A stretch of DNA of 64,000 nt from Pseudoxanthomonas daejeonensis (GTDB taxonomy: Bacteria; Pseudomonadota; Gammaproteobacteria; Xanthomonadales; Xanthomonadaceae). The stretch covers positions 124,001 to 188,000 of the forward strand of contig NZ_PDWN01000009.1 of NCBI RefSeq assembly GCF_010093205.1, given 5' to 3'. The position numbers were made by a program, and so were the translations under genes. The notes under the pieces are model-generated. The model did not search any database. It was given only the letters and a program-made list of their open reading frames with translations, and was not told the DNA's origin. Shown here one piece after another: positions 1 through 64,000 of this stretch (position 1 is its first letter; each line of letters starts with the position of its first letter).

Positions 1-1
1 C

Positions 2-2176
2 ATCGCGCCGGCGCTGCGGCCGGATTTCAACCTCGACCTCCTGCTCGGCAATCCGGCCGCAATGGCCGGGCACTGGATCTTCCGCCGCCAGTGCGTGCGA
101 GATGCGGGCGGGTTCGATCCGGCACACGAAGGCGCGGCGGAGCTGGACCTGATCCTGCGCCTGGTCCTGCGGCACGGGCTGGCCGGCTTCGGCCACCTGG
201 CCGAACCCCTGCTGTCCTGCGCGCCACCGCGCCTGGCCGACGAGGCGCAGCGCGGCGCGATCCTCCGGCACCTGCATGAGCGCGGCTATTCCGCGGCGAC
301 CGTGACCGGCTGCGCCCCCGGCCTGCACCGCATCGACTACGGACACGAAGGGCAGCCGGCGGTGTCGATCATCGTGCTGGCCGGCGATGCGCTGGCACCG
401 CTGGAGCGCTGCGTGCTGTCGGTGCTGGAAAACACCGCCTGGCCGCACTACGAGCTGGTGCTGGTCGACCGTGGCGCTCCGGCCAGCCTGCGCCAATGGA
501 TGGACCAGGTCGTTCCGCTCGCCGCCGGCCGGGTCCGCGTGGTCGATGCCGGCGCCGGCACGTCGCCTGCCGCCGCCCGCAACCTCGCGGCGGAATCGTT
601 GGCCGATGGATTCGTGCTGTTCCTCGATGCCGAAGCCGCCGTGCTGGACCCCCGATGGCTGCACGGCCTGCTCAACCATGGCCAGCGTCCCGAGGTCGGC
701 ATTACTGGGGCCAAGACGGTTGCCGCCAACGGCACCATCACCCATGCCGGACTGGTACCGGGGTTGCATGCCGGCAGGGGACGCGTGTTCGCTGGCCAGC
801 CGGTCGGCGCAGGCGGCTACATGGGCCGGCTGCAGGTGGCGCAGGACTACGCCGCCGTCTCAAGCAGCTGCATGCTGGTCGAGCGCGAAGTATTCGCGGC
901 GCTCGGCGGCTTCGACGCCGATGCCTTTCCGGACCAGGGCTCCGACGTCGACCTGTGCCTGCGCGCCGGTGCGGCCGGCCGCCTCACCGTGTGGACCCCC
1001 GACGCGCTGCTGCTGCATGCGGCCGATGCCGCGGCCACCGACGCCCCGACGCAGCAAGCGCTTTACGCACGCTGGCTTCCGGTGCTGGCGCGCGACCCGG
1101 CCTACAACCCGAACCTGCGCCTGGACGTGCCCGGCGGCTTCGAACTCGAGGAGACCGCCCTCTCCCGCCGGCCCCTGCCCGCCGGCCTGCTGCCCCGCGT
1201 GCTGGCCCAGCCCAGCGACGCCCATGGCAGCGGCCACTACCGCGTGTTGCAGCCGTTCCTGGCGCTGCAGGCGGCGGGCCTGGTCGAAGGCGCCGCGCCG
1301 CCGCGCGCACTCGACGTGGTGGAGGTCGAACGCTTCAGCCCCGACGTGATCGTGATGCAGCGCCGCGTCGGCGAAGAGGACATCGCGCGCATGGCCCGCC
1401 TGCGGCGCTTCTCGCCGGCCTTCAAGGTCTACGAGCTGGACGATTGGCTGCCCGACCTGCCGGCGCGCAACATCCATCGCCGGCACATGCCGCGCGATGT
1501 AGGCGAACGGCTGCGGCGCGGCCTGGCCCAAGCCGACCGCTTCGTGGTCTCCACCCAGCCGTTGGCCGAGGCCTGTCGCGGCTGGCACCCGGACATCCGC
1601 GTGGTCGAGAACCGGCTCGATCCGCGCTTGTGGACCGGCCTGCCCGCGACGGCGCGCAAGCCGGGCGCCAGGCCGCGGGTCGGCTGGGCCGGCGGGGTCA
1701 GCCACGATGGCGACCTGGCGATGATCGCCGACGTCGTCCAGGCGCTGGCCGGCGAGGTGGACTGGGTGTTCTTCGGCATGTGTCCCGAGCAGTTGCGGCC
1801 GCACGTGGCCGAGTTCCATCCCGGCGTGCCGATCGGCGCATACCCGCGGGTGCTGGCCGCGCTTGGCCTGGACCTGGCGCTGGCGCCGCTCGAAGACCAT
1901 CCTTTCAACACCTGCAAGAGCAACCTGCGCCTGCTCGAATACGGCGCCTGCGGCTATCCGGTCGTGTGCAGCGACCTGTTGCCCTATCGCGGCGACCTGC
2001 CCGCCACCCGCGTGCGCAACCGCCCGCGCGACTGGATCGACGCCATCCGCGCCCACCTGGCCGAGCCTGCGGCCAGCGTCGCGGCCGGCGGGGCCCTGCG
2101 CGACGCGGTGCGTCGCGACTGGATGCTGGAAGGCCCAGGCCTTGAGGCCTGGCGCCGGGCCTGGCTGCCGGACTGA
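2..2176 (+). CDS. Large glycosyltransferase, two catalytic domains, 5'-truncated by window edge
   Basis: The reading frame is already open at the first base, so the start lies upstream of the window; 724 codons are visible. From the first in-window Met (position 62), a GT2 fold begins near residue 98 (SIIVLAGDALAPLERCVLSV), with nucleotide-binding-type acidic residues (LVDRG, LFLDAE) and the acceptor-side GSDVDLCLRAG motif near 295. A second GT4/CgeB-like domain begins near 390 (GSGHYRVLQPF) and ends in LRLLEYGACGYPVV, the donor-sugar region of GT-B enzymes. Such proteins add sugars to surface structures. Its place next to fliE suggests flagellin glycosylation, but that is inferred from position alone; an O-antigen or other surface glycan role is possible. 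Confidence 0.85.
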   Translation: MAPALRPDFNLDLLLGNPAAMAGHWIFRRQCVRDAGGFDPAHEGAAELDLILRLVLRHGLAGFGHLAEPLLSCAPPRLADEAQRGAILRHLHERGYSAATVTGCAPGLHRIDYGHEGQPAVSIIVLAGDALAPLERCVLSVLENTAWPHYELVLVDRGAPASLRQWMDQVVPLAAGRVRVVDAGAGTSPAAARNLAAESLADGFVLFLDAEAAVLDPRWLHGLLNHGQRPEVGITGAKTVAANGTITHAGLVPGLHAGRGRVFAGQPVGAGGYMGRLQVAQDYAAVSSSCMLVEREVFAALGGFDADAFPDQGSDVDLCLRAGAAGRLTVWTPDALLLHAADAAATDAPTQQALYARWLPVLARDPAYNPNLRLDVPGGFELEETALSRRPLPAGLLPRVLAQPSDAHGSGHYRVLQPFLALQAAGLVEGAAPPRALDVVEVERFSPDVIVMQRRVGEEDIARMARLRRFSPAFKVYELDDWLPDLPARNIHRRHMPRDVGERLRRGLAQADRFVVSTQPLAEACRGWHPDIRVVENRLDPRLWTGLPATARKPGARPRVGWAGGVSHDGDLAMIADVVQALAGEVDWVFFGMCPEQLRPHVAEFHPGVPIGAYPRVLAALGLDLALAPLEDHPFNTCKSNLRLLEYGACGYPVVCSDLLPYRGDLPATRVRNRPRDWIDAIRAHLAEPAASVAAGGALRDAVRRDWMLEGPGLEAWRRAWLPD

Positions 2177-2261
2177 CCCGGAACGGGCCGCCTTCGGCGC
2201 GCCTTCCCTTCGCACCCCGCGTCACCCGCCCCTTGCCCCTGCCGGAATGCCGGCACGGTTC

Positions 2262-2277
2262 CGGCACGCCGCTTGCA
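2262..2277 (+). promoter_or_regulatory. Sigma-54 (-24/-12) promoter of fliE operon
   Basis: CGGCACGCCGCTTGCA matches the RpoN consensus TGGCACGN4TTGCW, with the invariant GG (2263-2264) and GC (2275-2276) exactly 12 bp apart. It lies 32 bp before the fliE ATG, giving a predicted transcript start near 2288. The same 16 bases recur upstream of fliL. A FleQ-type activator encoded outside the window would be required. Confidence 0.85.
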
Positions 2278-2308
2278 TCGACAGCGGCGTGCATTGCCCG
2301 GGGGTCCC

Positions 2309-2689
2309 ATGACCGATTCGATCAGCTCCGTCCTGTCGCAGATCCGTGCCTACCAGACCCAGCTGGGCCAGGCGCCGCGGGCCGCGGGCGACATGGCGCG
2401 CAGCGACGCGATCCAGGGCCTGCCCGGAGGCCTGCAGGCACCCGGCCAGGCCGGCGCCGTCGGCGGCACCAGTTTCAGCGAGACCCTGCGCGGCGCGATC
2501 AATGGCGTCAGCGAGGCCCAGGCGAAATCCGGCGCATTGCAGCGCGCCTTCGAACTGGGCGAACCCGGTGCCGACCTGGCCCGGGTGATGGTCGCCTCGC
2601 AGCAATCGCAGGTGGCGTTCCGCGCCACCGTGGAAGTGCGCAACCGACTGGTACAGGCGTACCAGGACGTCATGAACATGCCGCTGTAA
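2309..2689 (+). CDS. fliE: Flagellar hook-basal body complex protein FliE
   Basis: FliE (126 aa) joins the MS ring to the proximal rod and is secreted by the flagellar export apparatus. The C-terminal half has the family signature: FSETLRGAINGVSEAQAKSG, then a VMVASQQSQVAFRATVEVRNRLVQAYQDVMNMPL-type helix ending at the stop. The start chosen is ATG 2309 (MTDSISSV) rather than an in-frame ATG 36 bp upstream, because that one overlaps the sigma-54 -12 element and would precede the predicted transcript start. It is the first gene of the fliEFGHIJK run, with fliF 19 bp downstream. Confidence 0.95.
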   Translation: MTDSISSVLSQIRAYQTQLGQAPRAAGDMARSDAIQGLPGGLQAPGQAGAVGGTSFSETLRGAINGVSEAQAKSGALQRAFELGEPGADLARVMVASQQSQVAFRATVEVRNRLVQAYQDVMNMPL

Positions 2690-2708
2690 ACGCAGGGACC
2701 GGACCGCG

Positions 2709-4433
2709 ATGGCGCTTTCGATATCCAGGGAATCACTGAACCGCGAGCAGGCCGCCGAGAAGGCCGCCTCGGCCGTGGTCAAGCTCCAGGAAATGCAGCT
2801 GGGCCGCAAGGCCGGCACGCTGGCGATGATCGCGCTGGCGGTCGCCGCCGGCCTGTACGTGTTCTTCTGGTCGCAGAAGCCCGACTACAGCCCGCTCTAT
2901 ACCGGCCTGGACCCCAAGGCCACCGCCGAGGCGGCCGACCTGCTGCGTGCCGCGCAGATCCCGTTCAAGCTCGACCAGGCCAGCGGCGCGATCTCGGTGC
3001 CCGAGCAGAACCTGCACGACGCGCGACTGAAGCTTGCCGGATCCGGCCTGGCCGAGAGCGGCCGCCTGGGCTTCGAGCTGATGGAGCGCGACCCGGGTTT
3101 CGGCGTGAGCCAGTTCGTCGAGAACGCGCGCTACCAGCACGCGCTGGAGACCGAGCTGGTCCGCACCATCGCCACGCTGCGCCCGGTGCGCGACGCACGC
3201 GTGCACCTGGCCATCCCCAAGCCGTCGGCGTTCACCCGCCAGCGCGAGGCCGCCAGCGCCTCGGTGGTCCTCGAACTGCGTTCGGGCGCCCTGCTCGAGC
3301 GCAACCAGGTCGATGCGATCGTGCACCTGGTGTCCTCGTCGATCCCCGACCTGTCCCCCGAGCGGGTCACCGTGGTCGACCAGAACGGCCGCCTGCTCAG
3401 CAGCAATGGCGGCGACAGCGAATCGGCGCTCAGCGCCGCCCAGTTCGAGCAGGTCCGTCGCCAGGAAACGTCCTACAACCAGCGCATCCGCGAGCTGCTC
3501 GAACCGCTGACCGGGCCGGGCCGGGTCAACGCCGAGGTCACCGTGGACATGGACTTCTCGGTCACCGAGGAAGCGCGCGAACTGTTCAACGGCGAGCCGG
3601 CCAAGCTGCGCAGCGAGCAGGTCAGCGAGAACAGCTCCGCCGCCGAGGGCCCGCAGGGCATCCCCGGCGCGACCAGCAATACCCCCCCCGGCGCGAATGC
3701 TCCGGTCGCCGCCGGCGCCGCCAACCCTGCCGATCCGGCTGCGGCCGCTCCGGCCAATGCCACCGTCGCCGCGGCCGGTCCGACCGAAAGCTCGCGCAGC
3801 GCCACCCGCAACTTCGAACTGGACCGCACCCTGCAGCACACCCGCCAGCCGGCGGGCCGGATCCGCCGGATCACCGCCGCGATCTTGGTCGATCACGTGC
3901 CGCGCCCCGGCAAGGACGGCAAGACCACGCTGCAGGCGATGGACGCCGAAGAGGTCAAGCGGGTCGAGGAACTGGTCCGCCAGGCGGTGGGCTTCGATGC
4001 CGCGCGCGGTGACGTGGTCTCGGTGGTCAATGCCGCGTTCGTACGCGAAGACGCCGATGCCATCGAGCCGCCCAAATGGTGGGAAGACCCGCGCGTGCGC
4101 GATGCCCTGCGCCTGGTGCTCGGTGCGCTGGTGGTGCTGGCCCTGCTGTTCGGCGTGCTGCGCCCGGCGCTGCGCCAGATCGCCGGTCCGGCGCCGAAGG
4201 CGCGCAACCGCCAGGACCTGGCCGAGGAAACCGCCGAGGTGTCCCTGGTCGACGACGACATGCCGGCGCTGGCCAACGACACCGCGCACATCGGCCACGC
4301 GCGCCAGCAGACGATCGCGCTGGCCTCCGATGCCTACGAGGACCGGCTGCGCAACGCGCGCGAAGCGGTCAAGTCCGACTCCAAGCGGGTCGCCCAGGTG
4401 GTGAGGGAGTGGGTGGGCAATGAAGCAACCTAA
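2709..4433 (+). CDS. fliF: Flagellar MS-ring protein FliF
   Basis: FliF (574 aa) forms the MS ring in the inner membrane, the foundation of the basal body and the mount for FliG. A first membrane helix lies near residues 38-54 and a second near 462-483. Between them sits the periplasmic YscJ/FliF ring-building region (DYSPLYTGLDPK, LARTI-type helices, VHLAIPKPSAFTR). A long Ala/Pro/Gly-rich stretch (about 318-360) separates the ring-building parts. The C-terminal cytosolic tail binds FliG. The start has an AGGGA motif upstream. The 3' end overlaps fliG by 14 bp, so the two are translationally coupled. Confidence 0.97.
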   Translation: MALSISRESLNREQAAEKAASAVVKLQEMQLGRKAGTLAMIALAVAAGLYVFFWSQKPDYSPLYTGLDPKATAEAADLLRAAQIPFKLDQASGAISVPEQNLHDARLKLAGSGLAESGRLGFELMERDPGFGVSQFVENARYQHALETELVRTIATLRPVRDARVHLAIPKPSAFTRQREAASASVVLELRSGALLERNQVDAIVHLVSSSIPDLSPERVTVVDQNGRLLSSNGGDSESALSAAQFEQVRRQETSYNQRIRELLEPLTGPGRVNAEVTVDMDFSVTEEARELFNGEPAKLRSEQVSENSSAAEGPQGIPGATSNTPPGANAPVAAGAANPADPAAAAPANATVAAAGPTESSRSATRNFELDRTLQHTRQPAGRIRRITAAILVDHVPRPGKDGKTTLQAMDAEEVKRVEELVRQAVGFDAARGDVVSVVNAAFVREDADAIEPPKWWEDPRVRDALRLVLGALVVLALLFGVLRPALRQIAGPAPKARNRQDLAEETAEVSLVDDDMPALANDTAHIGHARQQTIALASDAYEDRLRNAREAVKSDSKRVAQVVREWVGNEAT

Positions 4434-5439
4434 CGCCACCGAAGAACTCAATGGCGTGCAGCGCGCCGCGGTGCTGCTGCTGTCGCTGGGCGAGAACGAC
4501 GCGGCCGAGGTACTCAAGCACATGGGCGCCAAGGAAGTGCAGAAGCTGGGCCTGGCGATGGCGACCATGAGCGGCGTCACCCGCGACCAGGTACTGCGGG
4601 TGATGGACGACTTCGACGGCGCGCTGGACAAGCAGACCTCGGTGGGCGTGGGCGCCGACGACTACATCCGCAACGTGCTGATCCAGGCGCTGGGCGCCGA
4701 CAAGGCCGGCAGCCTGATCGACCGCATCCTGCTCGGCCGCAACACCACCGGCCTGGACACGCTGAAGTGGATGGACTCGCGCGCGATCTCCGACCTGGTC
4801 CGCAACGAGCATCCGCAGATCATCGCGATCGTGCTCTCGCACCTGGACGGCGACCACGCCGCCGACACGCTCAAGCTGCTGCCCGAGCGCACCCGCGCCG
4901 ACGTGCTCCTGCGCATCGCCACCCTGGACGGCATCCCGCCCAACGCGCTCAACGAACTCAACGAGATCATGGAGCGCCAGTTCTCCGGCAACCAGAACCT
5001 GAAATCCTCCAACATCGGCGGGGTCAAGGTCGCGGCCAACATCCTCAACTACCTGGAAACCGGCCAGGACCAGTCGATCCTCGGCGCGATTTCGCAGGTG
5101 GACGCCGAGTTGAGCCAGCGCATCCAGGACCTGATGTTCGTGTTCGACGACCTGGTCGAACTGGACGACCGCGAACTGCAGACCCTGTTGCGCGAAGTCT
5201 CGGGCGAACGCCTGGGCATCGCCCTGCGCGGCGCCGACGTCAAGGTGCGCGAGAAGATCACCCGCAACATGTCCCAGCGCGCCGCCGAGATCCTGCTCGA
5301 GGACATGGAGGCACGCGGACCGGTGCGCCTGTCCGACGTGGAAGGCGCGCAGAAGGAAATCCTGACCATCGTGCGGCGCCTGGCCGACGAAGGCGTGGTC
5401 AGCCTCGGCGGCGCCGGCGGCGGCGAGGAGCTGGTATGA
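4420..5439 (+). CDS. fliG: Flagellar motor switch protein FliG
   Basis: FliG (339 aa, usual family length) is the rotor protein that takes torque from the stator and, with FliM and FliN, sets rotation direction. The N-terminal FliF-binding domain begins ELNGVQRAAVLLLSLGENDAAEVLKHMG. The middle domain carries the EHPQ motif (NEHPQIIAIVLSHL, about residues 128-141). The C-terminal torque helix contains the alternating charged residues (DLVELDDRELQTLLREV, EKITRNMSQRAAEILLEDME). It overlaps fliF by 14 bp and fliH by 4 bp (ATGA). Confidence 0.98.
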   Translation: MKQPNATEELNGVQRAAVLLLSLGENDAAEVLKHMGAKEVQKLGLAMATMSGVTRDQVLRVMDDFDGALDKQTSVGVGADDYIRNVLIQALGADKAGSLIDRILLGRNTTGLDTLKWMDSRAISDLVRNEHPQIIAIVLSHLDGDHAADTLKLLPERTRADVLLRIATLDGIPPNALNELNEIMERQFSGNQNLKSSNIGGVKVAANILNYLETGQDQSILGAISQVDAELSQRIQDLMFVFDDLVELDDRELQTLLREVSGERLGIALRGADVKVREKITRNMSQRAAEILLEDMEARGPVRLSDVEGAQKEILTIVRRLADEGVVSLGGAGGGEELV

Positions 5440-6053
5440 GCGCGGTGGTGCGCTGGCTGGCCCCGGACCTGGATGCGACGCCCGCCGCCGCGATCGATGC
5501 GCCCGGCGACATGCCGCTGCCGCGGCCGCCGAGCCTGGAAGAGGTCCAGTCCATCGAGGAGGCCGCGCGCCGTGACGGCTACGAAGCCGGGCTGGCGCTG
5601 GGCCACCAGGAGGGATTCGCCCAGGGCCAGGCCGAAGTGCGCCGCCTGACCGCGCAGATCGAAGGCATCCTCGACAACTTCTCCCGCCCCCTCGCCCGCC
5701 TCGAGGACGAGGTCACCGCGGCGCTCGGTGAGCTGGCCGTGCGCATCGCCGGCAGCCTGGTCGGTCGGGCCTATGGCGCCGACCCGGTGCTGCTCTCGGA
5801 CCTGGTCGGCGAAGCACTCGACGCGGTCGGCGGCACCAGCCGCGACGTCGAGGTGCGCCTGCACCCGGACGACATCCACGCACTGGCCCCGCTGCTGGCC
5901 CTGGTCAGCGGCGCGCGCCTGGTGCCCGACCCGACCCTGGGCCGCGGCGACCTGCGCGTGCACGCCGAAGCGGTGCGCATCGACGGCACCCTGGAAGCCC
6001 GCCTGCGCGGCGCGCTGGAAAGCGTGATCCACAAGGCCGGAGCGCGCGCATGA
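5436..6053 (+). CDS. fliH: Flagellar export ATPase regulator FliH
   Basis: FliH (205 aa) is the peripheral stalk protein that holds the FliI ATPase inactive and docks it at the export gate. The start is the ATG in the ATGA overlap with fliG. A Pro/Asp-rich N terminus leads into a Gly-repeat helix ([18 protein letters not shown], about 50-67), the GxxxG-type stretch typical of FliH. The C-terminal V-ATPase E-subunit-like domain follows ([27 protein letters not shown]). It overlaps fliI by 4 bp. Confidence 0.95.
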
Positions 6054-7483
6054 CGCCGCAATCCAGTCCCGCCTCCCCCGCTCCGGCCGTCGCCGGCGCC
6101 GTGCCGGCCGACTGGCTGGCGGCACGCAACCTGCGCCTGGCCACGCGCCTGGAAACGATCGCGCTGGATCCGTCCAGCGGTCGCGGCCTGATCCGCGAAG
6201 GCATCCTGCGCCGCGCCATCGGACTGACCCTCGAGGCGACCGGCTGCGAGGCACCGATGGGCGCGACCTGCAAGGTCGAAGTCGCCGATGGCGGCTGGGT
6301 CGAAGCGGAGGTCGTCGGTTTCGCCGGCGAACGCACCTCGCTGATGCCCAGCGCCGAACTGCATGGCCTGCTGCCGAACGCGCGGGTGGTCCCGGTCCGT
6401 CGCCGCGGCGGCGTGGAAGTCGGCGAGGGCCTGCTCGGCCGGGTGATCGATTCCGACGGCGTGCCGCTGGACGGCCGCGGCCCGATCCGCGCCGAAGGCA
6501 GCGTCGGCATGGCCGGCGTCTCGATCAATCCGCTGGCGCGCGAACCGATCATCCAGCCGCTGGACGTGGGCGTGCGCGCGATCAATGCACTGCTGCCGAT
6601 CGGCCGCGGCCAGCGCGTGGGCCTGTTCGCGGGCTCGGGCGTGGGCAAGTCGACGTTGCTGGGAATGATGACCCGCTACACCGCCGCCGACGTGATCGTC
6701 GTAGGCCTGATCGGCGAACGTGGCCGCGAAGTGCGCGATTTCGTCGAGACCACCCTGGGCGAGGAAGGCCTGCGCCGCGCCGTGGTCGTGGCCGCACCGG
6801 CCGATCGCCCGCCGCTGGCGCGGCTGCATGGCGCCTATCGCGCCACCGCCATCGCCGAGTGGTTCCGCGACCAGGGCCTGAACGTGCTGCTGCTGATGGA
6901 TTCGCTCACCCGCTTCGCCCAGGCCCAGCGCGAGATCGGCCTGTCGGTGGGCGAGCCGCCGACCACCCGCGGCTATCCGCCGTCGGTGTTCGCCAAGCTG
7001 CCGGCCCTGGTCGAGCGCGCCGGCAATGGCGCCGCCGGCCGCGGTTCGATCACCGCGTTCTACACCGTGCTCACCGAAGGCGACGATCCGCAGGATCCGA
7101 TCGCCGACGCGGCGCGCGCGATCCTCGATGGCCACATCCTGCTGTCGCGGCGGATCGCCGATGCCGGCCTGTATCCGGCCATCGACGTGGAGTCCTCGGT
7201 CAGCCGCGTCGTGCAGGACATCGCCGACGACACCTGGCGCGCACGGATCCGCGCGCTCAAGCGCCTGGTCTCCGCCTACAACAGCAACCGCGACCTGATC
7301 GCCATCGGCGCCTACCAGCGCGGCGGCGATCCGGTGGTGGACGAGGCCCTGGACCGCTGGCCGGAAATCGTCGAGTTCCTCGGCCAGGACGTGGCCCGGG
7401 CCGCGGACCTGCACCACAGCCGCGACGCGCTGGCCGCCCTGCTTGAGCCCGGCCTGCTGCACAAGAAGGAGAACGTCGCATGA
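6050..7483 (+). CDS. fliI: Flagellum-specific ATP synthase FliI
   Basis: FliI (477 aa) is the hexameric ATPase of the flagellar type III export apparatus, which unfolds and delivers substrates. The Walker A motif AGSGVGKST lies at residues 194-202. Walker B is [20 protein letters not shown], and [10 protein letters not shown] and ESSVSRVV are also family-specific. The N-terminal extension has the family's [13 protein letters not shown] region. The start lies in a 4-bp overlap with fliH and the end in a 4-bp overlap with fliJ, so FliH, FliI and FliJ are made together. Confidence 0.98.
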
Positions 7484-7938
7484 TGCAGTCCCGCCGCTTC
7501 GACCCGCTGCTGCGCCGCGCGCAGGAGCACGAAGACACCGTGGCCCGCGACCTGGCCGAGCGCCAGCGCGCGCACGAGCTGCAGGAATCGCGGCTGGCCG
7601 AACTGCGCCGTTACGCCGACGAGTACGCCTCCAGCCAGATGGCCGCGATCAGCCCGGCGCAACTGGCCAACCGCCGCGCCTTCCTGGACCGGCTCGAGAG
7701 CGCGGTGGAACAGCAGAGCCGCACCGTGGACCACAGCCGCGAGAACGTGGACGCCGAGCGCGCCCGCCTGCTCCTGGCCAGCCGCGACAAGCAGGTGCTC
7801 GAGCAGCTGTCGGCCAGCTACCGGGCGCAGGAGCGCAAGGTCGACGAACGCCGCAGCCAGCGCGAGATGGACGACCTCGGCGCACGACGCGTCCGCGCGG
7901 CCCAGCAGGCCGGCGATGCGGAAGGGGAATCGCGTTGA
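7480..7938 (+). CDS. fliJ: Flagellar export chaperone FliJ
   Basis: FliJ (152 aa) is the coiled-coil stalk that sits in the FliI ring, recycles chaperones and couples ATPase action to the FlhA gate. Nearly the whole protein is predicted antiparallel coiled coil rich in Arg, Glu and Gln ([31 protein letters not shown]). Sequence conservation in this family is low, so the call rests on coiled-coil character, length and position between fliI and fliK. The stop overlaps the presumed TTG start of fliK. Confidence 0.9.
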
Positions 7939-9062
7939 ATCCATCGGCCTTGGCCAGCGCAGTTTCGTCCGCGCCACAGCCCGGTTCGGCAGGCAAGCAG
8001 GCGGGCATTTCTGCAGGTGACGCCCGCGAGGGCGAGGACTTTTCGCGCATGCTCGACGGCGGCGCACCGGCGGGATCGGGCGAGGCCGCGCAGGCCCCCG
8101 GCCGCCGGGCGGAATCCGGTGGCCGCGACAGCGCCCAGCCGCGCGCATCGAAGACGCAAGAAGCCGCGTCGGCGCGCGACGTTGAAAGCACCCCGGCGCC
8201 CACTGCGAGCGCCGCCAGCGGGGACGCCCTTGAACGGGTGCCGGCGGACGAGCCCACTACCGCCCCCGCAGCCGCCTGGCCGCCGCCGGGCCTGGCCAGC
8301 CTGCTCGCGCCGGGTCTTGCGCCGACGCCTACACCGCCACCGACGACGCCCACGCCCACGCCCACGCCGACGAGCGCGATGGCCGCGCCGTTCCCGCATG
8401 CAAGCGCTGCCAGCACCGCGGCGATGACTGCCAGCGGGGGACTGGCCGTCGGCACCGCGGATGCCGCCGCCGATGCAGCGGCCACCCCGGCAGCGGCCGA
8501 TACGCTGGCCACTTTGCTGCAACCGGTCGCCGATGCCGGTGCCGACACCACGCCGAACGCAGGCGTAAGCGCCTTCCCGCTGGCGATGGCCTCACCTGCG
8601 ACGGCTACGCAGGCCTCGCCCACGCCGCCGCTGTCGACGCCCCCCAATGCGCCGACGCCGCAGCTGCACGGTGCAGCCTTCGCCGATGACGTCGGTACCC
8701 ACGTGCAATGGCTGGCCGGGCAGAAGATCGGCCACGCGCACATCCGCATTTCGCCCCAGGACCTCGGACCGGTGGAGATCCGCCTGCAGCTGGACGGCGA
8801 CCGGATCAGCGCCGACTTCAGCAGTGCCCAGCCGGAAGTGCGACAGGCCCTGGAGAACGGCCTGCCGCGATTGCGCGAAATGCTCGGGCAGAACGGCTTC
8901 CAGCTGGCCCATGCCGGCGTGGGCCAGCAGTCGCAGCAGGACGGCAGCGGACAGGGCAATGGCTCCCGTGGTGGTGGCGCAAGCGGCGGGACGGATGACG
9001 GCCCTGCCACCCCGCCCCCGGTACGACAGGTCGCCCGCGGCCTGCTTGACGCCTACGCCTGA
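7935..9062 (+). CDS. fliK: Flagellar hook-length control protein FliK
   Basis: FliK (375 aa) measures hook length and switches export specificity to filament subunits. The start is taken as TTG at 7935, in a TTGA overlap with the fliJ stop and just after GAAGGGGA; no ATG or GTG start is convincing. The N-terminal two thirds is a low-complexity Ala/Pro/Thr linker, including a Thr-Pro tract near residues 133-147. The conserved C-terminal Flg_hook domain starts near 254 (VQWLAGQKIGHAHIRISPQ, DLGPVEIRLQLDGDRISADF). It is the last gene of the first flagellar block. Confidence 0.92.
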   Translation: MNPSALASAVSSAPQPGSAGKQAGISAGDAREGEDFSRMLDGGAPAGSGEAAQAPGRRAESGGRDSAQPRASKTQEAASARDVESTPAPTASAASGDALERVPADEPTTAPAAAWPPPGLASLLAPGLAPTPTPPPTTPTPTPTPTSAMAAPFPHASAASTAAMTASGGLAVGTADAAADAAATPAAADTLATLLQPVADAGADTTPNAGVSAFPLAMASPATATQASPTPPLSTPPNAPTPQLHGAAFADDVGTHVQWLAGQKIGHAHIRISPQDLGPVEIRLQLDGDRISADFSSAQPEVRQALENGLPRLREMLGQNGFQLAHAGVGQQSQQDGSGQGNGSRGGGASGGTDDGPATPPPVRQVARGLLDAYA

Positions 9063-9101
9063 TCCAGGCGCAGGCACCAATCCCGGGACTACACCGTCCC
9101 T

Positions 9102-9196
9102 GTAGGAGCGGGCACGACCGCGACACCGAGCCCATCGGAACCACGACGACGACGCCCAGGCCAACGGCGTCGGTGTCGCGGTCATGCCCGCTCCTA
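9102..9196. repeat. REP-like palindromic element between fliK and fliL
   Basis: Arms GTAGGAGCGGGCACGACC (from 9102) and GGTCATGCCCGCTCCTAC (ending 9196) are near-perfect inverted repeats. The pairing extends inward through GCGACACCGA / TCGGTGTCGC, leaving a loop of about 40 bp. The arms match the unit tandemly repeated at 63414-63866, so this is a dispersed family. It separates two operons and may form a long hairpin that attenuates or ends transcription. Confidence 0.85.
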
Positions 9197-9253
9197 CGAA
9201 AACCAGGCATCACGGTACGCAGGGACCCACGCGCCGGTTTCCCGCCGGAGCCA

Positions 9254-9269
9254 CGGCACGCCGCTTGCA
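9254..9269 (+). promoter_or_regulatory. Sigma-54 (-24/-12) promoter of fliL operon
   Basis: CGGCACGCCGCTTGCA is identical to the fliE promoter core. GG is at 9255-9256 and GC at 9267-9268, with correct 12-bp phasing. It lies 33 bp before the fliL start, with transcription predicted to begin near 9280. Placement after the REP-like palindrome implies fliLMNOPQR is an independently initiated unit. Confidence 0.85.
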
Positions 9270-9302
9270 TCCTGACCGGGGCAACCCTCAGGAGATCGAC
9301 GC

Positions 9303-9833
9303 GTGGCCACAGCTGCCGACAAGAATTCCCGCGCCACGGCCCAGAAAGGCGCCGCGCACGCCACCAAGGCCGGCAGCAAGCTGCCGCTGATCATCAGCGC
9401 TGTCGCGGTCCTGGCCGCCGCTGGCGCCGGCGGCGGCTGGTACTGGAGTTCGCGCCAGGCCTCCGCTGCCGAGCAGGCCGCCGCCGAAGCGCGCAAGCCC
9501 AAGCTGCCCGCGCCCGCCCAGTACCTGGCGCTGGAACCGCCGTTCGTGGTCAACCTCACCGGCGCCAATGCCGGCCCGCAGTACCTGCAGGTCGAGATCC
9601 AGCTGATGACCCGCGATCCGGCCGCGCTGGCCCAGCTCGAACGCCATGCCCCCGCGATCCGCGCGCGCCTGCTGATGCTGCTCGCCCAGCAGGATGCGCA
9701 GGGCATCGCCGATCGCACCGGCAAGGAGAAGCTGCAGGCGCTGGCCCTGGCTGAAGTGCGCAAGCTGATGCGCGCCGAGACCGGCTCGCCCAGCGTCGAA
9801 GAACTGCTGTTCACCAGTTTCGTCACCCAGTAA
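9303..9833 (+). CDS. fliL: Flagellar basal body-associated protein FliL
   Basis: FliL (176 aa) is a single-pass inner-membrane protein that surrounds and stabilises the stator around the rotor. The start is GTG, preceded by AGGAG at a suitable distance. A Lys/Ala-rich cytosolic segment is followed by one membrane helix near residues 36-54 (LIISAVAVLAAAGAGGGWYW). The periplasmic FliL domain includes ALEPPFVVNLTGA, YLQVEIQLMTRDP and the C-terminal VEELLFTSFVTQ. It is the first gene after the second sigma-54 promoter. Confidence 0.95.
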   Translation: MATAADKNSRATAQKGAAHATKAGSKLPLIISAVAVLAAAGAGGGWYWSSRQASAAEQAAAEARKPKLPAPAQYLALEPPFVVNLTGANAGPQYLQVEIQLMTRDPAALAQLERHAPAIRARLLMLLAQQDAQGIADRTGKEKLQALALAEVRKLMRAETGSPSVEELLFTSFVTQ

Positions 9834-9849
9834 CCGGATCCCGCGCGCC

Positions 9850-10869
9850 ATGAGCATCAACGACCTGCTGTCACAGGACGAGATCGACGCGCTGCTGCAT
9901 GGCGTGGATTCCGGCGCCGTCAGCACCGAGCCCGAGCCGTTCGATCCCGGCGTCGCCCGGCAGTACGACTTCGCCAGCCAGGACCGGATCATCCGCGGCC
10001 GGATGCCGACCCTGGAGATGGTCAACGAGCGCTTCGTGCGGCTGTGGCGGATCGGCCTGTTCAACCTGATCCGGCGCTCGGCCGACCTGTCGGTGCGCGG
10101 CATCGAGCTGATCAAGTTCGGCGACTACATGCATTCGCTGTACGTGCCGACCAACCTCAACCTGATCCGCTTCAAGCCGCTGCGCGGCATGGGCCTGATC
10201 GTGTTCGAGCCCAAGCTCGTGTTCACCGTGGTGGACAACTTCTTCGGTGGCGACGGCCGCTACCCCACCCGCATCGAAGGCCGCGAGTTCACCCCGACCG
10301 AGATGCGGGTGATCCAGCTGCTGCTCAAGCAGACCTTCGCCGACCTGGTCGAGGCCTGGGCGCCGGTGATGAACGTGGAGTTCGAGTACATCAACTCCGA
10401 GATCAACCCGCACTTCGCCAACATCGTCACCCCGCGCGAGTACGTGGTGGTCAGCCGCTTCCACGTCGAGCTGGAGGGCGGCGGCGGCGAGATCCACGTG
10501 ACCCTGCCGTACTCCATGCTCGAGCCGATCCGCGAACTGCTCGACGCCGGCATCCAGAGCGACCGCATCGACCGCGACGAGAGCTGGAACAGCACGCTGC
10601 GCGAGCAGCTGATGCTGGCCGAGGTCACCGTCTCCAGCGTGCTGGCGAGCAAGCGCATCGACCTGCGCCAGCTCACCCGGCTCAAGGTCGGCGACATCCT
10701 GCCCATCGACCTGCCGCCGAGCGTGCCGGTATGCGTCGAGGACATTCCGGTCTTCACCGGCGAGTTCGGCCTGTCCAACGGCCGCAACGCGGTGAAGATC
10801 GTCCAGACCCGCCCGCCCGGCGCCCCGGCGCCGCGCACGCCCGTCAATACCGAGGAAACATCCGCATGA
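9850..10869 (+). CDS. fliM: Flagellar motor switch protein FliM
   Basis: FliM (339 aa) is the C-ring protein that binds CheY-P and controls rotation direction. The N terminus MSINDLLSQDEIDALLHGVD is the conserved CheY-P-binding segment. The middle CheC-like domain has LEMVNERFVRLWRIGLFNLI and the GDGRYPTRIEGREFTPTE motif. The C-terminal SpoA domain (LREQLMLAEVTVSSVLASK, LKVGDILPID) pairs with FliN. The next gene overlaps by 4 bp. Confidence 0.98.
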   Translation: MSINDLLSQDEIDALLHGVDSGAVSTEPEPFDPGVARQYDFASQDRIIRGRMPTLEMVNERFVRLWRIGLFNLIRRSADLSVRGIELIKFGDYMHSLYVPTNLNLIRFKPLRGMGLIVFEPKLVFTVVDNFFGGDGRYPTRIEGREFTPTEMRVIQLLLKQTFADLVEAWAPVMNVEFEYINSEINPHFANIVTPREYVVVSRFHVELEGGGGEIHVTLPYSMLEPIRELLDAGIQSDRIDRDESWNSTLREQLMLAEVTVSSVLASKRIDLRQLTRLKVGDILPIDLPPSVPVCVEDIPVFTGEFGLSNGRNAVKIVQTRPPGAPAPRTPVNTEETSA

Positions 10870-11204
10870 ACACCCAGGAAGAATCCGCCACCGCGCTGGC
10901 GCAGTTCGACGCGCTGCAGTCCGACAGCATGCTCGACGCGCGCGACCTCAACCTCGACGTGATCCTCGACGTGCCGGTGACCCTGTCGCTGGAAGTGGGC
11001 CGCTCGCGCATGCCGATCCGCAACCTGCTCCAGCTCAACCAGGGTTCGGTCATCGAACTGGAGCGCGGCGCAGGCGAACCGCTGGACGTCTACGTCAACG
11101 GCACCCTGATCGCGCATGGCGAGGTGGTGGTGATCAACGACCGGTTCGGCGTGCGCCTGACCGACGTGGTCAGCCCGAGCGAGCGGATCCGGAGACTGCG
11201 GTGA
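10866..11204 (+). CDS. fliN: Flagellar motor switch protein FliN
   Basis: FliN (112 aa) forms the base of the C-ring with FliM and helps dock FliH. Almost the whole mature part is one SpoA domain: DVILDVPVTLSLEVGRSRMP, IRNLLQLNQGSVIELERGAG, EPLDVYVNGTLIAHGEVVVI, NDRFGVRLTDVVSPSERI. The start is the ATG inside the fliM stop (ATGA). It overlaps fliO by 4 bp (GTGA). Confidence 0.98.
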   Translation: MNTQEESATALAQFDALQSDSMLDARDLNLDVILDVPVTLSLEVGRSRMPIRNLLQLNQGSVIELERGAGEPLDVYVNGTLIAHGEVVVINDRFGVRLTDVVSPSERIRRLR

Positions 11205-11614
11205 GCCTCACGCTGTCCACCCTGGCTGCCGCCACGCCGGCCATCGCGAACGCGGCCAAGCCGGCGGCGCAGGCCGCGCCCACCGGCCTGTTCGGCGCGT
11301 TCCTGGCGCTGATGCTGGTGCTGGGGCTGATCCTGGGCCTGGCCTGGCTGCTCAGGCGCCTGCCCGGCGCCGGTTTCCGCCCCGCCGAAGGGCTGCGCGT
11401 GGTGGCCAGCCTGCAACTGGGATCCAAGGAACGCGCCGTGGTGCTGGACGTGGGCGGTACGCAACTGCTGCTGGGCGTGACCCCGGCCGGCATCACCCGC
11501 CTGCACGAACTGGCGCAGCCGCTGCCCGCAGTCGAAGCCCCCAAGCTACCCACCCTGAAAGACCTGCCTGACTTCGCCCAGCTGCTGTCCAAGCGGCTGC
11601 GCAAGGACGCCTGA
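11201..11614 (+). CDS. fliO: Flagellar biosynthesis protein FliO
   Basis: FliO (137 aa) is a small membrane chaperone that helps assemble the FliP ring of the export gate. The start is GTG in a GTGA overlap with fliN. A membrane helix lies near residues 28-49 (GAFLALMLVLGLILGLAWLL). The cytosolic part has the family signature LRVVASLQLGSKERAVVLDV and TQLLLGVTPAGITRLHEL. Only 1 bp separates it from fliP. Confidence 0.93.
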   Translation: MSLTLSTLAAATPAIANAAKPAAQAAPTGLFGAFLALMLVLGLILGLAWLLRRLPGAGFRPAEGLRVVASLQLGSKERAVVLDVGGTQLLLGVTPAGITRLHELAQPLPAVEAPKLPTLKDLPDFAQLLSKRLRKDA

Positions 11615-11615
11615 C

Positions 11616-12392
11616 ATGCCGCGCCTCCGCCTTTCCCGCGTCCTCATCCTGCTTGCCCTGCTGCTGGTCGCATGCGCGCCGCTGCTGGCGCTGGCCGCGC
11701 CCGTCGCGCCGCAGATGCCGACGCTGCCGAACGTGACCGTCGGCCGGATCGGCGATGCGCCGGTCAGCGTGCCATTGCAGACCCTTTTGCTGATGACGGC
11801 GATCACCCTGCTGCCGTCGCTGCTGCTGGTGATGACCGCGTTCACCCGGATCATCATCGTGCTGGCCCTGCTGCGCCAGGCGCTGGGCACCGGGCAGACG
11901 CCCTCCAACCAGATCCTGGTCGGCCTGGCCCTGTTCCTGACCGCGATGATCATGATGCCGGTGTGGCAGAAGGCCTGGGACCTCGGCTTCGCACCGTACC
12001 TCGACGGCCGCATCGATTTCCGTACCGCCTGGGACCTGGGCACATCGCCGCTGCGCGGCTTCATGCTGGCCCAGGTGCGCGAGACCGACCTGATGACCTT
12101 CGCCGGCCTGGCCGGGCACGACACCTACAGCGGTCCGGAAGCGGTGCCGTTCCCGGTGCTGGTGGCCTCGTTCGTGACCTCCGAACTGAAGACCGCGTTC
12201 GAGATCGGCTTCCTGATCTTCATCCCGTTCGTGATCATCGACCTGGTCGTGGCCAGCGTGCTGATGTCGATGGGCATGATGATGCTGTCGCCGATGCTGA
12301 TCTCCGCGCCGTTCAAGATCCTGCTGTTCGTGCTGGTCGACGGCTGGGTCCTGACCGTCGGCACCCTGGCCGCCAGCTTCAACGGAGTCTGA
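11616..12392 (+). CDS. fliP: Flagellar export gate protein FliP
   Basis: FliP (258 aa) is the main subunit of the FliPQR export channel. It has a cleavable signal peptide (residues 1-28, ending LLALAAP) as in other FliP proteins. The core includes ITLLPSLLLVMTAFTRIIIV, LRQALGTGQTPSNQILVGLA, the periplasmic domain and the C-terminal helices (MGMMMLSPMLISAPFKILLF). Stop and fliQ start are 2 bp apart. Confidence 0.98.
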   Translation: MPRLRLSRVLILLALLLVACAPLLALAAPVAPQMPTLPNVTVGRIGDAPVSVPLQTLLLMTAITLLPSLLLVMTAFTRIIIVLALLRQALGTGQTPSNQILVGLALFLTAMIMMPVWQKAWDLGFAPYLDGRIDFRTAWDLGTSPLRGFMLAQVRETDLMTFAGLAGHDTYSGPEAVPFPVLVASFVTSELKTAFEIGFLIFIPFVIIDLVVASVLMSMGMMMLSPMLISAPFKILLFVLVDGWVLTVGTLAASFNGV

Positions 12393-12394
12393 GC

Positions 12395-12664
12395 ATGGCC
12401 CCCGAACTCGCCCTGACCGAACTGCGCCGCGGCCTGGAAGTTGCGCTCTGGGTCGGTGGCCCGCTGCTGCTGGCGGTGCTGGTGGTCGGTATCGTCGTGG
12501 GCGTCATCCAGGCCGCGACCCAGCTCAACGAGCCGACCATCGCGTTCATCGCCAAGGCGGTGACCCTGACCGCGGCACTGTTCGCGCTCGGCAGCTTCCT
12601 GCTCGCCTACCTGGTCGACTACACCATCGCGCTGTTCCAGCGCATCCCGCACCTGATCGGCTGA
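12395..12664 (+). CDS. fliQ: Flagellar export gate protein FliQ
   Basis: FliQ (89 aa) contributes four subunits to the FliPQR channel. Two membrane hairpin helices are visible (ALWVGGPLLLAVLVVGIVVG near 17-36 and TLTAALFALGSFLLAYLVDY near 55-74) around the conserved VIQAATQLNEPTIAFIAK loop. Length and sequence are typical. fliR follows 17 bp later. Confidence 0.97.
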   Translation: MAPELALTELRRGLEVALWVGGPLLLAVLVVGIVVGVIQAATQLNEPTIAFIAKAVTLTAALFALGSFLLAYLVDYTIALFQRIPHLIG

Positions 12665-12681
12665 CCCGGGCGCGACGCGCG

Positions 12682-13476
12682 ATGGATGCCGCCACCGCCA
12701 TGCTGATCGATGGCCAGCAAGCCTTCGGCATGCTGGGCACGATCATGTGGACCATGCTGCGCACCGGCGCGATGCTGATGGCCATGCCGCTGATCGGCAC
12801 GCGCGCGGTGCCGGTGCGCCTGCGCGTGCTGCTGGCCGGCGCGCTGGCGATGGCGATCGCACCGATGCTGCCACCGCCGCCCCAGGCGGGCGGCATCGAC
12901 GCGGTCACCGTGCTGGGCGTGGCCCGCGAAGTGGCGATGGGCGTGGCGATGGGCTTCGTCCTGAAGCTGGTGTTCGAGGCCGGCGCGCTCGCCGGCGAAC
13001 TGGTGTCGCAGGGCATGGGCCTGGCCTTCGCGCAGATGAACGATCCGCTGCGCGGCACCAGCTCGGGCGTGGTCGCGCAGTGGTTCTACATCGCGTTCGG
13101 GCTGCTGTTCTTCGCCGCCGACGGCCACCTGGCCATGATCGCCTTGCTGGTGCGCAGCTACCAGGTGCTGCCGATCGCCGCGCCCTGGGGCGACACCGGC
13201 GCCAGCCTGGGCGTGGTGGTCGAACTGTTCTCGCTGGTCCTGCGCGGCGGCCTGACGCTGGCGCTGCCGGTGATGGTCGCGCTGCTGGCGACCAACCTGG
13301 CCTTCGGCGTGCTCGCCCGCGCGGCACCGGCGCTCAACCCGATCCAGCTCGGCCTGCCGGTGGCCGTGCTGACCGGCCTGTTCCTGCTGGCGGTGCTGGT
13401 CGGTGAACTGGCCACGCCGGTGCAGGCCCTGTTCGATGCAGCCTGGGCCACCGGCGCCCGCGTCGCCGCTCCCTGA
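12682..13476 (+). CDS. fliR: Flagellar export gate protein FliR
   Basis: FliR (264 aa) is the single subunit that completes the FliPQR channel and contacts FlhB. It is strongly hydrophobic throughout. Family motifs are GTIMWTMLRTGAMLMAMPLI, the plug-region GEL...QGMGLAFAQMNDPLRGTSS and RAAPALNPIQLGLPVAVLTG. It is the last gene of the fliLMNOPQR block; no obvious terminator follows before the next gene 201 bp away. Confidence 0.97.
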   Translation: MDAATAMLIDGQQAFGMLGTIMWTMLRTGAMLMAMPLIGTRAVPVRLRVLLAGALAMAIAPMLPPPPQAGGIDAVTVLGVAREVAMGVAMGFVLKLVFEAGALAGELVSQGMGLAFAQMNDPLRGTSSGVVAQWFYIAFGLLFFAADGHLAMIALLVRSYQVLPIAAPWGDTGASLGVVVELFSLVLRGGLTLALPVMVALLATNLAFGVLARAAPALNPIQLGLPVAVLTGLFLLAVLVGELATPVQALFDAAWATGARVAAP

Positions 13477-13677
13477 GCCGGGTCAAGATCGCCCGCCACC
13501 ACGCCGATACCAGCCAGTAGCGCAGCAATCCCATGCGGCGTGGAGGCTCCGCCGATGCACACCCCGTACTGGCGAGGCGCCGGCCTGCGCCGCCCCGGCC
13601 CAGGGCATCGGCGGCAACGCTTTCCATTTGCCGATGGCGGCCGCATAGTGCGGTCGGGCACTGACGCAGGGGGCGTC

Positions 13678-15882
13678 ATGCAGCAATGGACCCGGCGCAA
13701 TACCCGCGACGCGATCCTGATCGCGGCGCTCTGCTTCGGCCTGCCGCTGCTCGCCATTCCCTACTGGCCGGGCTTCGGCACTGGCGCGACCGCCTCGCTG
13801 GCCCACCTTCAATGGGGCGTGCTGCTCGCCCTGGCGATGCTCTCGCCGCACAAGCTCTACTTCCGGATCGGCTACCTGTCGCTGTTCCTGGCCTGGTGCG
13901 TGCGACTGCTGCTGCGCGAGGACGACAGCGGCACCTGGGAGCTGTTGCTGCGCTCGCTGCCGCTGTATGCGGCGATGTATGGCTGGACCGTACTGTGCGC
14001 CCACTGGATGGGTTGGCCGCGCCCGCCCGGAAAGAACAGGATCCGCCAGCGCGACATTGTTCCGTACGGCGCGATCGCGCTGGTGCTCTACCCGCTTGGC
14101 TGGGCGCTGGGCCACGAGCTGGTCAACGGCCTGTTCTCCGAAGTCGCACCACCCAACCTCCTCGACCAGACCCTGCAGGTCGGCTTCGCGCGCTTCTTCG
14201 GCGTGCTCTGCCTGACGCTGCCGATCGTGCTGTTCTTCACCGGTCGCAACGAGCCTGCGCCGATGCCCAGCCGCATGTTCTGGTGGGAGTGGGTCCTGCT
14301 GGGCGGCTATTCCATGTTGCTGACGGCGCTGCTCTGGGCGCTGCCAGGGAGCAGCCAGCATCCCCTCGGCGGCCTGCTCGACCAGCGCTTCATGCTCGCC
14401 GCGCTGATGGTCTGGGCGGTGCTGCGCCTGCCCTGGCGCTGGTCGGCGCCGCTGATCGCCGCGGTGACCCTGCTGCTGGTCTACCTGGTCGGCGCCGGCA
14501 CCCGGGTCGGATTGCGCAGCGATGCCTTGCACCTGCTGCAGATCGGTTTCGAGATGAGCGTGCTGCAGCAGCTCATGGTGCTCACCCAGGTGATCGCGCG
14601 CGACAACCGCCGCGCCATCGCCCGGCTGGCCGAGGAAAGCCGTCGCGACGGACTCAGCGGCGTTCCCAACATCAATGCGCTGCGCCACGACCTGACCCAC
14701 GGCGGGCAACCACCCGCCGAGATCGGCTGCCTGGGCATCGAGCACCTGGACAACCTGATGGCCGGCTACGGCCTGCCGGCGCAGGAAGCGCTTACCGCCT
14801 CGATCCACGATTTCCTGCAACCGGACGTGCAGGCCTACACGCTGGGCATGGGCCGCTTCGCGCTGGTGCCGACCCGCGCGGACATGTCGTGGAAGGCGCT
14901 GCTGGCCAGGATCGAACAGTTCGAGTTCAACTATGCCGAAGCCCAGGTGCGGATCGAGCCCCACCTGGGGGTGTGCCCGCTGCGCGACGCGAGTGCGCAA
15001 TCGCTGGAACTGGCGCTGGACGCGTCCTACGGCGCGATGCAGGCCGCGCGCCAGCGTGGCGAGACCGCCCCGTTGTTCGCGACACCCGGGCTCAGCGACC
15101 CGGCCGCGCTGCGGGCGATGCTGGAAACCCATTCCCTGGCGCTTTCGCTGCTGCGCCGGCGCAAGATCGAACTGCACGTGCAGCCGATCCGCCGACTGTC
15201 CGCGACCACCGCGCAGATGGGCGAGATCCTGTGCCGGCTGCGCAGCGACGACGGGCGCCTGCTGATGCCGCGCGACTACATGGACGAGCTCGACGCCAGC
15301 CGCGGCGAGGTCGAACTCGACCGCGCGGTGATCGAGACCCTGCTGACCTGGATGCGCGACAACAGCCACCAGCTGCCGTACCCGCGGCTGACCGTGAACC
15401 TGACCGGTCGCAGCCTGGTGTCGGAGAACTTCCGCAACTGGCTGCTGTACCAGCTGGACGTGTTCCCCGGTTGCGCCGAGCGCCTGTGTTTCGAGATCAC
15501 CGAACGCGCGATCACCGGTGGCCTGGTCCAGGTGCGCCCCTTGCTGGACGGGCTGAGCCAGCGCGGCTGCCTGATCGCGCTCGACGACTTCGGCACTGGC
15601 ATGCAGAGCTTCGAGCGCCTGCAGCAGTTGCCGATCGACCTGGTCAAGATCGACGGCACCTTCGTGCGCAATGTCGCCAGCAACCCGCGCGACCGCGACC
15701 TGGTCCGGGCCATGGTCACCATCGCCCGCGCCTACCAGGCCGAGACGATCGCCGAGTACGTCGAGGATGCCGCGATCCTGGCGGTCCTGGAGGAACTTCA
15801 GGTCGACTGGATCCAGGGCTACCACATCGGCCGGCCGCAGCCGCTGGACAGCCTTCCGAGCCTGGCCGGGTCGTCGCCCTGA
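13678..15882 (+). CDS. Membrane GGDEF/EAL protein with degenerate GGDEF
   Basis: A 734-aa putative c-di-GMP phosphodiesterase. About eight N-terminal hydrophobic helices (to about residue 285) resemble a MASE-type sensor. The GGDEF domain is degenerate: the signature is GMGRF near 392, so cyclase activity is unlikely. The EAL domain is better kept. EAL reads EIL (E516), but VNLTGRS, FEITER, DDFGTG (D636-D637), LVKIDG, AEYVE and QGYHIG are all present, so hydrolysis is plausible. The start is ATG 13678, after a Gly-rich AGGGGG site; the longer in-frame ORF starts at 13540 without one. Its place between fliR and flhB suggests a role in motility control. Confidence 0.9.
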   Translation: MQQWTRRNTRDAILIAALCFGLPLLAIPYWPGFGTGATASLAHLQWGVLLALAMLSPHKLYFRIGYLSLFLAWCVRLLLREDDSGTWELLLRSLPLYAAMYGWTVLCAHWMGWPRPPGKNRIRQRDIVPYGAIALVLYPLGWALGHELVNGLFSEVAPPNLLDQTLQVGFARFFGVLCLTLPIVLFFTGRNEPAPMPSRMFWWEWVLLGGYSMLLTALLWALPGSSQHPLGGLLDQRFMLAALMVWAVLRLPWRWSAPLIAAVTLLLVYLVGAGTRVGLRSDALHLLQIGFEMSVLQQLMVLTQVIARDNRRAIARLAEESRRDGLSGVPNINALRHDLTHGGQPPAEIGCLGIEHLDNLMAGYGLPAQEALTASIHDFLQPDVQAYTLGMGRFALVPTRADMSWKALLARIEQFEFNYAEAQVRIEPHLGVCPLRDASAQSLELALDASYGAMQAARQRGETAPLFATPGLSDPAALRAMLETHSLALSLLRRRKIELHVQPIRRLSATTAQMGEILCRLRSDDGRLLMPRDYMDELDASRGEVELDRAVIETLLTWMRDNSHQLPYPRLTVNLTGRSLVSENFRNWLLYQLDVFPGCAERLCFEITERAITGGLVQVRPLLDGLSQRGCLIALDDFGTGMQSFERLQQLPIDLVKIDGTFVRNVASNPRDRDLVRAMVTIARAYQAETIAEYVEDAAILAVLEELQVDWIQGYHIGRPQPLDSLPSLAGSSP

Positions 15883-15960
15883 GCCCGCGGCGCGGCAGCG
15901 AGCGGGAGCCGATCTTCACCGGCCTGCATGGGCCTGTCCCGGCGGGGTTCGCGTCGGTTG

Positions 15961-15976
15961 TGGAACGGGGCTTGCA
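15961..15976 (+). promoter_or_regulatory. Sigma-54 (-24/-12) promoter of flhB operon
   Basis: TGGAACGGGGCTTGCA has GG at 15962-15963 and GC at 15974-15975, 12 bp apart, and differs from the RpoN consensus at one position (A for C). It lies 46 bp before flhB with transcription predicted near 15987. It is the third sigma-54 promoter in the cluster and sits just past the EAL gene stop. Confidence 0.82.
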
Positions 15977-16022
15977 TCGCCTGACCTGATTCCCGGTCCC
16001 CACCCCGGGGCAGGAACCGGCG

Positions 16023-17177
16023 ATGTCCGAGAACGAGGACGGCCAGGAGCGCACTGAGCAACCCAGCGAGAAACGGCTGCGCGAGGCCCGCGAAAAGGGA
16101 AACCTGCCGCGATCGCGCGAGCTGGCGACCGCCGCGGTGTTCGGCGCCGGGGTGATCGCGCTGCTCAGCTACGGGCCTGCGCTGGCGCATGGCACCCAGG
16201 GCTGGCTGCGCGGCGCACTCACTCCGGACCGGGCGCTGCTGCATGCGCCCGAACGCCTGTTCGGGCACATGGGCCTGCTGGTCCTGCAGCTGGTCTGGGT
16301 GATGCTGCCGCTGGCGGTCGTGTCGCTGCTCGCCGCATTCGTCGCACCGCTGGTGATGGGCGCCCTGCAGTTTTCCGGCAAGTCGCTCGTGCCCGACCTG
16401 AGCCGGCTCAACCCGATGTCCGGGCTCAAGCGCACCTACGGCCCGGAAAGCCTGGCCGAGCTCGCCAAGTCCCTGATGCGCGTCGCATTCGTCGGCACGG
16501 CCGCAGGCCTGACCCTGGCCCACGGCATGGACGTGCTGCGCAGCATGCCCAACCAGAGCCTGGAGGAGGCTGCGCGCACCGGCCTGCACTTCGCCGGCCG
16601 CCTGCTGCTGGCCACCGCCGGCGCGCTGGCGCTGCTGGCCGCGATCGATGCGCCCTACCAGCGCTGGAACTGGCTGCGGAAGCTGAAGATGACCCGCCAG
16701 GAACTTCGCGACGAGGCCAAGCAGAGCGAAGGCAATCCGCAGGTCAAGGGCAAGATCCGGCAGATGCAGTTCCAGCTGTCGCAGCGCCGGATGATGGAAG
16801 CGGTGCCTGCCGCCGACGTGATCGTGGTCAACCCGACCCACTACGCGGTGGCGCTCAAGTACGACGGCGACAACATGCGCGCGCCCACGGTCGTGGCGCG
16901 GGGCGTGGACGAAGTGGCGCATCGCATCCGCGAAGTGGCCGACCGGCACCGGGTCACGATCGTGTCGGCGCCGCCTCTGGCACGCGCCTTGTATAGGGAG
17001 AGCCAGCTCGGCAAGGAAATCCCCGTGAGACTGTACGCCGCTGTCGCCCAGGTCCTGTCCTACGTCTACCAGCTGCGCGCCTGGCGCGCCGGCACCGCGC
17101 CCGCCTCGCCGCAGCTGGGCGCCGTGGCCGTGGACGAGTTCCCCGACAACGGAAAGCCGGGCGGTAACCGCCGATGA
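16023..17177 (+). CDS. flhB: Flagellar export switch protein FlhB
   Basis: FlhB (384 aa) switches the export apparatus from rod/hook to filament substrates. The N terminus has the family motif EDGQERTEQPSEKRLREARE, followed by four membrane helices. The NPTH autocleavage site lies at N270-P271 (VVNPTHYAVALKYD). A short poorly conserved tail follows. Its ATG follows GGAACCGGCG after the sigma-54 promoter. It overlaps flhA by 4 bp. Confidence 0.98.
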   Translation: MSENEDGQERTEQPSEKRLREAREKGNLPRSRELATAAVFGAGVIALLSYGPALAHGTQGWLRGALTPDRALLHAPERLFGHMGLLVLQLVWVMLPLAVVSLLAAFVAPLVMGALQFSGKSLVPDLSRLNPMSGLKRTYGPESLAELAKSLMRVAFVGTAAGLTLAHGMDVLRSMPNQSLEEAARTGLHFAGRLLLATAGALALLAAIDAPYQRWNWLRKLKMTRQELRDEAKQSEGNPQVKGKIRQMQFQLSQRRMMEAVPAADVIVVNPTHYAVALKYDGDNMRAPTVVARGVDEVAHRIREVADRHRVTIVSAPPLARALYRESQLGKEIPVRLYAAVAQVLSYVYQLRAWRAGTAPASPQLGAVAVDEFPDNGKPGGNRR

Positions 17178-19267
17178 GCGCCCTGCCCTCGTCCACCCCG
17201 ATGTCGCGCCGCCTGGTCGAACTGGCCCGCAACGGCCTGGGCGCACCGCTGGTGGTGATCGCCCTGCTGGGCATGATCGTGGTGCCGATGCCGCCGATGC
17301 TGCTGGACATGCTGTTCAGCTTCAACATCGCGATCTCGCTGGTGGTGCTGCTGGCGGTGGTCTACGTGCAGCGACCGCTGGACTTCACGATCTTCCCGAT
17401 CATCCTGCTGACCACGACCATGCTGCGCCTGGCGCTGAACGTGGCCTCCACGCGCGTGATCCTGCTGCATGGCCAGGACGGCCACGAGGCCGCCGGCCAG
17501 GTGATCGCCGCGTTCGGCGAATTCGTGGTCGGCGGAAACTACGCGGTCGGAATAGTGGTCTTCGCGATCCTGACCATCATCAACTTCGTGGTCATCACCA
17601 AGGGCTCCGGGCGCATCTCCGAGGTGACGGCGCGCTTCATCCTCGACGCCATGCCCGGCAAGCAGATGGCGATCGACGCCGACCTCAACGCCGGCCTGCT
17701 GACCCGCGAGGAGGCCAAGGCCCGCCGCGAGGAAGTGCGCGAGGAAGCGGACTTCTACGGCGCGATGGACGGCGCCAGCAAGTTCATCCGCGGCGATGCG
17801 ATCGCCGGCATCCTGATCCTGTTCGTCAACCTGATCGGTGGCCTGGGCGTGGGCGTGCTCCAGCACGGCATGCCGGTGGCCGACGCGGCGGCGACCTACA
17901 CCCTGCTTTCGATCGGCGACGGCCTGGTCGCGCAGTTGCCGGCGCTGCTGGTGTCGACCGCCGTGGCCATGCTGGTCACCCGCGCCTCGCGCGCCCAGGA
18001 CATGGGCCAGGCGATGGTTGGCCAGGCGTTCGGCCAGCACAAGGCGCTGGCCATCGCCGCCGGCATCCTGATCCTGGTCGGCCTGGTCCCGGGCATGCCC
18101 AATGCCGCCTTTTTGACACTGGGCGGTGCGCTGGCCTTCGGCGCCTGGAAACTGTGGAAGCGCAGCGAGCAGGGCCAGGACGGCAGCGCCGACGGCGCGG
18201 TCGCCGGCGCCTTGCCGGCGCCGGGCCAGTCCAGCGCCGAACTGGACTGGGACGAACTGCGCCCGGTCGATCCGCTCGACCTGGAAGTCGGCTACCGGCT
18301 CATCCCGCTGGTGGACAAGGCCCAGGGCGGCGAGCTGATGGCACGGATCAAGGCCGTGCGCCGCAAGCTGACCCACGAGATCGGATTCCTGATCCCGCCG
18401 GTGCACATCCGCGACAACCTGGAACTGCCGGCGAACCATTACCGCCTGCTGGTCCACGGCGTGCCGGTGGCCACCGGCGAGATCCATCCCGACCGCGACC
18501 TGGCACTGGACCCGGGTGGCGCGCTGGGCGCGATCGACGGGATCAAGGGCAAGGACCCGGCGTTCGGCCTGGATGCGGTGTGGATCCAGCCGCACCAGCG
18601 TGCGCAGGCCGAATCGATGGGGTACACCGTCGTGGACCCGGCCACCGTGGTCGCCACCCACCTTTCGCACCTGGTCCGCGAACACGCGCCGGAGCTGCTC
18701 GGCCACGAAGAGGTGCAGGAGCTGCTGGCCACCCTGGCCAAGCGTGCGCCGAAGCTGGCCGAAGACCTCAGCCCGAAGACCCTGTCGCTGTCGGTGCTGG
18801 TGCGCGTGCTGCAGAACCTGCTGGTCGAGCGCGTGCCGGTCCGCCAGCTGCGCAAGATCGCCGAAGCCCTGGTCGAGCACGGCGCGCACAGCCAGGACCC
18901 GGCCGTGCTCACCGCCGCGGTGCGCAACACGCTGGGGCGCTTCATCGTCCAGGAGATCGCCGGTGCCGCGCCGGAGCTGCCGGTGTTCACCCTGGCGGCG
19001 CCACTGGAACGGGTCTTGCAGGATTCCGCGCAAGGCGCTTCCGGCGCCGCGCTGGAACCGGGTCTTGCCGAACGGTTGCAACAGAGCCTGGCCGATTGCG
19101 CAGGCCGCCAGGAAGCGCGCGGTGAACCGGCGGTGGTGCTGGTGCCAGCCACGGTTCGCGCCGCGCTGGCGCGGCTGGTCCGCCACAGCGTGCCCTCGCT
19201 GTCGGTGCTGGCCTACACCGAGGTGCCGGAAGACAAGCGGCTCAAGCTGATCGGCACGATCAGCTGA
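17174..19267 (+). CDS. flhA: Flagellar export gate protein FlhA
   Basis: FlhA (697 aa, usual length) forms the nonameric export gate ring. The N-terminal half holds about eight membrane helices and the FHIPEP-family region (RPLDFTIFPIILLTTTMLRL, ALNVASTRVILL, RISEVTARFILDAMPGKQMA). The C-terminal cytosolic domain that receives chaperone-substrate complexes begins near residue 360. The start lies in the ATGA overlap with flhB. Confidence 0.98.
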   Translation: MSALPSSTPMSRRLVELARNGLGAPLVVIALLGMIVVPMPPMLLDMLFSFNIAISLVVLLAVVYVQRPLDFTIFPIILLTTTMLRLALNVASTRVILLHGQDGHEAAGQVIAAFGEFVVGGNYAVGIVVFAILTIINFVVITKGSGRISEVTARFILDAMPGKQMAIDADLNAGLLTREEAKARREEVREEADFYGAMDGASKFIRGDAIAGILILFVNLIGGLGVGVLQHGMPVADAAATYTLLSIGDGLVAQLPALLVSTAVAMLVTRASRAQDMGQAMVGQAFGQHKALAIAAGILILVGLVPGMPNAAFLTLGGALAFGAWKLWKRSEQGQDGSADGAVAGALPAPGQSSAELDWDELRPVDPLDLEVGYRLIPLVDKAQGGELMARIKAVRRKLTHEIGFLIPPVHIRDNLELPANHYRLLVHGVPVATGEIHPDRDLALDPGGALGAIDGIKGKDPAFGLDAVWIQPHQRAQAESMGYTVVDPATVVATHLSHLVREHAPELLGHEEVQELLATLAKRAPKLAEDLSPKTLSLSVLVRVLQNLLVERVPVRQLRKIAEALVEHGAHSQDPAVLTAAVRNTLGRFIVQEIAGAAPELPVFTLAAPLERVLQDSAQGASGAALEPGLAERLQQSLADCAGRQEARGEPAVVLVPATVRAALARLVRHSVPSLSVLAYTEVPEDKRLKLIGTIS

Positions 19268-19303
19268 TGCGATGAAGTGAACAGGTAGCGGTAAGGAGCA
19301 GTC

Positions 19304-20740
19304 ATGAAGATCAAACGATTCGTAGCCGTCGACATGCGCACCGCGCTGCGCATGGTCCGTGCCGAACATGGCCCGGACGCGGTGATCCTCTCCAACCGCC
19401 GCACCGACGAGGGCGTGGAGATCGTCGCCGCCAGCAACTACGACGAGAACGCGGTGCAGAAGGCGCTGTTCGACGCGCAGCGCGCCGCCGAGGCCGAGGC
19501 CACCGCCGAAGCCGCCGCCCGCGCCGTCGCCACGCGACCGGCCGCGCCGCGCCCCAATCCCTTCCTGGACAACATGCCGCCGGCGCCGGTCCCGGCCGCC
19601 GCGCGAACGACCTCCGCCGATTTCGCCGCGGCGATGGCCGCGGCGCTGACCACGCCGACCGCGCAGGCAGCCAACGCCATGCACGCACCGCTGGCCGCCG
19701 CCGCACCAAACATGGTTCCGGGCGCGATGTCCGCTCCGGAGAACGCCGCCGTCGCCGAGGCCGACACCATCGCCATGCCGGCACCTGCAGCGGTCGCCAC
19801 GCTGACCGCGGTTCCGGTCGCGGTCCCGGCAAACGACGAGCAGCTCGCCGCCATGCGCGACGAACTGGCACAGATGCGGCAGATGATCGAACGCGAGATG
19901 CACCGCCTCACCGACGAGCGCCTGCGCGGCTCGCCGGTGCGCCTGCAGGCGATGGAACTGATGGAGGACTACGGCTTCGATGCCGGGATCACCCGCGACA
20001 TCGTCCTGCAGGTGCCGGCCGACACGCCCGACCACCGCGGTCGCGGTCTGATGCTGGGCCTGGTCTCGCGCCTGCTGCCGGTGTGCCCGGTCGATCCGCT
20101 GGAACAGGGCGGCGTGATCGCCCTGGTCGGCCCGACCGGCGCCGGCAAGACCACCACCATCGCCAAGCTCGCCGCGCGCTTCGCCGCCGAGCATGGCGCC
20201 CGCAACATCGCCCTAGTGACCACCGACACCGCGCGCATCGGCGGACGCGAACAGCTCTACAGCTACGGCCGCCAGCTCGGCATCGCCGTGCACGAGGCCG
20301 ACAGCGACGCCGCCCTGATCGCCCTGCTGCAGCGCCTGCAGGACTACCGGCTGGTGCTGGTCGACACCGCCGGGCTGGGCCAGCGCGACCGCGCCCTGGC
20401 CAGCCAGCTCAACTGGCTGCGCGCCGCCCGCGAGGTGCGCACGTTGCTCGTCCTGCCGGCCAACTCCCATTACGCCGACCTGGACGAAGTGGTCCGCCGC
20501 TTCGGCCCGGCCAAGCCGCAGGGCGTGGTCCTGACCAAGCTGGACGAGACCGGCCGCCTGGGCAGCGCCCTGTCGGTGGTCGTGGACCACCAGTTGCCGC
20601 TGACCTGGATCACCGACGGCCAGTGCGTTCCCGACGACCTCCACCGCGCCAATGCGGCCAGCATTGTTCTTCGCCTTGAAGATCTGCGCCGCGCGGCCGA
20701 TAAGCCGAACATCCCGGAGCACGATCATGCCGTCGCGTGA
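19304..20740 (+). CDS. flhF: Flagellar placement SRP-like GTPase FlhF
   Basis: FlhF (478 aa) is an SRP-family GTPase that sets the polar site of flagellar assembly. The N terminus MKIKRFVAVDMRTALRMVRA is characteristic. An Ala/Pro-rich linker (about 60-180) leads to the NG domain, with P-loop GPTGAGKTTTIAKLA (276-290), DTARIGGREQL, LVDTAGLGQRD and TKLDETGRLG. A GGTAAGGAG site precedes the ATG. Polar single or few flagella are the expected pattern. It overlaps flhG by 14 bp. Confidence 0.97.
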   Translation: MKIKRFVAVDMRTALRMVRAEHGPDAVILSNRRTDEGVEIVAASNYDENAVQKALFDAQRAAEAEATAEAAARAVATRPAAPRPNPFLDNMPPAPVPAAARTTSADFAAAMAAALTTPTAQAANAMHAPLAAAAPNMVPGAMSAPENAAVAEADTIAMPAPAAVATLTAVPVAVPANDEQLAAMRDELAQMRQMIEREMHRLTDERLRGSPVRLQAMELMEDYGFDAGITRDIVLQVPADTPDHRGRGLMLGLVSRLLPVCPVDPLEQGGVIALVGPTGAGKTTTIAKLAARFAAEHGARNIALVTTDTARIGGREQLYSYGRQLGIAVHEADSDAALIALLQRLQDYRLVLVDTAGLGQRDRALASQLNWLRAAREVRTLLVLPANSHYADLDEVVRRFGPAKPQGVVLTKLDETGRLGSALSVVVDHQLPLTWITDGQCVPDDLHRANAASIVLRLEDLRRAADKPNIPEHDHAVA

Positions 20741-21608
20741 GTACGCCAACTTGAACCCGTCAGCCGCCAACCCGAGTCGCGCCCCCGTCCGCAGCATCGC
20801 CATCACCGGCGGCAAGGGCGGCGTGGGCAAGACCAACCTGTCGGTCAACCTGGCCGCCTCGCTGGCCGGGCTGGGCAAGCGCACGTTGCTGCTCGACGCG
20901 GACCTGGGCCTGGCCAACGTCGACGTGCTGCTGGGGCTGTCGCCGCAGCACACCCTCGCCGACCTGGTGTCGGGCCGCTGCGAGCTGGACGAGGTGATCC
21001 TCCAAGGCCCCAACGGCATGCTGGTGGTGCCCGCCGCCTCCGGGCGCCGGCACATGGCCGAACTGCAGCCGGCCCAGCACGTGGGCCTGGTCAACGTGTT
21101 CAACGACCTGCAGCGCGACCTGGACATCCTCATCGTCGATACCGCCGCCGGGATCACCGACAGCGTGCTGACCTTCTGCCAGGCCGCGCAGGACGCGGTG
21201 GTGGTGGTCTGCGACGAACCGGCATCGATCACCGACGCCTACGCCCTGATCAAGGTGCTCGCCCACGAGCGCGGCGTGAACCGCATGCAGGTGGTGGCGA
21301 ACATGGTGCGCAGCCCAGCTGAGGGCCGCGGCCTGTACGACAAGCTCGCGCGGGTGTGCGAGCGCTTCCTCGGCGACGTGTCGCTCAACTTCCTCGGCGC
21401 GGTCCCACAGTGCGACTGGCTGCGCATGGCCGTGCAGCGCCAGCAGGCCGTCGCCACCGCCTACCCGGCCAGCCCCTCGGCCCGCGCGATCGCCGAGATC
21501 GCCCGCCGCGCCGCCCGCTGGGATGCGCCGGCGGCACCGCGCGGCAACATCGAATTCTTCGTGGACAGGCTGATCCAGCAAAGGCTCGGCCAGGGAGCGA
21601 CGGCATGA
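20727..21608 (+). CDS. flhG: MinD/ParA-like flagellar number regulator FlhG (FleN)
   Basis: FlhG/FleN (293 aa) is a ParA-type ATPase that limits flagellar number, antagonising FlhF and the FleQ activator. The deviant Walker A KGGVGKT is at residues 30-36, with DADLGLANVDVLLGL and the switch region DTAAGITDSVLTF. The ATG at 20727 was chosen over an upstream in-frame ATG because it gives the standard N terminus and a 14-bp overlap with flhF. It overlaps fliA by 4 bp. Confidence 0.96.
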   Translation: MPSREYANLNPSAANPSRAPVRSIAITGGKGGVGKTNLSVNLAASLAGLGKRTLLLDADLGLANVDVLLGLSPQHTLADLVSGRCELDEVILQGPNGMLVVPAASGRRHMAELQPAQHVGLVNVFNDLQRDLDILIVDTAAGITDSVLTFCQAAQDAVVVVCDEPASITDAYALIKVLAHERGVNRMQVVANMVRSPAEGRGLYDKLARVCERFLGDVSLNFLGAVPQCDWLRMAVQRQQAVATAYPASPSARAIAEIARRAARWDAPAAPRGNIEFFVDRLIQQRLGQGATA

Positions 21609-22348
21609 ACGCGCTCGCCGAATACCGCGCCGTCCAGCGCTCCACCGCCGATGACGCCGTCGCCCGCCACGCCGAGCTGGTGCGCCGCATCGCCCACCAC
21701 ATGGCCGCGCGCCTGCCGGCCAGCGTCGAGGTCGACGACCTGATCCAGGCCGGCATGATCGGCCTGATCGAGGCCTCGCGCAGCTACGACCCCGACCAGG
21801 GGGCCTCGTTCGAGACCTACGCCTCGATCCGCATCCGCGGCTCGATGATCGACGAGATCCGCCGCGGCGACTGGGTCCCGCGCTCGGTGCACCGTCGCGC
21901 CCGCGACGCGGCCGCCGCGATGCGCCAGCTCGAGCAGGCCACCGGCCGCGCGGCCACGCCGCAGGAAGTCGCCGCGCGACTGGAAATGCCGCTGCCCGAG
22001 TACATGCGCCTGCTCGAGGACGCCTCGCGCGGCCAGGTGCTCAGCCTGGACTCGCACGTGGAAGACCACGGCGAAGTGACCCTGCACAGCGGCGGCCTCA
22101 ATCCGCAGCAGAACCTCGAACGCGGCGACTTCGGCCGCGAACTGGCCGAGGCCATCGGCCAGTTGCCCGAGCGCGAACAGCTGGTGCTGTCCCTGTACTA
22201 CGAGCAGGAGCTGAACCTCAAGGAGATCGGCGCGGTGCTCGGGGTCAGCGAATCGCGGGTGTGCCAGATCCACGGCCAGGCCGTGCTGCGCCTGCGTGGC
22301 CGCCTGTCCCAGTACGAATCGCGCGACGCCGGCCTGGAAGACGCATAG
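21605..22348 (+). CDS. fliA: RNA polymerase sigma factor FliA (sigma-28)
   Basis: FliA (247 aa) directs transcription of late flagellar and chemotaxis genes. Region 2 is clear ([60 protein letters not shown] and [13 protein letters not shown]). Region 4 has [20 protein letters not shown] and the helix-turn-helix [20 protein letters not shown]. The start is the ATG in the flhG stop (ATGA). It is placed before the chemotaxis genes as in pseudomonads and xanthomonads. Confidence 0.98.
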
Positions 22349-22419
22349 GCCGCCATCGCGATGAACGCAATCCCGCACCGCACGCAGTTGCACGCACCAC
22401 CCAAGAACCGGAGCACGAA

Positions 22420-22812
22420 GTGAACAAGAACATGCGCATCCTGATCGTTGACGATTTCTCGACGATGCGCCGCATCGTCAAGAACCTGCTCAACGACCTG
22501 GGCTACAGCAATACCGCCGAGGCCGACGACGGCCACACGGCACTGGCCGCGTTGCGCTCGGCCCCGTTCGACTTCGTGGTCACCGACTGGAACATGCCGG
22601 GCATGACCGGCATCGAGTTGCTGCGCGCGATCCGCGCCGACGACAAGCTCAAGACCCTGCCGGTGCTGATGGTCACCGCCGAAGCCAAGCGCGAGCAGAT
22701 CATCGAGGCCGCGCAGAACGGCGTGAACGGCTACATCATCAAGCCGTTCACCGCGCAGACCCTGGAAGAGAAGCTCGGCAAGATCTTCGAGCGCCTGGCA
22801 GCCACCGCATGA
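22420..22812 (+). CDS. cheY: Chemotaxis response regulator CheY
   Basis: CheY (130 aa) carries the phosphoryl signal from CheA to FliM. It is a single receiver domain with acidic pair D11-D12, phospho-acceptor D56 (VVTDWNMPG), the conserved Thr in MVTAEAKR and Lys in [11 protein letters not shown] 22420 is preferred because GGAG lies 7-8 bp upstream and the length matches CheY; ATG 22432 is an alternative. It follows fliA by 71 bp and overlaps cheZ by 4 bp. Confidence 0.97.
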
Positions 22813-23432
22813 ATGCCTGCACCTCGCCCGAGCGCATTGCGCTGATCCAGCGCCTGCACGAGGCCCTCGACGCGTTGGAGCGCGGCGACGAGACCGCCAT
22901 GCGCGCGGTGATCGACGCCCTCGCCTCGGCACGCACCCGGCCGCTGGTGCAGGGCCTGGGCCGCCTGGCCCGCGAGCTGAGCCAGGCGCTGGGCGAGTTG
23001 CCGCAGATCCCCGGCGAGGACGCAAAGGCCGCCGAACTGGACGACGCCTGCGCGCGCCTGGACCACGTGGTCACGGTCACCGAGCAGGCGACGCATCGCA
23101 CCCTGGACCTGGCCGACCAGTGCCGCGACCTGGTCGAGGACCTGCGCATCGAAGGCGTCTCCGCGCGCCAGGACGAAGTGCTGGACCGGATCCGCCACAA
23201 TCTCACCGAGATCGGCCTGACCCAGAGCTACCAGGACCTGACCGGGCAGATCATCCGCCGCGTCGCCGGCATCGTGCGCACCGTGCACGAAGGCTTCGGC
23301 GCGCTCGGCCTGCCGCCGAAGGAAAGCGAACACGAGGGTTCCGGACTTGCCGGGCCGGCGGTTGCCGGTCTGGACCGCCACGCGGTCTCGCAGGTCGATG
23401 CCGACGCCCTGCTGGCAGACCTGGGGCTCTGA
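22809..23432 (+). CDS. cheZ: CheY-P phosphatase CheZ
   Basis: CheZ (207 aa) dephosphorylates CheY-P. The catalytic Asp143 and Gln147 fall in [13 protein letters not shown], the same numbering as in E. coli CheZ. The long four-helix bundle region spans about residues 10-165. The C-terminal peptide [12 protein letters not shown] is the typical CheY-binding helix at the end of a flexible linker. Starts in an ATGA overlap with cheY. Confidence 0.96.
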
Positions 23433-23448
23433 CGATGGACAGTGAGCC

Positions 23449-25323
23449 ATGAGCGGCGTGACCCCGGAAATCGCGGCCGACTTCATCGTCGAGGCCCAGG
23501 AAATCCTGGACCGGCTGGGCGAGCAGCTGGTCGCGCTTGAACATGCGCCCGACGACCGCGAACAGCTCAATGCGGTGTTCCGCGGCTTCCACACGCTCAA
23601 GGGCGGAGCCGGCTTCCTCGGCATCCATGGCATGGTCGAACTGTGCCACGCGGCGGAAGAGACGCTCGGCAGCGTGCGCGCCGGCCAGGCCGTGCTCGAA
23701 GCGCAGCACTTCGATGCGGCGCAGCGTTCGCTGGACTGGCTGCAGGCCATGCTCGACGCGGTCGCCGGCGGAACCGAACCGGTCCATGCACCGGCCGAGC
23801 TGATCGCACAGTTCAGCCTCGATCCGGTGGCCGTGCCGGCACCGGTCGCGTCGCCGGCACCGGTGGCCACTGCAACGGGCGGCATGATCGACGATGACGA
23901 GTTCGAGGCGCTGCTCGACCAGCTGCACGGCACGGCCGCGCCCGGCGTGCAGCCCCCTGCCGTGGCTCCGTCCAGGCCCGCCTCGGGCATGATCGACGAC
24001 GACGAATTCGAAGCGCTGCTCGACCAGCTGCACGGCGCCGCCGCACCCGGTGCACATGCCATGCCGGCCGTCGTGCCGCCCAGCGCGCCCGCGCGCGCAC
24101 CCTCTCCCGCCGTGCCCGCACCCGTTGCAGCGCGGCCGGCCGCGGCGCCGCCGCGCGCCGCGGGTGGCGGCGAAGCCGAGCAGACCGTGCGCGTGGATAC
24201 GCGCCGCCTGGACGCCATCGTCAACCTGATCGGCGAACTGGTCCTGGCCCGCAACCGGCTCAAGACCCTGCGCACCCGGCTCAAGGACGAAGAGCTGGAC
24301 CGCGCGGTCGGCACGCTCGACGTGGCCACCGCGCGCCTGCAGTCGGCGGTGATGCGCACGCGCATGCAGCCGGTCGGCAAGGTGTTCTCGCGTTTCCCCA
24401 AGGTCGCCCGCGACGTCGCCCGCTCCCTGCAGAAGGAAGTGGAACTGGAGATGGTCGGCGCCGAGACCGAGCTGGACCGCAACCTGGTCGAAGCCCTTGC
24501 CGATCCGCTGGTGCACCTGGTCCGCAACGGCATCGACCACGGCGTCGAAGCGCCCGCGTTGCGCGAAGCCGCGGGCAAGCCGCGCGTGGGCCGGCTGCGC
24601 CTGTCCGCGCAGCAGGAAGGCGATTACGTCGGCATCGAAGTGCAGGACGACGGCGCCGGCATCGATCCCGAACGCCTGCGCGCGAAAGCGCGCGAGAAGG
24701 GCCTGATCGACCCCGAGGCCGCCGCGCGCCTGGGCCCGGAGGAATGCCTGCACCTGATCTTCCTGCCCGGCTTCTCGACCAAGGCCGAAGTAACCGACAT
24801 TTCCGGGCGCGGCGTGGGCATGGACGTGGTCCAGTCGCGTATCCGCGAACTGGGCGGGCAGATCCAGATCCAGTCCGAACTGGGCCGCGGCAGCCGCTTC
24901 ATGATCCGCGTGCCGCTGACCCTGGCGATCCTGCCGACCCTGCTGGTGCAGGCCGGCGAAGCGGTGTACGCGCTGCCGCTGGCGCGCGTGCTGGAAGTGC
25001 TGCACGCCGCGCCGGCTTCGCTGGGCTGGTTCGACGGCCGACCGGTGCTGGACCGCCAGTCGCATGCCCTGCCCCTGCTCGACCTGCGCCGCTGGCTGGG
25101 CATCGAGGCATGCGAAGCGACGCTGCTCACCGTGGTCGTGTTGCAGATGGGCGACTCGCGCTTCGGCCTGATCGTCGACCAGGTCCGCGGCCGCGAGGAA
25201 GTGGTGATCAAGCCTTTGCCACGCGCCCTGCGCGGCCTGCCCGGCTATGCCGGCGCCACCCTGATCGGCGACGGCCGCCTGGCCCTGATCCTGGACGTGG
25301 ACGGACTGCGCGAGTCGGGCTGA
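23449..25323 (+). CDS. cheA: Chemotaxis histidine kinase CheA
   Basis: CheA (624 aa) phosphorylates CheY in response to receptors. The P1 domain has the phospho-accepting H48 in FRGFHTLKGGAGFLG. Instead of an ordinary P2 domain there is a Pro/Ala linker holding two near-identical acidic motifs, GMIDDDEFEALLDQLHG, at residues 145-161 and 180-196. P3 dimerisation begins near 245, then the HATPase core (VHLVRNGIDHGVE, DDGAGIDPERL, GRGVGMDVVQSR) and the CheW-like P5 domain. It begins 16 bp after cheZ. No cheW, motCD or parA follows, unlike many relatives. Confidence 0.97.
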   Translation: MSGVTPEIAADFIVEAQEILDRLGEQLVALEHAPDDREQLNAVFRGFHTLKGGAGFLGIHGMVELCHAAEETLGSVRAGQAVLEAQHFDAAQRSLDWLQAMLDAVAGGTEPVHAPAELIAQFSLDPVAVPAPVASPAPVATATGGMIDDDEFEALLDQLHGTAAPGVQPPAVAPSRPASGMIDDDEFEALLDQLHGAAAPGAHAMPAVVPPSAPARAPSPAVPAPVAARPAAAPPRAAGGGEAEQTVRVDTRRLDAIVNLIGELVLARNRLKTLRTRLKDEELDRAVGTLDVATARLQSAVMRTRMQPVGKVFSRFPKVARDVARSLQKEVELEMVGAETELDRNLVEALADPLVHLVRNGIDHGVEAPALREAAGKPRVGRLRLSAQQEGDYVGIEVQDDGAGIDPERLRAKAREKGLIDPEAAARLGPEECLHLIFLPGFSTKAEVTDISGRGVGMDVVQSRIRELGGQIQIQSELGRGSRFMIRVPLTLAILPTLLVQAGEAVYALPLARVLEVLHAAPASLGWFDGRPVLDRQSHALPLLDLRRWLGIEACEATLLTVVVLQMGDSRFGLIVDQVRGREEVVIKPLPRALRGLPGYAGATLIGDGRLALILDVDGLRESG

Positions 25324-25329
25324 GCGGAA

Positions 25330-25348
25330 CGCCGGCGCGGAGCCGGCG
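25330..25348. terminator. GC hairpin between convergent cheA and a minus-strand gene
   Basis: CGCCGGC (25330-25336) pairs with GCCGGCG (25342-25348) around a 5-base loop, 7 bp after the cheA stop and 11 bp from the stop of the opposing gene. There is no T-run on either side, so termination by this hairpin alone is uncertain. Confidence 0.45.
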
Positions 25349-25358
25349 CGCCACTGCT

Positions 25359-26276
25359 TCAGCCCCGCACTCCGGTACCGACCGGCCGGCCCGGCGCCGG
25401 GCACGGCTTGCCCAGCGCCGGATTGCAACCGATCTGGCGCTTCACCTCGTCGCTGACTTCCTGGATGAAGTCGTCGCTGATCGTCTGCGAGTCGTCATCG
25501 GGCACGCGCGTGTCCCACGGACCACCGCAGACCTTCAACTGCGCGGTGGGAATCGCATGGTCGATGTTCTGCAGCGCGAACTGGCGCGCTTCCATGACCG
25601 CTTTGTCGGTCGATTCCTGTTCGTTGGCCAGGAAGAACCGGGTTTCCCCCGCTTCCGGTACGCACACCACCGCTCCGGCACCGCGCGAACTGGTCATCAG
25701 CAAGGTCTTCCAGCCGTCGGCGGTCGCGAACTTCGCCTCCAGCTTCTCCACGGCCTGGCGCGAGGGCCGGTTGCCCGCCACCACCACCCGCCCGTTGTTC
25801 CGGTTGCCCATCACCAGCAGCCACGCCGGACTGTCGGGGGAATCGAACGAGAGGATCTCGATCGAGGACGACGGCTTGCCCCGCGCCGGTGCCGAAGCGA
25901 CCGCGGGCGCCGCCGCGGCGACGCCCTTGCGGGTCCACGGCACGCCCTGGAAACGCGTCGCGCCGGCACATTCAGGACAGCTTTCCTGCGGCAACAGCGA
26001 TTGCGCGCGCGCGATCGCCTCGGCCGAGGGCCGCATCGTGCAGTAGCCTTGCGCCTGCCCGCGCAGCGCACCCTTGCCGCGCAGGTATTGGACGAATTCG
26101 GCCCCGTAACCGGAACGCTCCGGCACCGGGCCTATGGGCATGACCGGCGAAACGAACACCACGCCGCTGGCCGGATCGGGGACGTAGCAGAAGAAGTGGC
26201 TCAGCGCCTGCGCCGGCAACGACGCGCTGCCGGCCAGCAAGAACGCGATGATGGAAAGACGGACCTTCATGCGCAT
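25359..26276 (-). CDS. Secreted protein of unknown function (305 aa)
   Basis: Not recognised. The N terminus (about residues 1-25, ending LPAQALS) is a signal peptide, so the protein is probably periplasmic or secreted. The mature part has six Cys, including a CPEC pair (YCTMRP ... ESCPECAG), suggesting disulfides or metal binding. A central region SPAWLLVMGNRNNGRVVVAG precedes a conserved-looking C-terminal half. Only 3 bp separate it from the upstream 873-aa secreted protein, so they are almost certainly co-transcribed. A second Met two codons in is an alternative start. Confidence 0.8.
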   Translation of the reverse strand: MRMKVRLSIIAFLLAGSASLPAQALSHFFCYVPDPASGVVFVSPVMPIGPVPERSGYGAEFVQYLRGKGALRGQAQGYCTMRPSAEAIARAQSLLPQESCPECAGATRFQGVPWTRKGVAAAAPAVASAPARGKPSSSIEILSFDSPDSPAWLLVMGNRNNGRVVVAGNRPSRQAVEKLEAKFATADGWKTLLMTSSRGAGAVVCVPEAGETRFFLANEQESTDKAVMEARQFALQNIDHAIPTAQLKVCGGPWDTRVPDDDSQTISDDFIQEVSDEVKRQIGCNPALGKPCPAPGRPVGTGVRG

Positions 26277-26279
26277 GGC

Positions 26280-28901
26280 TCAGTCCGCCCCGTGGCTCTG
26301 GAGGTAGCCGGCCGCGACTTCCGCGGACTGCTGGTGGGCTGCGTAGGTGCGGTTCGCATCGGCCTCGCTGTAGCCCTGCGCGATCGCGCGCTTGTACATC
26401 GTGTAGTACTCGAAGGCCTGTCCGCACATCGCGTACAGCTGCTGGTCGCCGCCGCCGGACACCGCCTTCTGCCGGTAGTTGGATTCGGTGAAGCCGGCGC
26501 AGGACGAGAGCGCCAGGTTTTCCCTGGTCCGATAGCTGCCGCCACCGCCGCCCGCCATCCCGGCCAGGCTGCTGGCGGCCCCCATCCCGGAGACGCCACC
26601 GGTGACCAGTTCCTGGGCCGTCGCGCCCAGGATCGAGGCCGCGGCGCTGTCCGGGTTGGCGATCGTCGCGCCGACCAGCGCGCCCCCGATGATCTGTTCG
26701 GCGTTGCCGCCGTGGTAGCCGACGGTCGCCGCACCGACCGTGGCGATGGCCAGGGTGCCGAGCATGCGGCCGATGCCCGAGCCGCCGGAAGCCTCCTCCT
26801 GCGCCCGCTGCTCGGCCAGCTGCTGCGCGGCACGCTCGCGCTCGCGCGCCAGGTCGGCGCGCATCCGGGCCTGGCGTGTCCGCAGGTCGGGCACCAGTGC
26901 GGCAAGCTCATCCCGATCGCTTGGCCAGTAGCGCAGGGAACCGTTGTAGCTCTGGCTGCCGTCCGGGTTCAACTTGATCGCCATCGCTTCCTTGCGCGTG
27001 GGCCGGCCGTTGGCATCGACCCCGTAGAAGATGGCCAAGAGGGTGTCTGCGTCGAGGGGCAGGAACTCGTTGTTCTCCTTCGAGTCCACCGTGCGATAGA
27101 CCTGCGCGGCCGGGTCGAGGCGGTAGTCGGTCATCTCCGACGACTGGTTCACGCCGGCGTCGGTGACCGTGCCCCCGACGATGCGGAGCACCCCGTCCTT
27201 GCGCCCCCACAGGTACTGCTTCCACTGGATGTATGCGCGTTCGCCCTCGACCTGCCAGCCGAACTGCGTGCGCAGGGTGCGTTGATCGAGCCGGGCCATG
27301 ATCGCCTGCACCGCCGAAACCCGCTCGGTGCGCCACGCCGGATCTTCCAGCACCGCCGCGGCCGGCCCCGTATCCACGGCGACCAGGGGCACAGGAATCG
27401 ATGCGGCACCGGCCGGGGCCATGCTGCCACCGGGCTTGCCGGGCTTGTGCTTGACCTGCAGCGTGTAGGAGCGACCCGGCACGCCCACGGGCACGAACCA
27501 GTAATAGCCGCCGCCCGCGGTCATCGAGTGGATCCGGTTGAAGGTGAGGAAAGCCTCCCTGCTCTTGGCGCCAGCCACCGGCTGCAGGCCGGCCATGCAA
27601 TCGGGACCCTGCACCATTGCGAGCTGCGGTACGACCAGGCCGGAAACGTAGACATCGTCGGCCTGGGTGGTGATTTCCCAGCGGTCGCCCGGCTGGGTCT
27701 GGAGCAGGTAGCAGTCGTAGCGGTTGCCCTGGCGATCGATGCCCGACACGCCGGGACTGAAGGTTCCGTTGATGGTTCCGGTGCCGCTGATGACGCGCAC
27801 CGGATGCGAGCCGGCCGTGTTGCCTGTTGCAGGCGCGCCGGCTGGCACGGCCGCGCCAGGGGCGCCGGCGGGGGAAACCGCAAGGCCGGCGGCGGGCACG
27901 GCGGCGGCACTCGCGGCGGCCGCGACCGGCGCATGCGTACCCGCGCCCTGCAGCGCGGTGTAAACGTACTCCATGCGTACGCTGCTGTCGCCCTTGAGCT
28001 GCTGTTCGACCCAGCTGCCGTCGTCGCGGCGGGCGATGCGCATGCCGGGCTTGAGCGCACCTTCCTTCGGGAACAGCAGCGAGCCGTCGGCCTGGACGCG
28101 CGCGAGCCGCGTCGTCTTCAATCCCTTGCGCTCGTTCACGACCTGCAGCTCGCTTGGCACCTGGGTACGGCTGATCGTGGTGGTCGAGAATGCGCCGCCA
28201 TTATCCAGGTAGGTCTCCGCGACACGCATGCGCTGGCCCGGTTCGATCCAGCTGAACTCGAACACGCGCGGGCGCGAGCCGATGTCGAGGCGCCACCGTT
28301 GTCCCACCAGGTCGACGTAGGTGCCCCAGGCAGCGATTTCGGCCGCCCGCGCGGCGCGGCGTTCGGCGTCCAGCCTGGCGGTTTCCCGCTGCCTGTCCGC
28401 AGCCGAAAGTTCGTAGCGCGCGCTGTCGCTGGAAGACACCACTGCGCCATTCGCGAGCTTCACCCGCTCATGGACGAAACCGCCATCGGCGTACTTCACC
28501 TGGTACGGAAGCTTGGGCACCGCCCCGCGCTGGAACACGATGGTGTCCGCGTCCACGATCCGTCCCACCCACTTCATCGGCAACGGCGAGGATTTGGCCT
28601 GCAGCTCGCCGGGGCGCTCGCCCGGGGTCACGGTGACCGTGCCCTGCACCGTTCCCGTGCTGGAGGTGGCGGTCTCGAGCAGGCTCTCGCCGGGGACGAT
28701 CCAGCGATAGCTGATGGTGTAACGCCCCGGCGATTCCCAGGCCTTGCCCACCAGCCGGGTATACACGCCCCACACCGCCGCATCGGGCTCTGCGGTCGCG
28801 TCGGCGGCGACCGGCGCCTGCGCCCACGCGCCAGCACAGGCCAGCATGCCCATGCACAGCGCCAGCAGCATCGCCCGCACTCCCTTGATCATCCTTCGCA
28901 T
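26280..28901 (-). CDS. Large secreted repeat protein of unknown function (873 aa)
   Basis: Not recognised. ATG 28901 is chosen because ACAGGGGAT lies just upstream and the next residues form a signal peptide (about 1-26, ending AGAWAQ); the frame stays open 72 codons further. Two related units of about 140 residues follow (WGVYTRLVGKAWESPGRYTI and WGTYVDLVGQRWRLDIGSRP). Then come a Pro/Ala linker, a PPC-like beta domain (YDCYLLQTQPGDRWEITTQA), a third beta-rich part and a charged helix. A glycine-zipper-like hydrophobic stretch (VGAATVGYHGGNAEQIIGGA) and a Cys-containing tail end it. The tail could anchor the protein in, or perforate, a membrane; this is inference. Confidence 0.82.
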   Translation of the reverse strand: MRRMIKGVRAMLLALCMGMLACAGAWAQAPVAADATAEPDAAVWGVYTRLVGKAWESPGRYTISYRWIVPGESLLETATSSTGTVQGTVTVTPGERPGELQAKSSPLPMKWVGRIVDADTIVFQRGAVPKLPYQVKYADGGFVHERVKLANGAVVSSSDSARYELSAADRQRETARLDAERRAARAAEIAAWGTYVDLVGQRWRLDIGSRPRVFEFSWIEPGQRMRVAETYLDNGGAFSTTTISRTQVPSELQVVNERKGLKTTRLARVQADGSLLFPKEGALKPGMRIARRDDGSWVEQQLKGDSSVRMEYVYTALQGAGTHAPVAAAASAAAVPAAGLAVSPAGAPGAAVPAGAPATGNTAGSHPVRVISGTGTINGTFSPGVSGIDRQGNRYDCYLLQTQPGDRWEITTQADDVYVSGLVVPQLAMVQGPDCMAGLQPVAGAKSREAFLTFNRIHSMTAGGGYYWFVPVGVPGRSYTLQVKHKPGKPGGSMAPAGAASIPVPLVAVDTGPAAAVLEDPAWRTERVSAVQAIMARLDQRTLRTQFGWQVEGERAYIQWKQYLWGRKDGVLRIVGGTVTDAGVNQSSEMTDYRLDPAAQVYRTVDSKENNEFLPLDADTLLAIFYGVDANGRPTRKEAMAIKLNPDGSQSYNGSLRYWPSDRDELAALVPDLRTRQARMRADLARERERAAQQLAEQRAQEEASGGSGIGRMLGTLAIATVGAATVGYHGGNAEQIIGGALVGATIANPDSAAASILGATAQELVTGGVSGMGAASSLAGMAGGGGGSYRTRENLALSSCAGFTESNYRQKAVSGGGDQQLYAMCGQAFEYYTMYKRAIAQGYSEADANRTYAAHQQSAEVAAGYLQSHGAD

Positions 28902-29328
28902 CGATATCCCCTGTTCCGTACTCCGAATGCCGGCCAGGAGCCCGGACGCATGGATGCGTCCGGGCCCGCGGGCATGTCCTCGAGGGAATATCGGCCGCGA
29001 TGTGGCCTTGTTGAGCCGCCATGCGCGCCGCGCGGCCGTGGTGGCCGCGCACACGCAGGCTCTTCGATGTTCCCCCTGTCGCAGGCCCGGCGAACGCGTC
29101 GTGGACGCGCGCGACATGGCAGCGGCGGCGATAGCCTAGCCCGCGGCCGGTGCTGGAAAAGCTCCCGATCAGGACTGGACACGCCAGGCGGAATGTGTTG
29201 CGCGGCGAACGATCACGCCAGCTGGCGCAGGCGGCGTTGGGATCCCGTCGAAGACGCCTCGCCTTGCGCCTCCCATGCCATCGGCTTGCGCGTACGGGCA
29301 CCCGCGCGGGTGCCCGCCACGCCACCGG
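28902..29328. other. Non-coding stretch upstream of the 873-aa gene
   Basis: 427 bp between the 873-aa gene and the stop of the M56 peptidase gene. It holds an 8-bp GC hairpin (GCGCGGCC at 29030-29037 pairing with 29043-29050) and, 13 bp past the M56 stop, a perfect 20-bp palindrome at 29296-29315 (GGGCACCCGC and its complement). The palindrome is well placed to mark the end of the blaI-M56 transcript, although no T-run follows. No recognisable promoter was found. Confidence 0.5.
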
Positions 29329-31419
29329 CTATTGCCGCTGCGGCGACGGCTTCGCCAGCCCCTTCTCCAGCGACTCGGCGATCAGGTTGCGGGTATCGCG
29401 TTCGGCGCGCTGGCTTACCTGGTCCATCTGCTTGCCGAGGCCATCCATCTGCCTGCCCAGTGCTTCCATCGGCAGGGAGGCCTGCTCCATCTGCCGCGAC
29501 AGCGCTTCCATGGGCTGCATGCGCTGCTGGTGGCGTCCGGCCTCCGTTTCGAGCTTCCGCGACTGGGTTTCCATCCGCTTCGACAGCGCTGCCTGCTCGC
29601 GCTCCAGTACCTGCATCTGGTCCTGCAGCTCGGCCTGGCGCCTGACGTCGCGATCAGCGGATGCATCGGCCAGGGCCAGCGAAAGACGGGCCTGGCGCTC
29701 GCCCAGTTCGCCCTGCTCGCGACCCAGCGCTTCAAGCTGGCGGGACACCGCTTCGAAGCCTGGCGGTGGGCCCATGTCGCCCGAAGCCTTCTCCATCTCG
29801 CGGCCGATGGCCTCCATCTTCCTGCCGTGGCCTTCCATGTCCTGGCTGAGCGCGCGCATCCGCTCGCTCAGCACGTCGGCTTCGGCCCATGACTTCCGCA
29901 CGCGCGCCACGGTCGCAGGATCGGTGACCACATAGTCCTTGCCGCCGCGGCGGAACCAGAGGAAGTCACCATCGACCGAGCGGCGCACCGTTTCGATCTG
30001 CGGCATGTCATCGCTGGAGCCGGACATCAGGTAGCCGTCGCTGCCCTTGCGCACCAAAGCGTACGGCTCGCCTTGGGTGCCATGCTGGCGCATGCCGGCG
30101 ATGACCGGTGCAGGCGGTGCGGGAGGCGCAGGCGGCGCCTTGCCCGCACTGGGGGTCGGCGGCGCCGGGGGCGCAGGCGGTGCCTTGAGGGTCGGCGCTA
30201 CCGGCGCTGCCGGCGCTGCCGGCGGCGCGGGCGGCGCGGGCGGCGCCGGAATGGTGGACGCACGCGTTCCCTTCGCGACCGGGGCGGCCTGCGCGGTCGT
30301 CGAAGTGCGCGGCGCAGGCGCGGGTGCGGCGGACGGCGAGGCGAGCACGCCCACGGCGGCGGGCGCCAGGGTGATCGCCGGCGCAACCGACGCCTGCGGA
30401 TCGCGCTGGGCATGGGCGTAGAAGGCCAGGCCGGCGGCAGCCAGTCCGATCAGCGGGAAGACCAGCCGGCCACCGCTGCTGACACGGCCGGGACGGACGA
30501 GGTTTTCGATGCGCGACATGAGGTGTCCTCTGTGGTTGCCGAGCGCGGCAAGTGCGGGTTGCGGGAGCAGGCCAGGCGCGGTGCGTGCGTCTGCCAGGGC
30601 CGCCAGGGCCAGGGCCAGCCGTCGGGGATCGCCCATGGCCTCGGCGGCGATGCGGTCGGCCACGTGCTCGCGTTCGTCACGGATGCGACGCGACAGCCAC
30701 CAGGTGACCGGGTGGTAGAACAGCAATGCTTCGGCCAGCCCTTGCAGCAGGTTGACCAGGTAGTCGTGGCGGCGCACATGCGCCAGCTCGTGCGCCAGCA
30801 GCGCTTCGAGGTAATCCGCCGGCAGGCGGGACAGCAACGACACCGGCAGCAGCACCATCGGCCGCCACCAGCCGACCGCGGCCGGCGTGTCGATCTCGTC
30901 GACCAGGCGCAGGGTGACCGTGCGCCGTACGCCGCAACGTGCCACCAGCGCATCGACCCGCTGCTGCCATTTCTGCTGGATGTGCGGCAGCGGCAGCAAC
31001 GGCAGGCGGTAGACCCACCACACCCCGGCTGCCATGCGCAGCGACAGCGCGCACGCCCCGGCTGCCCACGCGGCGACGATCCAGGGCAGCAGGGCGTCCA
31101 CGCCCCACTCCGCCGGGCCAGCGAGCAGTGCCGGTCCGGCGAATGCCGCCGCCGGCGCCGCGGACAAACCCGCCAGGGGCACCATGTCGGCGGGACCGCC
31201 AGGCGCCATGTCCGCCAGCTCCCAGGCGACCGTGGCCATCGGCAGGAGCACGCAGGCCAGCAGTGCCAGGCATGCCACCGCGTAGCGCAGCTGCGGTCGC
31301 GCGTTGCGCAGCAGTTGCAGCGCAAGCGCCGACAGCAGGCCGATCAGCCCGCCCTGCCAGAGGAAATGCAGCAAGGCCCGGCCCAGCACCGGAACCAGTT
31401 CGGCGATCTGCTCATGCAT
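29329..31419 (-). CDS. M56 (BlaR1-like) membrane metallopeptidase with long coiled-coil C terminus
   Basis: A 696-aa integral membrane sensor-protease of the BlaR1/MecR1 class. Zinc motif HELAH lies at residues 210-214, followed by DEREHVAD with the third-ligand Glu. Membrane helices flank it (about 13-36, 43-65, 108-135, with a further one near 305-322). There is no penicillin-binding domain. The C terminus is a Pro/Ala linker, then a beta segment (GYLMSGSSDDMPQIETVRRS) and about 200 residues of Met/Gln/Glu-rich coiled coil. The family cleaves its partner BlaI repressor after signal sensing. Its start overlaps the blaI stop by 8 bp. The signal is unknown; cell-wall stress is a guess. Confidence 0.9.
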   Translation of the reverse strand: MHEQIAELVPVLGRALLHFLWQGGLIGLLSALALQLLRNARPQLRYAVACLALLACVLLPMATVAWELADMAPGGPADMVPLAGLSAAPAAAFAGPALLAGPAEWGVDALLPWIVAAWAAGACALSLRMAAGVWWVYRLPLLPLPHIQQKWQQRVDALVARCGVRRTVTLRLVDEIDTPAAVGWWRPMVLLPVSLLSRLPADYLEALLAHELAHVRRHDYLVNLLQGLAEALLFYHPVTWWLSRRIRDEREHVADRIAAEAMGDPRRLALALAALADARTAPGLLPQPALAALGNHRGHLMSRIENLVRPGRVSSGGRLVFPLIGLAAAGLAFYAHAQRDPQASVAPAITLAPAAVGVLASPSAAPAPAPRTSTTAQAAPVAKGTRASTIPAPPAPPAPPAAPAAPVAPTLKAPPAPPAPPTPSAGKAPPAPPAPPAPVIAGMRQHGTQGEPYALVRKGSDGYLMSGSSDDMPQIETVRRSVDGDFLWFRRGGKDYVVTDPATVARVRKSWAEADVLSERMRALSQDMEGHGRKMEAIGREMEKASGDMGPPPGFEAVSRQLEALGREQGELGERQARLSLALADASADRDVRRQAELQDQMQVLEREQAALSKRMETQSRKLETEAGRHQQRMQPMEALSRQMEQASLPMEALGRQMDGLGKQMDQVSQRAERDTRNLIAESLEKGLAKPSPQRQ

Positions 31420-31831
31420 GGCCGGTTCCTCCCTGGTCCGCGGGCGGCACTTCGGTTTCCTCGAGCAAGCGCCGGATCTCGTCGCGCTCGCCTTCGCTGA
31501 CGTGCCCCTCCAGCGCCGCCATCACCAGTGCCTTGCCCGAGCCGGAAAACACCTTCTGGATCAGCTCGTCGAGCAGGTTGGTCTGCAGCGCATCGCGAGC
31601 ATGCGCAGCGGCGTAGACATGCGAACGCTGGCTCTCGTCGCGCACCACCAGGCCCTTGCCGTGCATCACCTGCAACAGGCGCAGCACGGTCGCCGGCTGT
31701 ACTTCCGGGCGCTCCACCTGCAGCGCCAGATGCACTTCGCGTGCAGTCGACGGGCCCTGCCGCCAGATCACCCGCAGCAGGTCCAGCTCGGCGGCGGTCG
31801 GCTTCGGGGGTCGGGTATCGGGTCGGGACAT
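31412..31831 (-). CDS. BlaI/MecI-family transcriptional repressor
   Basis: A 139-aa winged-helix repressor (Penicillinase_R family). It begins PTAAELDLLRVIWRQGPSTA, with recognition-helix region VQPATVLRLLQVMHGKGLVV and the C-terminal dimerisation part (NLLDELIQKVFSGSGKALVM). It is the first gene of a two-gene unit with the M56 protease, which in known systems cleaves it to relieve repression. A pair of direct repeats sits in its upstream region and is the likely operator. Confidence 0.93.
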   Translation of the reverse strand: MSRPDTRPPKPTAAELDLLRVIWRQGPSTAREVHLALQVERPEVQPATVLRLLQVMHGKGLVVRDESQRSHVYAAAHARDALQTNLLDELIQKVFSGSGKALVMAALEGHVSEGERDEIRRLLEETEVPPADQGGTGHA

Positions 31832-31881
31832 GGGCAGGCATCCATCGGGCGATGGAGCGATCCTGCACCTTCCAGACAGGA

Positions 31882-31903
31882 TTGTCTAGAACAATTTGTC
31901 TAG
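31882..31903 (-). promoter_or_regulatory. Direct-repeat operator and probable promoter of blaI-M56
   Basis: TTGTCTAG occurs at 31882-31889 and again at 31896-31903, 14 bp apart; on the coding strand the repeat is CTAGACAA. A TTGACC -35-like hexamer abuts the distal repeat on the minus strand and TAGACA/ACAATC lies about 15-17 bp downstream. The repeats therefore overlap the likely polymerase site, as expected for BlaI autorepression. The local AT-rich patch stands out from its surroundings. Confidence 0.6.
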
Positions 31904-31939
31904 GTCAAAAGTCATGGGTCATCGGCCCGGATCCGGCCC

Positions 31940-32896
31940 TCACGCGAGCGCCTGCCCGAGGTCCATCGAAGCGAGCGCGGCGGGTCCGGCCGACGCCAGC
32001 GCCCGACCCAGCCCGCCCATCGCGGCCACGTCATCGAGCGCCTGCTCGTCCAGCGCGCCCAGCAGGCGCGGGGACAGCTGCCACTCCGCTGCCACCAGCC
32101 GCCCGATGCGTGGCGACCAGCGCTGCAATACGTCGGCGACCCTCTCGGGCGGCATGGTTTCCTGTCCGCGGCCGGCCGCTTCGTCGCGCAGGGTCTGCAC
32201 CACGACAATGGCGCCCAGTCCCTGCAGCAGCGCCAGCAGCTGGGCGGCGAAGGCATCCTCCCCTTCCACTTCCCGGGCCACGCGCGCGCCTTCCAGCGCG
32301 GCGTGCTGCGTGTGCTCCCAGATCCGCTCGGGCAGGCGCCCGAACATCCCCCGTTCGGTACGCATCACCGGCTGCATCAGCGCCACCGCCACCAGGCGGC
32401 GAAGGCCTTCGGTGCCGATCAGTGCAACCGCGCGATCGAGGCTTTCAACGGGCGCAGGCTGGATCCGGTACAGGGAGCTGTTCGCCAGCCTGAGCAGCGC
32501 GGCCGCGAGCGCGGGATCACGCGCGATAAGCGCGGCGATGCGCTTGCCGGAGGCTTCATCGTCGTTGAGCGTGCCGAGCAGCTCGGGCAGCAACTGCGGC
32601 CGGCGTGGCAGGCGCTGCGGTTCGGACGCGAAACGCGAGAGCGCGCGTTCCGCCGCGCGCACGACCTCGTCGTCGGTAGCGCCAGGCGCGACCCGGTCAT
32701 GGCCCAGTGCCGACTCCACCAGCGGCAACGCCCACTGGCGTCCGGGGTCGCTGTCGCTGCCATCGACACCCGGCGCCGCATCGGCCGCATGCCCCGCCTG
32801 CGACCGCCCAGGCATTGCCCGGGCGCGCCAGATCCACGCGCACGCTCCACCCGTCAGCGCCATGGCCAGCAGCCCCAAACCGATCCATCCCGACAT
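31940..32896 (-). CDS. HDOD-domain protein with N-terminal membrane anchor
   Basis: A 318-aa protein with one N-terminal hydrophobic helix (residues 3-21, WIGLGLLAMALTGGACAWIW) and an HDOD domain over about 100-300: PELLGTLNDDEASGKRIAAL, DPALAAALLRLANSSLYRIQ and DRAVALIGTEGLRRLVAVAL. HDOD proteins are signalling or scaffold proteins linked to c-di-GMP and motility in this group, with no HD metal site. ATG 32896 is chosen since GGGGGA precedes it at good distance. It reads alone; neighbours share its strand. Confidence 0.88.
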   Translation of the reverse strand: MSGWIGLGLLAMALTGGACAWIWRARAMPGRSQAGHAADAAPGVDGSDSDPGRQWALPLVESALGHDRVAPGATDDEVVRAAERALSRFASEPQRLPRRPQLLPELLGTLNDDEASGKRIAALIARDPALAAALLRLANSSLYRIQPAPVESLDRAVALIGTEGLRRLVAVALMQPVMRTERGMFGRLPERIWEHTQHAALEGARVAREVEGEDAFAAQLLALLQGLGAIVVVQTLRDEAAGRGQETMPPERVADVLQRWSPRIGRLVAAEWQLSPRLLGALDEQALDDVAAMGGLGRALASAGPAALASMDLGQALA

Positions 32897-33060
32897 CCGA
32901 TCCCCCGGAAAAACTGCAAGGCACGCGTGGGCGGCCCGCCGGTCATCGCCGGACAGGCAGCGCACGCGCGCATCCCTTGCGCATTATCCATCACCGCGCG
33001 CTCCCGCAGACCGCTGCCTTTGCGCTGCGGCCAAGGCCGCACCGGCGACGCGTACCGGTC

Positions 33061-33978
33061 TCAGCCGTGCGCCAACGCGTAGTCGATCGCCGCGCACACC
33101 GCCGCGACCTGCGCGTCGTTGCATTGCGCGGCAGTGGCTTTGGGGCTGTCCGGATAGACCTCGGTGGTGGTCACGTACTTCGCACCGCTGATGCCCGCGC
33201 ACAGGCCAAGCGACTTGACCGGATAGTTGATCAGCCCCGGCGCCACCACCGGCGAGCCGATCATCATCCCTTGCGCGTCCGCCGGCGCGATGTGGGTAAT
33301 CCGCTCCACCGCCGCGATGATCGCCTGCTGGAACTGCGGCTGCGGATTCTCGCTGTCGCCGACCAGGTAGAAGCCATCGGGAATGCCATTGGGCTCGAAC
33401 GGCTTGCCGTCCCGTGCCGCCAGCGCCGGCCGGAATTCGGACTCGTCGCTGTCGGTCGTTTCATGCAGGTCGACATGGACCAGCACCCGACCCTGCAGCG
33501 GCGCCAGCAAGCGCATCAAGGCGATGGATTCGAGCGCGGCGCCGTGCTCGCCGAAGGACCGGTTCGGATCCACCGCCGCCGGGTTCCAGCGCTGGACGTG
33601 CTCGTAGGCCCAGGGACTGACGCAGGGCACCACCAGCAGGTTGATCCGTCCCTCGTAGGCGCTGCCGCAGTCGGCGGCGAACTTGAGCGCGCCATGCACC
33701 CCGCTGGTCTCGTAGCCGTGCACGCCTCCGGTCACCAGCGCGACCGGGCGCGCATGGTCCCAGTCGCAGCCGTGCAGGGCGACCAGCGGATAGAAGTCGG
33801 GCGCGTAGTCGAGCTCGCCATAGGCCTGCACGTCCCAATGGGCGTGCAACCGGGCCAACGGATCGAGCACGTCCTCGGCATAACTGCGCTGGCGGCGCTG
33901 CTGCGCCCGCCAGGCGGACCGCTCGGCCTCGCCCCAGGGCTGGCCGGGAACGCCGATCGGATGGAAACGCTCGATCAT
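33061..33978 (-). CDS. M14-family metallocarboxypeptidase-like protein
   Basis: A 305-aa zinc-peptidase-fold protein without signal peptide, so cytosolic. TGGVHGYETSGVHGALKFAA carries the HxxE zinc pair, and HVDLHETTDSDESEFRP carries the third zinc ligand His and acidic residues. This is the layout of M14 / aspartoacylase-like enzymes, which cleave C-terminal or acyl-amino acid bonds; the substrate cannot be read from sequence. ATG 33978 follows GGGAG on the minus strand. No conserved partner gene lies beside it. Confidence 0.85.
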   Translation of the reverse strand: MIERFHPIGVPGQPWGEAERSAWRAQQRRQRSYAEDVLDPLARLHAHWDVQAYGELDYAPDFYPLVALHGCDWDHARPVALVTGGVHGYETSGVHGALKFAADCGSAYEGRINLLVVPCVSPWAYEHVQRWNPAAVDPNRSFGEHGAALESIALMRLLAPLQGRVLVHVDLHETTDSDESEFRPALAARDGKPFEPNGIPDGFYLVGDSENPQPQFQQAIIAAVERITHIAPADAQGMMIGSPVVAPGLINYPVKSLGLCAGISGAKYVTTTEVYPDSPKATAAQCNDAQVAAVCAAIDYALAHG

Positions 33979-34057
33979 TGGGGGGCTCCCGCATTCGTGA
34001 TGCGGCCACTCTAGCAGCGTGCCGGCGTGCGACCGGCGAGGCATGCCAGCCAGGCCG

Positions 34058-34077
34058 CGGCCGGCTGAAGCCGGCCG
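34058..34077. repeat. Perfect GC inverted repeat upstream of the M14 gene
   Basis: CGGCCGGCT (34058-34066) pairs with AGCCGGCCG (34069-34077) around GA. It is the only clear structure in the 298 bp between the divergent M14 gene (minus) and the small Cys-cluster gene (plus). It could be a regulatory palindrome or an extragenic repeat. Confidence 0.5.
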
Positions 34078-34276
34078 TGCTCCGGCCCTGCTCCGGGCGT
34101 GCCCGCAAGTGGCCTGGACCGGCACCGCTCCGGCCCGGTTCACGCGCATGGAGTAGGATGGACCGGCGTCCCATGGCGCAATCCCCGCGACCCCTCGCCA
34201 CCCGGGCGACGGTGCGCCTCGCTTCTTCATCGATGCCCCACCCGCGCGCAATGCGTGCGGCTCCACCGGATTCCGC

Positions 34277-34630
34277 GTGCCAGGCCACGAAGCCATCACC
34301 GATACCCCCGGGCGCAAGCAATCGCGCCAGGCGGAGCCGTTGTGCAGCCGCTGCGATGCGGTGTGCTGCCGGCTGACCGTGGTGCTGATGCCGGAGGACG
34401 ACCAGGTACCCCGCCACTTCGTCACGCGCAATGCCCAAGGCGTGGAAGTGCTGGCACACAACGAGGAAGGCTGGTGCGCGGCGATCGACCCGCTGCACAT
34501 GCGTTGCTCGATCTATGACGAAAGGCCTTCCATCTGCCGCCGGTTCTCGATGGGCGGGCCCTACTGCCGGGATGTACGCGCCACGTACCGCGACCAGCGG
34601 CTGCGCGGCATCCCCTTGACCCTGTACTGA
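34277..34630 (+). CDS. YkgJ-family cysteine cluster protein
   Basis: A 117-aa protein with the Cys-cluster signature of the YkgJ (CxxCxxxCC) family: CSRCDAVCCRLT near residues 23-34, plus C68, C77, C86 and C97 in CAAIDP, RCSIYDERPSICRRF and YCRDV. The family binds zinc or iron through these Cys; its role is not settled. GTG 34277 is the only start keeping the whole domain, but no strong ribosome-binding site is seen. Confidence 0.85.
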   Translation: MPGHEAITDTPGRKQSRQAEPLCSRCDAVCCRLTVVLMPEDDQVPRHFVTRNAQGVEVLAHNEEGWCAAIDPLHMRCSIYDERPSICRRFSMGGPYCRDVRATYRDQRLRGIPLTLY

Positions 34631-34647
34631 CACGGAGAAGTTTCCAG

Positions 34648-34851
34648 ATGGCGACGCGCAAGCCGATCAAGACCCCGACCGCGTACCGCAAGCCTGCCGG
34701 CGAAAGCTCGAAATCCGGCAACACGCTGACCAGCGAACGCATCTCCGACGACCTGGAAGCCTTCCGCAAGTCCGGAGGTCGCATCGAAGTGCTGGGCACG
34801 ACCCGCGTGCTCACCCGCCTGGACGAGCCGGAAAAGAAGCCGGGCAAATAA
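34648..34851 (+). CDS. Small basic protein of unknown function (67 aa)
   Basis: Not recognised. A 67-aa hydrophilic protein with Lys/Thr/Ser-rich ends and a central amphipathic segment SERISDDLEAFRKSGGRIEV, followed by LGTTRVLTRLDEP. ACACGGAGAAG lies 12-18 bp upstream of the ATG, and it follows the Cys-cluster gene by 17 bp, so both are likely co-transcribed. Confidence 0.7.
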   Translation: MATRKPIKTPTAYRKPAGESSKSGNTLTSERISDDLEAFRKSGGRIEVLGTTRVLTRLDEPEKKPGK

Positions 34852-34884
34852 CCGGCCGGCGCGCGGCGGCGCGACGGCCAGGCG

Positions 34885-36600
34885 TCAGATGCGCGAGGTC
34901 GGCAGCGGCCGCTCGCGGTGCATGAGCGACCATTCGGCGTGTTCGGTCAGCGCGGCCTCGCCCAGCGCGACCAGGATGCGGCGCTTCTCCGCCAGGCCGG
35001 ATGCGCCCTGCAGCAGCCGCTGCGCCGAACCGAATATCCGCTGCATGAACCGGTACTGGCGGACCATTTCCTTGTCGGCCTTCTTGTGCACGTAGGCCTC
35101 GTGCACGCCGGCGGCGATCGAGACGAAGCCCATCGCCGACACCAGCACGTGCTTGAGGTGCGCATCGAACTGGCGCGCGAACAGGGCGAGCACCACGCTC
35201 AGTCCCACGCCCAGCCCGATGCACGCCAGCCCCAGCGACTCGGCGCGATGGTGCAGGCGCCCGCGGCGAAGCGACGCCGACGAGTAGTACGCCAGTTGCC
35301 CGCCTGACGTGGGCGTGCCGATCCATTCGGCGATCACCGCATCCACTTCCGCGGCATCGGCCTGCACCGGCACGCGCATGCCGTCCAGGCTGGCGCCCCG
35401 CATCACGTTGCGGATCCAGCCCAGCTCCACGTCCTGCTTCTGCAGGAAGTTGTCGTGGGCCACGGCCGGCGTGCCGGGCTGCACGATGCCCGCGCGCCGC
35501 CAGTACGACTGCACTCGCAGGCCTTCGGCCAGGGTGCGGTAGTCCAGGTACTTGCGCTGCCATTGGCGACGGCTGGCCAGCGTCGCCACGCCCAGCCCGA
35601 CCAGGAACAGCAGCAGGAAACCGTAGATCACCAGGTCATGGCTGGCGACGTGGGTGTAGGTGAAGAAGGTGAAACCCATCAGCGCCACCAGCACGTAGGT
35701 GATCCACAGCACCCGGGCCACGCGCCGCTGGTAGGTGCGTGCCAGCCAGTCCGCGGCGGCGAAGGTACGCCAGATCGGGCACGCCGAAGCCGCCGGGGAA
35801 GTCGGCGCCTGCCCGGCGATCTGGCGCGCATACTTGCGCGCGTCGATGTTGAACGCCTCCTGCCGGTGGAAGGTCCGCGCGAATGCGGGCGGCAGCGGGA
35901 CTGCGACCTCGCGCCCCTCCTCCGCCACCAGCCAGCGTCCCCGCGTGTCGGCCAGGTCGGGATCGCCCTGGCGCGCCACCGGCAGGTGGTACACCACGTT
36001 CTCCTGGTCCGGGCCGAGCAATGTCGCCGCCGCGTGGCGCCGCTCGGCCTCCCCGTACAGCGAACCATGCAGGTGGTAGCGCACCACCTGCGCGGTGCCG
36101 CCCAGGCGCGTGGATTCCTCGCCGTCCCATAGCGCGAGCAGCACGTGGCAGTGGCTCGACACGAAGATCCCCGCCTGCGCGTACTGCCGGTCGCGTTCCG
36201 GCCCCGGCCCGGCCACCGACGCACGGGTCGTACCCGGCTCCAGCGGCAACTGCATCATTTCAACCCGACCCAGCAGGGCGTCGAACCGCTCCCTGCCCGG
36301 CGCGTCGAAATCCTCGCGGTACAGCTCCAGCGGCAGCGGCAGCGGCGCGATCACGCGCACGCCCAGTTCCAGCGCCACCTCGGCGACGAGCTGGTCGCTG
36401 CCCTCGGCCAGCGATGAAAGCAGCACCAACGGCAGGTTCGGGTGGCGCGACTGCACCTCCTGCAGTCCGGCGCGTACCCGCGCGTGCAACCCCGCAAGGT
36501 CGGCGTCGCGCAACTTGCGGTGGCCGGTAACTCCGACAACGAGGCTGTGGGTGAGCAACGGAGCCTCGTCTGTGTCGGTGTCCGTCATCGGCATCCCCAT
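34885..36600 (-). CDS. SLOG-SLATT membrane protein, candidate ligand-gated effector
   Basis: A 571-aa fusion. The N-terminal SLOG (LOG-like Rossmann) domain has VVGVTGHRKLRD (21-32), LLSSLAEGSDQLVAEVALEL (60-79) and SSHCHVLLALWDG (148-160), the glycine and acidic pattern used by this superfamily to bind nucleotide-derived ligands. The C-terminal half has paired membrane helices near 297-317 and 323-342 with the YRTLAEGLRVQSYWRRAG motif (355-371) typical of SLATT, and a second pair near 457-476 and 486-503. SLATT domains are predicted membrane pores or anchors in conflict systems. It starts 12 bp after the TIR gene stop; the third in-frame codon (ATG 36594) has better spacing from GGGAAG and may be the true start. 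Confidence 0.85.
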   Translation of the reverse strand: MGMPMTDTDTDEAPLLTHSLVVGVTGHRKLRDADLAGLHARVRAGLQEVQSRHPNLPLVLLSSLAEGSDQLVAEVALELGVRVIAPLPLPLELYREDFDAPGRERFDALLGRVEMMQLPLEPGTTRASVAGPGPERDRQYAQAGIFVSSHCHVLLALWDGEESTRLGGTAQVVRYHLHGSLYGEAERRHAAATLLGPDQENVVYHLPVARQGDPDLADTRGRWLVAEEGREVAVPLPPAFARTFHRQEAFNIDARKYARQIAGQAPTSPAASACPIWRTFAAADWLARTYQRRVARVLWITYVLVALMGFTFFTYTHVASHDLVIYGFLLLFLVGLGVATLASRRQWQRKYLDYRTLAEGLRVQSYWRRAGIVQPGTPAVAHDNFLQKQDVELGWIRNVMRGASLDGMRVPVQADAAEVDAVIAEWIGTPTSGGQLAYYSSASLRRGRLHHRAESLGLACIGLGVGLSVVLALFARQFDAHLKHVLVSAMGFVSIAAGVHEAYVHKKADKEMVRQYRFMQRIFGSAQRLLQGASGLAEKRRILVALGEAALTEHAEWSLMHRERPLPTSRI

Positions 36601-36612
36601 TCTTCCCGCGCC

Positions 36613-38352
36613 TCAGGCAGGCTGCACGTCGGCCTTCAGGGCCAGGCGATCCCTGGCGCCCGCGATCATCCCGTCGTACCGCGGATCGGAACGGATCGGA
36701 TCGAGGTCGGAATCGGTTTCGATCCAGCTCAACATGCCCTGCGACGAGCGCGACACCACGTCTTCGAGGATGTCCAGGGCGCGACCGTACTCGCCCAGCA
36801 GCGACATCGCGCAGGCCAGGTTGTATTGCAGGTTCGCGTTCTCCGGATCGACCAGGTGCGCACGCGTGGCCCACTCCATCGCCCGGTCCTTCTGGCCCAG
36901 GGTCACCAGCATGGAGACGCCAAACCCGATCGCCCGCCCGTGCCCCGGGTCGTCCGCGACGATCTTCTCGATCCGCTTCATCGTCCGCTCGGCGGCCGCC
37001 TGCACCCGCGCCACGTCGCCCTTGGTCTCGCAGGCCTGGACGATGAAGCTGGCCGCGGTGAAGTCCGACTCCATCGCGTTGGCGGCGACCTCGAAGTAGC
37101 CGATGGCCCGGTCGTAAAGGCGCAGGCCCATGCAACTCAGGCCGGCCAGCCGGTTTGCAACATAGGACTCCGGCTCGAGCGCCACCGCCCGGTCCGCCGC
37201 TTCCAGTGCCTCGCCGAACTTGCCCACGCTGCGCAATGTCGCCGACCAGGCCGCGTGCGAATCGGCAAGGTGCGGACCCAGCTCCAGCGCCCGCTTGGCC
37301 GGATACTCCAGGTCTTCGTACGCCAGGTCGGCCTGCCAGAACAGGTTCCACTGCGCCAGCGCCATCGTCGCCCAGGCCTGCGCGTAGTTCGGATCCAGCT
37401 TGACCACGTGCTTGCAGATGCGGATGACGATTTCGTTGTTGCGCTCGTTGTCGCGCAGCCAGAACTGGCGCGCCATCAGGTACAGCTTGTAGGCCTCGGC
37501 ATTGGTGGTGGCGCGCTGCTCGAGCGCCTGCTTTTCCTGCGGCAGCAGGGTCAACTTCAGCGCCGAGACAATGGCCTTCGAGATCTCGTCCTGCAGGGCG
37601 AAGATGTCGTTGAGGTCGCGGTCGTAGCGCTCGCCCCAGACCTGCGAATCCCTGGCCGCGTCGACCAGCTGCGCAGTGATCCGCACCCGGTCGCCCGCCT
37701 TGCGCACGCTGCCGGCCAGCACGTGCGTGGCCTTGGTCTGGCGGCCGATGTCGGCCACCCCGCCGGTCGCGCCCTTGAACGAGAACGCCAGGTTGCGCGA
37801 CACGATCGACAGCGCCGAGACCTTGCCCAGGTCGGTGATGATGTCCTCGGTGATGCCGTCGGAGAAGTATTCCTGCTCGGGGTCGCCGCTCATGTTGGCG
37901 AACGGCAGCACGCAGATGCTGACCTGGCTGCTCTTGCGCGCGGGGACCGGAGCCGGCTTGGGCGCGCCGAGCTTGCCTTCCAGTGCCTTGCACAGGCTCA
38001 CGAACGCCGCATGGCCGCGATCGCCGTTCCAGTCATCCAGGTCGGTCGCGTGCAGGGCTCTAAAATCGATCGGCAGCTTGGCGTGCTCGAAACGCACTGG
38101 CACCAGCACGCCGCGGTCGGCCGCATCGCGCGCCTCGCCGCGGACCCAGCGCGAATCGACCGACTGCGGCGTCCACACCACGATCAGCGAACGGGCACCC
38201 TCGAGTTCGCGCGAGATCAGGGAGTCGAATTCCTCGCCCGGATTGATCTCCGGATCCCACCATACCGACCAGCCCTGGGCCTCCAGCGCCGCGACGAGCG
38301 GCGCGACCCGGGCGCGATCCTGGCGGGAATAGGAAACGAAGATGTCGGCCAA
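36613..38352 (-). CDS. TIR-TolB-like-TPR protein
   Basis: A 579-aa three-part protein. The N-terminal TIR domain (residues 2-110) begins ADIFVSYSRQDRARVAPLVA and keeps the catalytic-type Glu in SRWVRGEARDA (E73), as in TIR enzymes that cleave NAD. A TolB/FlgO-like domain follows near 145-265 (ICVLPFANMSGDPEQEYFSD, GITEDIITDLGKVSALSIVS). TPR-like helices continue to the end (YAQAWATMALAQWNLFW, ALEPESYVANRLAGLSCM). TTG 38352 is chosen over an upstream ATG because GGAGG lies 6 bp before it and the TIR fold begins right there. It is the first gene of a two-gene unit with the SLOG-SLATT protein. Confidence 0.88.
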   Translation of the reverse strand: MADIFVSYSRQDRARVAPLVAALEAQGWSVWWDPEINPGEEFDSLISRELEGARSLIVVWTPQSVDSRWVRGEARDAADRGVLVPVRFEHAKLPIDFRALHATDLDDWNGDRGHAAFVSLCKALEGKLGAPKPAPVPARKSSQVSICVLPFANMSGDPEQEYFSDGITEDIITDLGKVSALSIVSRNLAFSFKGATGGVADIGRQTKATHVLAGSVRKAGDRVRITAQLVDAARDSQVWGERYDRDLNDIFALQDEISKAIVSALKLTLLPQEKQALEQRATTNAEAYKLYLMARQFWLRDNERNNEIVIRICKHVVKLDPNYAQAWATMALAQWNLFWQADLAYEDLEYPAKRALELGPHLADSHAAWSATLRSVGKFGEALEAADRAVALEPESYVANRLAGLSCMGLRLYDRAIGYFEVAANAMESDFTAASFIVQACETKGDVARVQAAAERTMKRIEKIVADDPGHGRAIGFGVSMLVTLGQKDRAMEWATRAHLVDPENANLQYNLACAMSLLGEYGRALDILEDVVSRSSQGMLSWIETDSDLDPIRSDPRYDGMIAGARDRLALKADVQPA

Positions 38353-38668
38353 GCATCGCCTCCAGTCGGAAGAAGCGTCGCACTTGCCACGCACTTGCCG
38401 TCCAACCCGTGCCGGGATGCCTGCCAGGTCGCCATGCCCCCGCGCGCAGCCGTAGCGGCCGCACGCCCGCGGACCGTCGATCCGCCGGACGATTAGGCTC
38501 TCCCCCGCCGTTCAGGTCAACCGGCGAGCCAGGCGCGGTCATGGACTCCGGCGTGGCCGATCGTGTTCGGATCCTGCGTGGCGATCTCGGCGGCGGCCTG
38601 GCTGCCGATCGCGCGAGCCGGCCGTGCGCTTCGCGACGTACCTCCGCTCGGCGGCTTCCTGCCAGGCG
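38353..38668. other. Non-coding stretch before the TIR gene
   Basis: 316 bp between the TIR gene start and the stop of the YCII gene; it must hold the promoter of the TIR/SLOG-SLATT unit. A GGAGG ribosome-binding site lies at 38358-38363. No convincing -35/-10 pair, palindrome or repeat stands out. A relatively AT-rich patch near 38488-38500 (CGATTAGGCT) is the only candidate promoter neighbourhood. Confidence 0.4.
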
Positions 38669-39151
38669 TCAGGGGGCGGACTTCCCGGCAGGCGGGACCA
38701 GCCGCTTGTGCAGGTCCGGCACCAGCATGTTCGCGGCACTGCCGTACCAGGCGTGGTACTCGGCGACCATGTCGCCATTGACGATGACCGGATCGGTCGC
38801 GGTGAGCGCCCGCGCGGCCTCGATGTCGTCGACCGCGAACACGAACAGTCCGCGCCAGCCCGCCGGATCCTCCATGAAGGGCCCGGCCAGGACCAGCTTC
38901 CCGTCGGTGGCCATGCGTTCCATGTTGGCGAAATGGCCGGCGAACATCGCGTCCCGTGCCTCGCCGTCGGGCATCCGCTGTGGCCCGGTCTTCAGGACCA
39001 CCAGTACGTACGGACGCATGCCCCGTTCGTCGGCACCGGTCTGCCGAGCAAGCCCCGCATCGAACGCGGGCGTGGCGCCCGTTGGAGGTTCATCGGCGTG
39101 GGCAGCGAATGCGAGCACGGTGCCGAACAGGCAGCAGAGGATGCGGCTCAT
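38669..39151 (-). CDS. Secreted YCII-domain protein
   Basis: A 160-aa protein with signal peptide (residues 1-20, ending AFAAHA) and a YCII/YciI-like ferredoxin fold: YVLVVLKTGPQRMPDGEARD, HFANMERMATDGKLVLAGPF, GLFVFAVDDIEAARALTATD and DPVIVNGDMVAEYHAWYG. YCII proteins are small putative enzymes of unclear substrate; secretion is less common. ATG 39151 is chosen over longer frame since it opens the signal peptide and follows GGAG. Confidence 0.85.
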   Translation of the reverse strand: MSRILCCLFGTVLAFAAHADEPPTGATPAFDAGLARQTGADERGMRPYVLVVLKTGPQRMPDGEARDAMFAGHFANMERMATDGKLVLAGPFMEDPAGWRGLFVFAVDDIEAARALTATDPVIVNGDMVAEYHAWYGSAANMLVPDLHKRLVPPAGKSAP

Positions 39152-39320
39152 GGCCTGACTCCACGGGTGGGCTACGGTGACACCGGAATGGTCCGGCGAG
39201 CATAGACCTCGTACGGGAACCTCGCACCTCGCGCCCCGGGCGTCCGCCGTTGCACGGTTGTCGGCGTGACCTGCGACGCGCTGGAAGAGAAGATCGACGC
39301 GCGCGCCGTCATCAGGTGCA

Positions 39321-40493
39321 ATGGGCGCTCCACTGGCCAGGCCCATCCCGATGCCGCGCATCCTCCGCCCCACCCTCGCCGTCCTCGCCGTCCTGCTGAT
39401 CGCATGCGCGCCGGTATTGGCCGCCGACTACGTGCCCACCCGCGAGGAATGGGCGCGGCAGGCGCCGGCCGCCGCCGGCTTCGATCCCGACCGGCTGGCC
39501 GCGGCCGTGGCCTGGGCGCAGGCCCATGGCGAACAACAGCCGGCCGACCTGCGCGACACGCTGATGGCCTCGTTCGGCACCCGGGAGCCGGGCTATCGCA
39601 TCCTCGGCCCGGTCGCCTCGCGCGGCACCGCCAACGGCATGATCCTGCGTGGCGGCCGCATCGTTGCCGAGTGGGGCGACACCCGCCGCCCGGAAATGAC
39701 CTTCAGCGTGGCCAAGAGCATGCTCTCCAACGTCGCAGGCCTGCTGCACGACGATGGCCTGCTTCCCTACACCGCACGCCCCGTCGCCCGCGACGTTCCC
39801 GGCCCGTGGTTCGAAGGCGCGCACAACGGCCCGATCACCTGGGCGCACCTGCTGCAGCAGACCTCGGACTGGAGCGGCACGCTGTGGGAGGTGCACGACT
39901 GGGCCGACCGGCCCGAAGGCGACGACCCCTCGCAGCGCCCGCTGCATGTGCCCGGCACCCGCTACAAGTACAACGACGTGCGGGTGAACCTGCTCGCGCT
40001 GTCGCTGATGGAAGTCGCGCGCGAACCGCTGCCGCAGTTGCTGCGACGCCGGCTGATGGATCCGATCGGCGCCTCCTCCACCTGGCGCTGGCACGGTTAC
40101 GACAATTCGTGGATCACCCTGGACGGGCTGCGCATGCAGGCGGTTTCCGGTGGCGGACACTTCGGCGGCGGCATGTTCATCAGTACCGCCGACCTGGCGC
40201 GTTTCGGCCTGCTGATGGAGCGCGACGGCCAATGGCAGGGCCGCCGGCTGCTGTCGAGCGGATGGATCGCGCAGGCCGTCGCACCCTCGCCGGTCAAGCC
40301 GGACTACGGTTACCTGTGGTGGCTCAACACCGGGCGCCAGGCCATTCCCGCCGCGCCCGAAAGCGCGTTCTGGGCAGCCGGCTTCGGCGGCAACCACGTA
40401 TACGTCGACCGCGAGCACGACCTGGTGATCGTAGTCCGCTGGACCCCGGACCTGGCCGGCGTGGTCACCCGGGTACTGGCCGCTTTGGAGTGA
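39321..40493 (+). CDS. Secreted serine hydrolase, class C beta-lactamase / PBP4* family
   Basis: A 390-aa SxxK-fold hydrolase. Signal peptide spans about residues 11-35, so ATG 39351 (MPRILRPT) is an alternative start. The SxxK nucleophile motif is S129-V-A-K132 (TFSVAKSMLS), the YxN-type motif is YKYNDVR, and the third motif region is GFGGNHVYVD. SHGG-type loops (SGGGHFGGGMFISTADLARF) and LLQQTSDWSG also fit. Members act as esterases, peptidases or lactamases in the periplasm; the substrate is unknown here. No ampR-type regulator is adjacent. Confidence 0.88.
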   Translation: MGAPLARPIPMPRILRPTLAVLAVLLIACAPVLAADYVPTREEWARQAPAAAGFDPDRLAAAVAWAQAHGEQQPADLRDTLMASFGTREPGYRILGPVASRGTANGMILRGGRIVAEWGDTRRPEMTFSVAKSMLSNVAGLLHDDGLLPYTARPVARDVPGPWFEGAHNGPITWAHLLQQTSDWSGTLWEVHDWADRPEGDDPSQRPLHVPGTRYKYNDVRVNLLALSLMEVAREPLPQLLRRRLMDPIGASSTWRWHGYDNSWITLDGLRMQAVSGGGHFGGGMFISTADLARFGLLMERDGQWQGRRLLSSGWIAQAVAPSPVKPDYGYLWWLNTGRQAIPAAPESAFWAAGFGGNHVYVDREHDLVIVVRWTPDLAGVVTRVLAALE

Positions 40494-40533
40494 TCGTCGG
40501 CGGGAGGCAGCCCGCCGTGCCGGGGGCGAACGC

Positions 40534-40881
40534 TCAGTTCCCGCCCAGCGCGGCAAGCAGGTCGCGCACGTGGTACGGCTTCTCGAGGAACTGCGCATTC
40601 GCCGGCAAGGTCGGCAACTGCGCCAGCGCATAACCGGAGATCAGCACCGTGCGACAGGAAGGGCGCGCCTGCAACGCGGCCTCGGCCACGTCCACGCCGG
40701 TCACCCCACCCGGCATGCTGATATCGCTGACGACGTAGTCGAACCCTTCGTTCGCGGCGAGCAGCTCGCGCGCGGAGTGGCCGTTGCTGGCCTGGGTGAC
40801 CTCGAAACCGGCCTCCTCCAGGGCGATGGTGGTCACCATCTGCAACAGCTCGTCGTCTTCCACGTACAGCAGTCTGGGCAC
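40534..40881 (-). CDS. Stand-alone receiver (response regulator) protein
   Basis: A 115-aa single receiver domain with acidic pair in LLYVEDDELL, phospho-acceptor Asp in YVVSDISMPGG, Ser in TVLISGYAL and Lys in FLEKPYHV. There is no output domain. GTG 40881 is chosen because GGAG lies 8 bp upstream and only 4 bp separate it from the kinase stop. It is the likely partner of the upstream PAS kinase, which lacks a receiver of its own. Confidence 0.9.
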   Translation of the reverse strand: MPRLLYVEDDELLQMVTTIALEEAGFEVTQASNGHSARELLAANEGFDYVVSDISMPGGVTGVDVAEAALQARPSCRTVLISGYALAQLPTLPANAQFLEKPYHVRDLLAALGGN

Positions 40882-40885
40882 GTTG

Positions 40886-42007
40886 TTACTCCACGACCGG
40901 AACGGCGATGGTGACACGGGTCCCGGCACCCGGCTCGCTGTGGATGGAAGCGAAGCCACCGGACTGGCTCGCGAAACCGAAGACCTGGCTCAGGCCCAGG
41001 CCGCTGCCCCGCCCCACGTCCTTGGTGGTGAAGAACGGCTCCATCGCGCGCAGGCGCACCTCCTCGCCCATGCCCGGGCCGTCGTCGGTGACCGTGATGT
41101 AGAGGTAGCGCCGCCCGGGCTGGAGATCGGGATGGACGCCATCGGCCGGTTGCACGACGCGGGTGGCGATGACGATGCTTCCCTGCGCGGTCATCGCATC
41201 GCGCGCGTTGGCCACCAGGTTCATCAGCGCCGCCTCGAACCGGGCGCCGTCCACGTAGGCGACGGGGTCACCGTCGACCAGGTCCAGCGTGCAGGTGGCG
41301 ATCGCACCGGCGGCGCGCCGGTACACCTCGATCGATGCACGGATGAGCTCGTTGACGTCCAGGTTCGCCGGCGACAGGTTCTGCCCGCGCGCGAACGCGA
41401 GCATCTGCCGGGACAGCATGCTGCCGCGATGCGCCGCCTTCTGGGCGGCATCCACCAGCTGCTGGCGGCGCTCCTCGGAGGAGGTCCTGGCGATCAGGTC
41501 CAGGCTGGCCGTGACCACCGCCAGCACGTTGTTGAAGTCGTGGGCGATACCCAGGGTCAGCTGGCCGATCGCATGGATCTTCTGCGACTGGGCCAGCGTC
41601 CGCTCGGCTTCCTGCAGGCGGGTCTGCGCCTTGAACCGCTCGGTGACATCCTTGGTCACCTTGACGAAACCCATCAGCTCGCCGTCCTGCCAGATCGGAT
41701 CGATCACGATGTTGGCCCGGAACTGCGAGCCGTCCTTCCTGACCCGCCACCCCTCCGCTTCGAAACGGCCCTCGCTCCTGGCCGTGGCCAGCCCGCGCTG
41801 GGGTTCGCCCCGTCTCACGTCGTCCTCCGTGTAGAACTGCGAGAAGTGGTGGCCGATCACTTCGGCGTCGGTATATCCCTTGATCCGCTGGCCACCCGGA
41901 TTCCAGCTCAGGATGTGGCCCTCCGGATCAAGCATGTAGATGGCGTAGTCGGTGAGGCTCTGGACCAGCAGCGCTTCGGCGTTGAACGGGAACGAGGAGG
42001 CGGCCAT
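40886..42007 (-). CDS. PAS-domain sensor histidine kinase
   Basis: A 373-aa soluble kinase (no membrane helices). A PAS domain covers about residues 12-125, with YAIYMLDPEGHILSWNPGGQ and KVTKDVTERF as PAS-PAC ends. The H-box is IHAIGQLTLGIAHDFNN with H156. ATPase motifs are NLVANARDAM, DDGPGMGEEV, EPFFTTKDVGRGSGLGLSQV. The HDFNN type is common in kinases whose partner is a lone receiver, which lies immediately downstream. Confidence 0.93.
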   Translation of the reverse strand: MAASSFPFNAEALLVQSLTDYAIYMLDPEGHILSWNPGGQRIKGYTDAEVIGHHFSQFYTEDDVRRGEPQRGLATARSEGRFEAEGWRVRKDGSQFRANIVIDPIWQDGELMGFVKVTKDVTERFKAQTRLQEAERTLAQSQKIHAIGQLTLGIAHDFNNVLAVVTASLDLIARTSSEERRQQLVDAAQKAAHRGSMLSRQMLAFARGQNLSPANLDVNELIRASIEVYRRAAGAIATCTLDLVDGDPVAYVDGARFEAALMNLVANARDAMTAQGSIVIATRVVQPADGVHPDLQPGRRYLYITVTDDGPGMGEEVRLRAMEPFFTTKDVGRGSGLGLSQVFGFASQSGGFASIHSEPGAGTRVTIAVPVVE

Positions 42008-42037
42008 GGATGCGCGTACTGTGCTGTGCTGGGCAAT

Positions 42038-42991
42038 CTAGGCGTCGGTTCGTGACGGAGGCGTGGAACGGGACGGCTGCGCTGCTGCGCCCGAACCATC
42101 CGTCCCCGGATCCAGCATCCGCTCCAGGTCGCGGTCCTTCTCCTCCCACAGTCCGTTCATCCATTTCTGGAAGCGGGCCCTGAAGGCGCGATCCTCCTGG
42201 TAGTTGCCGGCGGCCAGTTCGGCCGGGATCGGGCGCTGTCGCACCAGCACGCGCACGTTCGGCACGCGATTGGCCATCAGGTCGATCATCGAAGGGCGAC
42301 CGCCCGGATAGGCGATGGTGACGTCCAGGATCGCGTGCAGGCCGTCGCCCATCGCATCGAGCACGAAACCCACACCCCCGGACTTGGGCTTGAGCAGGTG
42401 CCGGAAGGGCGAGGCCTGGCCGTCATGCTTCTGCGGGGTGAAGCGGGTGCCCTCCACGAAGTTCATCACCGACACCGGGATGTCGCGGAACTTGTCGCAG
42501 GCCCGCCGGGTCGCCTCCATGTCGCGGCGACCCAGCTCGGGATTCTTCGCGATCTGCTTGCGCGTGAACCGCCCCATGAACGGGAAATCCAGCGCCCACC
42601 AGGCCAGTCCCAGCACCGGCACCCAGAACAGCTGGCGCTTGAGGAAGAAGCGCAGGAACGGCGCGCGCCGGTTGAACACCTTCTGCAGGACGAGGATGTC
42701 GACCCAGCTCTGGTGGTTGGCCAGGACCAGGTAGTGGCCGTCGCGCTCAAGCGTGCCGTGCTGTTCGACCTCGAAGCGCGTGCCGGTGAATGCCGCCATC
42801 ATCGCGCTGTTGACCGCGATCCAGCTCTCGGCCAGCCCGGTCAGCACCGAATTGCACGCCCGCCGCAACGGCGCGAACGGCAGCAGCGCCTTGAGCACGC
42901 CGACCGCAAGCAGGGGCAGCGCATGGACCAGCGTATTGAGCACCACCAGCGCCATGATCAGCGCCAGACGCAACCACAGGATGGGGGACAC
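42038..42991 (-). CDS. 1-acyl-sn-glycerol-3-phosphate acyltransferase-family protein
   Basis: A 317-aa PlsC-fold enzyme of the YihG-like type. An N-terminal hydrophobic region (6-33) anchors it. The HX4D motif is H93-QSWV-D98 (NHQSWVD) and the substrate-binding EGTR is E180-R183 (FVEGTRF). It transfers acyl groups to lysophospholipid or a related acceptor at the inner membrane. Downstream (leftward) lies the PAS kinase gene, 30 bp away. Confidence 0.9.
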   Translation of the reverse strand: MSPILWLRLALIMALVVLNTLVHALPLLAVGVLKALLPFAPLRRACNSVLTGLAESWIAVNSAMMAAFTGTRFEVEQHGTLERDGHYLVLANHQSWVDILVLQKVFNRRAPFLRFFLKRQLFWVPVLGLAWWALDFPFMGRFTRKQIAKNPELGRRDMEATRRACDKFRDIPVSVMNFVEGTRFTPQKHDGQASPFRHLLKPKSGGVGFVLDAMGDGLHAILDVTIAYPGGRPSMIDLMANRVPNVRVLVRQRPIPAELAAGNYQEDRAFRARFQKWMNGLWEEKDRDLERMLDPGTDGSGAAAQPSRSTPPSRTDA

Positions 42992-43130
42992 GGTCGGACC
43001 TGCAGACGAGGGCCGGCAAGCCTAGCAAATTCGTCATCGATCGCACGACGCGGCGCCCGGCACCGATGCCGCGGACGCGCGCGCCGCAAGGCGCCACCGC
43101 CCGGCGTGGAAGCTCGCGAGCCCGCGCCGC

Positions 43131-43168
43131 GGAAGAAAAAGCGGCCGCATCCTGGTGGAAGCGGCCGC
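43131..43168 (-). terminator. Intrinsic terminator after the 163-aa periplasmic gene
   Basis: On the minus strand GCGGCCGC (43168-43161), a 12-base loop and GCGGCCGC (43148-43141) form an 8-bp GC stem followed at once by TTTTTCTTCC (43140-43131). It lies 95 bp past the stop of the CpxP/Spy-like gene. Both arms are also NotI sites. Confidence 0.8.
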
Positions 43169-43262
43169 CCACGCGCACCGGTAGGGTTTCCCCATGGCGG
43201 GGACCGGTGCGCCCGGCGCCAAGGGGAAGGACGCCGGTTGCCACAACGTCGCGACGACCGCC

Positions 43263-43754
43263 TCAATGCACCAGCGGAATCGCCTGGGCCAAGCGGGCCT
43301 GGCCTGCCAGGCCCAGGCGGCGGCTGACATGGATCACGCGCGCGGCCTTGCCCGGCGGGATCACCTTTGCGAACTCGACCAGGTACTTCTCGCGCAGGTC
43401 ATGGATCTTCTGGTCGCGGTCCAGCAGCGATCGCACGTATTCCATCGATTCTTCGTCGTTCAAATCCGCATACTCGCTCGCATACTCGCGTATCGCCCCG
43501 ACCTGGCCATCGATGATGGCCGCCTTCTCGGTCTGGAACTTCTTGAACACGGGCCAGAAACGCGTCGCCTCGTCGGCGGTCAGCGAGATCGACTTTGACA
43601 CCACCTCGGTCTCGATCACCTGTATCTCGTCGCGGAACTCCGCCAGCAACTGCTGGGTCGTCTTCTGGCCAGCTTGACCAGCCGCAGCGGGCTCGGCCGC
43701 CGATACCGGCAGAACCGACAGTAACCCGATTGCCAGTACCACGGACTTGAACAT
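43263..43754 (-). CDS. Periplasmic Spy/CpxP-like helical protein
   Basis: A 163-aa protein with signal peptide (residues 1-20, ending PVSAAEP). The mature part is almost all helix, with SLTADEATRFWPVFKKFQTE, a long charged segment with MEYVRSLLDRDQKIHDLREK and IPPGKAARVIHVSRRL. This resembles small periplasmic helical proteins near the Spy/CpxP family, but the LTxxQ motifs are not exact, so the assignment is loose. ATG 43754 is selected over a longer frame because the signal peptide starts there. Confidence 0.75.
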   Translation of the reverse strand: MFKSVVLAIGLLSVLPVSAAEPAAAGQAGQKTTQQLLAEFRDEIQVIETEVVSKSISLTADEATRFWPVFKKFQTEKAAIIDGQVGAIREYASEYADLNDEESMEYVRSLLDRDQKIHDLREKYLVEFAKVIPPGKAARVIHVSRRLGLAGQARLAQAIPLVH

Positions 43755-43886
43755 CGTACCTGCGCTCCCCTTGGCTGACCGACGTCGGATACAACGGACT
43801 GGGCGCAGCCTAGCGGGTCGCAAACGCAGGTGATGTAGGCCTCTGGGCCAATGCCGCCGTGGCTGCGCGGCAGTACAGGGCGACGG

Positions 43887-44450
43887 TCACAGCGTGCGGA
43901 TGGTGTCGCCGCCGTGGGCCGCCAGCATTTCCTGGGCGCGATCGCGCTGGGCGTCGTCGAAGGCGTGCACGACGACCGCGCAGCGACCCTCCTTCAGCGC
44001 GGTCCGGACCTTGGCGACGTAGGGGCTGTGATCGGGCCGCAGCGACACCAGGCCGCCGGCCATGAGTCCGAACACGCCGCCGTAGCCGACGATCAGGGCG
44101 GCGGCCAGGCCGGGGGACAGCACCACCGCCTCGAGTCCGGACATGTACAGCACGGCGAAGAGTGTCGCGCCCATCGCCAAACCGATAAGCCCCAGCTTGT
44201 AGTGCGCGACGAGGATGGTGCGGAAGATGCCGCGGCCTTCCGGTTCCATCTTGCGACCGGGCCGGGTGTCGAGCGGGGTGATGACCTGCACCTGCCCCTG
44301 CTGCGCGCCGAGCATGTGCTGGACCTGGCGCGCGATCGCGCGCGCCTCCGCTTCGCTGTCGAACACTGCCGCGACCTTGCTGTCGGACATCTCGCCGGTG
44401 ACGGAGGAAAGGAGGTTCATGGCGTGCCTGCCGTTGATTTGGGAACGCAT
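43887..44450 (-). CDS. Two-TM protein of the general-stress type, unknown function
   Basis: Not fully recognised. 187 aa with an N-terminal alpha/beta segment (KVAAVFDSEAEARAIARQVQ, QVQVITPLDTRPGRK) then two membrane helices near residues 100-120 and 128-148 (LGLIGLAMGATLFAVLYMSG, GLAAALIVGYGGVFGLMAGG), and a C-terminal alpha/beta segment (CAVVVHAFDDAQRDRAQEML). The first and last segments look like halves of one domain split by the membrane hairpin. Start is uncertain: ATG 44450 has GGGAG 5 bp upstream, ATG 44420 gives 177 aa. Confidence 0.7.
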   Translation of the reverse strand: MRSQINGRHAMNLLSSVTGEMSDSKVAAVFDSEAEARAIARQVQHMLGAQQGQVQVITPLDTRPGRKMEPEGRGIFRTILVAHYKLGLIGLAMGATLFAVLYMSGLEAVVLSPGLAAALIVGYGGVFGLMAGGLVSLRPDHSPYVAKVRTALKEGRCAVVVHAFDDAQRDRAQEMLAAHGGDTIRTL

Positions 44451-44697
44451 GCAGGCTCCCACCCGAGCGATCAGTGGAACGTGAGGCCCGGACGCGAAAA
44501 TCGGGCGAATGTTCAGGCAGTCCGCAAGGAGGTTGGTGATGCAGGCCAGCCTGTGCAGCACCAGGCATTTGATGAACGATTTGGCCAGCGACAGATGTAA
44601 AGCAGGCCTTCACCGAAAACACGCCGCATGGGTAATGCGGCCTTGTGCATCCTGCAATCGAACCATGGCACCCGGCCATGGCAGCAGGAGCGCCGAG

Positions 44698-44898
44698 ATG
44701 GCCAATCAGAACCAGAACCAGCCGAACCAGAAGCAACAGGGCCAGCAGGGCCAGCAGGGCCAGCAGGGTCAGCAGAACCCGCGCGACGACGAGCAGGGCA
44801 AGCAGGACCAGAACCGCCAGCAGCAACAGCAGGACCAGGACCAGCAGCGCAATCGCGACAAGGACCAGAACAGGAACGACCAGGGCCAGCAGCGCTGA
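44698..44898 (+). CDS. Gln/Asn-rich low-complexity microprotein (66 aa)
   Basis: A 66-aa protein made almost only of Gln, Asn, Asp, Arg, Lys, Gly and Pro, starting MANQNQNQPNQKQQGQQ, with a four-fold QQG repeat near 13-25 and no hydrophobic segment. GCAGGAG lies 7-12 bp upstream of the ATG, and a strong hairpin follows the stop, so it is likely expressed and disordered. The composition resembles stress hydrophilins or prion-like proteins. No family recognised. Confidence 0.75.
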   Translation: MANQNQNQPNQKQQGQQGQQGQQGQQNPRDDEQGKQDQNRQQQQQDQDQQRNRDKDQNRNDQGQQR

Positions 44899-44926
44899 TC
44901 CCATAGACGAGCCGCAGTCATCGCGG

Positions 44927-44950
44927 AGAGGGCCTCTACGGAGGCCCTCT
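44927..44950 (+). terminator. UACG-loop hairpin after the Q/N-rich gene
   Basis: AGAGGGCCTC (44927-44936) and GAGGCCCTCT (44941-44950) form a perfect 10-bp stem capped by TACG, a stable UNCG tetraloop. TTGGTTT follows, a weak T-run. It lies 29 bp after the stop of the Q/N-rich gene. Confidence 0.8.
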
Positions 44951-45197
44951 TGGTTTGACGGGTTTGCGAGGCGAACGCCATGAAGCATGAGCAATCCCCT
45001 CCCGCGCATCCCCCGCTTCCGCGGCGCGGAGAGCAGACGGGCAAAAGCGCGAGGGCGACCAACGCAACGATCCCGCCGTGCAGCCCGGCGCCCGGGAAGG
45101 CCAGCCTGGAATCCGCGAGCGTCGCGACCGGCAAGCCGAGCGCAGGCCGCGCCCACCCCACCCCACCCCATGAACCACGACATCGGAACAAATCCAC

Positions 45198-45704
45198 ATG
45201 ACCATCAAGACCATCGAAGAATTGTTCGTCCATGAGTTGTCCGACATCTACAGCGCCGAGAAGCAGTTGACCAAGGCGCTGCCCAGGCTGGCGCGCGCAG
45301 CCGACAACCCCGCGCTCGCCGACGGCTTCACCACCCATCTCGCCGAGACCGAGGGACAGATCGAACGCATCGACCGCATCGTCGAGGTCTTGGACATCCG
45401 CCTGAAGCGGATCAAGTGCGCCGCCATGGAGGGCCTGGTAGAGGAAGGCAAGGAGATCATCGACTCCATCGATGCCGGACCGTTGCGCGATGCGGCCCTC
45501 ATCGGCGGCGCCCAGAAGGTGGAGCACTACGAGATCGCCGCCTACGGCACCCTCGCCGCGCTGGCCAAGCAGCTGGGCTACAAGCAGGCCCTGCCGCTGA
45601 TCCTGGAGACGCTGGAAGAGGAAAAGGCCACCGACGCGAAACTGACCCTGCTCGCCGAGCAGGGTGGCAACCAGCGCGCCGCGCGCGAATCCAGGGCTGC
45701 GTGA
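45198..45704 (+). CDS. DUF892 (YciE-like) ferritin-fold protein
   Basis: A 168-aa four-helix protein of the YciE/DUF892 family. It begins [20 protein letters not shown], with family motifs [45 protein letters not shown] and [18 protein letters not shown]; the Glu/His residues match the di-iron positions. YciE proteins are stress-induced and often sit near KGG-type proteins. The stop overlaps the next ATG by one base (TGATG), so the dehydrogenase is translationally coupled. Confidence 0.93.
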
Positions 45705-46867
45705 TGAAGGCCCTCACCTACCAGGGGGCGCGCGACGTGCGGGTCGAGACCGTGCCGGATCCGGCGCTGGTCGCACCGGACGACATCATCCTGCGGGTCA
45801 CCGCCACCGCGATCTGTGGCTCGGACCTGCACATCTACCGCGGCAAGATCCCGGGGATGGAGGATGGCGACATCCTCGGCCACGAATTCATGGGCGTGGT
45901 CGAGGAGGCCGGGCGCGAGGTCACCCGGGTCAAGGTCGGCGACCGGGTGGTGATTCCGTTCGTGATCGCTTGCGGGCAGTGCTTCCACTGCCTGCTCGAC
46001 GAGTTCTCCGCGTGCGAGACCACCAACCCCGGCAGGGGCGCGGCGATGAACGCCAAGAAGATCAAGCCGCCGGCTGCGCTGTTCGGCTACAGCCACATGT
46101 ATGGCGGCGTGCCGGGCGGCCAAGCCGAGCTGGTGAGGGTTCCCAAGGCCAACGTCGGCCCGCTGCCGGTGCCCGACGTCCTGAGCGACGAACAGGTGCT
46201 GTTCCTCTCCGACATCCTGCCTACCGGCTACCAGGCCGTGCTCAATGCCAAGCTCGGACCCGGCTCGACCCTGGCGATCTTCGGCGCCGGGCCGGTCGGC
46301 TACATGGCGGCCGCCTGCGCGCGGATGGTCGGGGTCGAGACCATGTTCATGGTCGACCACAACGAGTACCGGCTGGAGTTCGCGCGCCGGACCTACGGGA
46401 TCATTCCGATCAACTTCGACGAGCAGGACGACCCGGCCGCCGTGATCGTGGAAGCCACCGCCGGGCGCGGCGTGGATGCCACCATCGAGGCGGTGGGCTT
46501 CGAGGCCAAGGGCAGCACCACCGAAACGGTGCTCACCACCTTGAAGCTGGAAGGCTCCAGCGGCCACGCCTTGCGCCAGTGCATCGCCGCCACGCGGCGT
46601 GGCGGCGTCGTCAGCGTTCCGGGGGTGTATGCGGGATTCATCCACGGCTTCCTGTTCGGCGATGCCTTCGACAAGGGCTTGACCTTCAAGATGGGCCAGA
46701 CCCACGTCCAGGGACTCATGCCCGAGTTGCTCGAGGCGATCGGCGAAGGCCGGCTCGCGCCCGAGGCGATCATCTCCCACCGCATGAAACTGGCCGACGC
46801 CGCCCGCGGCTACGAGATTTTCAACGCCCGCGAGGACGACTGCCGCAAGGTGGTGCTGACGCCCTGA
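45704..46867 (+). CDS. Zinc-dependent alcohol dehydrogenase family protein (formaldehyde dehydrogenase-like)
   Basis: A 387-aa medium-chain dehydrogenase. Catalytic zinc ligands are in [12 protein letters not shown] and [12 protein letters not shown]. The structural-zinc region has Cys in [20 protein letters not shown], and the Rossmann motif is [15 protein letters not shown]. It resembles glutathione-independent formaldehyde dehydrogenase-type proteins. It is coupled to DUF892 by a TGATG overlap, a pairing that suggests oxidative or aldehyde stress. Confidence 0.92.
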
Positions 46868-46984
46868 CCGACCACGCGGCCGCCGCCAGGCCGCGTGCGC
46901 CCACCGCCACTTCACGCCCGCTTCTTCCACGCCCCGCACGCCGCCTCCAGTCTTCCGCCATCCCAAGATGACGGTGGCGCCGCA

Positions 46985-48073
46985 ATGCCCGCTTCAACCC
47001 CCGACCTGATCGTGGTCGGCGCCAGCTTCGCCGGTGCCGCCTGCGCGATCGCCGCCGCCCAGCGCGGACTGCACGTGTGCGTGCTTGAGCGCAAGCATGA
47101 CCCCGGCGAGAAACTGCACACCACCGGGATCATCGTGAAGGAGGCGGCCGAACAGACCCTGCTCGGCCGCGTGCCAGCCACGATGGTACGGCGCGTCGAA
47201 CAGGTACGCCTGTACGCACCCAGCCTGAAGCAGGTCGCGCTGGCGGCGCCGGGCTGCTACTTCCTCACCACCGACACGCCGGCGGTGATGCGCTGGCTTG
47301 CCACGCAGATGCGGACCAATGGGGTCGACCTTCGCCTGGGAAGTGCGTTCACCTCCTGCGAACGCAGCACCGAGGGCTGGCGCGTGGATGGCGTCGGCCA
47401 CGCCCGCTACCTGGTCGGGGCCGATGGTGCGCGCTCGCGCGTGGCGCGGCACTGCGGCCTGGGTGGTGTGCGCCAGTTCCTCTACGGAATCGAGTACGAA
47501 TTCCCGGGTGCCCGGCTCGCCCATCCCGACGCCCTGCACTGCTTCATCAGCCGCCGCCATGCGCCGGGCTATATCGGCTGGATCGCGCAGAACCCGACCG
47601 GGATCCAGGCCGGGCTGGCGCTGCGCCACGACCCGGCGCGCGCGCGCGTTCCCGACATCGACGACTTCCTGCTACGCGTGGGCCAGGCTGGCGGGTTGCC
47701 GCGCCTGCTGCGGCCCGGCACCACCCGCGCCGGGCTGATCCCGTGCAGCGGCCCGGTGTTCGACCTGGCCCGCGACCGCGCCATCCTGGTCGGCGATGCT
47801 GCCGGCGTGGTCTCGCCGGTCACCGCTGGCGGCATCCATTCGGCCTGGGAGCACGGCTGGACGGTCGGGCGGGCCATCGCCGCCCGGCTGCGCGATGGAG
47901 GCCCGGAACCGGAACAGGTGGCGATCGATGCCGCCCCGCGCTTCCGCTTCAAGCGTGCCCTGCGCTGGGCCTACGACCGGATGCCGTTCGACTGGCCGTT
48001 CGACCTGCTGCTGCAGACCCCGCCGCTGCGCTGGGCGGCCGAACAGGTGTACTTCCACAAGCGCGGCAGCTGA
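46985..48073 (+). CDS. FAD-dependent oxidoreductase of the geranylgeranyl-reductase type
   Basis: A 362-aa flavoprotein. Dinucleotide-binding motif VVGASFAGAACAIAAAQRGL lies at residues 10-29, with LERKHDP closing the first half. YLVGADGARSRVARHCGL is the second FAD motif and ILVGDAAGVVSPVTAGGIHS the third. This order fits the PHBH-fold reductases/hydroxylases. Substrate unknown. ATG 46985 is the first start that opens the Rossmann fold; the frame runs 90 bp further up. Confidence 0.9.
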   Translation: MPASTPDLIVVGASFAGAACAIAAAQRGLHVCVLERKHDPGEKLHTTGIIVKEAAEQTLLGRVPATMVRRVEQVRLYAPSLKQVALAAPGCYFLTTDTPAVMRWLATQMRTNGVDLRLGSAFTSCERSTEGWRVDGVGHARYLVGADGARSRVARHCGLGGVRQFLYGIEYEFPGARLAHPDALHCFISRRHAPGYIGWIAQNPTGIQAGLALRHDPARARVPDIDDFLLRVGQAGGLPRLLRPGTTRAGLIPCSGPVFDLARDRAILVGDAAGVVSPVTAGGIHSAWEHGWTVGRAIAARLRDGGPEPEQVAIDAAPRFRFKRALRWAYDRMPFDWPFDLLLQTPPLRWAAEQVYFHKRGS

Positions 48074-48151
48074 TCGGTTCGCCCTCGCCGCGCCATCACG
48101 CCCGGGGAGTAGAGTCCACGCGGTCCACCGCGACAGTTCCGAAGGAGTCCA

Positions 48152-48547
48152 ATGTCCCACGCCACGCACGAGCTGATCCGCGAAGCGGCCGCCGGCTCGG
48201 CTGAAGGACGGCTGCATTTCGGCCAGGTGATCGGACTGATGGTCGTGGCGGGCGTGGACAGCTACGCCGTGGACTACCGCAGCGCCCGCGCCACCTACTA
48301 CCCGCGTGACGGGGCCCCGCTGGACCTGCCCCTGGAGACGCCGGACATGCCCATCCCGGAGGGATTCAACACCGTCGCGCTGAAGACGGCCATCGCCGGC
48401 TCCCAGCGCGGCGTGGTGACGTATCCACAATTCAAGCGGCTGTCGATGGCCGCCGGCTGCGTCGGCTACACGGTGTGGATCGCGGGCCGGCACGTCACCT
48501 ACTACGGCCGACGCGGCGAAACCCACGTGGAGCAGTTCCCGGACTGA
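48152..48547 (+). CDS. DUF1398 (YbcV-like) protein
   Basis: A 131-aa cytosolic protein of the DUF1398 family: LHFGQVIGLMVVAGVDSYAV and DYRSARATYYPRDG, LKTAIAGSQRGVVTYPQFKR and AGCVGYTVWIAGRHVTYYGR. Function of the family is unknown. AAGGAG lies 6-11 bp upstream of the ATG. It stands alone. Confidence 0.88.
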   Translation: MSHATHELIREAAAGSAEGRLHFGQVIGLMVVAGVDSYAVDYRSARATYYPRDGAPLDLPLETPDMPIPEGFNTVALKTAIAGSQRGVVTYPQFKRLSMAAGCVGYTVWIAGRHVTYYGRRGETHVEQFPD

Positions 48548-48687
48548 GCACGATGCGGGGCGCGGGCCGCATCCATGCCGCCAATCGGGCTTCGCGTGTG
48601 CGAATCCGACAACTGCGGCCCGATTCTGGATGCCGCCTTCACCGGCGTGATGCCAGCGTACGCATCCACCTCCCACATCGACCTGCA

Positions 48688-49146
48688 ATGGACGCAGCGC
48701 CGCGCACCACCCTCGACCTCCGCCTCGCCGATGCCTGTCGCGGCGAGCACTACGGCCTGTCCGTCCTCCAAGCCATCGCCAACAACGCGGCCTTGCCGTG
48801 GGACGTGCGCGAGCGCGCCGACCTGCACCATGTCGAAACCGAAGCCCAACTGGGCCGACTCGCCCGCGCACTGGAAACCCTGGACCCGGCATTGCGCGCG
48901 CGCCTGGCCGGTTCGATCGAGCCTTCGGCGAGGCTGATGGCCATTCCGGACTGGATCCGGCTGGAACGGCGCGAGATCGCTGCGTACATGGACCTGATGC
49001 CGTACGCGCGGCATGCCCACCTGGAAGGACTCGCCCGCGACTGCGCCTCGGCCCTGGACCTGCAGCGGTCGGTGCTGCACTGGCTGGAATCGCTGGACGC
49101 ATCGGCGCCAGGTACTGCACCGTCGGCGCTGCGCACGCCGGCATAG
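48688..49146 (+). CDS. Small helical protein of unknown function (152 aa)
   Basis: Not recognised. A 152-aa protein predicted mostly helical, with LADACRGEHYGLSVLQAIAN, VRERADLHHVETEAQLGRLA and HLEGLARDCASALDLQRSVL. ATG 48688 is chosen because coding-type composition begins there; no strong ribosome-binding site is seen, which lowers confidence. It lies 140 bp after DUF1398. Confidence 0.6.
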   Translation: MDAAPRTTLDLRLADACRGEHYGLSVLQAIANNAALPWDVRERADLHHVETEAQLGRLARALETLDPALRARLAGSIEPSARLMAIPDWIRLERREIAAYMDLMPYARHAHLEGLARDCASALDLQRSVLHWLESLDASAPGTAPSALRTPA

Positions 49147-49179
49147 GCAACGCGCATCGGAGCTGCTGCCGGTTCCCGG

Positions 49180-49743
49180 CTACACCGGAAACAGCCCATC
49201 CATTCGTGCACTCGAACGCACGTCGCCCAGCAACGCCGTCCTGACGATGGCCAGGGCGCCCTCCTTGCGCGCCGGCGTCTGCGCGGCGACGCAGTCGCGG
49301 GGCACCCACAAGCGGTACTCGCGCATGTTGGCGTCCTGCGCGGTCACCAGCACGCACGAATCCGCCGCCAGTCCGGTAACCACCAGCCGGCGCACGCCGA
49401 GCTTGGCCAGCAGTACCGGCAACGCGGTCGCCAGGAACGCGGAATGCTTGGGTTTGAGGATGTAGTAGTGGTGCGGCGCCGGGCGCAACCGGCCGACGAT
49501 CGTCGCCGGCACGCCACCGGCGGCGATGCAGCGCCCGATCAGGTCGCTGAACTCGCCCTGCCAGTGGGTGAAGTTGTCGTTGACGTAGACGACGGGGGCA
49601 CCGGCTGCATCGAAGCGCGCCCTCAGTGCGGACAGTGCCGGCACGATCGAAAGCGCATCGCGGGCCAACCGCCCGCCGCCTTCGAAATCGAACAGGTTCA
49701 CCATGTCCAGGATCAGCAGCGCGGTGTCCTTGGCCGATGCCAT
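49180..49743 (-). CDS. Isochorismatase-family cysteine hydrolase
   Basis: A 187-aa hydrolase with the catalytic triad of the family: D13 (ALLILDMVNLF), Lys in YILKPKHSAF and nucleophile C130 in LAADSCVLVTAQDA. Length is typical of nicotinamidase-like members. The substrate is not evident; the Asp-Lys-Cys site is intact. It follows the alpha/beta hydrolase gene by 15 bp on the same strand. Confidence 0.92.
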   Translation of the reverse strand: MASAKDTALLILDMVNLFDFEGGGRLARDALSIVPALSALRARFDAAGAPVVYVNDNFTHWQGEFSDLIGRCIAAGGVPATIVGRLRPAPHHYYILKPKHSAFLATALPVLLAKLGVRRLVVTGLAADSCVLVTAQDANMREYRLWVPRDCVAAQTPARKEGALAIVRTALLGDVRSSARMDGLFPV

Positions 49744-49758
49744 CGGTGGTTCCGCCCC

Positions 49759-50517
49759 CTACTCCGCGTCCGGCTCGAGCACCGGCAGCAGTCCGCGCCG
49801 GCGCCGTGCGGCCAGCGCACTGCCCAGCCAGGCCCCCAGCAGGGACCGGTACTCCGAACGGCTGCGTCCGCCGCTCAGGCCGTGGTCGGCATTGCGGATC
49901 TTGCGCACGGTCAGCGCCTGCGCGCGCGGGAATGCGACCTGGAAGCTCCCGGACACGCCCTCCGGCAGCAGCTCGTCGTGGCCGGACCAGACCAGCAGCA
50001 CCTCGCCTTCGAACGCCGCACACGCTGCCAGCGCCTGGTCCGTATCGCGATCGCGCCTGGAATGCCGGTACGCCGCCAGCCCAGCGTCGTCCAGCGACTC
50101 CTTGGAACGGTCCCACCACTGGTCCGGATACAGCGCCGGCACCCGCAAAGCGAGCCAGCGTACCGGCCGCTGCGTGGTCAGCAATGCGGCCGGCCAGCCG
50201 CCGAAGCTGCTGCCGACGACCGCGATCGCATCGCCGTCCACGTTCTGCATCGCGGCAAGTGAATCGCAGGCATCGACCGCATCGGCCAGGCTGCCGCGCA
50301 AGGTCACCTGCGCGCGTTGGTCCGCCGTGGCGCGGTGCCCGTGCAGGTCGTAGTCCAGGCATGCGAAACCGGCCGCCGCCGCTGCCATCATCGGCCCGGC
50401 CATGTCCTGGCGGCTACCGGTCCAACCATGGATGAACAGCGCGCCCGGGACGCGCGCCTGCTGCACGCGCGTGCCCTGCAGGCCGGATCCTGCGATCGCG
50501 ACCCTTTCGACCTGCAT
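49759..50517 (-). CDS. Alpha/beta hydrolase
   Basis: A 252-aa alpha/beta-hydrolase-fold enzyme. Oxyanion region ALFIHGWTGSRQD, nucleophile elbow AVVGSSFGGWPAALL (GSSFGG), acid in VWSGHDELLP and catalytic His in IRNADHGLSGG. It is an esterase- or acylaminoacyl-peptidase-like cytosolic enzyme. ATG 50517 has AAGGA upstream; ATG 50535 six codons earlier is equally in frame. It is linked to the isochorismatase gene in one unit. Confidence 0.88.
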   Translation of the reverse strand: MQVERVAIAGSGLQGTRVQQARVPGALFIHGWTGSRQDMAGPMMAAAAAGFACLDYDLHGHRATADQRAQVTLRGSLADAVDACDSLAAMQNVDGDAIAVVGSSFGGWPAALLTTQRPVRWLALRVPALYPDQWWDRSKESLDDAGLAAYRHSRRDRDTDQALAACAAFEGEVLLVWSGHDELLPEGVSGSFQVAFPRAQALTVRKIRNADHGLSGGRSRSEYRSLLGAWLGSALAARRRRGLLPVLEPDAE

Positions 50518-50702
50518 GCCAGCAACATCCTTCATGACAGGAAAGTCCGCGGGGAAGACCCGATGTTCTTCGCATGCGCCCCGCCACGAAGGCGTGAAGC
50601 CGGCGGCGTGGCTGGTCCGCCATTTACTCCACGCTCGCACGGCTTTGATCGTGTGCTGACGCCGCTGCGCGCACTGTTGCAGCACTCCTTGAGAGAACGA
50701 CC

Positions 50703-50978
50703 ATGAAGCCAGAACGAAAGGACGCGCCAGCTTCGCAGGCACCGCCACCCCAGGTTAGCCATAAGGCTGGCGACAAGGCTGGCGATGCCGCCGCGCCGAC
50801 GCACGGAAGCGTGGACGCCGACACCGCGCAGAACCGCGGCTACAACCAGCGCGGCTACGGCAAGGGCGGCAAGCTGGGGCGCGGCGAACCCGACGGCACG
50901 CCGGAACGCGACGGCAGCACGCAGCCGGACTTCGGCCAGGCCGACGCCTTGGGCGACGGTCCGGACACCACGCGTTGA
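50703..50978 (+). CDS. Small hydrophilic protein (91 aa), stress-protein-like
   Basis: Not recognised. 91 aa, Gly/Asp/Ala-rich with no hydrophobic core: GYNQRGYGKGGKLGRGEPDG near residues 46-65 and charged tail. A disordered hydrophilin-like composition is apparent. GAGAGAACGACC precedes ATG. It lies divergent from the alpha/beta hydrolase gene and just upstream of the kinase-like gene. Role unknown. Confidence 0.65.
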   Translation: MKPERKDAPASQAPPPQVSHKAGDKAGDAAAPTHGSVDADTAQNRGYNQRGYGKGGKLGRGEPDGTPERDGSTQPDFGQADALGDGPDTTR

Positions 50979-51064
50979 CGCGCGCGGTTGCACGCGACAT
51001 GCCCACGCATCCGACACCCGCGCGCGCGAAGTCCTCCCGCCCTACTGCAAAGGACGAGCGTGGA

Positions 51065-52078
51065 ATGCATGGTGCCTCGCGACTTCCAGGCCTGCGCATC
51101 GACCACTACAACCTGCTCGTACCCGATCCGGACGGGGAAGGCTTCCTGGGCGACCGCGCGAGCCAGACCGCGTTCCGCGAACTGCTTGAGACCGCGCGCC
51201 AGCATCACCGCACCGGCAAGGATCCGTTCGGCAAGACCCCGTCGACCGAGCTTGGAAAGAAGGAGATCGACCTGGTCCTGGTCGGCGGCGATCCCGATGC
51301 CGCGCATCTCGTGCACCTGGCCGTGGAGGAGTACGCACGCCGGCTCGTGCACGTGGTGCAGGTCTTCCTCGCCCAGCCGCAATGGAAGGGCGTGGAGAAG
51401 ATCGTGCTCGGCGGCGGCTTCCCCGACCACGAGGCCGGCGGACTGGCGACGCGCCGCGCGGTCTGCCTGCTGGAGCATGCGGATGTGGACGTGTCCCTGC
51501 ACCCGCTGCGACACGACGCCGACGAGGGCGGCCTGCTGGGCTGGGTGCCACTGTTGCCGCGCACGCACCGCGACCGCGCCGCGTTCCTCGCGGTGGACGT
51601 GGGCGGGACCAACATCCGCTGTGGCATCGTCGAACACCGCCTTGGCAAGCACCCGGATGGCGGCAAGGCGCGCGTGCTGGAAGTACTCAAGTGGCGCCAC
51701 GCCGACGATGCGCCGTCACGCAACGAAGCGGTCATCCGCCTCGCGGCCATGCTCAACGGCCTGACCGCGCAGGCGCGCACGCGCGGGATCGACCTCGCCC
51801 CGTTCGTCGGCGTGGCCTGCCCGGGCCAAGTGGAAGCCGACGGAACCCTGTCGCACGGCGCGCAGAACCTCCCGGGCGACTGGGAGCAGCCGTTCAAGCT
51901 GCCCGAGGCGCTCGCCGCACACCTCGATCCGATCGACGGGAACCCGCCGCAGGTCGTCCTGCACAACGATGCCGTGGTCCAGGGCCTGAGCGAGCACCGG
52001 CGCATGCGCAAGACCAGGCGGTGGGCGGTGCTGACCATCGGCACCGGGCTGGGCAATGCGAGCTACAGCAATCGCTGA
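51065..52078 (+). CDS. Circularly permuted ROK-family kinase-like protein
   Basis: A 337-aa protein with all main ASKHA/ROK motifs but in an unusual order. Motifs that end a normal ROK kinase come first: TELGKKE (residues 61-67, the ExGH position with Lys for His), a long helix, IVLGGG (113-118) and GGLLGW (155-160). Motifs that normally start it follow: VDVGGTNIRCGIV (177-189), GVACPGQV, NLPGDWEQP, catalytic-type NDA (301-303) and TIGTGLGNASY (324-334), at which the protein ends. Sugar or polyphosphate-glucose phosphorylation is inferred. ATG 51065 follows AAAGGAC; the frame is open to TTG 50975. Confidence 0.8.
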   Translation: MHGASRLPGLRIDHYNLLVPDPDGEGFLGDRASQTAFRELLETARQHHRTGKDPFGKTPSTELGKKEIDLVLVGGDPDAAHLVHLAVEEYARRLVHVVQVFLAQPQWKGVEKIVLGGGFPDHEAGGLATRRAVCLLEHADVDVSLHPLRHDADEGGLLGWVPLLPRTHRDRAAFLAVDVGGTNIRCGIVEHRLGKHPDGGKARVLEVLKWRHADDAPSRNEAVIRLAAMLNGLTAQARTRGIDLAPFVGVACPGQVEADGTLSHGAQNLPGDWEQPFKLPEALAAHLDPIDGNPPQVVLHNDAVVQGLSEHRRMRKTRRWAVLTIGTGLGNASYSNR

Positions 52079-52253
52079 GCGCGGGTGACGTTTGCGGCCG
52101 GGACAAAGGGGCCTGCAGGATCGCCGCGGAGTCCGGCTTGCTCGCGCACGCTGGCATCGTCCAGCGGGTCCACGCGCGCATCTGTCCTGCCGCCGCAGAG
52201 ACTTGCGTAGTACTCAGGCATTGCCGCATCCGCCATCGTCCCCGGAGCACGAC

Positions 52254-52775
52254 ATGCCCGAGTTCAACGTCAACGTCCATCGGCACGATCCGTACAAGAC
52301 CTACAAGTTCCGCCTGATCTGGGACGGTCGCGTGGTCGCCGGCATCTCCAAGGTCAGCGCCTTGCGGCGAACCACCGACGTCGTCACCCACCGCAGCGGC
52401 AACGACCCGTCGTCCACGCGCAAGTCGCCGGGCGCCATCCAGTTCGAGCCGATCACCATCGAGCGTGGCGTGACCCATGACCTGGAATTCGAACGCTGGG
52501 CCAACCGGGTCTGGAACCTGCAGGCTGCAAGGGGCGCCGAAGTCGCGCTCAAGGACTTCCGCAAGGACGTGCGGCTGGAGCTGTGCAACGAAGCCGGCCA
52601 GCTGGTGCTGGCCTACAACATCTATCGCTGCTGGCCCTCGGAAATCGAAGTGCTGCCGGAACTGGACGCCAACCACGGCGTCACCGCGATCCAGCGCCTG
52701 GTGCTGCAGAACGAAGGCTGGGAGCGCGACACCGAAGTGGCCGAGCCGGCCGAGCCGGGCGACAACGCCGCCTGA
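52254..52775 (+). CDS. Orphan contractile tail-tube (gp19-like) protein
   Basis: A 173-aa protein of the phage/contractile-injection tube family (T4 gp19-like). It starts MPEFNVNVHRHDPYKTYKFR, with IWDGRVVAGISKVSALRRTT and VVTHRSGNDPSSTRKSPGA, then ITIERGVTHDLEFERWANRV and YNIYRCWPSEIEVLPELDAN. Such proteins form the inner tube of tails and of extracellular injection systems. No sheath, baseplate, spike or ATPase gene is within the window. CCGGAG lies upstream of the ATG. It could be a domesticated tube or an orphan cargo-related protein. Confidence 0.85.
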   Translation: MPEFNVNVHRHDPYKTYKFRLIWDGRVVAGISKVSALRRTTDVVTHRSGNDPSSTRKSPGAIQFEPITIERGVTHDLEFERWANRVWNLQAARGAEVALKDFRKDVRLELCNEAGQLVLAYNIYRCWPSEIEVLPELDANHGVTAIQRLVLQNEGWERDTEVAEPAEPGDNAA

Positions 52776-52796
52776 CCTGGCCGCACGGAGGATCGC

Positions 52797-52820
52797 GCGA
52801 CCGCACCCTGGCGCGGTCGC
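52797..52820. terminator. Bidirectional hairpin between tube gene and ldcA-like gene
   Basis: GCGACCGC (52797-52804) pairs with GCGGTCGC (52813-52820) around an 8-base loop. It fills the short gap between convergent stops (52775 and 52821). It abuts the ldcA stop. There is no T-run, so termination may be factor-dependent. Confidence 0.55.
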
Positions 52821-53867
52821 TCAGCCCTGGAACACCGGCTCCAGCATCCGGAACGTCCCGGCGTCGGCATCCATCTCCACCTGGCCACCCACCGGGACGA
52901 TGAACTGCTGGCGGATGTGGCCGATCATCGCGCCGCGGTACGCCGGGACCTTCAGCGGCTTGAAATGGTCGTCGAAGATCTGCGGCAACGTCAGCGAACC
53001 GAAGCCGCCGCCGGGATCGCACTCGGTGCATTCGCCGAAGATCACCCCGGCGACCTGGTCCAGCGCGCCCATCAGCTTGAGCGTGCTGAGCATGCGGTCG
53101 ACCCGGTACGGCGCTTCGGAGACGTCCTCCAGGAACAGGATCTTCCCGCGGAAATCCGGCAGGTAGCGCGACCCGGCCAGCGCGACCAGCACGCTGAGGT
53201 TGCCGCCGACCAGCTCGCCACGCGCAGTGCCGCCGGTGATGGTGACGGTGCGGTTCCTGCGCTGGACCAGCTCGTCGCCGGGGTCGGACACGTTGCGGTA
53301 CTGCATCGGTTCGCGCGCGAAGAACACACGCCGGAACTGGTCGGCATTGAAGGCGTTCCAGCTGCCCGAACCGATCGGCCCGTGGAAGCTGACCAGGCCG
53401 GCCTGCGACAGCAGCGCGTTGTGCAACGCGGTGATGTCCGAGTAGCCCAGCAGCACCTTGGGATTGCGCCGGATCGCCTCGTAGTCGAGCAAAGGCAGCA
53501 GGCGCGCCGCGCCGGAGCCACCGCGCACGCAGACGATCGCCCGCACCTCGCGGTCGGCGAACATGGCATTGAGATCACCGGCACGCTCGGCATCGCTGCC
53601 GGCCAGGTGGCCACGGCGCGAGGCCAGGTGCGGCGCAAGCCTGACCTTCAACCCCAGCGCCTGCATCGCCTCCTGCGCCAGTTGCAGGTCCAGCGGGTCG
53701 TCGGTCGCCGCCGACGGACTGACCAGGCCGACCGTATCGCCCGGATTGAGCGGCAGCGGCAGGACGCGCCGACGCGGCGCGGCGAGTGCAGCGCCGCCAT
53801 GGGCCAGCGGCAGCACGAGCGCCGCTGCCGCCAGCGTCGCGCTGCCGAGGAAATGTCGTCGATGCAT
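52821..53867 (-). CDS. LD-carboxypeptidase (S66 family)
   Basis: A 348-aa peptidase of the S66/LdcA family, which removes the terminal D-Ala from muropeptide tetrapeptides. The N terminus has a twin-Arg-like RRHFLG and a hydrophobic stretch (6-28), so export through Tat or Sec is likely. The nucleophile Ser motif is SDITALHNALLSQ-type YSDITALHN after RGGSGAARLLPLLDYEAIRR; the Glu and His of the triad are in GVIFGECTEC and IGHIRQQFIVPVGG. It stands alone on the minus strand; a periplasmic version is less usual. Confidence 0.9.
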   Translation of the reverse strand: MHRRHFLGSATLAAAALVLPLAHGGAALAAPRRRVLPLPLNPGDTVGLVSPSAATDDPLDLQLAQEAMQALGLKVRLAPHLASRRGHLAGSDAERAGDLNAMFADREVRAIVCVRGGSGAARLLPLLDYEAIRRNPKVLLGYSDITALHNALLSQAGLVSFHGPIGSGSWNAFNADQFRRVFFAREPMQYRNVSDPGDELVQRRNRTVTITGGTARGELVGGNLSVLVALAGSRYLPDFRGKILFLEDVSEAPYRVDRMLSTLKLMGALDQVAGVIFGECTECDPGGGFGSLTLPQIFDDHFKPLKVPAYRGAMIGHIRQQFIVPVGGQVEMDADAGTFRMLEPVFQG

Positions 53868-53969
53868 GCCGTCGTTCCATGGAGGCCAGGTTCCGAGGCA
53901 GGGTAACAACGTCACCTTCGGGCAACAATCGATGCCGGCGCTGCATGCGTCGCGGCGCGCAGCGACGCC

Positions 53970-54446
53970 CTACGCGTCAAGCCCTTCGCGCACCTTGACG
54001 ATGAAGGTCATCGCCGTGCCGCTGCGCAGCGCGCCCTTCTGCACGCGGACGAAGAACGGGATGGTGCCGTTGCCGACCAGCGACCAGGGTTTGCGCACCA
54101 GCTGGTAGGTGCCCTCGAGGCCGGCGACGCCTTCGACTTCGACCACGAAGAATCCGTCGAGCGAATCGAACAGATGGCCCATCTGCCAGAGCTTGAAGTT
54201 GGCGACCTTCAGTCCGGCCACCGGCACGCCGTCGGTATCGGTGACATGCACGACGATGATCAGGCGGCCGTCATCCTTGAGCGTGGCGCCCTGCGCGGTC
54301 ACCCGCAAGGGTCCGGTCGCCACGGTCGGGCGGTAGGTGGGAGCGACGGTGATATCGCGGGCGCGGCCGGGCGTGCCGCCGCCCCCGGCCTTCCTGGCCA
54401 CTGTCTTCGTCGCCTTCTTTGTCGCCTTCTTCTCCGTCGTCGCCAT
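53970..54446 (-). CDS. Lys/Ala-tailed protein of unknown function (158 aa)
   Basis: Not recognised. ATG 54446 has GAGG 8 bp upstream. The first 26 residues are a Lys/Ala/Thr-rich histone-H1-like tail (MATTEKKATKKATKTVARK). A beta-rich domain follows (GRLIIVVHVTDTDGVPVAGL and LFDSLDGFFVVEVEGVAGLE), ending TIPFFVRVQKGALRSGTAMT. The mature fold looks immunoglobulin-like. A nucleic-acid or polyanion-binding tail is possible, but not shown. Confidence 0.7.
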   Translation of the reverse strand: MATTEKKATKKATKTVARKAGGGGTPGRARDITVAPTYRPTVATGPLRVTAQGATLKDDGRLIIVVHVTDTDGVPVAGLKVANFKLWQMGHLFDSLDGFFVVEVEGVAGLEGTYQLVRKPWSLVGNGTIPFFVRVQKGALRSGTAMTFIVKVREGLDA

Positions 54447-54705
54447 GGCCGAACCTCGCTGGGGATGTATTGCCTTCCAACGCAGTGCGGCCGCGGCCGG
54501 GGACAGGCCCGCGACATCGCGGGCGGACAGGCTTGCGCGGAGCTGCGCCAACCCCTTCACCGTGCCCGCGGCGACCTTCTCTCCCGCTTGATCCCGCTTC
54601 CGCTCTACTCCCGGCCTCAGCTGCTACCCCGCGAACCGCCGTGTCGATTTCCAACCCAGGCATCCGTCGGACCCATACAACCGGCAATACCTCAAGGAAC
54701 CCCCG

Positions 54706-55185
54706 ATGACCCCGAAGAACACGATCTGCCTGTGGTACGACGGCGCGGCGCTCGAGGCTGCGACTTTCTATGCCAGGACTTTCCCCGACAGCGCGGTCGG
54801 CGCGGTGTTCCACGCCCCCAGCGATTTCCCCTCCGGCAAGCAGGGCGACGTGCTGACGGTGCTGTTCACCGTGCTGGGCATCCCCTGCATCGGCCTCAAT
54901 GGCGGGCCGGCCTTCAAGCACAGCGAGGCGTTCTCGTTCCAGGTCGCCACCGACGACCAGGCCGAGACCGACCGCCTGTGGAACGCGATCGTCGACAACG
55001 GCGGCCAGGAAAGCGCCTGCGGCTGGTGCAAGGACAAGTGGGGCCTGAACTGGCAGATCACACCGCGCGTGCTGACCGACGCCATCGCCCACCCGGACCC
55101 GGCCGTGGCCCGGCGCGCGTTCGAAGCGATGATGACGATGCGCAAGATCGACATCGCCACGATCGAGGCGGTACTGCGCGGGTAA
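54706..55185 (+). CDS. VOC-family (PhnB/3-demethylubiquinone-methyltransferase-like) protein
   Basis: A 159-aa single VOC-fold protein: NTICLWYDGAALEAATFYAR and TFPDSAVGAVFHAPSDFPSG, FTVLGIPCIGLNGGPAFKHS, ACGWCKDKWGLNWQITPRVL. This is the PhnB/YjdN type often mis-annotated as 3-demethylubiquinone-9 3-methyltransferase. AAGGA lies upstream of ATG. Enzyme role unknown. Confidence 0.9.
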   Translation: MTPKNTICLWYDGAALEAATFYARTFPDSAVGAVFHAPSDFPSGKQGDVLTVLFTVLGIPCIGLNGGPAFKHSEAFSFQVATDDQAETDRLWNAIVDNGGQESACGWCKDKWGLNWQITPRVLTDAIAHPDPAVARRAFEAMMTMRKIDIATIEAVLRG

Positions 55186-55197
55186 GCCCGTCCCGGA

Positions 55198-55908
55198 TTA
55201 CTGCCTGCCCGGGATCGTGGTCGGCTCGCCGACGTCCACGTTCTCCCTGGGCGGGTCCTTCCACACCTGATCGGTCCATTCCTGGTACCGCTGCGGATTC
55301 CAGAACTTCTCCGCGTAGAAGTCGTGGCCACGGATCTTGGTCCACAGGCCACCCACGCCCGGAACGTACACATCCCCACCGCGGCTGACCCGGCCGGCGA
55401 TCATGTAGCGCCGCGCCTTGCGCAGGTGCTTGCTCATCGTCACCTGCGTCACTTCCTGCGAGTAGAGCGGCAGCAGCGGCTGGCCGACCTCGATCGCGCG
55501 CTCCCGCTCCTGCGGCGTGAGCTGGCCCCAGTAGTGTTCGCGCAGCGCCACGAACTGCCGGTAACCGCGTTCGGCGGCCAGGTCCGCCCAGGCATAGCCG
55601 AGCGGACGATCCACCGTTTGCCCCTGCCCCTTCCACGCCATCTCCGCGAGCATCGCCTGCGACATCTTGTCGCCGAAGCGGGCCGCCTTCGTGAAGTGGC
55701 CGATCGCCGTCGCGTAGTCGCCGGCCTCGAACGCCAGCCAGCCCTCGCGCCGGTACTTCAGGTCCGGGTGGGCATCGAGGAAGGCGATGGTGCTCATCAC
55801 CTGCTGGTCGTCCCGGTCGATCGACGCGTCGTCGCTGCCGGCATGCGCCACGCCGCTCGCCACGCCGCACAGCAGGCCTGCGTACACCACCCATCCGTGA
55901 ATCCGCAT
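55198..55908 (-). CDS. Secreted Sel1-like repeat protein
   Basis: A 236-aa protein with signal peptide (residues 1-23, ending GVAHAG). A Sel1/TPR-like segment near 55-110 (GWLAFEAGDYATAIGHFTKA, SQAMLAEMAWKGQGQTVDRP) is followed by a Trp/Tyr-rich C terminus (NPQRYQEWTDQVWKD). Sel1 proteins are scaffolds. Its stop lies 12 bp from the convergent VOC gene. Confidence 0.8.
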   Translation of the reverse strand: MRIHGWVVYAGLLCGVASGVAHAGSDDASIDRDDQQVMSTIAFLDAHPDLKYRREGWLAFEAGDYATAIGHFTKAARFGDKMSQAMLAEMAWKGQGQTVDRPLGYAWADLAAERGYRQFVALREHYWGQLTPQERERAIEVGQPLLPLYSQEVTQVTMSKHLRKARRYMIAGRVSRGGDVYVPGVGGLWTKIRGHDFYAEKFWNPQRYQEWTDQVWKDPPRENVDVGEPTTIPGRQ

Positions 55909-56101
55909 GCCGCCTCCGTTGCATGGCCGATGTCGCAGGCCTGTCCCTGCGTCGACCGCACCGCAGGTCGACGCCGTCTGCCGGCCCCGATCCTAGCCGA
56001 TCATCCCGAACGCCGCGCCAGCGCGGCATACGTCCATGGCCGCATGGTGCGACCCAGGCGATGCGCCTAGCCTGCGACCGATACCCCCCGGGAGCCGGCA
56101 C

Positions 56102-56524
56102 ATGATCAGCGAGGCACGCACGGACGAAGACATCCTGGCGACGCGCGCCGTGATGCTGCAACTGCGCACGGCCCTGGCGCCCGGCGACTACCTGCCGACC
56201 GTGCGAAGCATGATGCGCGAAGGCTACCGCCTGGCCGCGCTGCGCGATGACGCCGGCGAGGTCGTCGCAGTCGCCGGGTTCCGCAGCTTCCGGATGCTCT
56301 ACGCCGGCGGCCACATCCTCTACGTCGACGACCTCAGCACCGATGGCCGCCGCCGCTCGAAAGGCCACGGCCGCGCCCTGCTCGACTGGCTCAAGGCCGA
56401 GGCCCGTCGCCTGGGTTGCACCCAGTTGCACCTGGATTCGGGCGTGCAGCGCGAACAGGCGCACCGTTTCTACTTCCGCGAGGGCATGGGCGTGAACTGC
56501 CTGCACTTCCGCATCGAGCTGTAG
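56102..56524 (+). CDS. GNAT-family N-acetyltransferase
   Basis: A 140-aa GNAT acetyltransferase: AVAGFRSFRMLYAGGHILYV, DDLSTDGRRRSKGHGRALLDWL with the acetyl-CoA-binding RxxGxG/A-type loop (RRRSKGHGRAL), and LHLDSGVQREQAHRFYFREG. Acceptor unknown. GGGAGCCGGCAC precedes ATG 56102. Confidence 0.9.
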   Translation: MISEARTDEDILATRAVMLQLRTALAPGDYLPTVRSMMREGYRLAALRDDAGEVVAVAGFRSFRMLYAGGHILYVDDLSTDGRRRSKGHGRALLDWLKAEARRLGCTQLHLDSGVQREQAHRFYFREGMGVNCLHFRIEL

Positions 56525-56716
56525 CGGCAGCGACGCACATCGGGCGCATGCGCGCCCTCGCCGCCAAGGTCGTCAGCGGCACGGCCTCGTCAGACCGGTT
56601 TTCCGCGCGTGTACCCGTGCAGTACCCGCGCCCGAACAAGGATCGGCGCACCCGCTGCACGCCTGGCCGTCCGCTTCGGGTATCCCCGAGAGACAGCACG
56701 CGTGACGGTGCCCCGG

Positions 56717-57718
56717 TCAGGCCTGGGGCCGGTCCGTTGCCGTGCCTTGCAGCGTCTCGATCCGGTTGCGGCCGGCGCGCTTGGCCGCGTAGAGGCAACC
56801 ATCCACGGCCTCCAGGAAATCGCGCGCCGTCGCGCCTGCGTCCACGTGTGCGACGGTGCCCAGGCCCAGGCTGGCGGTGACGAACGCACCGGCGCCCTGC
56901 CCGCCATGGGCGATCCGCAGCGCGGCGATCCGCGCCACGCACTCCTGGGCCAGCAAAGCCGCTGCGGCCGCGCCCGTTTCCGGCAACAGCAGGATGAATT
57001 CCTCGCCACCGAAACGGGCCACGATGTCGCGGGGGCGTCGCGCGATCGCCCGCAGCGCGCCGGCGATCTTCTGCAGGCACTCGTCGCCGGCGAGGTGGCC
57101 GTGGGCATCGTTGAACTGCTTGAAGTGGTCCAGGTCGAGCACGACCAGCGACAGCGGCTGGGTACTGCGCCGCGCCGCGTTCCATTCGATCTCCAGGCAC
57201 TGGTCGAAGCTGCGGCGGTTGGAGATTCCGGTCAGGCTGTCGGTCAGCGAAAGCTGCTCCAGATCCCGATGCAGCCGCAGCAGCTCTTCCTCGTCGTGCT
57301 TGCGCTGGCTGATGTCGAACATGAAGCCGACCAGCGAATCCACCTCGCCGGCCGCATCGCGGACCACGTGGACCACGTCGCGGATCCAGACGTAGCCGCC
57401 GTCGCGGGTCAGCGCCCGGTAGTCGGCCTCGTGGTCCACGCCGGCCCGGGACTGGGACACGCAAAAGTCCACCACCGTGCCGCGATCGTCCGGATGCATC
57501 CGCGCCACCCAGTCGTCCACCGTCTGCCAGCTGTCCTGCTCCCAGCCCAGCAGCGTCTCGATCTGCGGGCCGATGTAGGCGAAACGCATGCTCGCCCAGT
57601 CGATCTTCCACGGGATCGCCCGGGTCGACTCCAGCAGGGTCTTGTATACGTCGGGGCTCTCGGGGAGGACGTGCGGCGGCTCGGGGCGGGCCGTGGCCGG
57701 CAAGGGACGGGTGCTCAT
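56717..57718 (-). CDS. PAS-GGDEF diguanylate cyclase
   Basis: A 333-aa soluble protein. PAS/PAC domain near residues 25-140 (YIGPQIETLLGWEQDSWQTV, EADYRALTRDGGYVWIRDVV, GFMFDISQRKHDE) and a complete GGDEF domain with DSLTGISNRRSFDQCL, LDLDHFKQFNDAHGHLAGDE and active-site FGGEEF. It should make c-di-GMP in response to a PAS-sensed cue. No inhibitory RxxD site is evident. Confidence 0.93.
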   Translation of the reverse strand: MSTRPLPATARPEPPHVLPESPDVYKTLLESTRAIPWKIDWASMRFAYIGPQIETLLGWEQDSWQTVDDWVARMHPDDRGTVVDFCVSQSRAGVDHEADYRALTRDGGYVWIRDVVHVVRDAAGEVDSLVGFMFDISQRKHDEEELLRLHRDLEQLSLTDSLTGISNRRSFDQCLEIEWNAARRSTQPLSLVVLDLDHFKQFNDAHGHLAGDECLQKIAGALRAIARRPRDIVARFGGEEFILLLPETGAAAAALLAQECVARIAALRIAHGGQGAGAFVTASLGLGTVAHVDAGATARDFLEAVDGCLYAAKRAGRNRIETLQGTATDRPQA

Positions 57719-57797
57719 GCGGGCATGGTACGGAAAGCGCGGCGATGGCGGGAACGGAGCATCCGGGCACCCGCGGCGCGCCTGGATACCGCGGCGC

Positions 57798-58655
57798 TCA
57801 CCGGTACGGCCCCGGCCCCCGCCAGACCAGTTCGCCGCGCTTGTACACGTACATCACCGTGATCACCTGGCGCGCATCGCCGACTCCGTCCATTTCCGGA
57901 TCGCCCGGGTCGAGCAGGCGGCATTTGCTGGAGCCGCGCCGCAGCGCGACCTCGGCCGGGCAGACCATCAGGTAGCGGGTTCCCGGCAGCGGGATCGACA
58001 CCTCCTTCATGCCGGCCTCGATCCAGCCGCGCAGGCGCTCCTCGCCGAGCAGGTCGTAGATGATCTGGAAGCCGCCCACGTCCATGCTCGGCTCGCCGGC
58101 GGCCATGTCGCGCTGGTTGCCGTCGCGCTCCACCGGGCCACGCCCGCGCCCGTCGTCGTTGGCGACGTCCTCCTCGAGCATGCCCGGTGGCCGACCCGTC
58201 CAGGTCTCCGGCCGGCGCTGCGCCGGAGCCGGCGAACTGGCCGCGGGCGCCTGGGCCTGGCTGTCGCTGGGCGACTCCTGGCGTTCGCGCGTTTCGGGCT
58301 CCGGCTCCGGTTCGCTCGGCGGCTGGATGAAGGTGGCCTCCAGCACCGGCTTGCCCGGGTCGGCGCGCTCGCGCACCACCGGCTTGGCCTGGGGCTTGGC
58401 GGTCTGGGTCGGCGTCGGTCGCGGGCTGACCGGCGCGTCCTGTTCGGCCTGCGCCGGCTCGCCGACGAAATTGACCTTCATCCGCCCGCTGCTGGACGCG
58501 CCCTGCGGGGTGGTCACGATGGGTTTTGACGACCACAGCAGGATCAGCAGGAACAGCACGTGCAGCAACACGCTGAGGATCGCGGCGATCCACGGTTGCT
58601 GGCGCGTGATCCGGGGCTCGGCTCCGGGTGCCGGTTGCTTCGTGGTGTCGCTCAT
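57798..58655 (-). CDS. TonB-like membrane-anchored protein
   Basis: A 285-aa protein with one N-terminal membrane helix (residues 24-43, IAAILSVLLHVLFLLILLW) and a long Pro/Glu/Gln-rich linker (about 70-150), as in TonB/TolA. The C-terminal domain (GFQIIYDLLGEERLRGWIEA, IPLPGTRYLMVCPAEVALRR) is not an obvious TonB C domain; it has VALRRGSSKCRLLDPGDPEM. A periplasm-spanning structural role is inferred. Divergent from the GGDEF-propeller gene. Confidence 0.75.
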   Translation of the reverse strand: MSDTTKQPAPGAEPRITRQQPWIAAILSVLLHVLFLLILLWSSKPIVTTPQGASSSGRMKVNFVGEPAQAEQDAPVSPRPTPTQTAKPQAKPVVRERADPGKPVLEATFIQPPSEPEPEPETRERQESPSDSQAQAPAASSPAPAQRRPETWTGRPPGMLEEDVANDDGRGRGPVERDGNQRDMAAGEPSMDVGGFQIIYDLLGEERLRGWIEAGMKEVSIPLPGTRYLMVCPAEVALRRGSSKCRLLDPGDPEMDGVGDARQVITVMYVYKRGELVWRGPGPYR

Positions 58656-59033
58656 GCCGCCAGGGGGTCGTGGGGATTGCGGGCCCGCATGCGGAGGATC
58701 ACGGCAGGAAGTCGCGACGTGCAATCAAGGGGGTGCGGCATCGTACCGCGTCGGGTCGGCCGATGACGTGCGACCGCGGTTCCGTTCCCGAGTTCCTGCG
58801 CCTGGCAGGCGGCGGCAGCTGCCGCCGGATACACGCACCGGCATCCGGGATGCCGCCTGCTCGCCCTCTTCCCGGCCAGACCCGGCGGTCCCGCAACGAC
58901 AGGCCGCCGCCGCACCCCGTGGCGCGCGTCCTGGAGCGCGCTCCCCGACGCTGGAAACCGCACTCGGACCCCGATTTCCAGAGGCCCGCGCCACCGCTGC
59001 TGGTACCATGCGCACAGACCGGTTAGGGGACCG
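58656..59033. other. Divergent intergenic region
   Basis: 378 bp between the divergent TonB-like gene and the GGDEF-propeller gene; both promoters should lie here. AGGGGA precedes the propeller gene ATG (59034) at 5 bp. No repeat, palindrome or strong promoter pair was found. Confidence 0.4.
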
Positions 59034-61970
59034 ATGTCGGAATGCCGCATGTCCATTGATGTCCAGCGCGCCTGCGCGCTGCTTTCGCATGTCCTGCGCG
59101 GCCTCCTGTGCGCCGTCCTGTGCGCCACCCTCCCCACCGGCCCCGCCCGCGCCCTGGACCCCCAGCGCGCCATCGGGCAGTTCACCCATGTCTGGTACGA
59201 GAACCAGCTGCCGCAAGGCACCGTCCTGTCGATCGCCCAGCAGGGCGACGGCGCCATCTGGCTGGCGACGTACGGTGGCCTGGTCCGGCACAGCGGCGCC
59301 GGCTTCGACGCCATCGACCCGCGCAGCGCCCCGGCCCTGAAGAGCTCGGCGATCACCGCGGTCAGCGCCGACGGCACAAGCGGCATCTGGGTCGGCACCC
59401 TCAACGGCGGCCTGTACCGGCAGCGCGGACGCACCCTCGAACCGGTGCCATTGCCCGAGGGCATCGAAAGCGTGTTCGGCATCGTGACCGACACCGCCGG
59501 GGCGCTGTGGCTGACCACCAATGCCGGCGTGGTCCGCATCGTCGGTGGCGAGCCACGACTGCTCGGCGACGCCGACGGCTTCCCGCCGCGCGGCTTCTAC
59601 CGGGCGATCGTCGCCGCTCCCGACGGCGGGGTCTGGATCGCCGCCGACGGCGTGGGCGTCGTGCATTGGCAGGACCAGCGGGTGGAGGTCTACGACGAGA
59701 AGCAGGGCCTGCCCAGCAATGCGGTCTACAGCCTGGCCATCGACGCGGCCGGCACGGCATGGGTTGGCACGCAGGCTGGCCCGGCGTTCTTCCGCGACGG
59801 CCGCTTCCATCGCGAGCCGCGCGCGGCCGCGCTCGACGGCCGCCGCATCTACCACCTGTTCGGCGACCGCGAAGGCACGGTCTGGTTCGCGCCACTGGAC
59901 ATGGGCCTGTGCCGGCTGACCGCCGAGCGCTTCACCTGCAACGAGCGCCTCGCCGGCATGCACGGAGAAACCGTGCGCTCGATGTTCGAGGACCGCGAAG
60001 GCAACCTGTGGATCGGCACCACCTCCAGCGGCCTGCACCGGCTCAGCCAGTCCAAGCTGGTCACGGTCACAGGCCAGATGGCCTCCAACGCCGTGCGCGC
60101 CGTGCACCAGGTCCCGGGCGGCGACCTGTGGATCGGCACCGATGGTGGCGGCCTGGCCCGCTACCGCGACCAGGCCCTGGAACCGGCCGTCGGCTACAAC
60201 GCGCAGCTGCCCAGCCAGCTGGTGCGCGCGATCGTGTCCGACGCGCAAGGCCGGCTGTGGGTCGGCGGCACCGAAGGCGTCACCCGCTTCGACGGCGATG
60301 GCAAGGCGCGCAACCTGGGCATCGGCGACGGCCTGCCCGGCACCATCGTCTTCGCGTTCGCGCCGGCGCGCGAAGGCGGCATGTGGACCGGCACCCTGCA
60401 AGGGGTGGCGCGGATCGAAGGCGACGAAGTGCATGTGGTGGAGGGCAGTCGCGGCGACGACACCCGCGCCCTCTACGAAGACCCCGACGGCCGGCTCTGG
60501 ATCGGCCTGCGCAGCGGCCTGCGCTGCCTGCACGCCGGCGTGCTCGATCGCTGCGGCACCGACGGCCTGCCCGGCACCAGCGTGTTCGCCTTCCATCCCA
60601 CGCCCGAAGGCGACCTGTGGCTGGGCACCAGCGTGGGCATCGTGCGCATCCGCGACGGCGTGGTGACCCGCTACCTGGAACGCGCCGGCTTCCATGGCGA
60701 CGCGGTCTTCGCCCTGCTCGACGACGGACGCGGCAACTTCTGGTTCAGCTCCAACCGCGGCATCGGCCGGATCGCCAAGGCCGACCTGCAGGCGCTGGAC
60801 GACGGCAGCAAGCCGCAGGTCGAGCCGCGCTGGTTCGGCACCGCCGACGGCATGCTCAACGCCCAGGGCAACGGTGCGTCGCAGACCCCGGCCGCGCGCA
60901 GCGACGACGGCCGCCTGTGGTTCGGCACCGCCAAGGGCGTGGTCGTGGTCGACCTGGACAGCATGCAGGGCAATCCGCAGCCGCCGCCGGTGACGGTCGA
61001 ACGCATGCTGGTCGATGGCGTGGACGTGGATCCGCTGGATCCCGGCCGGCTGGGGCCGGGCGTGGAGCGCCTGGAACTGCAGTTCGCCGCGATGAGCTAC
61101 GTCGCCCCGTCCGCGGTGCGCTACCGCTATCGCCTGGAAGGCTTCGACCGCGGCTGGAACCAGGCCGGCAGCCTGCGCACCGCGTACTACACCAACCTGC
61201 CGCCCGGCGACTACGTGTTCCGCGTGATGGCCAGCAACAACGACGGCGTGTGGAACCAGGACGGCGCCTCGGTGCAGTTCACCCTGCTGCCGCTGTGGCA
61301 CCAGACGTGGTGGCTGCGCCTGCTGGTGGTACTGGCCGGGCTGGGTGCGATAGCCGCACTGGTCCGCCTGCGCCTGCGCGCCGCGCGCCGGCGCGAACTG
61401 TCGCTGACCCGCGAGGTGACCCAGCGCACCGACGCCCTGCGCGAAGCCAACGCGCAGCTGCGCCGCCTTGCCGCGATCGATGCGCTCACCGGCATCGCCA
61501 ATCGCGGCGAATTCAACCGGCGGCTGCTGCAGGCCTGGGACGACCATGCCCGGCGCGATGCGCCGCTGGCCGTGCTGCTGGCCGACGTGGACGACTTCAA
61601 GGCCTACAACGACAGCTACGGCCACCTAGGCGGCGACGACGCGCTGGGCACCGTGGCCAGCACCCTGGCCGCGAAGGTCCGGGGCGCAACCGACCTGGCC
61701 GCGCGCTACGGCGGCGAGGAGTTCGCATTGCTGCTGCCCGACTGCGACCCCGACGCCGCGCTCGCCCTGGCCAACGCACTGGTCGCCGCCGTGCAGGAGC
61801 TGTCGATCCCGCACCGCGCCTCGACCGTGGCCGGCCGCCTCAGCATCAGCATCGGCGCCGCCAGCGTGCGTCCGGCGCGGGGCGGCACGCCCGATGACCT
61901 GCTGCACGCAGCCGACGAAGCGCTGTACCGGGCCAAGGCCGAAGGGCGCAACCGCGCGTTGCCGGCCTGA
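59034..61970 (+). CDS. Beta-propeller (Reg_prop) / Y_Y_Y / GGDEF diguanylate cyclase
   Basis: A 978-aa sensor. An N-terminal signal/anchor (about 12-40) is followed by two seven-bladed periplasmic propellers made of repeated GDGAIWLATYGGL, GDLWIGTDGGGLARYRD and GRLWIGLRSGLRCL blades. A Y_Y_Y domain is near 690-760 (YRYRLEGFDRGWNQAGSLRT), then a membrane helix near 762-785, a short coiled coil and a full GGDEF domain with active-site GGEEF at residues 893-897. It should link an extracellular ligand, possibly glycan, to c-di-GMP synthesis. Most propeller/Y_Y_Y proteins carry histidine kinase output instead. ATG 59034 follows AGGGGA. Confidence 0.93.
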   Translation: MSECRMSIDVQRACALLSHVLRGLLCAVLCATLPTGPARALDPQRAIGQFTHVWYENQLPQGTVLSIAQQGDGAIWLATYGGLVRHSGAGFDAIDPRSAPALKSSAITAVSADGTSGIWVGTLNGGLYRQRGRTLEPVPLPEGIESVFGIVTDTAGALWLTTNAGVVRIVGGEPRLLGDADGFPPRGFYRAIVAAPDGGVWIAADGVGVVHWQDQRVEVYDEKQGLPSNAVYSLAIDAAGTAWVGTQAGPAFFRDGRFHREPRAAALDGRRIYHLFGDREGTVWFAPLDMGLCRLTAERFTCNERLAGMHGETVRSMFEDREGNLWIGTTSSGLHRLSQSKLVTVTGQMASNAVRAVHQVPGGDLWIGTDGGGLARYRDQALEPAVGYNAQLPSQLVRAIVSDAQGRLWVGGTEGVTRFDGDGKARNLGIGDGLPGTIVFAFAPAREGGMWTGTLQGVARIEGDEVHVVEGSRGDDTRALYEDPDGRLWIGLRSGLRCLHAGVLDRCGTDGLPGTSVFAFHPTPEGDLWLGTSVGIVRIRDGVVTRYLERAGFHGDAVFALLDDGRGNFWFSSNRGIGRIAKADLQALDDGSKPQVEPRWFGTADGMLNAQGNGASQTPAARSDDGRLWFGTAKGVVVVDLDSMQGNPQPPPVTVERMLVDGVDVDPLDPGRLGPGVERLELQFAAMSYVAPSAVRYRYRLEGFDRGWNQAGSLRTAYYTNLPPGDYVFRVMASNNDGVWNQDGASVQFTLLPLWHQTWWLRLLVVLAGLGAIAALVRLRLRAARRRELSLTREVTQRTDALREANAQLRRLAAIDALTGIANRGEFNRRLLQAWDDHARRDAPLAVLLADVDDFKAYNDSYGHLGGDDALGTVASTLAAKVRGATDLAARYGGEEFALLLPDCDPDAALALANALVAAVQELSIPHRASTVAGRLSISIGAASVRPARGGTPDDLLHAADEALYRAKAEGRNRALPA

Positions 61971-62038
61971 TCCCGGCCGGGGGTCGCATCGGGGCCGCCG
62001 GGCCGGACCCGGCGCCACGACGCCGCTTCACGCCGACG

Positions 62039-62281
62039 CTACCGGGCGGGTTCTTTCTCCGTGGTCTTGGGCGGCTTGGGCTTGACCTTGAGGTCGCTGC
62101 CACCGACCCCGGTCAGCGTCGCCTTGGCCGCGGTTTCCTGCGGCGCCTGGGCCTGCACGTCCGCGCGCGCGGGCACCGTTTCGACCTTCTGCGTGGCCGG
62201 CTTGTTGCTGTTCATGCCGGCGTACGCCGGCTCCTTGGCGCTGTGTTTCCCCTGCTCGGCGCAGGGCTTGTTGCTGTTCAT
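62039..62281 (-). CDS. Small Lys/Thr/Pro-rich protein (80 aa)
   Basis: An 80-aa hydrophilic protein with a twice-used opening motif: MNSNKPCAEQ (residues 1-10) and MNSNKPATQK (23-32), a short tandem duplication. The tail is Lys/Pro-rich (SDLKVKPKPPKTTEKEP). Reading continues in frame upstream to a single stop and a signal peptide, so this may be the mature part of a secreted protein. Translation from ATG 62281 is possible but no clear ribosome-binding site precedes it. Confidence 0.5.
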   Translation of the reverse strand: MNSNKPCAEQGKHSAKEPAYAGMNSNKPATQKVETVPARADVQAQAPQETAAKATLTGVGGSDLKVKPKPPKTTEKEPAR

Positions 62282-62368
62282 ACCGCAACCGCCTTAGGCC
62301 AGTGCAAAACCGTGCCCAGCCAGGGCGAGCAAACCGGCAAGCGCTGCGCATGCGATGGCTGCTTTCAT
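62039..62368 (-). pseudogene. Secreted small protein interrupted by one in-frame stop
   Basis: From ATG 62368, with GGGAAG 7 bp upstream, a 24-residue signal peptide is read (MKAAIACAALAGLLALAG, ending ALA) followed immediately by TAA (62294-62296). The same frame continues GGCG-MNSNKP and the 80-aa part to 62039. A single CAA-to-TAA change would explain the stop, which falls exactly at the signal-peptide cleavage point. Sequencing error, pseudogenisation or readthrough cannot be told apart here. Confidence 0.6.
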
Positions 62369-62492
62369 CTGAAGCTTCCCGCGACGTGCCCGGACGGGCA
62401 CGGGCAGCCTATAGCACGCCCCTGGAGCGGATTCCACAGCCGCCGGCCGCGTTCCTGGCCTATGCTGGCCACTGCCCGAACGGAGCTTCGTC

Positions 62493-63389
62493 ATGCGCAT
62501 CCTGCTCGCCGCAATCGCCGTGGTCGTCCTGCTTGCCGTCGCACCGCGGCAGGCGCAGGCCGCCGACGCCCCGCTCTCCTACGCCGGCAAGACCGCCCTG
62601 GTCACCGGTTCGACCGACGGGCTCGGGCGCGAGCTCGCCCTGGCCCTGGCCGCCGACGGTGCGCACGTCATCGTCCATGGCCGCAACGCGCAGCGCGGCC
62701 AGGCCGTGGTCGACGAGATCACCCGGGCCGGCAAGGGCTCGGCCCGCTTCATCGCCGCCGACTTCTCCTCGCTGCAGGCCACGCGCGATTTCGCCGACAC
62801 CATCGCCCGGGACTATCCCAGGCTCGACCTGCTGGTGAACAACGCCGGCATCGCCTTCAACAACGCGCCGCAACGCAGCGCCAATGCAGACGGCTACGAG
62901 CTGCAGTTCGTCGTGAACTACCTCGCCGGCTGGATCCTGGTGAACAGGCTGCTGCCGAACCTGGAAGCGGCCGCGCCCTCGCGCATCGTCAACATCTCTT
63001 CCGGCGCCGCGGCGGCGATCGATTTCGACGACGTCATGCTGGAAAAACCCGGCGCCCACCATCGCGGCTACGCGCAGAGCAAGCTGGCCCAGGCGATGAT
63101 GACCACGCAGCTGGCCCCCGCGTTCGCCGGGCGCGGCGTCACCATGATCTCCCTGCACCCGGCCACGCTGATGGACACCACGATGGTCAAGGGCATCGGC
63201 ATCCCCGCCCGCACCACCGTCGCCGAGGGCCGGGACCACGTGATGGGCCTGGTCACCGCACCGACGCTGCAGCCCGGCGCGTTCTACCTCGAAGGCAAGC
63301 CGGTGTCCCCGATGGACCCGCAAGCCGGCGATGCGCAGGCACGTGCGCGGCTGGTGGCGCTGAGCGCCGAGCTCACCGGCGTGCCCTGA
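62493..63389 (+). CDS. Secreted short-chain dehydrogenase/reductase (SDR)
   Basis: A 298-aa SDR with an unusual N-terminal signal peptide (residues 1-24, ending QAQAAD). The cofactor motif is TGSTDGLG (38-45), the NNAG motif NNAGIAFN (116-123) and the catalytic Y193-x3-K197 (GYAQSK), with Ser in VNISSGAAA. It should reduce or oxidise a small alcohol or ketone with NAD(P). Export of an SDR is odd because cofactor is scarce in the periplasm. Confidence 0.9.
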   Translation: MRILLAAIAVVVLLAVAPRQAQAADAPLSYAGKTALVTGSTDGLGRELALALAADGAHVIVHGRNAQRGQAVVDEITRAGKGSARFIAADFSSLQATRDFADTIARDYPRLDLLVNNAGIAFNNAPQRSANADGYELQFVVNYLAGWILVNRLLPNLEAAAPSRIVNISSGAAAAIDFDDVMLEKPGAHHRGYAQSKLAQAMMTTQLAPAFAGRGVTMISLHPATLMDTTMVKGIGIPARTTVAEGRDHVMGLVTAPTLQPGAFYLEGKPVSPMDPQAGDAQARARLVALSAELTGVP

Positions 63390-64000
63390 GCAAGGCGAAG
63401 CGGGCCACGCCCTCGCAGGAGCGGGTATGAGCGCGACACCGAGCCCGTCTGATCCCGCAGGGCGTCGCCCGTGCCGAACACCTCGGCTTCGCGGCCTGAA
63501 GTCCGCTCCTACAGAAACCCTAACCCGCCCTTGTAGGAGCGGGCATGGCCGCGACACCGACGCCGCCGGATCCCGCAGGGCGTCGCCCGTGCCGACCAAC
63601 TCGGCTTCGCGGCCTGAAGTCCGCTCCTACACAAACCCTAACCCGCCCTTGTAGGAGCGGGCATGACCGCGACACCGAGCCCGTCGGATCCCGCAGGGCG
63701 TCGCCCGTGCCGACCAACTCGGCTTCGCGGCCTGAATTCCGCTCCTACAGAAACCCTAACCCGCCCCTGTAGGAGCGGGCATGACCGCGACACCGACGCC
63801 GCCGGATCCCAAGGCATCGCCCGTTCCGACCGCCTCGGTGTCGCGGTCATGACCGCTCCTACGCAAGGGCCCAACACTACATACGGAGTACGATCGCGTC
63901 ATGGGCGGCAGGCACCCGGATCACCCGGGAACTGGTCAGGTACCCGCTGGGGAGCGGATCGATGGCAACAGGTTCAATCAGGGTATGCCTCGGGCTGAAG
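63390..64000. other. Gene-free 3' end of the window
   Basis: 611 bp after the SDR gene. The first 480 bp are the 118-bp repeat array. The final 134 bp (63867-64000) hold no recognisable ORF with coding character; an AT-richer stretch near 63878-63893 (ACACTACATACGGAGTACGA) could belong to a promoter of a gene beyond the window. Confidence 0.6.
63414..63866. repeat. Tandem array of 118-bp palindromic units (about 3.8 copies)
   Basis: Units begin at 63414 (degenerate), 63532, 63650 and 63768, exactly 118 bp apart; the last is shorter. Each starts TGTAGGAGCGGGCATGACC and ends in the inverted arm (GTCCGCTCCTACA), with CGCAGGGCGTCGCCCG in the centre, so each is a long imperfect palindrome. Units 2 and 3 differ at only a few bases. 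The same arms occur once between fliK and fliL (9102-9196). No ORF over the array is credible. Confidence 0.9.

Follow-up and report, generated by a model that had tools for sequence, protein, structure and literature searches.

The window, the whole 64,000-nucleotide stretch of DNA that was analyzed, includes a gene whose product, as strongly supported by profile comparisons and structural models, is a naturally circularly permuted ROK-type protein, the chain of which has been broken and rejoined at one point. The permutation was proposed in a sequence-only reading of the same DNA and is borne out by swapped matches in hhalign, tiling of known folds by the two halves, a shuffle control and 105 homologues. 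Alignments and models place the chain break between the GTGxG and ExGH segments, where the new ends lie, and the old ends, just before DxGGT and just after GLLGW, are joined by a short linker. We consider it quite probable that the protein is a ROK-type sugar kinase-like protein that arose by a single permutation event, that it binds its acceptor in a different way and that the gene may be linked to the EcfG stress response in many alphaproteobacteria. Motifs and fold suggest that the protein would act in the manner of a ROK kinase, but it is classed here as a permuted ROK variant, not as an ordinary member of the family, because the lobe order, the ExGH motif and the zinc cysteines fail the ROK signatures. 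The hinged fold of two lobes is common to hexokinase, actin and Hsp70, and a stable permutant occurring in nature would reveal chain connections that are dispensable for domain closure.

Gene extent and order of the motifs

As first delimited, the gene spans positions 51065-52078 on the forward strand and encodes 337 residues without internal stops in the translation. This version opens one residue ahead of an invariant His, and an in-frame ATG is present at position 50999. The latter is probably the start, yielding a product of 359 amino acids, because annotated relatives begin 11-17 residues ahead of the matched core; sequence comparison also revealed a D-x-R-G-x-H segment just upstream of the core that is common to close relatives. 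Residue numbers in Table 1 follow the 337-residue version.

The swapped order of ROK motifs that had been read from the sequence was confirmed, as all of the motifs quoted there occur in the order given and in one frame. In the 337-residue product, VDVGGTNIRCGIV lies at residues 177-189, NDA at residues 301-303 and TIGTGLGN at residues 324-331, followed by six further residues and the stop codon. Homologues were recovered as 109 ORFs, which represent 105 distinct cores with the window gene counted in. A search among these for the same motif order found it in every distinct core (105/105), with the chain terminating no more than 47 residues past GTGxG; the tail beyond this motif comprises 7-47 residues, with a median of 12 in the 105 members.

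The sequence-only reading had itself raised the prospect that a sequencing error had fused two frames. The probability of such an artefact, be it a fusion of frames or of genes through faulty sequencing or assembly, is negligible. A frame error is excluded because the 109 homologous ORFs share the single-frame order, which is uninterrupted in the 105 distinct cores. Moreover, 205 plasmid records match the query, among them 111 from Rhizobium and 79 from Sinorhizobium, and 204 of the 205 cover at least 80% of it in one place. Both halves also are under purifying selection: dN/dS values for the window gene against six relatives were 0.24-0.36 for the first half and 0.21-0.33 for the second half, which speaks against an accidental join.

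Table 1. Features of the permuted gene, in positions of the window
Feature	Positions	Strand	Basis
Whole gene, likeliest extent, 359 aa	50999..52078	+	In-frame ATG and residues conserved upstream of the invariant His
First lobe of the chain, residues 1-168; counterpart of the C-terminal lobe of ordinary ROK proteins	51065..51568	+	hhalign and fold matches
Last lobe of the chain, residues 169-337; counterpart of the N-terminal lobe of ordinary ROK proteins	51569..52075	+	Pfam ROK profile 2-141; 2yhw match
His-2	51068..51070	+	105/105 distinct members have a His among core positions 1-3
SRLPGLRID, residues 5-13, degenerate ExGH site	51077..51103	+	Aligned with polyphosphate glucokinase TELGHLEID
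TELGKKE, residues 61-67, not ExGH	51245..51265	+	TELGKK in 1/105 members; alignment position
IVLGGG, residues 113-118, nucleotide-side glycine motif	51401..51418	+	G116-G118 invariant in 41/41
GLLGW, residues 156-160, last segment of the ROK C-terminal lobe	51530..51544	+	Alignment with GvrGAA, where ROK proteins end
VDVGGTNIR, phosphate-1 loop	51593..51619	+	D178, G180, G181 and R185 invariant in 41/41
HNDA with presumed catalytic base Asp-302	51962..51973	+	Invariant in 41/41
GTGLGN, phosphate-2 loop, near the chain end	52040..52057	+	GTGxGN in 104/105

Profile and fold comparisons of the two halves

A profile of the permuted family was assembled from 41 of the 86 recovered members, each less than 82% identical to the others, and was compared by hhalign with two canonical profiles. 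The first contained 29 ROK proteins (30 loci, one of which was dropped for lack of a long match), and the extended set of 41 added 12 proteins from polyphosphate-glucokinase searches (14 loci, two without a motif match). With the 29 ROK proteins, the permuted profile in its native order produced two matches, of positions 174-337 on 7-146 (E 1.7e-5) and of positions 62-165 on 207-303 (E 6.1e-5); when the halves were re-ordered, a single colinear match of 282 columns was obtained (E 1.1e-8). The extended set behaved likewise, with positions 172-339 on 5-148 (E 2.3e-12) and 62-169 on 203-303 (E 3.4e-5) in the native order and a single colinear alignment of 283 columns (E 2e-16) after re-ordering. 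Thus, the ROK family trait in which the N-lobe precedes the C-lobe fails in the window protein, as the two matches are swapped.

The first half might instead be an unrelated helical domain fused ahead of a lone ROK N-terminal lobe, in which case IVLGGG and GLLGW would be chance resemblances. The Pfam ROK profile (PF00480) is compatible with this possibility, as the first half alone elicited no match even at E 10. In the complete 337-residue protein, the best stretch ran from residue 175 to 336 on positions 2-141 of the profile, which has 294, and scored 26.7 bits (E 4.8e-6), above the cut-off of 22.9; by itself, the second half fell short of this cut-off at 21.6 bits. In addition, the first half produced no significant match to 10 PPGK-like sequences alone (E 0.05), in which the C-lobe is very short. 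The case for the C-lobe therefore rests on profile-profile comparison and fold, as Pfam misses the first half alone. In hhalign, the first half matched the C-half of ROK proteins with E 2.3e-6 versus E 0.5 for the N-half. It scored 43.1 against the canonical ROK C-half, compared with a mean of 13.9 and a maximum of 23.2 in 60 column shuffles, and the first half when reversed scored 12.1. These values, together with the ranking of fold matches described below, render an unrelated domain very improbable. A genome-wide Pfam ROK search of the same genome omitted the window gene, unlike the direct Pfam scan, which is taken to reflect the loose first look of that search.

The AlphaFold model of the whole protein has a pLDDT of 90.7 and a pTM of 0.88. 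For this model, Foldseek, which aligns in sequence order, gave hexokinases as its top matches, with ROK kinases, Hsp70-type proteins and exopolyphosphatases intermixed; that ROK chains do not stand out by themselves here counts against the ROK reading. The 20 best VIA rows for the whole model were ROK-type and lay on model residues 167-337 (Z 12.3 to 9.9), with CoaX in row 21. The 2yhw structure matched the second half with Z 12.3, 147 aligned residues and an rmsd of 2.3. Chains that are labelled less clearly in the Foldseek and VIA lists presumably are ROK proteins.

When modelled alone, the first half had a pLDDT of 79.1, with residues 1-6 and 151-168 poorly predicted. The top 8 of the 50 Foldseek rows listed were ROK-type (E 0.025-0.052), and the top 11 of the 50 VIA rows listed also were ROK-type (Z 9.3-7.1), the next being a pantothenate kinase at 7.0. 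Taken singly these matches are weak, as an unrelated domain would entail: none of 605 Foldseek matches reached E ≤0.001, the best being 0.025. In VIA, Z 8 was reached by 5 of 1000 chains, pantothenate kinases trailed by no more than about 2 Z units, and according to the guidance of VIA itself unrelated models commonly attain best Z values of 7-8. In some rows for the first half, its opening residues, which are poorly predicted, are paired with the other lobe; rows that start at model residue 7-9 sit wholly in the C-terminal lobe. The fold case nevertheless is convincing because, within individual chains, the matches of the two halves meet at a single point. Thus, VIA tiled 6q27 with model residues 173-337 on 2-144 and 7-155 on 143-280, 7p9l with 172-337 on 0-142 and 9-155 on 141-293, and 2aa4 with 172-337 on 1-141 and 9-168 on 141-286. 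The sequence-only reading had staked its proposal on the first 165 residues resembling the ROK C-terminal subdomain; the profile comparisons and models indicate that the first half does match, and is homologous to, the C-terminal lobe of ROK proteins.

Active site and probable activity

The Asp of ND is the catalytic base in ROK kinases. DxGGT is present in 99 of the 105 members, with GGS in the exceptions displayed; HNDA occurs in 93 and HNDG in 12, and GTGxGN in 104. Among the DxGGT, ND and GTGxG motifs, T182 is the sole residue that is not invariant in the 41 sequences of the profile. Retention of the phosphate loops and of the presumed catalytic Asp leads us to infer that the window protein is an active kinase, and it probably is an enzyme that phosphorylates a sugar or like molecule. 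The lobes would close over one active site in which DxGGT and GTGxG supply the phosphate loops, the Asp of HND acts as base and GGG serves the nucleotide. Most likely, the hydroxyl group of a sugar or of a comparable small molecule would receive a phosphate from ATP or polyphosphate.

ExGH in ROK kinases binds the sugar and zinc. Neither ExGH nor the zinc-cysteine motif CxCGxxGC (CxCG) is present in any of the 105 members. TELGKKE had been interpreted as ExGH with Lys in place of His, which proved wrong: TELGKK occurs in one of the 105 members and is aligned immediately ahead of the segment 'GDxxA' in ROK proteins. In hhalign with the 10 PPGK-like sequences, the ExGH position instead aligns with R-L-P-G at residues 6-9. 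The Variovorax members have E-L-P-S at this position, within RELPSVxV; thus the Glu is kept in some members and the His is lost. As ExGH and the zinc-cysteine motif are gone, the acceptor probably is bound unlike the sugar in ordinary ROK kinases.

The window protein shares both lobes, DxGG(T/S), ND, GTGxG, GGG and the predicted lobe fold with ROK sugar kinases (PF00480), including the N-acetylmannosamine kinases 2yhw and 6q27 and the glucokinase 3vgk, but differs in its swapped lobes, the lack of ExGH and CxCGxxGC, and a chain that ends shortly past GTGxG. The nearest group with canonical order in the N-lobe tree described below, with moderate support, comprises glucokinases that use polyphosphate or ATP together with short ROK proteins of the PPGK-like type (1woq; L147, L148, L157-L164). 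This group provides the strongest profile match to the N-lobe (E 2.2e-14 in hhalign for the 10 PPGK-like sequences alone) and likewise lacks the zinc cysteines, but has the usual lobe order, keeps ExGH or ExAH, and has a much shorter C-lobe. The window protein scored 21.1 bits with the NCBIfam polyphosphate glucokinase model (NF045942), for which the cut-off is 250. Three short ROK proteins near the polyphosphate glucokinases (L147 1474-2229, L148 and L162) have ELAHH replacing ELGH, and the genomes of L147 and L148 (G435 and G387, respectively) also carry a permuted gene.

The two-lobed fold is shared too with ROK repressors of the Mlc/NagC type (1z05, 5f7p), which carry an N-terminal DNA-binding domain. 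By analogy, the permutation may be real and the protein a nucleotide- or sugar-binding sensor or regulator and not an enzyme. The missing ExGH and zinc motifs in all 105 members are compatible with a non-catalytic protein, as are two observations discussed below, the lack of a conserved metabolic neighborhood and the occurrence of a stress-type promoter motif in 14 loci of a mostly alphaproteobacterial set of 30. We regard this reading as unlikely, yet clearly less so than an unrelated first domain: the phosphate loops and presumed catalytic Asp are kept throughout, and Pfam finds no DNA-binding domain in the 337-residue version. Furthermore, L157 and L158, which are annotated as polyphosphate--glucose phosphotransferases, also are without CxCG, and therefore a missing zinc motif does not by itself imply that activity is lost.

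No description of a permuted ROK protein was found in the portions available of the literature searched, which was mostly open-access. In the parts consulted, five papers treat fold groups, a segment swap in ADP-dependent glucokinase, glutathione synthetase, an ATP-grasp protein and a clustering benchmark, and do not mention a permuted ROK protein (PMC1079889, PMC2213659, PMC2876114, PMC7701253, PMC1976428).

Origin, distribution and genomic context

A tree of the N-lobe alone, which was unrooted, was constructed with 47 rows: 15 of the 41 permuted sequences, the 12 from polyphosphate-glucokinase searches and 20 of the 29 ROK proteins. The 15 permuted rows formed one group with 100/100 support on a long branch, and a branch with moderate support (88/84) united this group with seven PPGK-like rows. 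Two of the 12, L149 and L152, which have zinc cysteines, grouped with ordinary ROK proteins. The tree suggests a single permutation as the likeliest history, in the part of ROK that lies towards the polyphosphate glucokinases. When a half profile was searched against 299 genomes, no permuted gene scored weaker than E 6.7e-72, and three canonical ROK genes were recovered at 3e-6 to 9e-6; across this wide gap no intermediate between permuted and ordinary ROK was found in the 299 genomes.

At least 536 stretches in the genome collection encode near-full-length relatives, of which the best 80 were kept. Relatives are present in 6 of 299 genomes sampled across the order and in 21 of 398 sampled across the phylum, with the source genome of the window included in each count. 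Annotated relatives are labelled 'ROK family protein', 'glucokinase' or 'hypothetical protein', and the family, which is found in many soil and plant-associated proteobacteria, may have a substrate other than its annotated name implies. Residues 173-337 only are matched, in two pieces, at 301441-301939 of NZ_CP082162.1, a second plasmid of Bradyrhizobium sp. 195, and perhaps represent a decayed copy. A phage or viral origin was considered and rejected, as no relative was confirmed in viral contigs and none was matched in phage records.

Upstream regions were examined in 30 loci from named alphaproteobacterial records, genomes of the same phylum but of a class other than that of the window, and one record labelled Roseateles. 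The strict pattern GGAAC-N16-17-CGTT was present in 9 of the 30 (0.26 expected) and in none of 49 other loci; a looser pattern occurred in 10 of the 30 (about 1.5 expected) and in 5 of the 49 (about 1.0 expected, at scattered distances). GGAAC-N15-18-NGTT, a pattern chosen after the strict and looser results, was located within 250 bases upstream of the core in 14 of the 30 loci versus 0.52 expected from a background of all flanking DNA and not promoters alone. When the loci were clustered at 75% identity, 8 of 15 clusters had one. In Rhizobium, Sinorhizobium and Phyllobacterium (L143, L145, L146, L205-L207), GGAAC-N16-17-CGTT sits about 106-120 bases ahead of the core. We take motifs of this GGAAC-N-CGTT type to be the EcfG promoter consensus. 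The observed motif suggests that in many alphaproteobacteria the gene may be part of the EcfG general stress response, and it provides a testable lead to function in rhizobia. Near the window gene no EcfG-type motif was found, nor was a sigma-70-like promoter found in 50500-52400.

The gene adjoins otsB in Rhizobium and in the record labelled Roseateles, an association that is not general, and an OtsB-like match is near the gene in one Hyphomicrobium locus (L078). A peptidase of the osmoprotectant NAGGN system is nearby in Sinorhizobium meliloti, and Ku/LigD are nearby in some loci. From the motif and from the otsB, NAGGN and Ku/LigD neighbors, we infer a role in stress in those organisms; the organism of the window displayed no such sign. 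A fuller account, in which the permutant was fixed once and spread through alpha-, beta- and gammaproteobacteria, lost ExGH, gained the N-terminal invariant His and became a kinase with a new acceptor for osmotic or general stress metabolism, is tentative and somewhat less probable than not. Nothing on the function of the rhizobial gene was found in the accessible portions of the literature searched, PMC11387232 included, in which the locus tags used were tentative.

Operon context was rejected as a clue to function, as no neighbor cluster in the 109 loci extends beyond 6 of 33 lineages, the latter defined by 75% identity of the family protein. The top clusters, named from sequence starts, resemble solute-binding and ABC-transporter proteins of large families and lie at varying distances. 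Nine neighbors of the window gene were scanned, and the seven with Pfam matches (DUF1398, isochorismatase, alpha/beta hydrolase, T4 gp19-like tail tube, LD-carboxypeptidase, 3-demethylubiquinone methyltransferase type and Sel1) include none for sugar metabolism. The T4 gp19-like phage tail tube gene (PF06841, E 1.9e-36) is directly downstream at 52254-52775 (+), and none of the other eight neighbors scanned has a phage-type Pfam match. A small glycine-rich ORF of 91 amino acids without a Pfam match lies just upstream at 50703-50978 (+). The same genome also encodes an ordinary glucokinase on contig C11 (Pfam Glucokinase, 317.3 bits), and the window gene therefore is not its sole sugar kinase.
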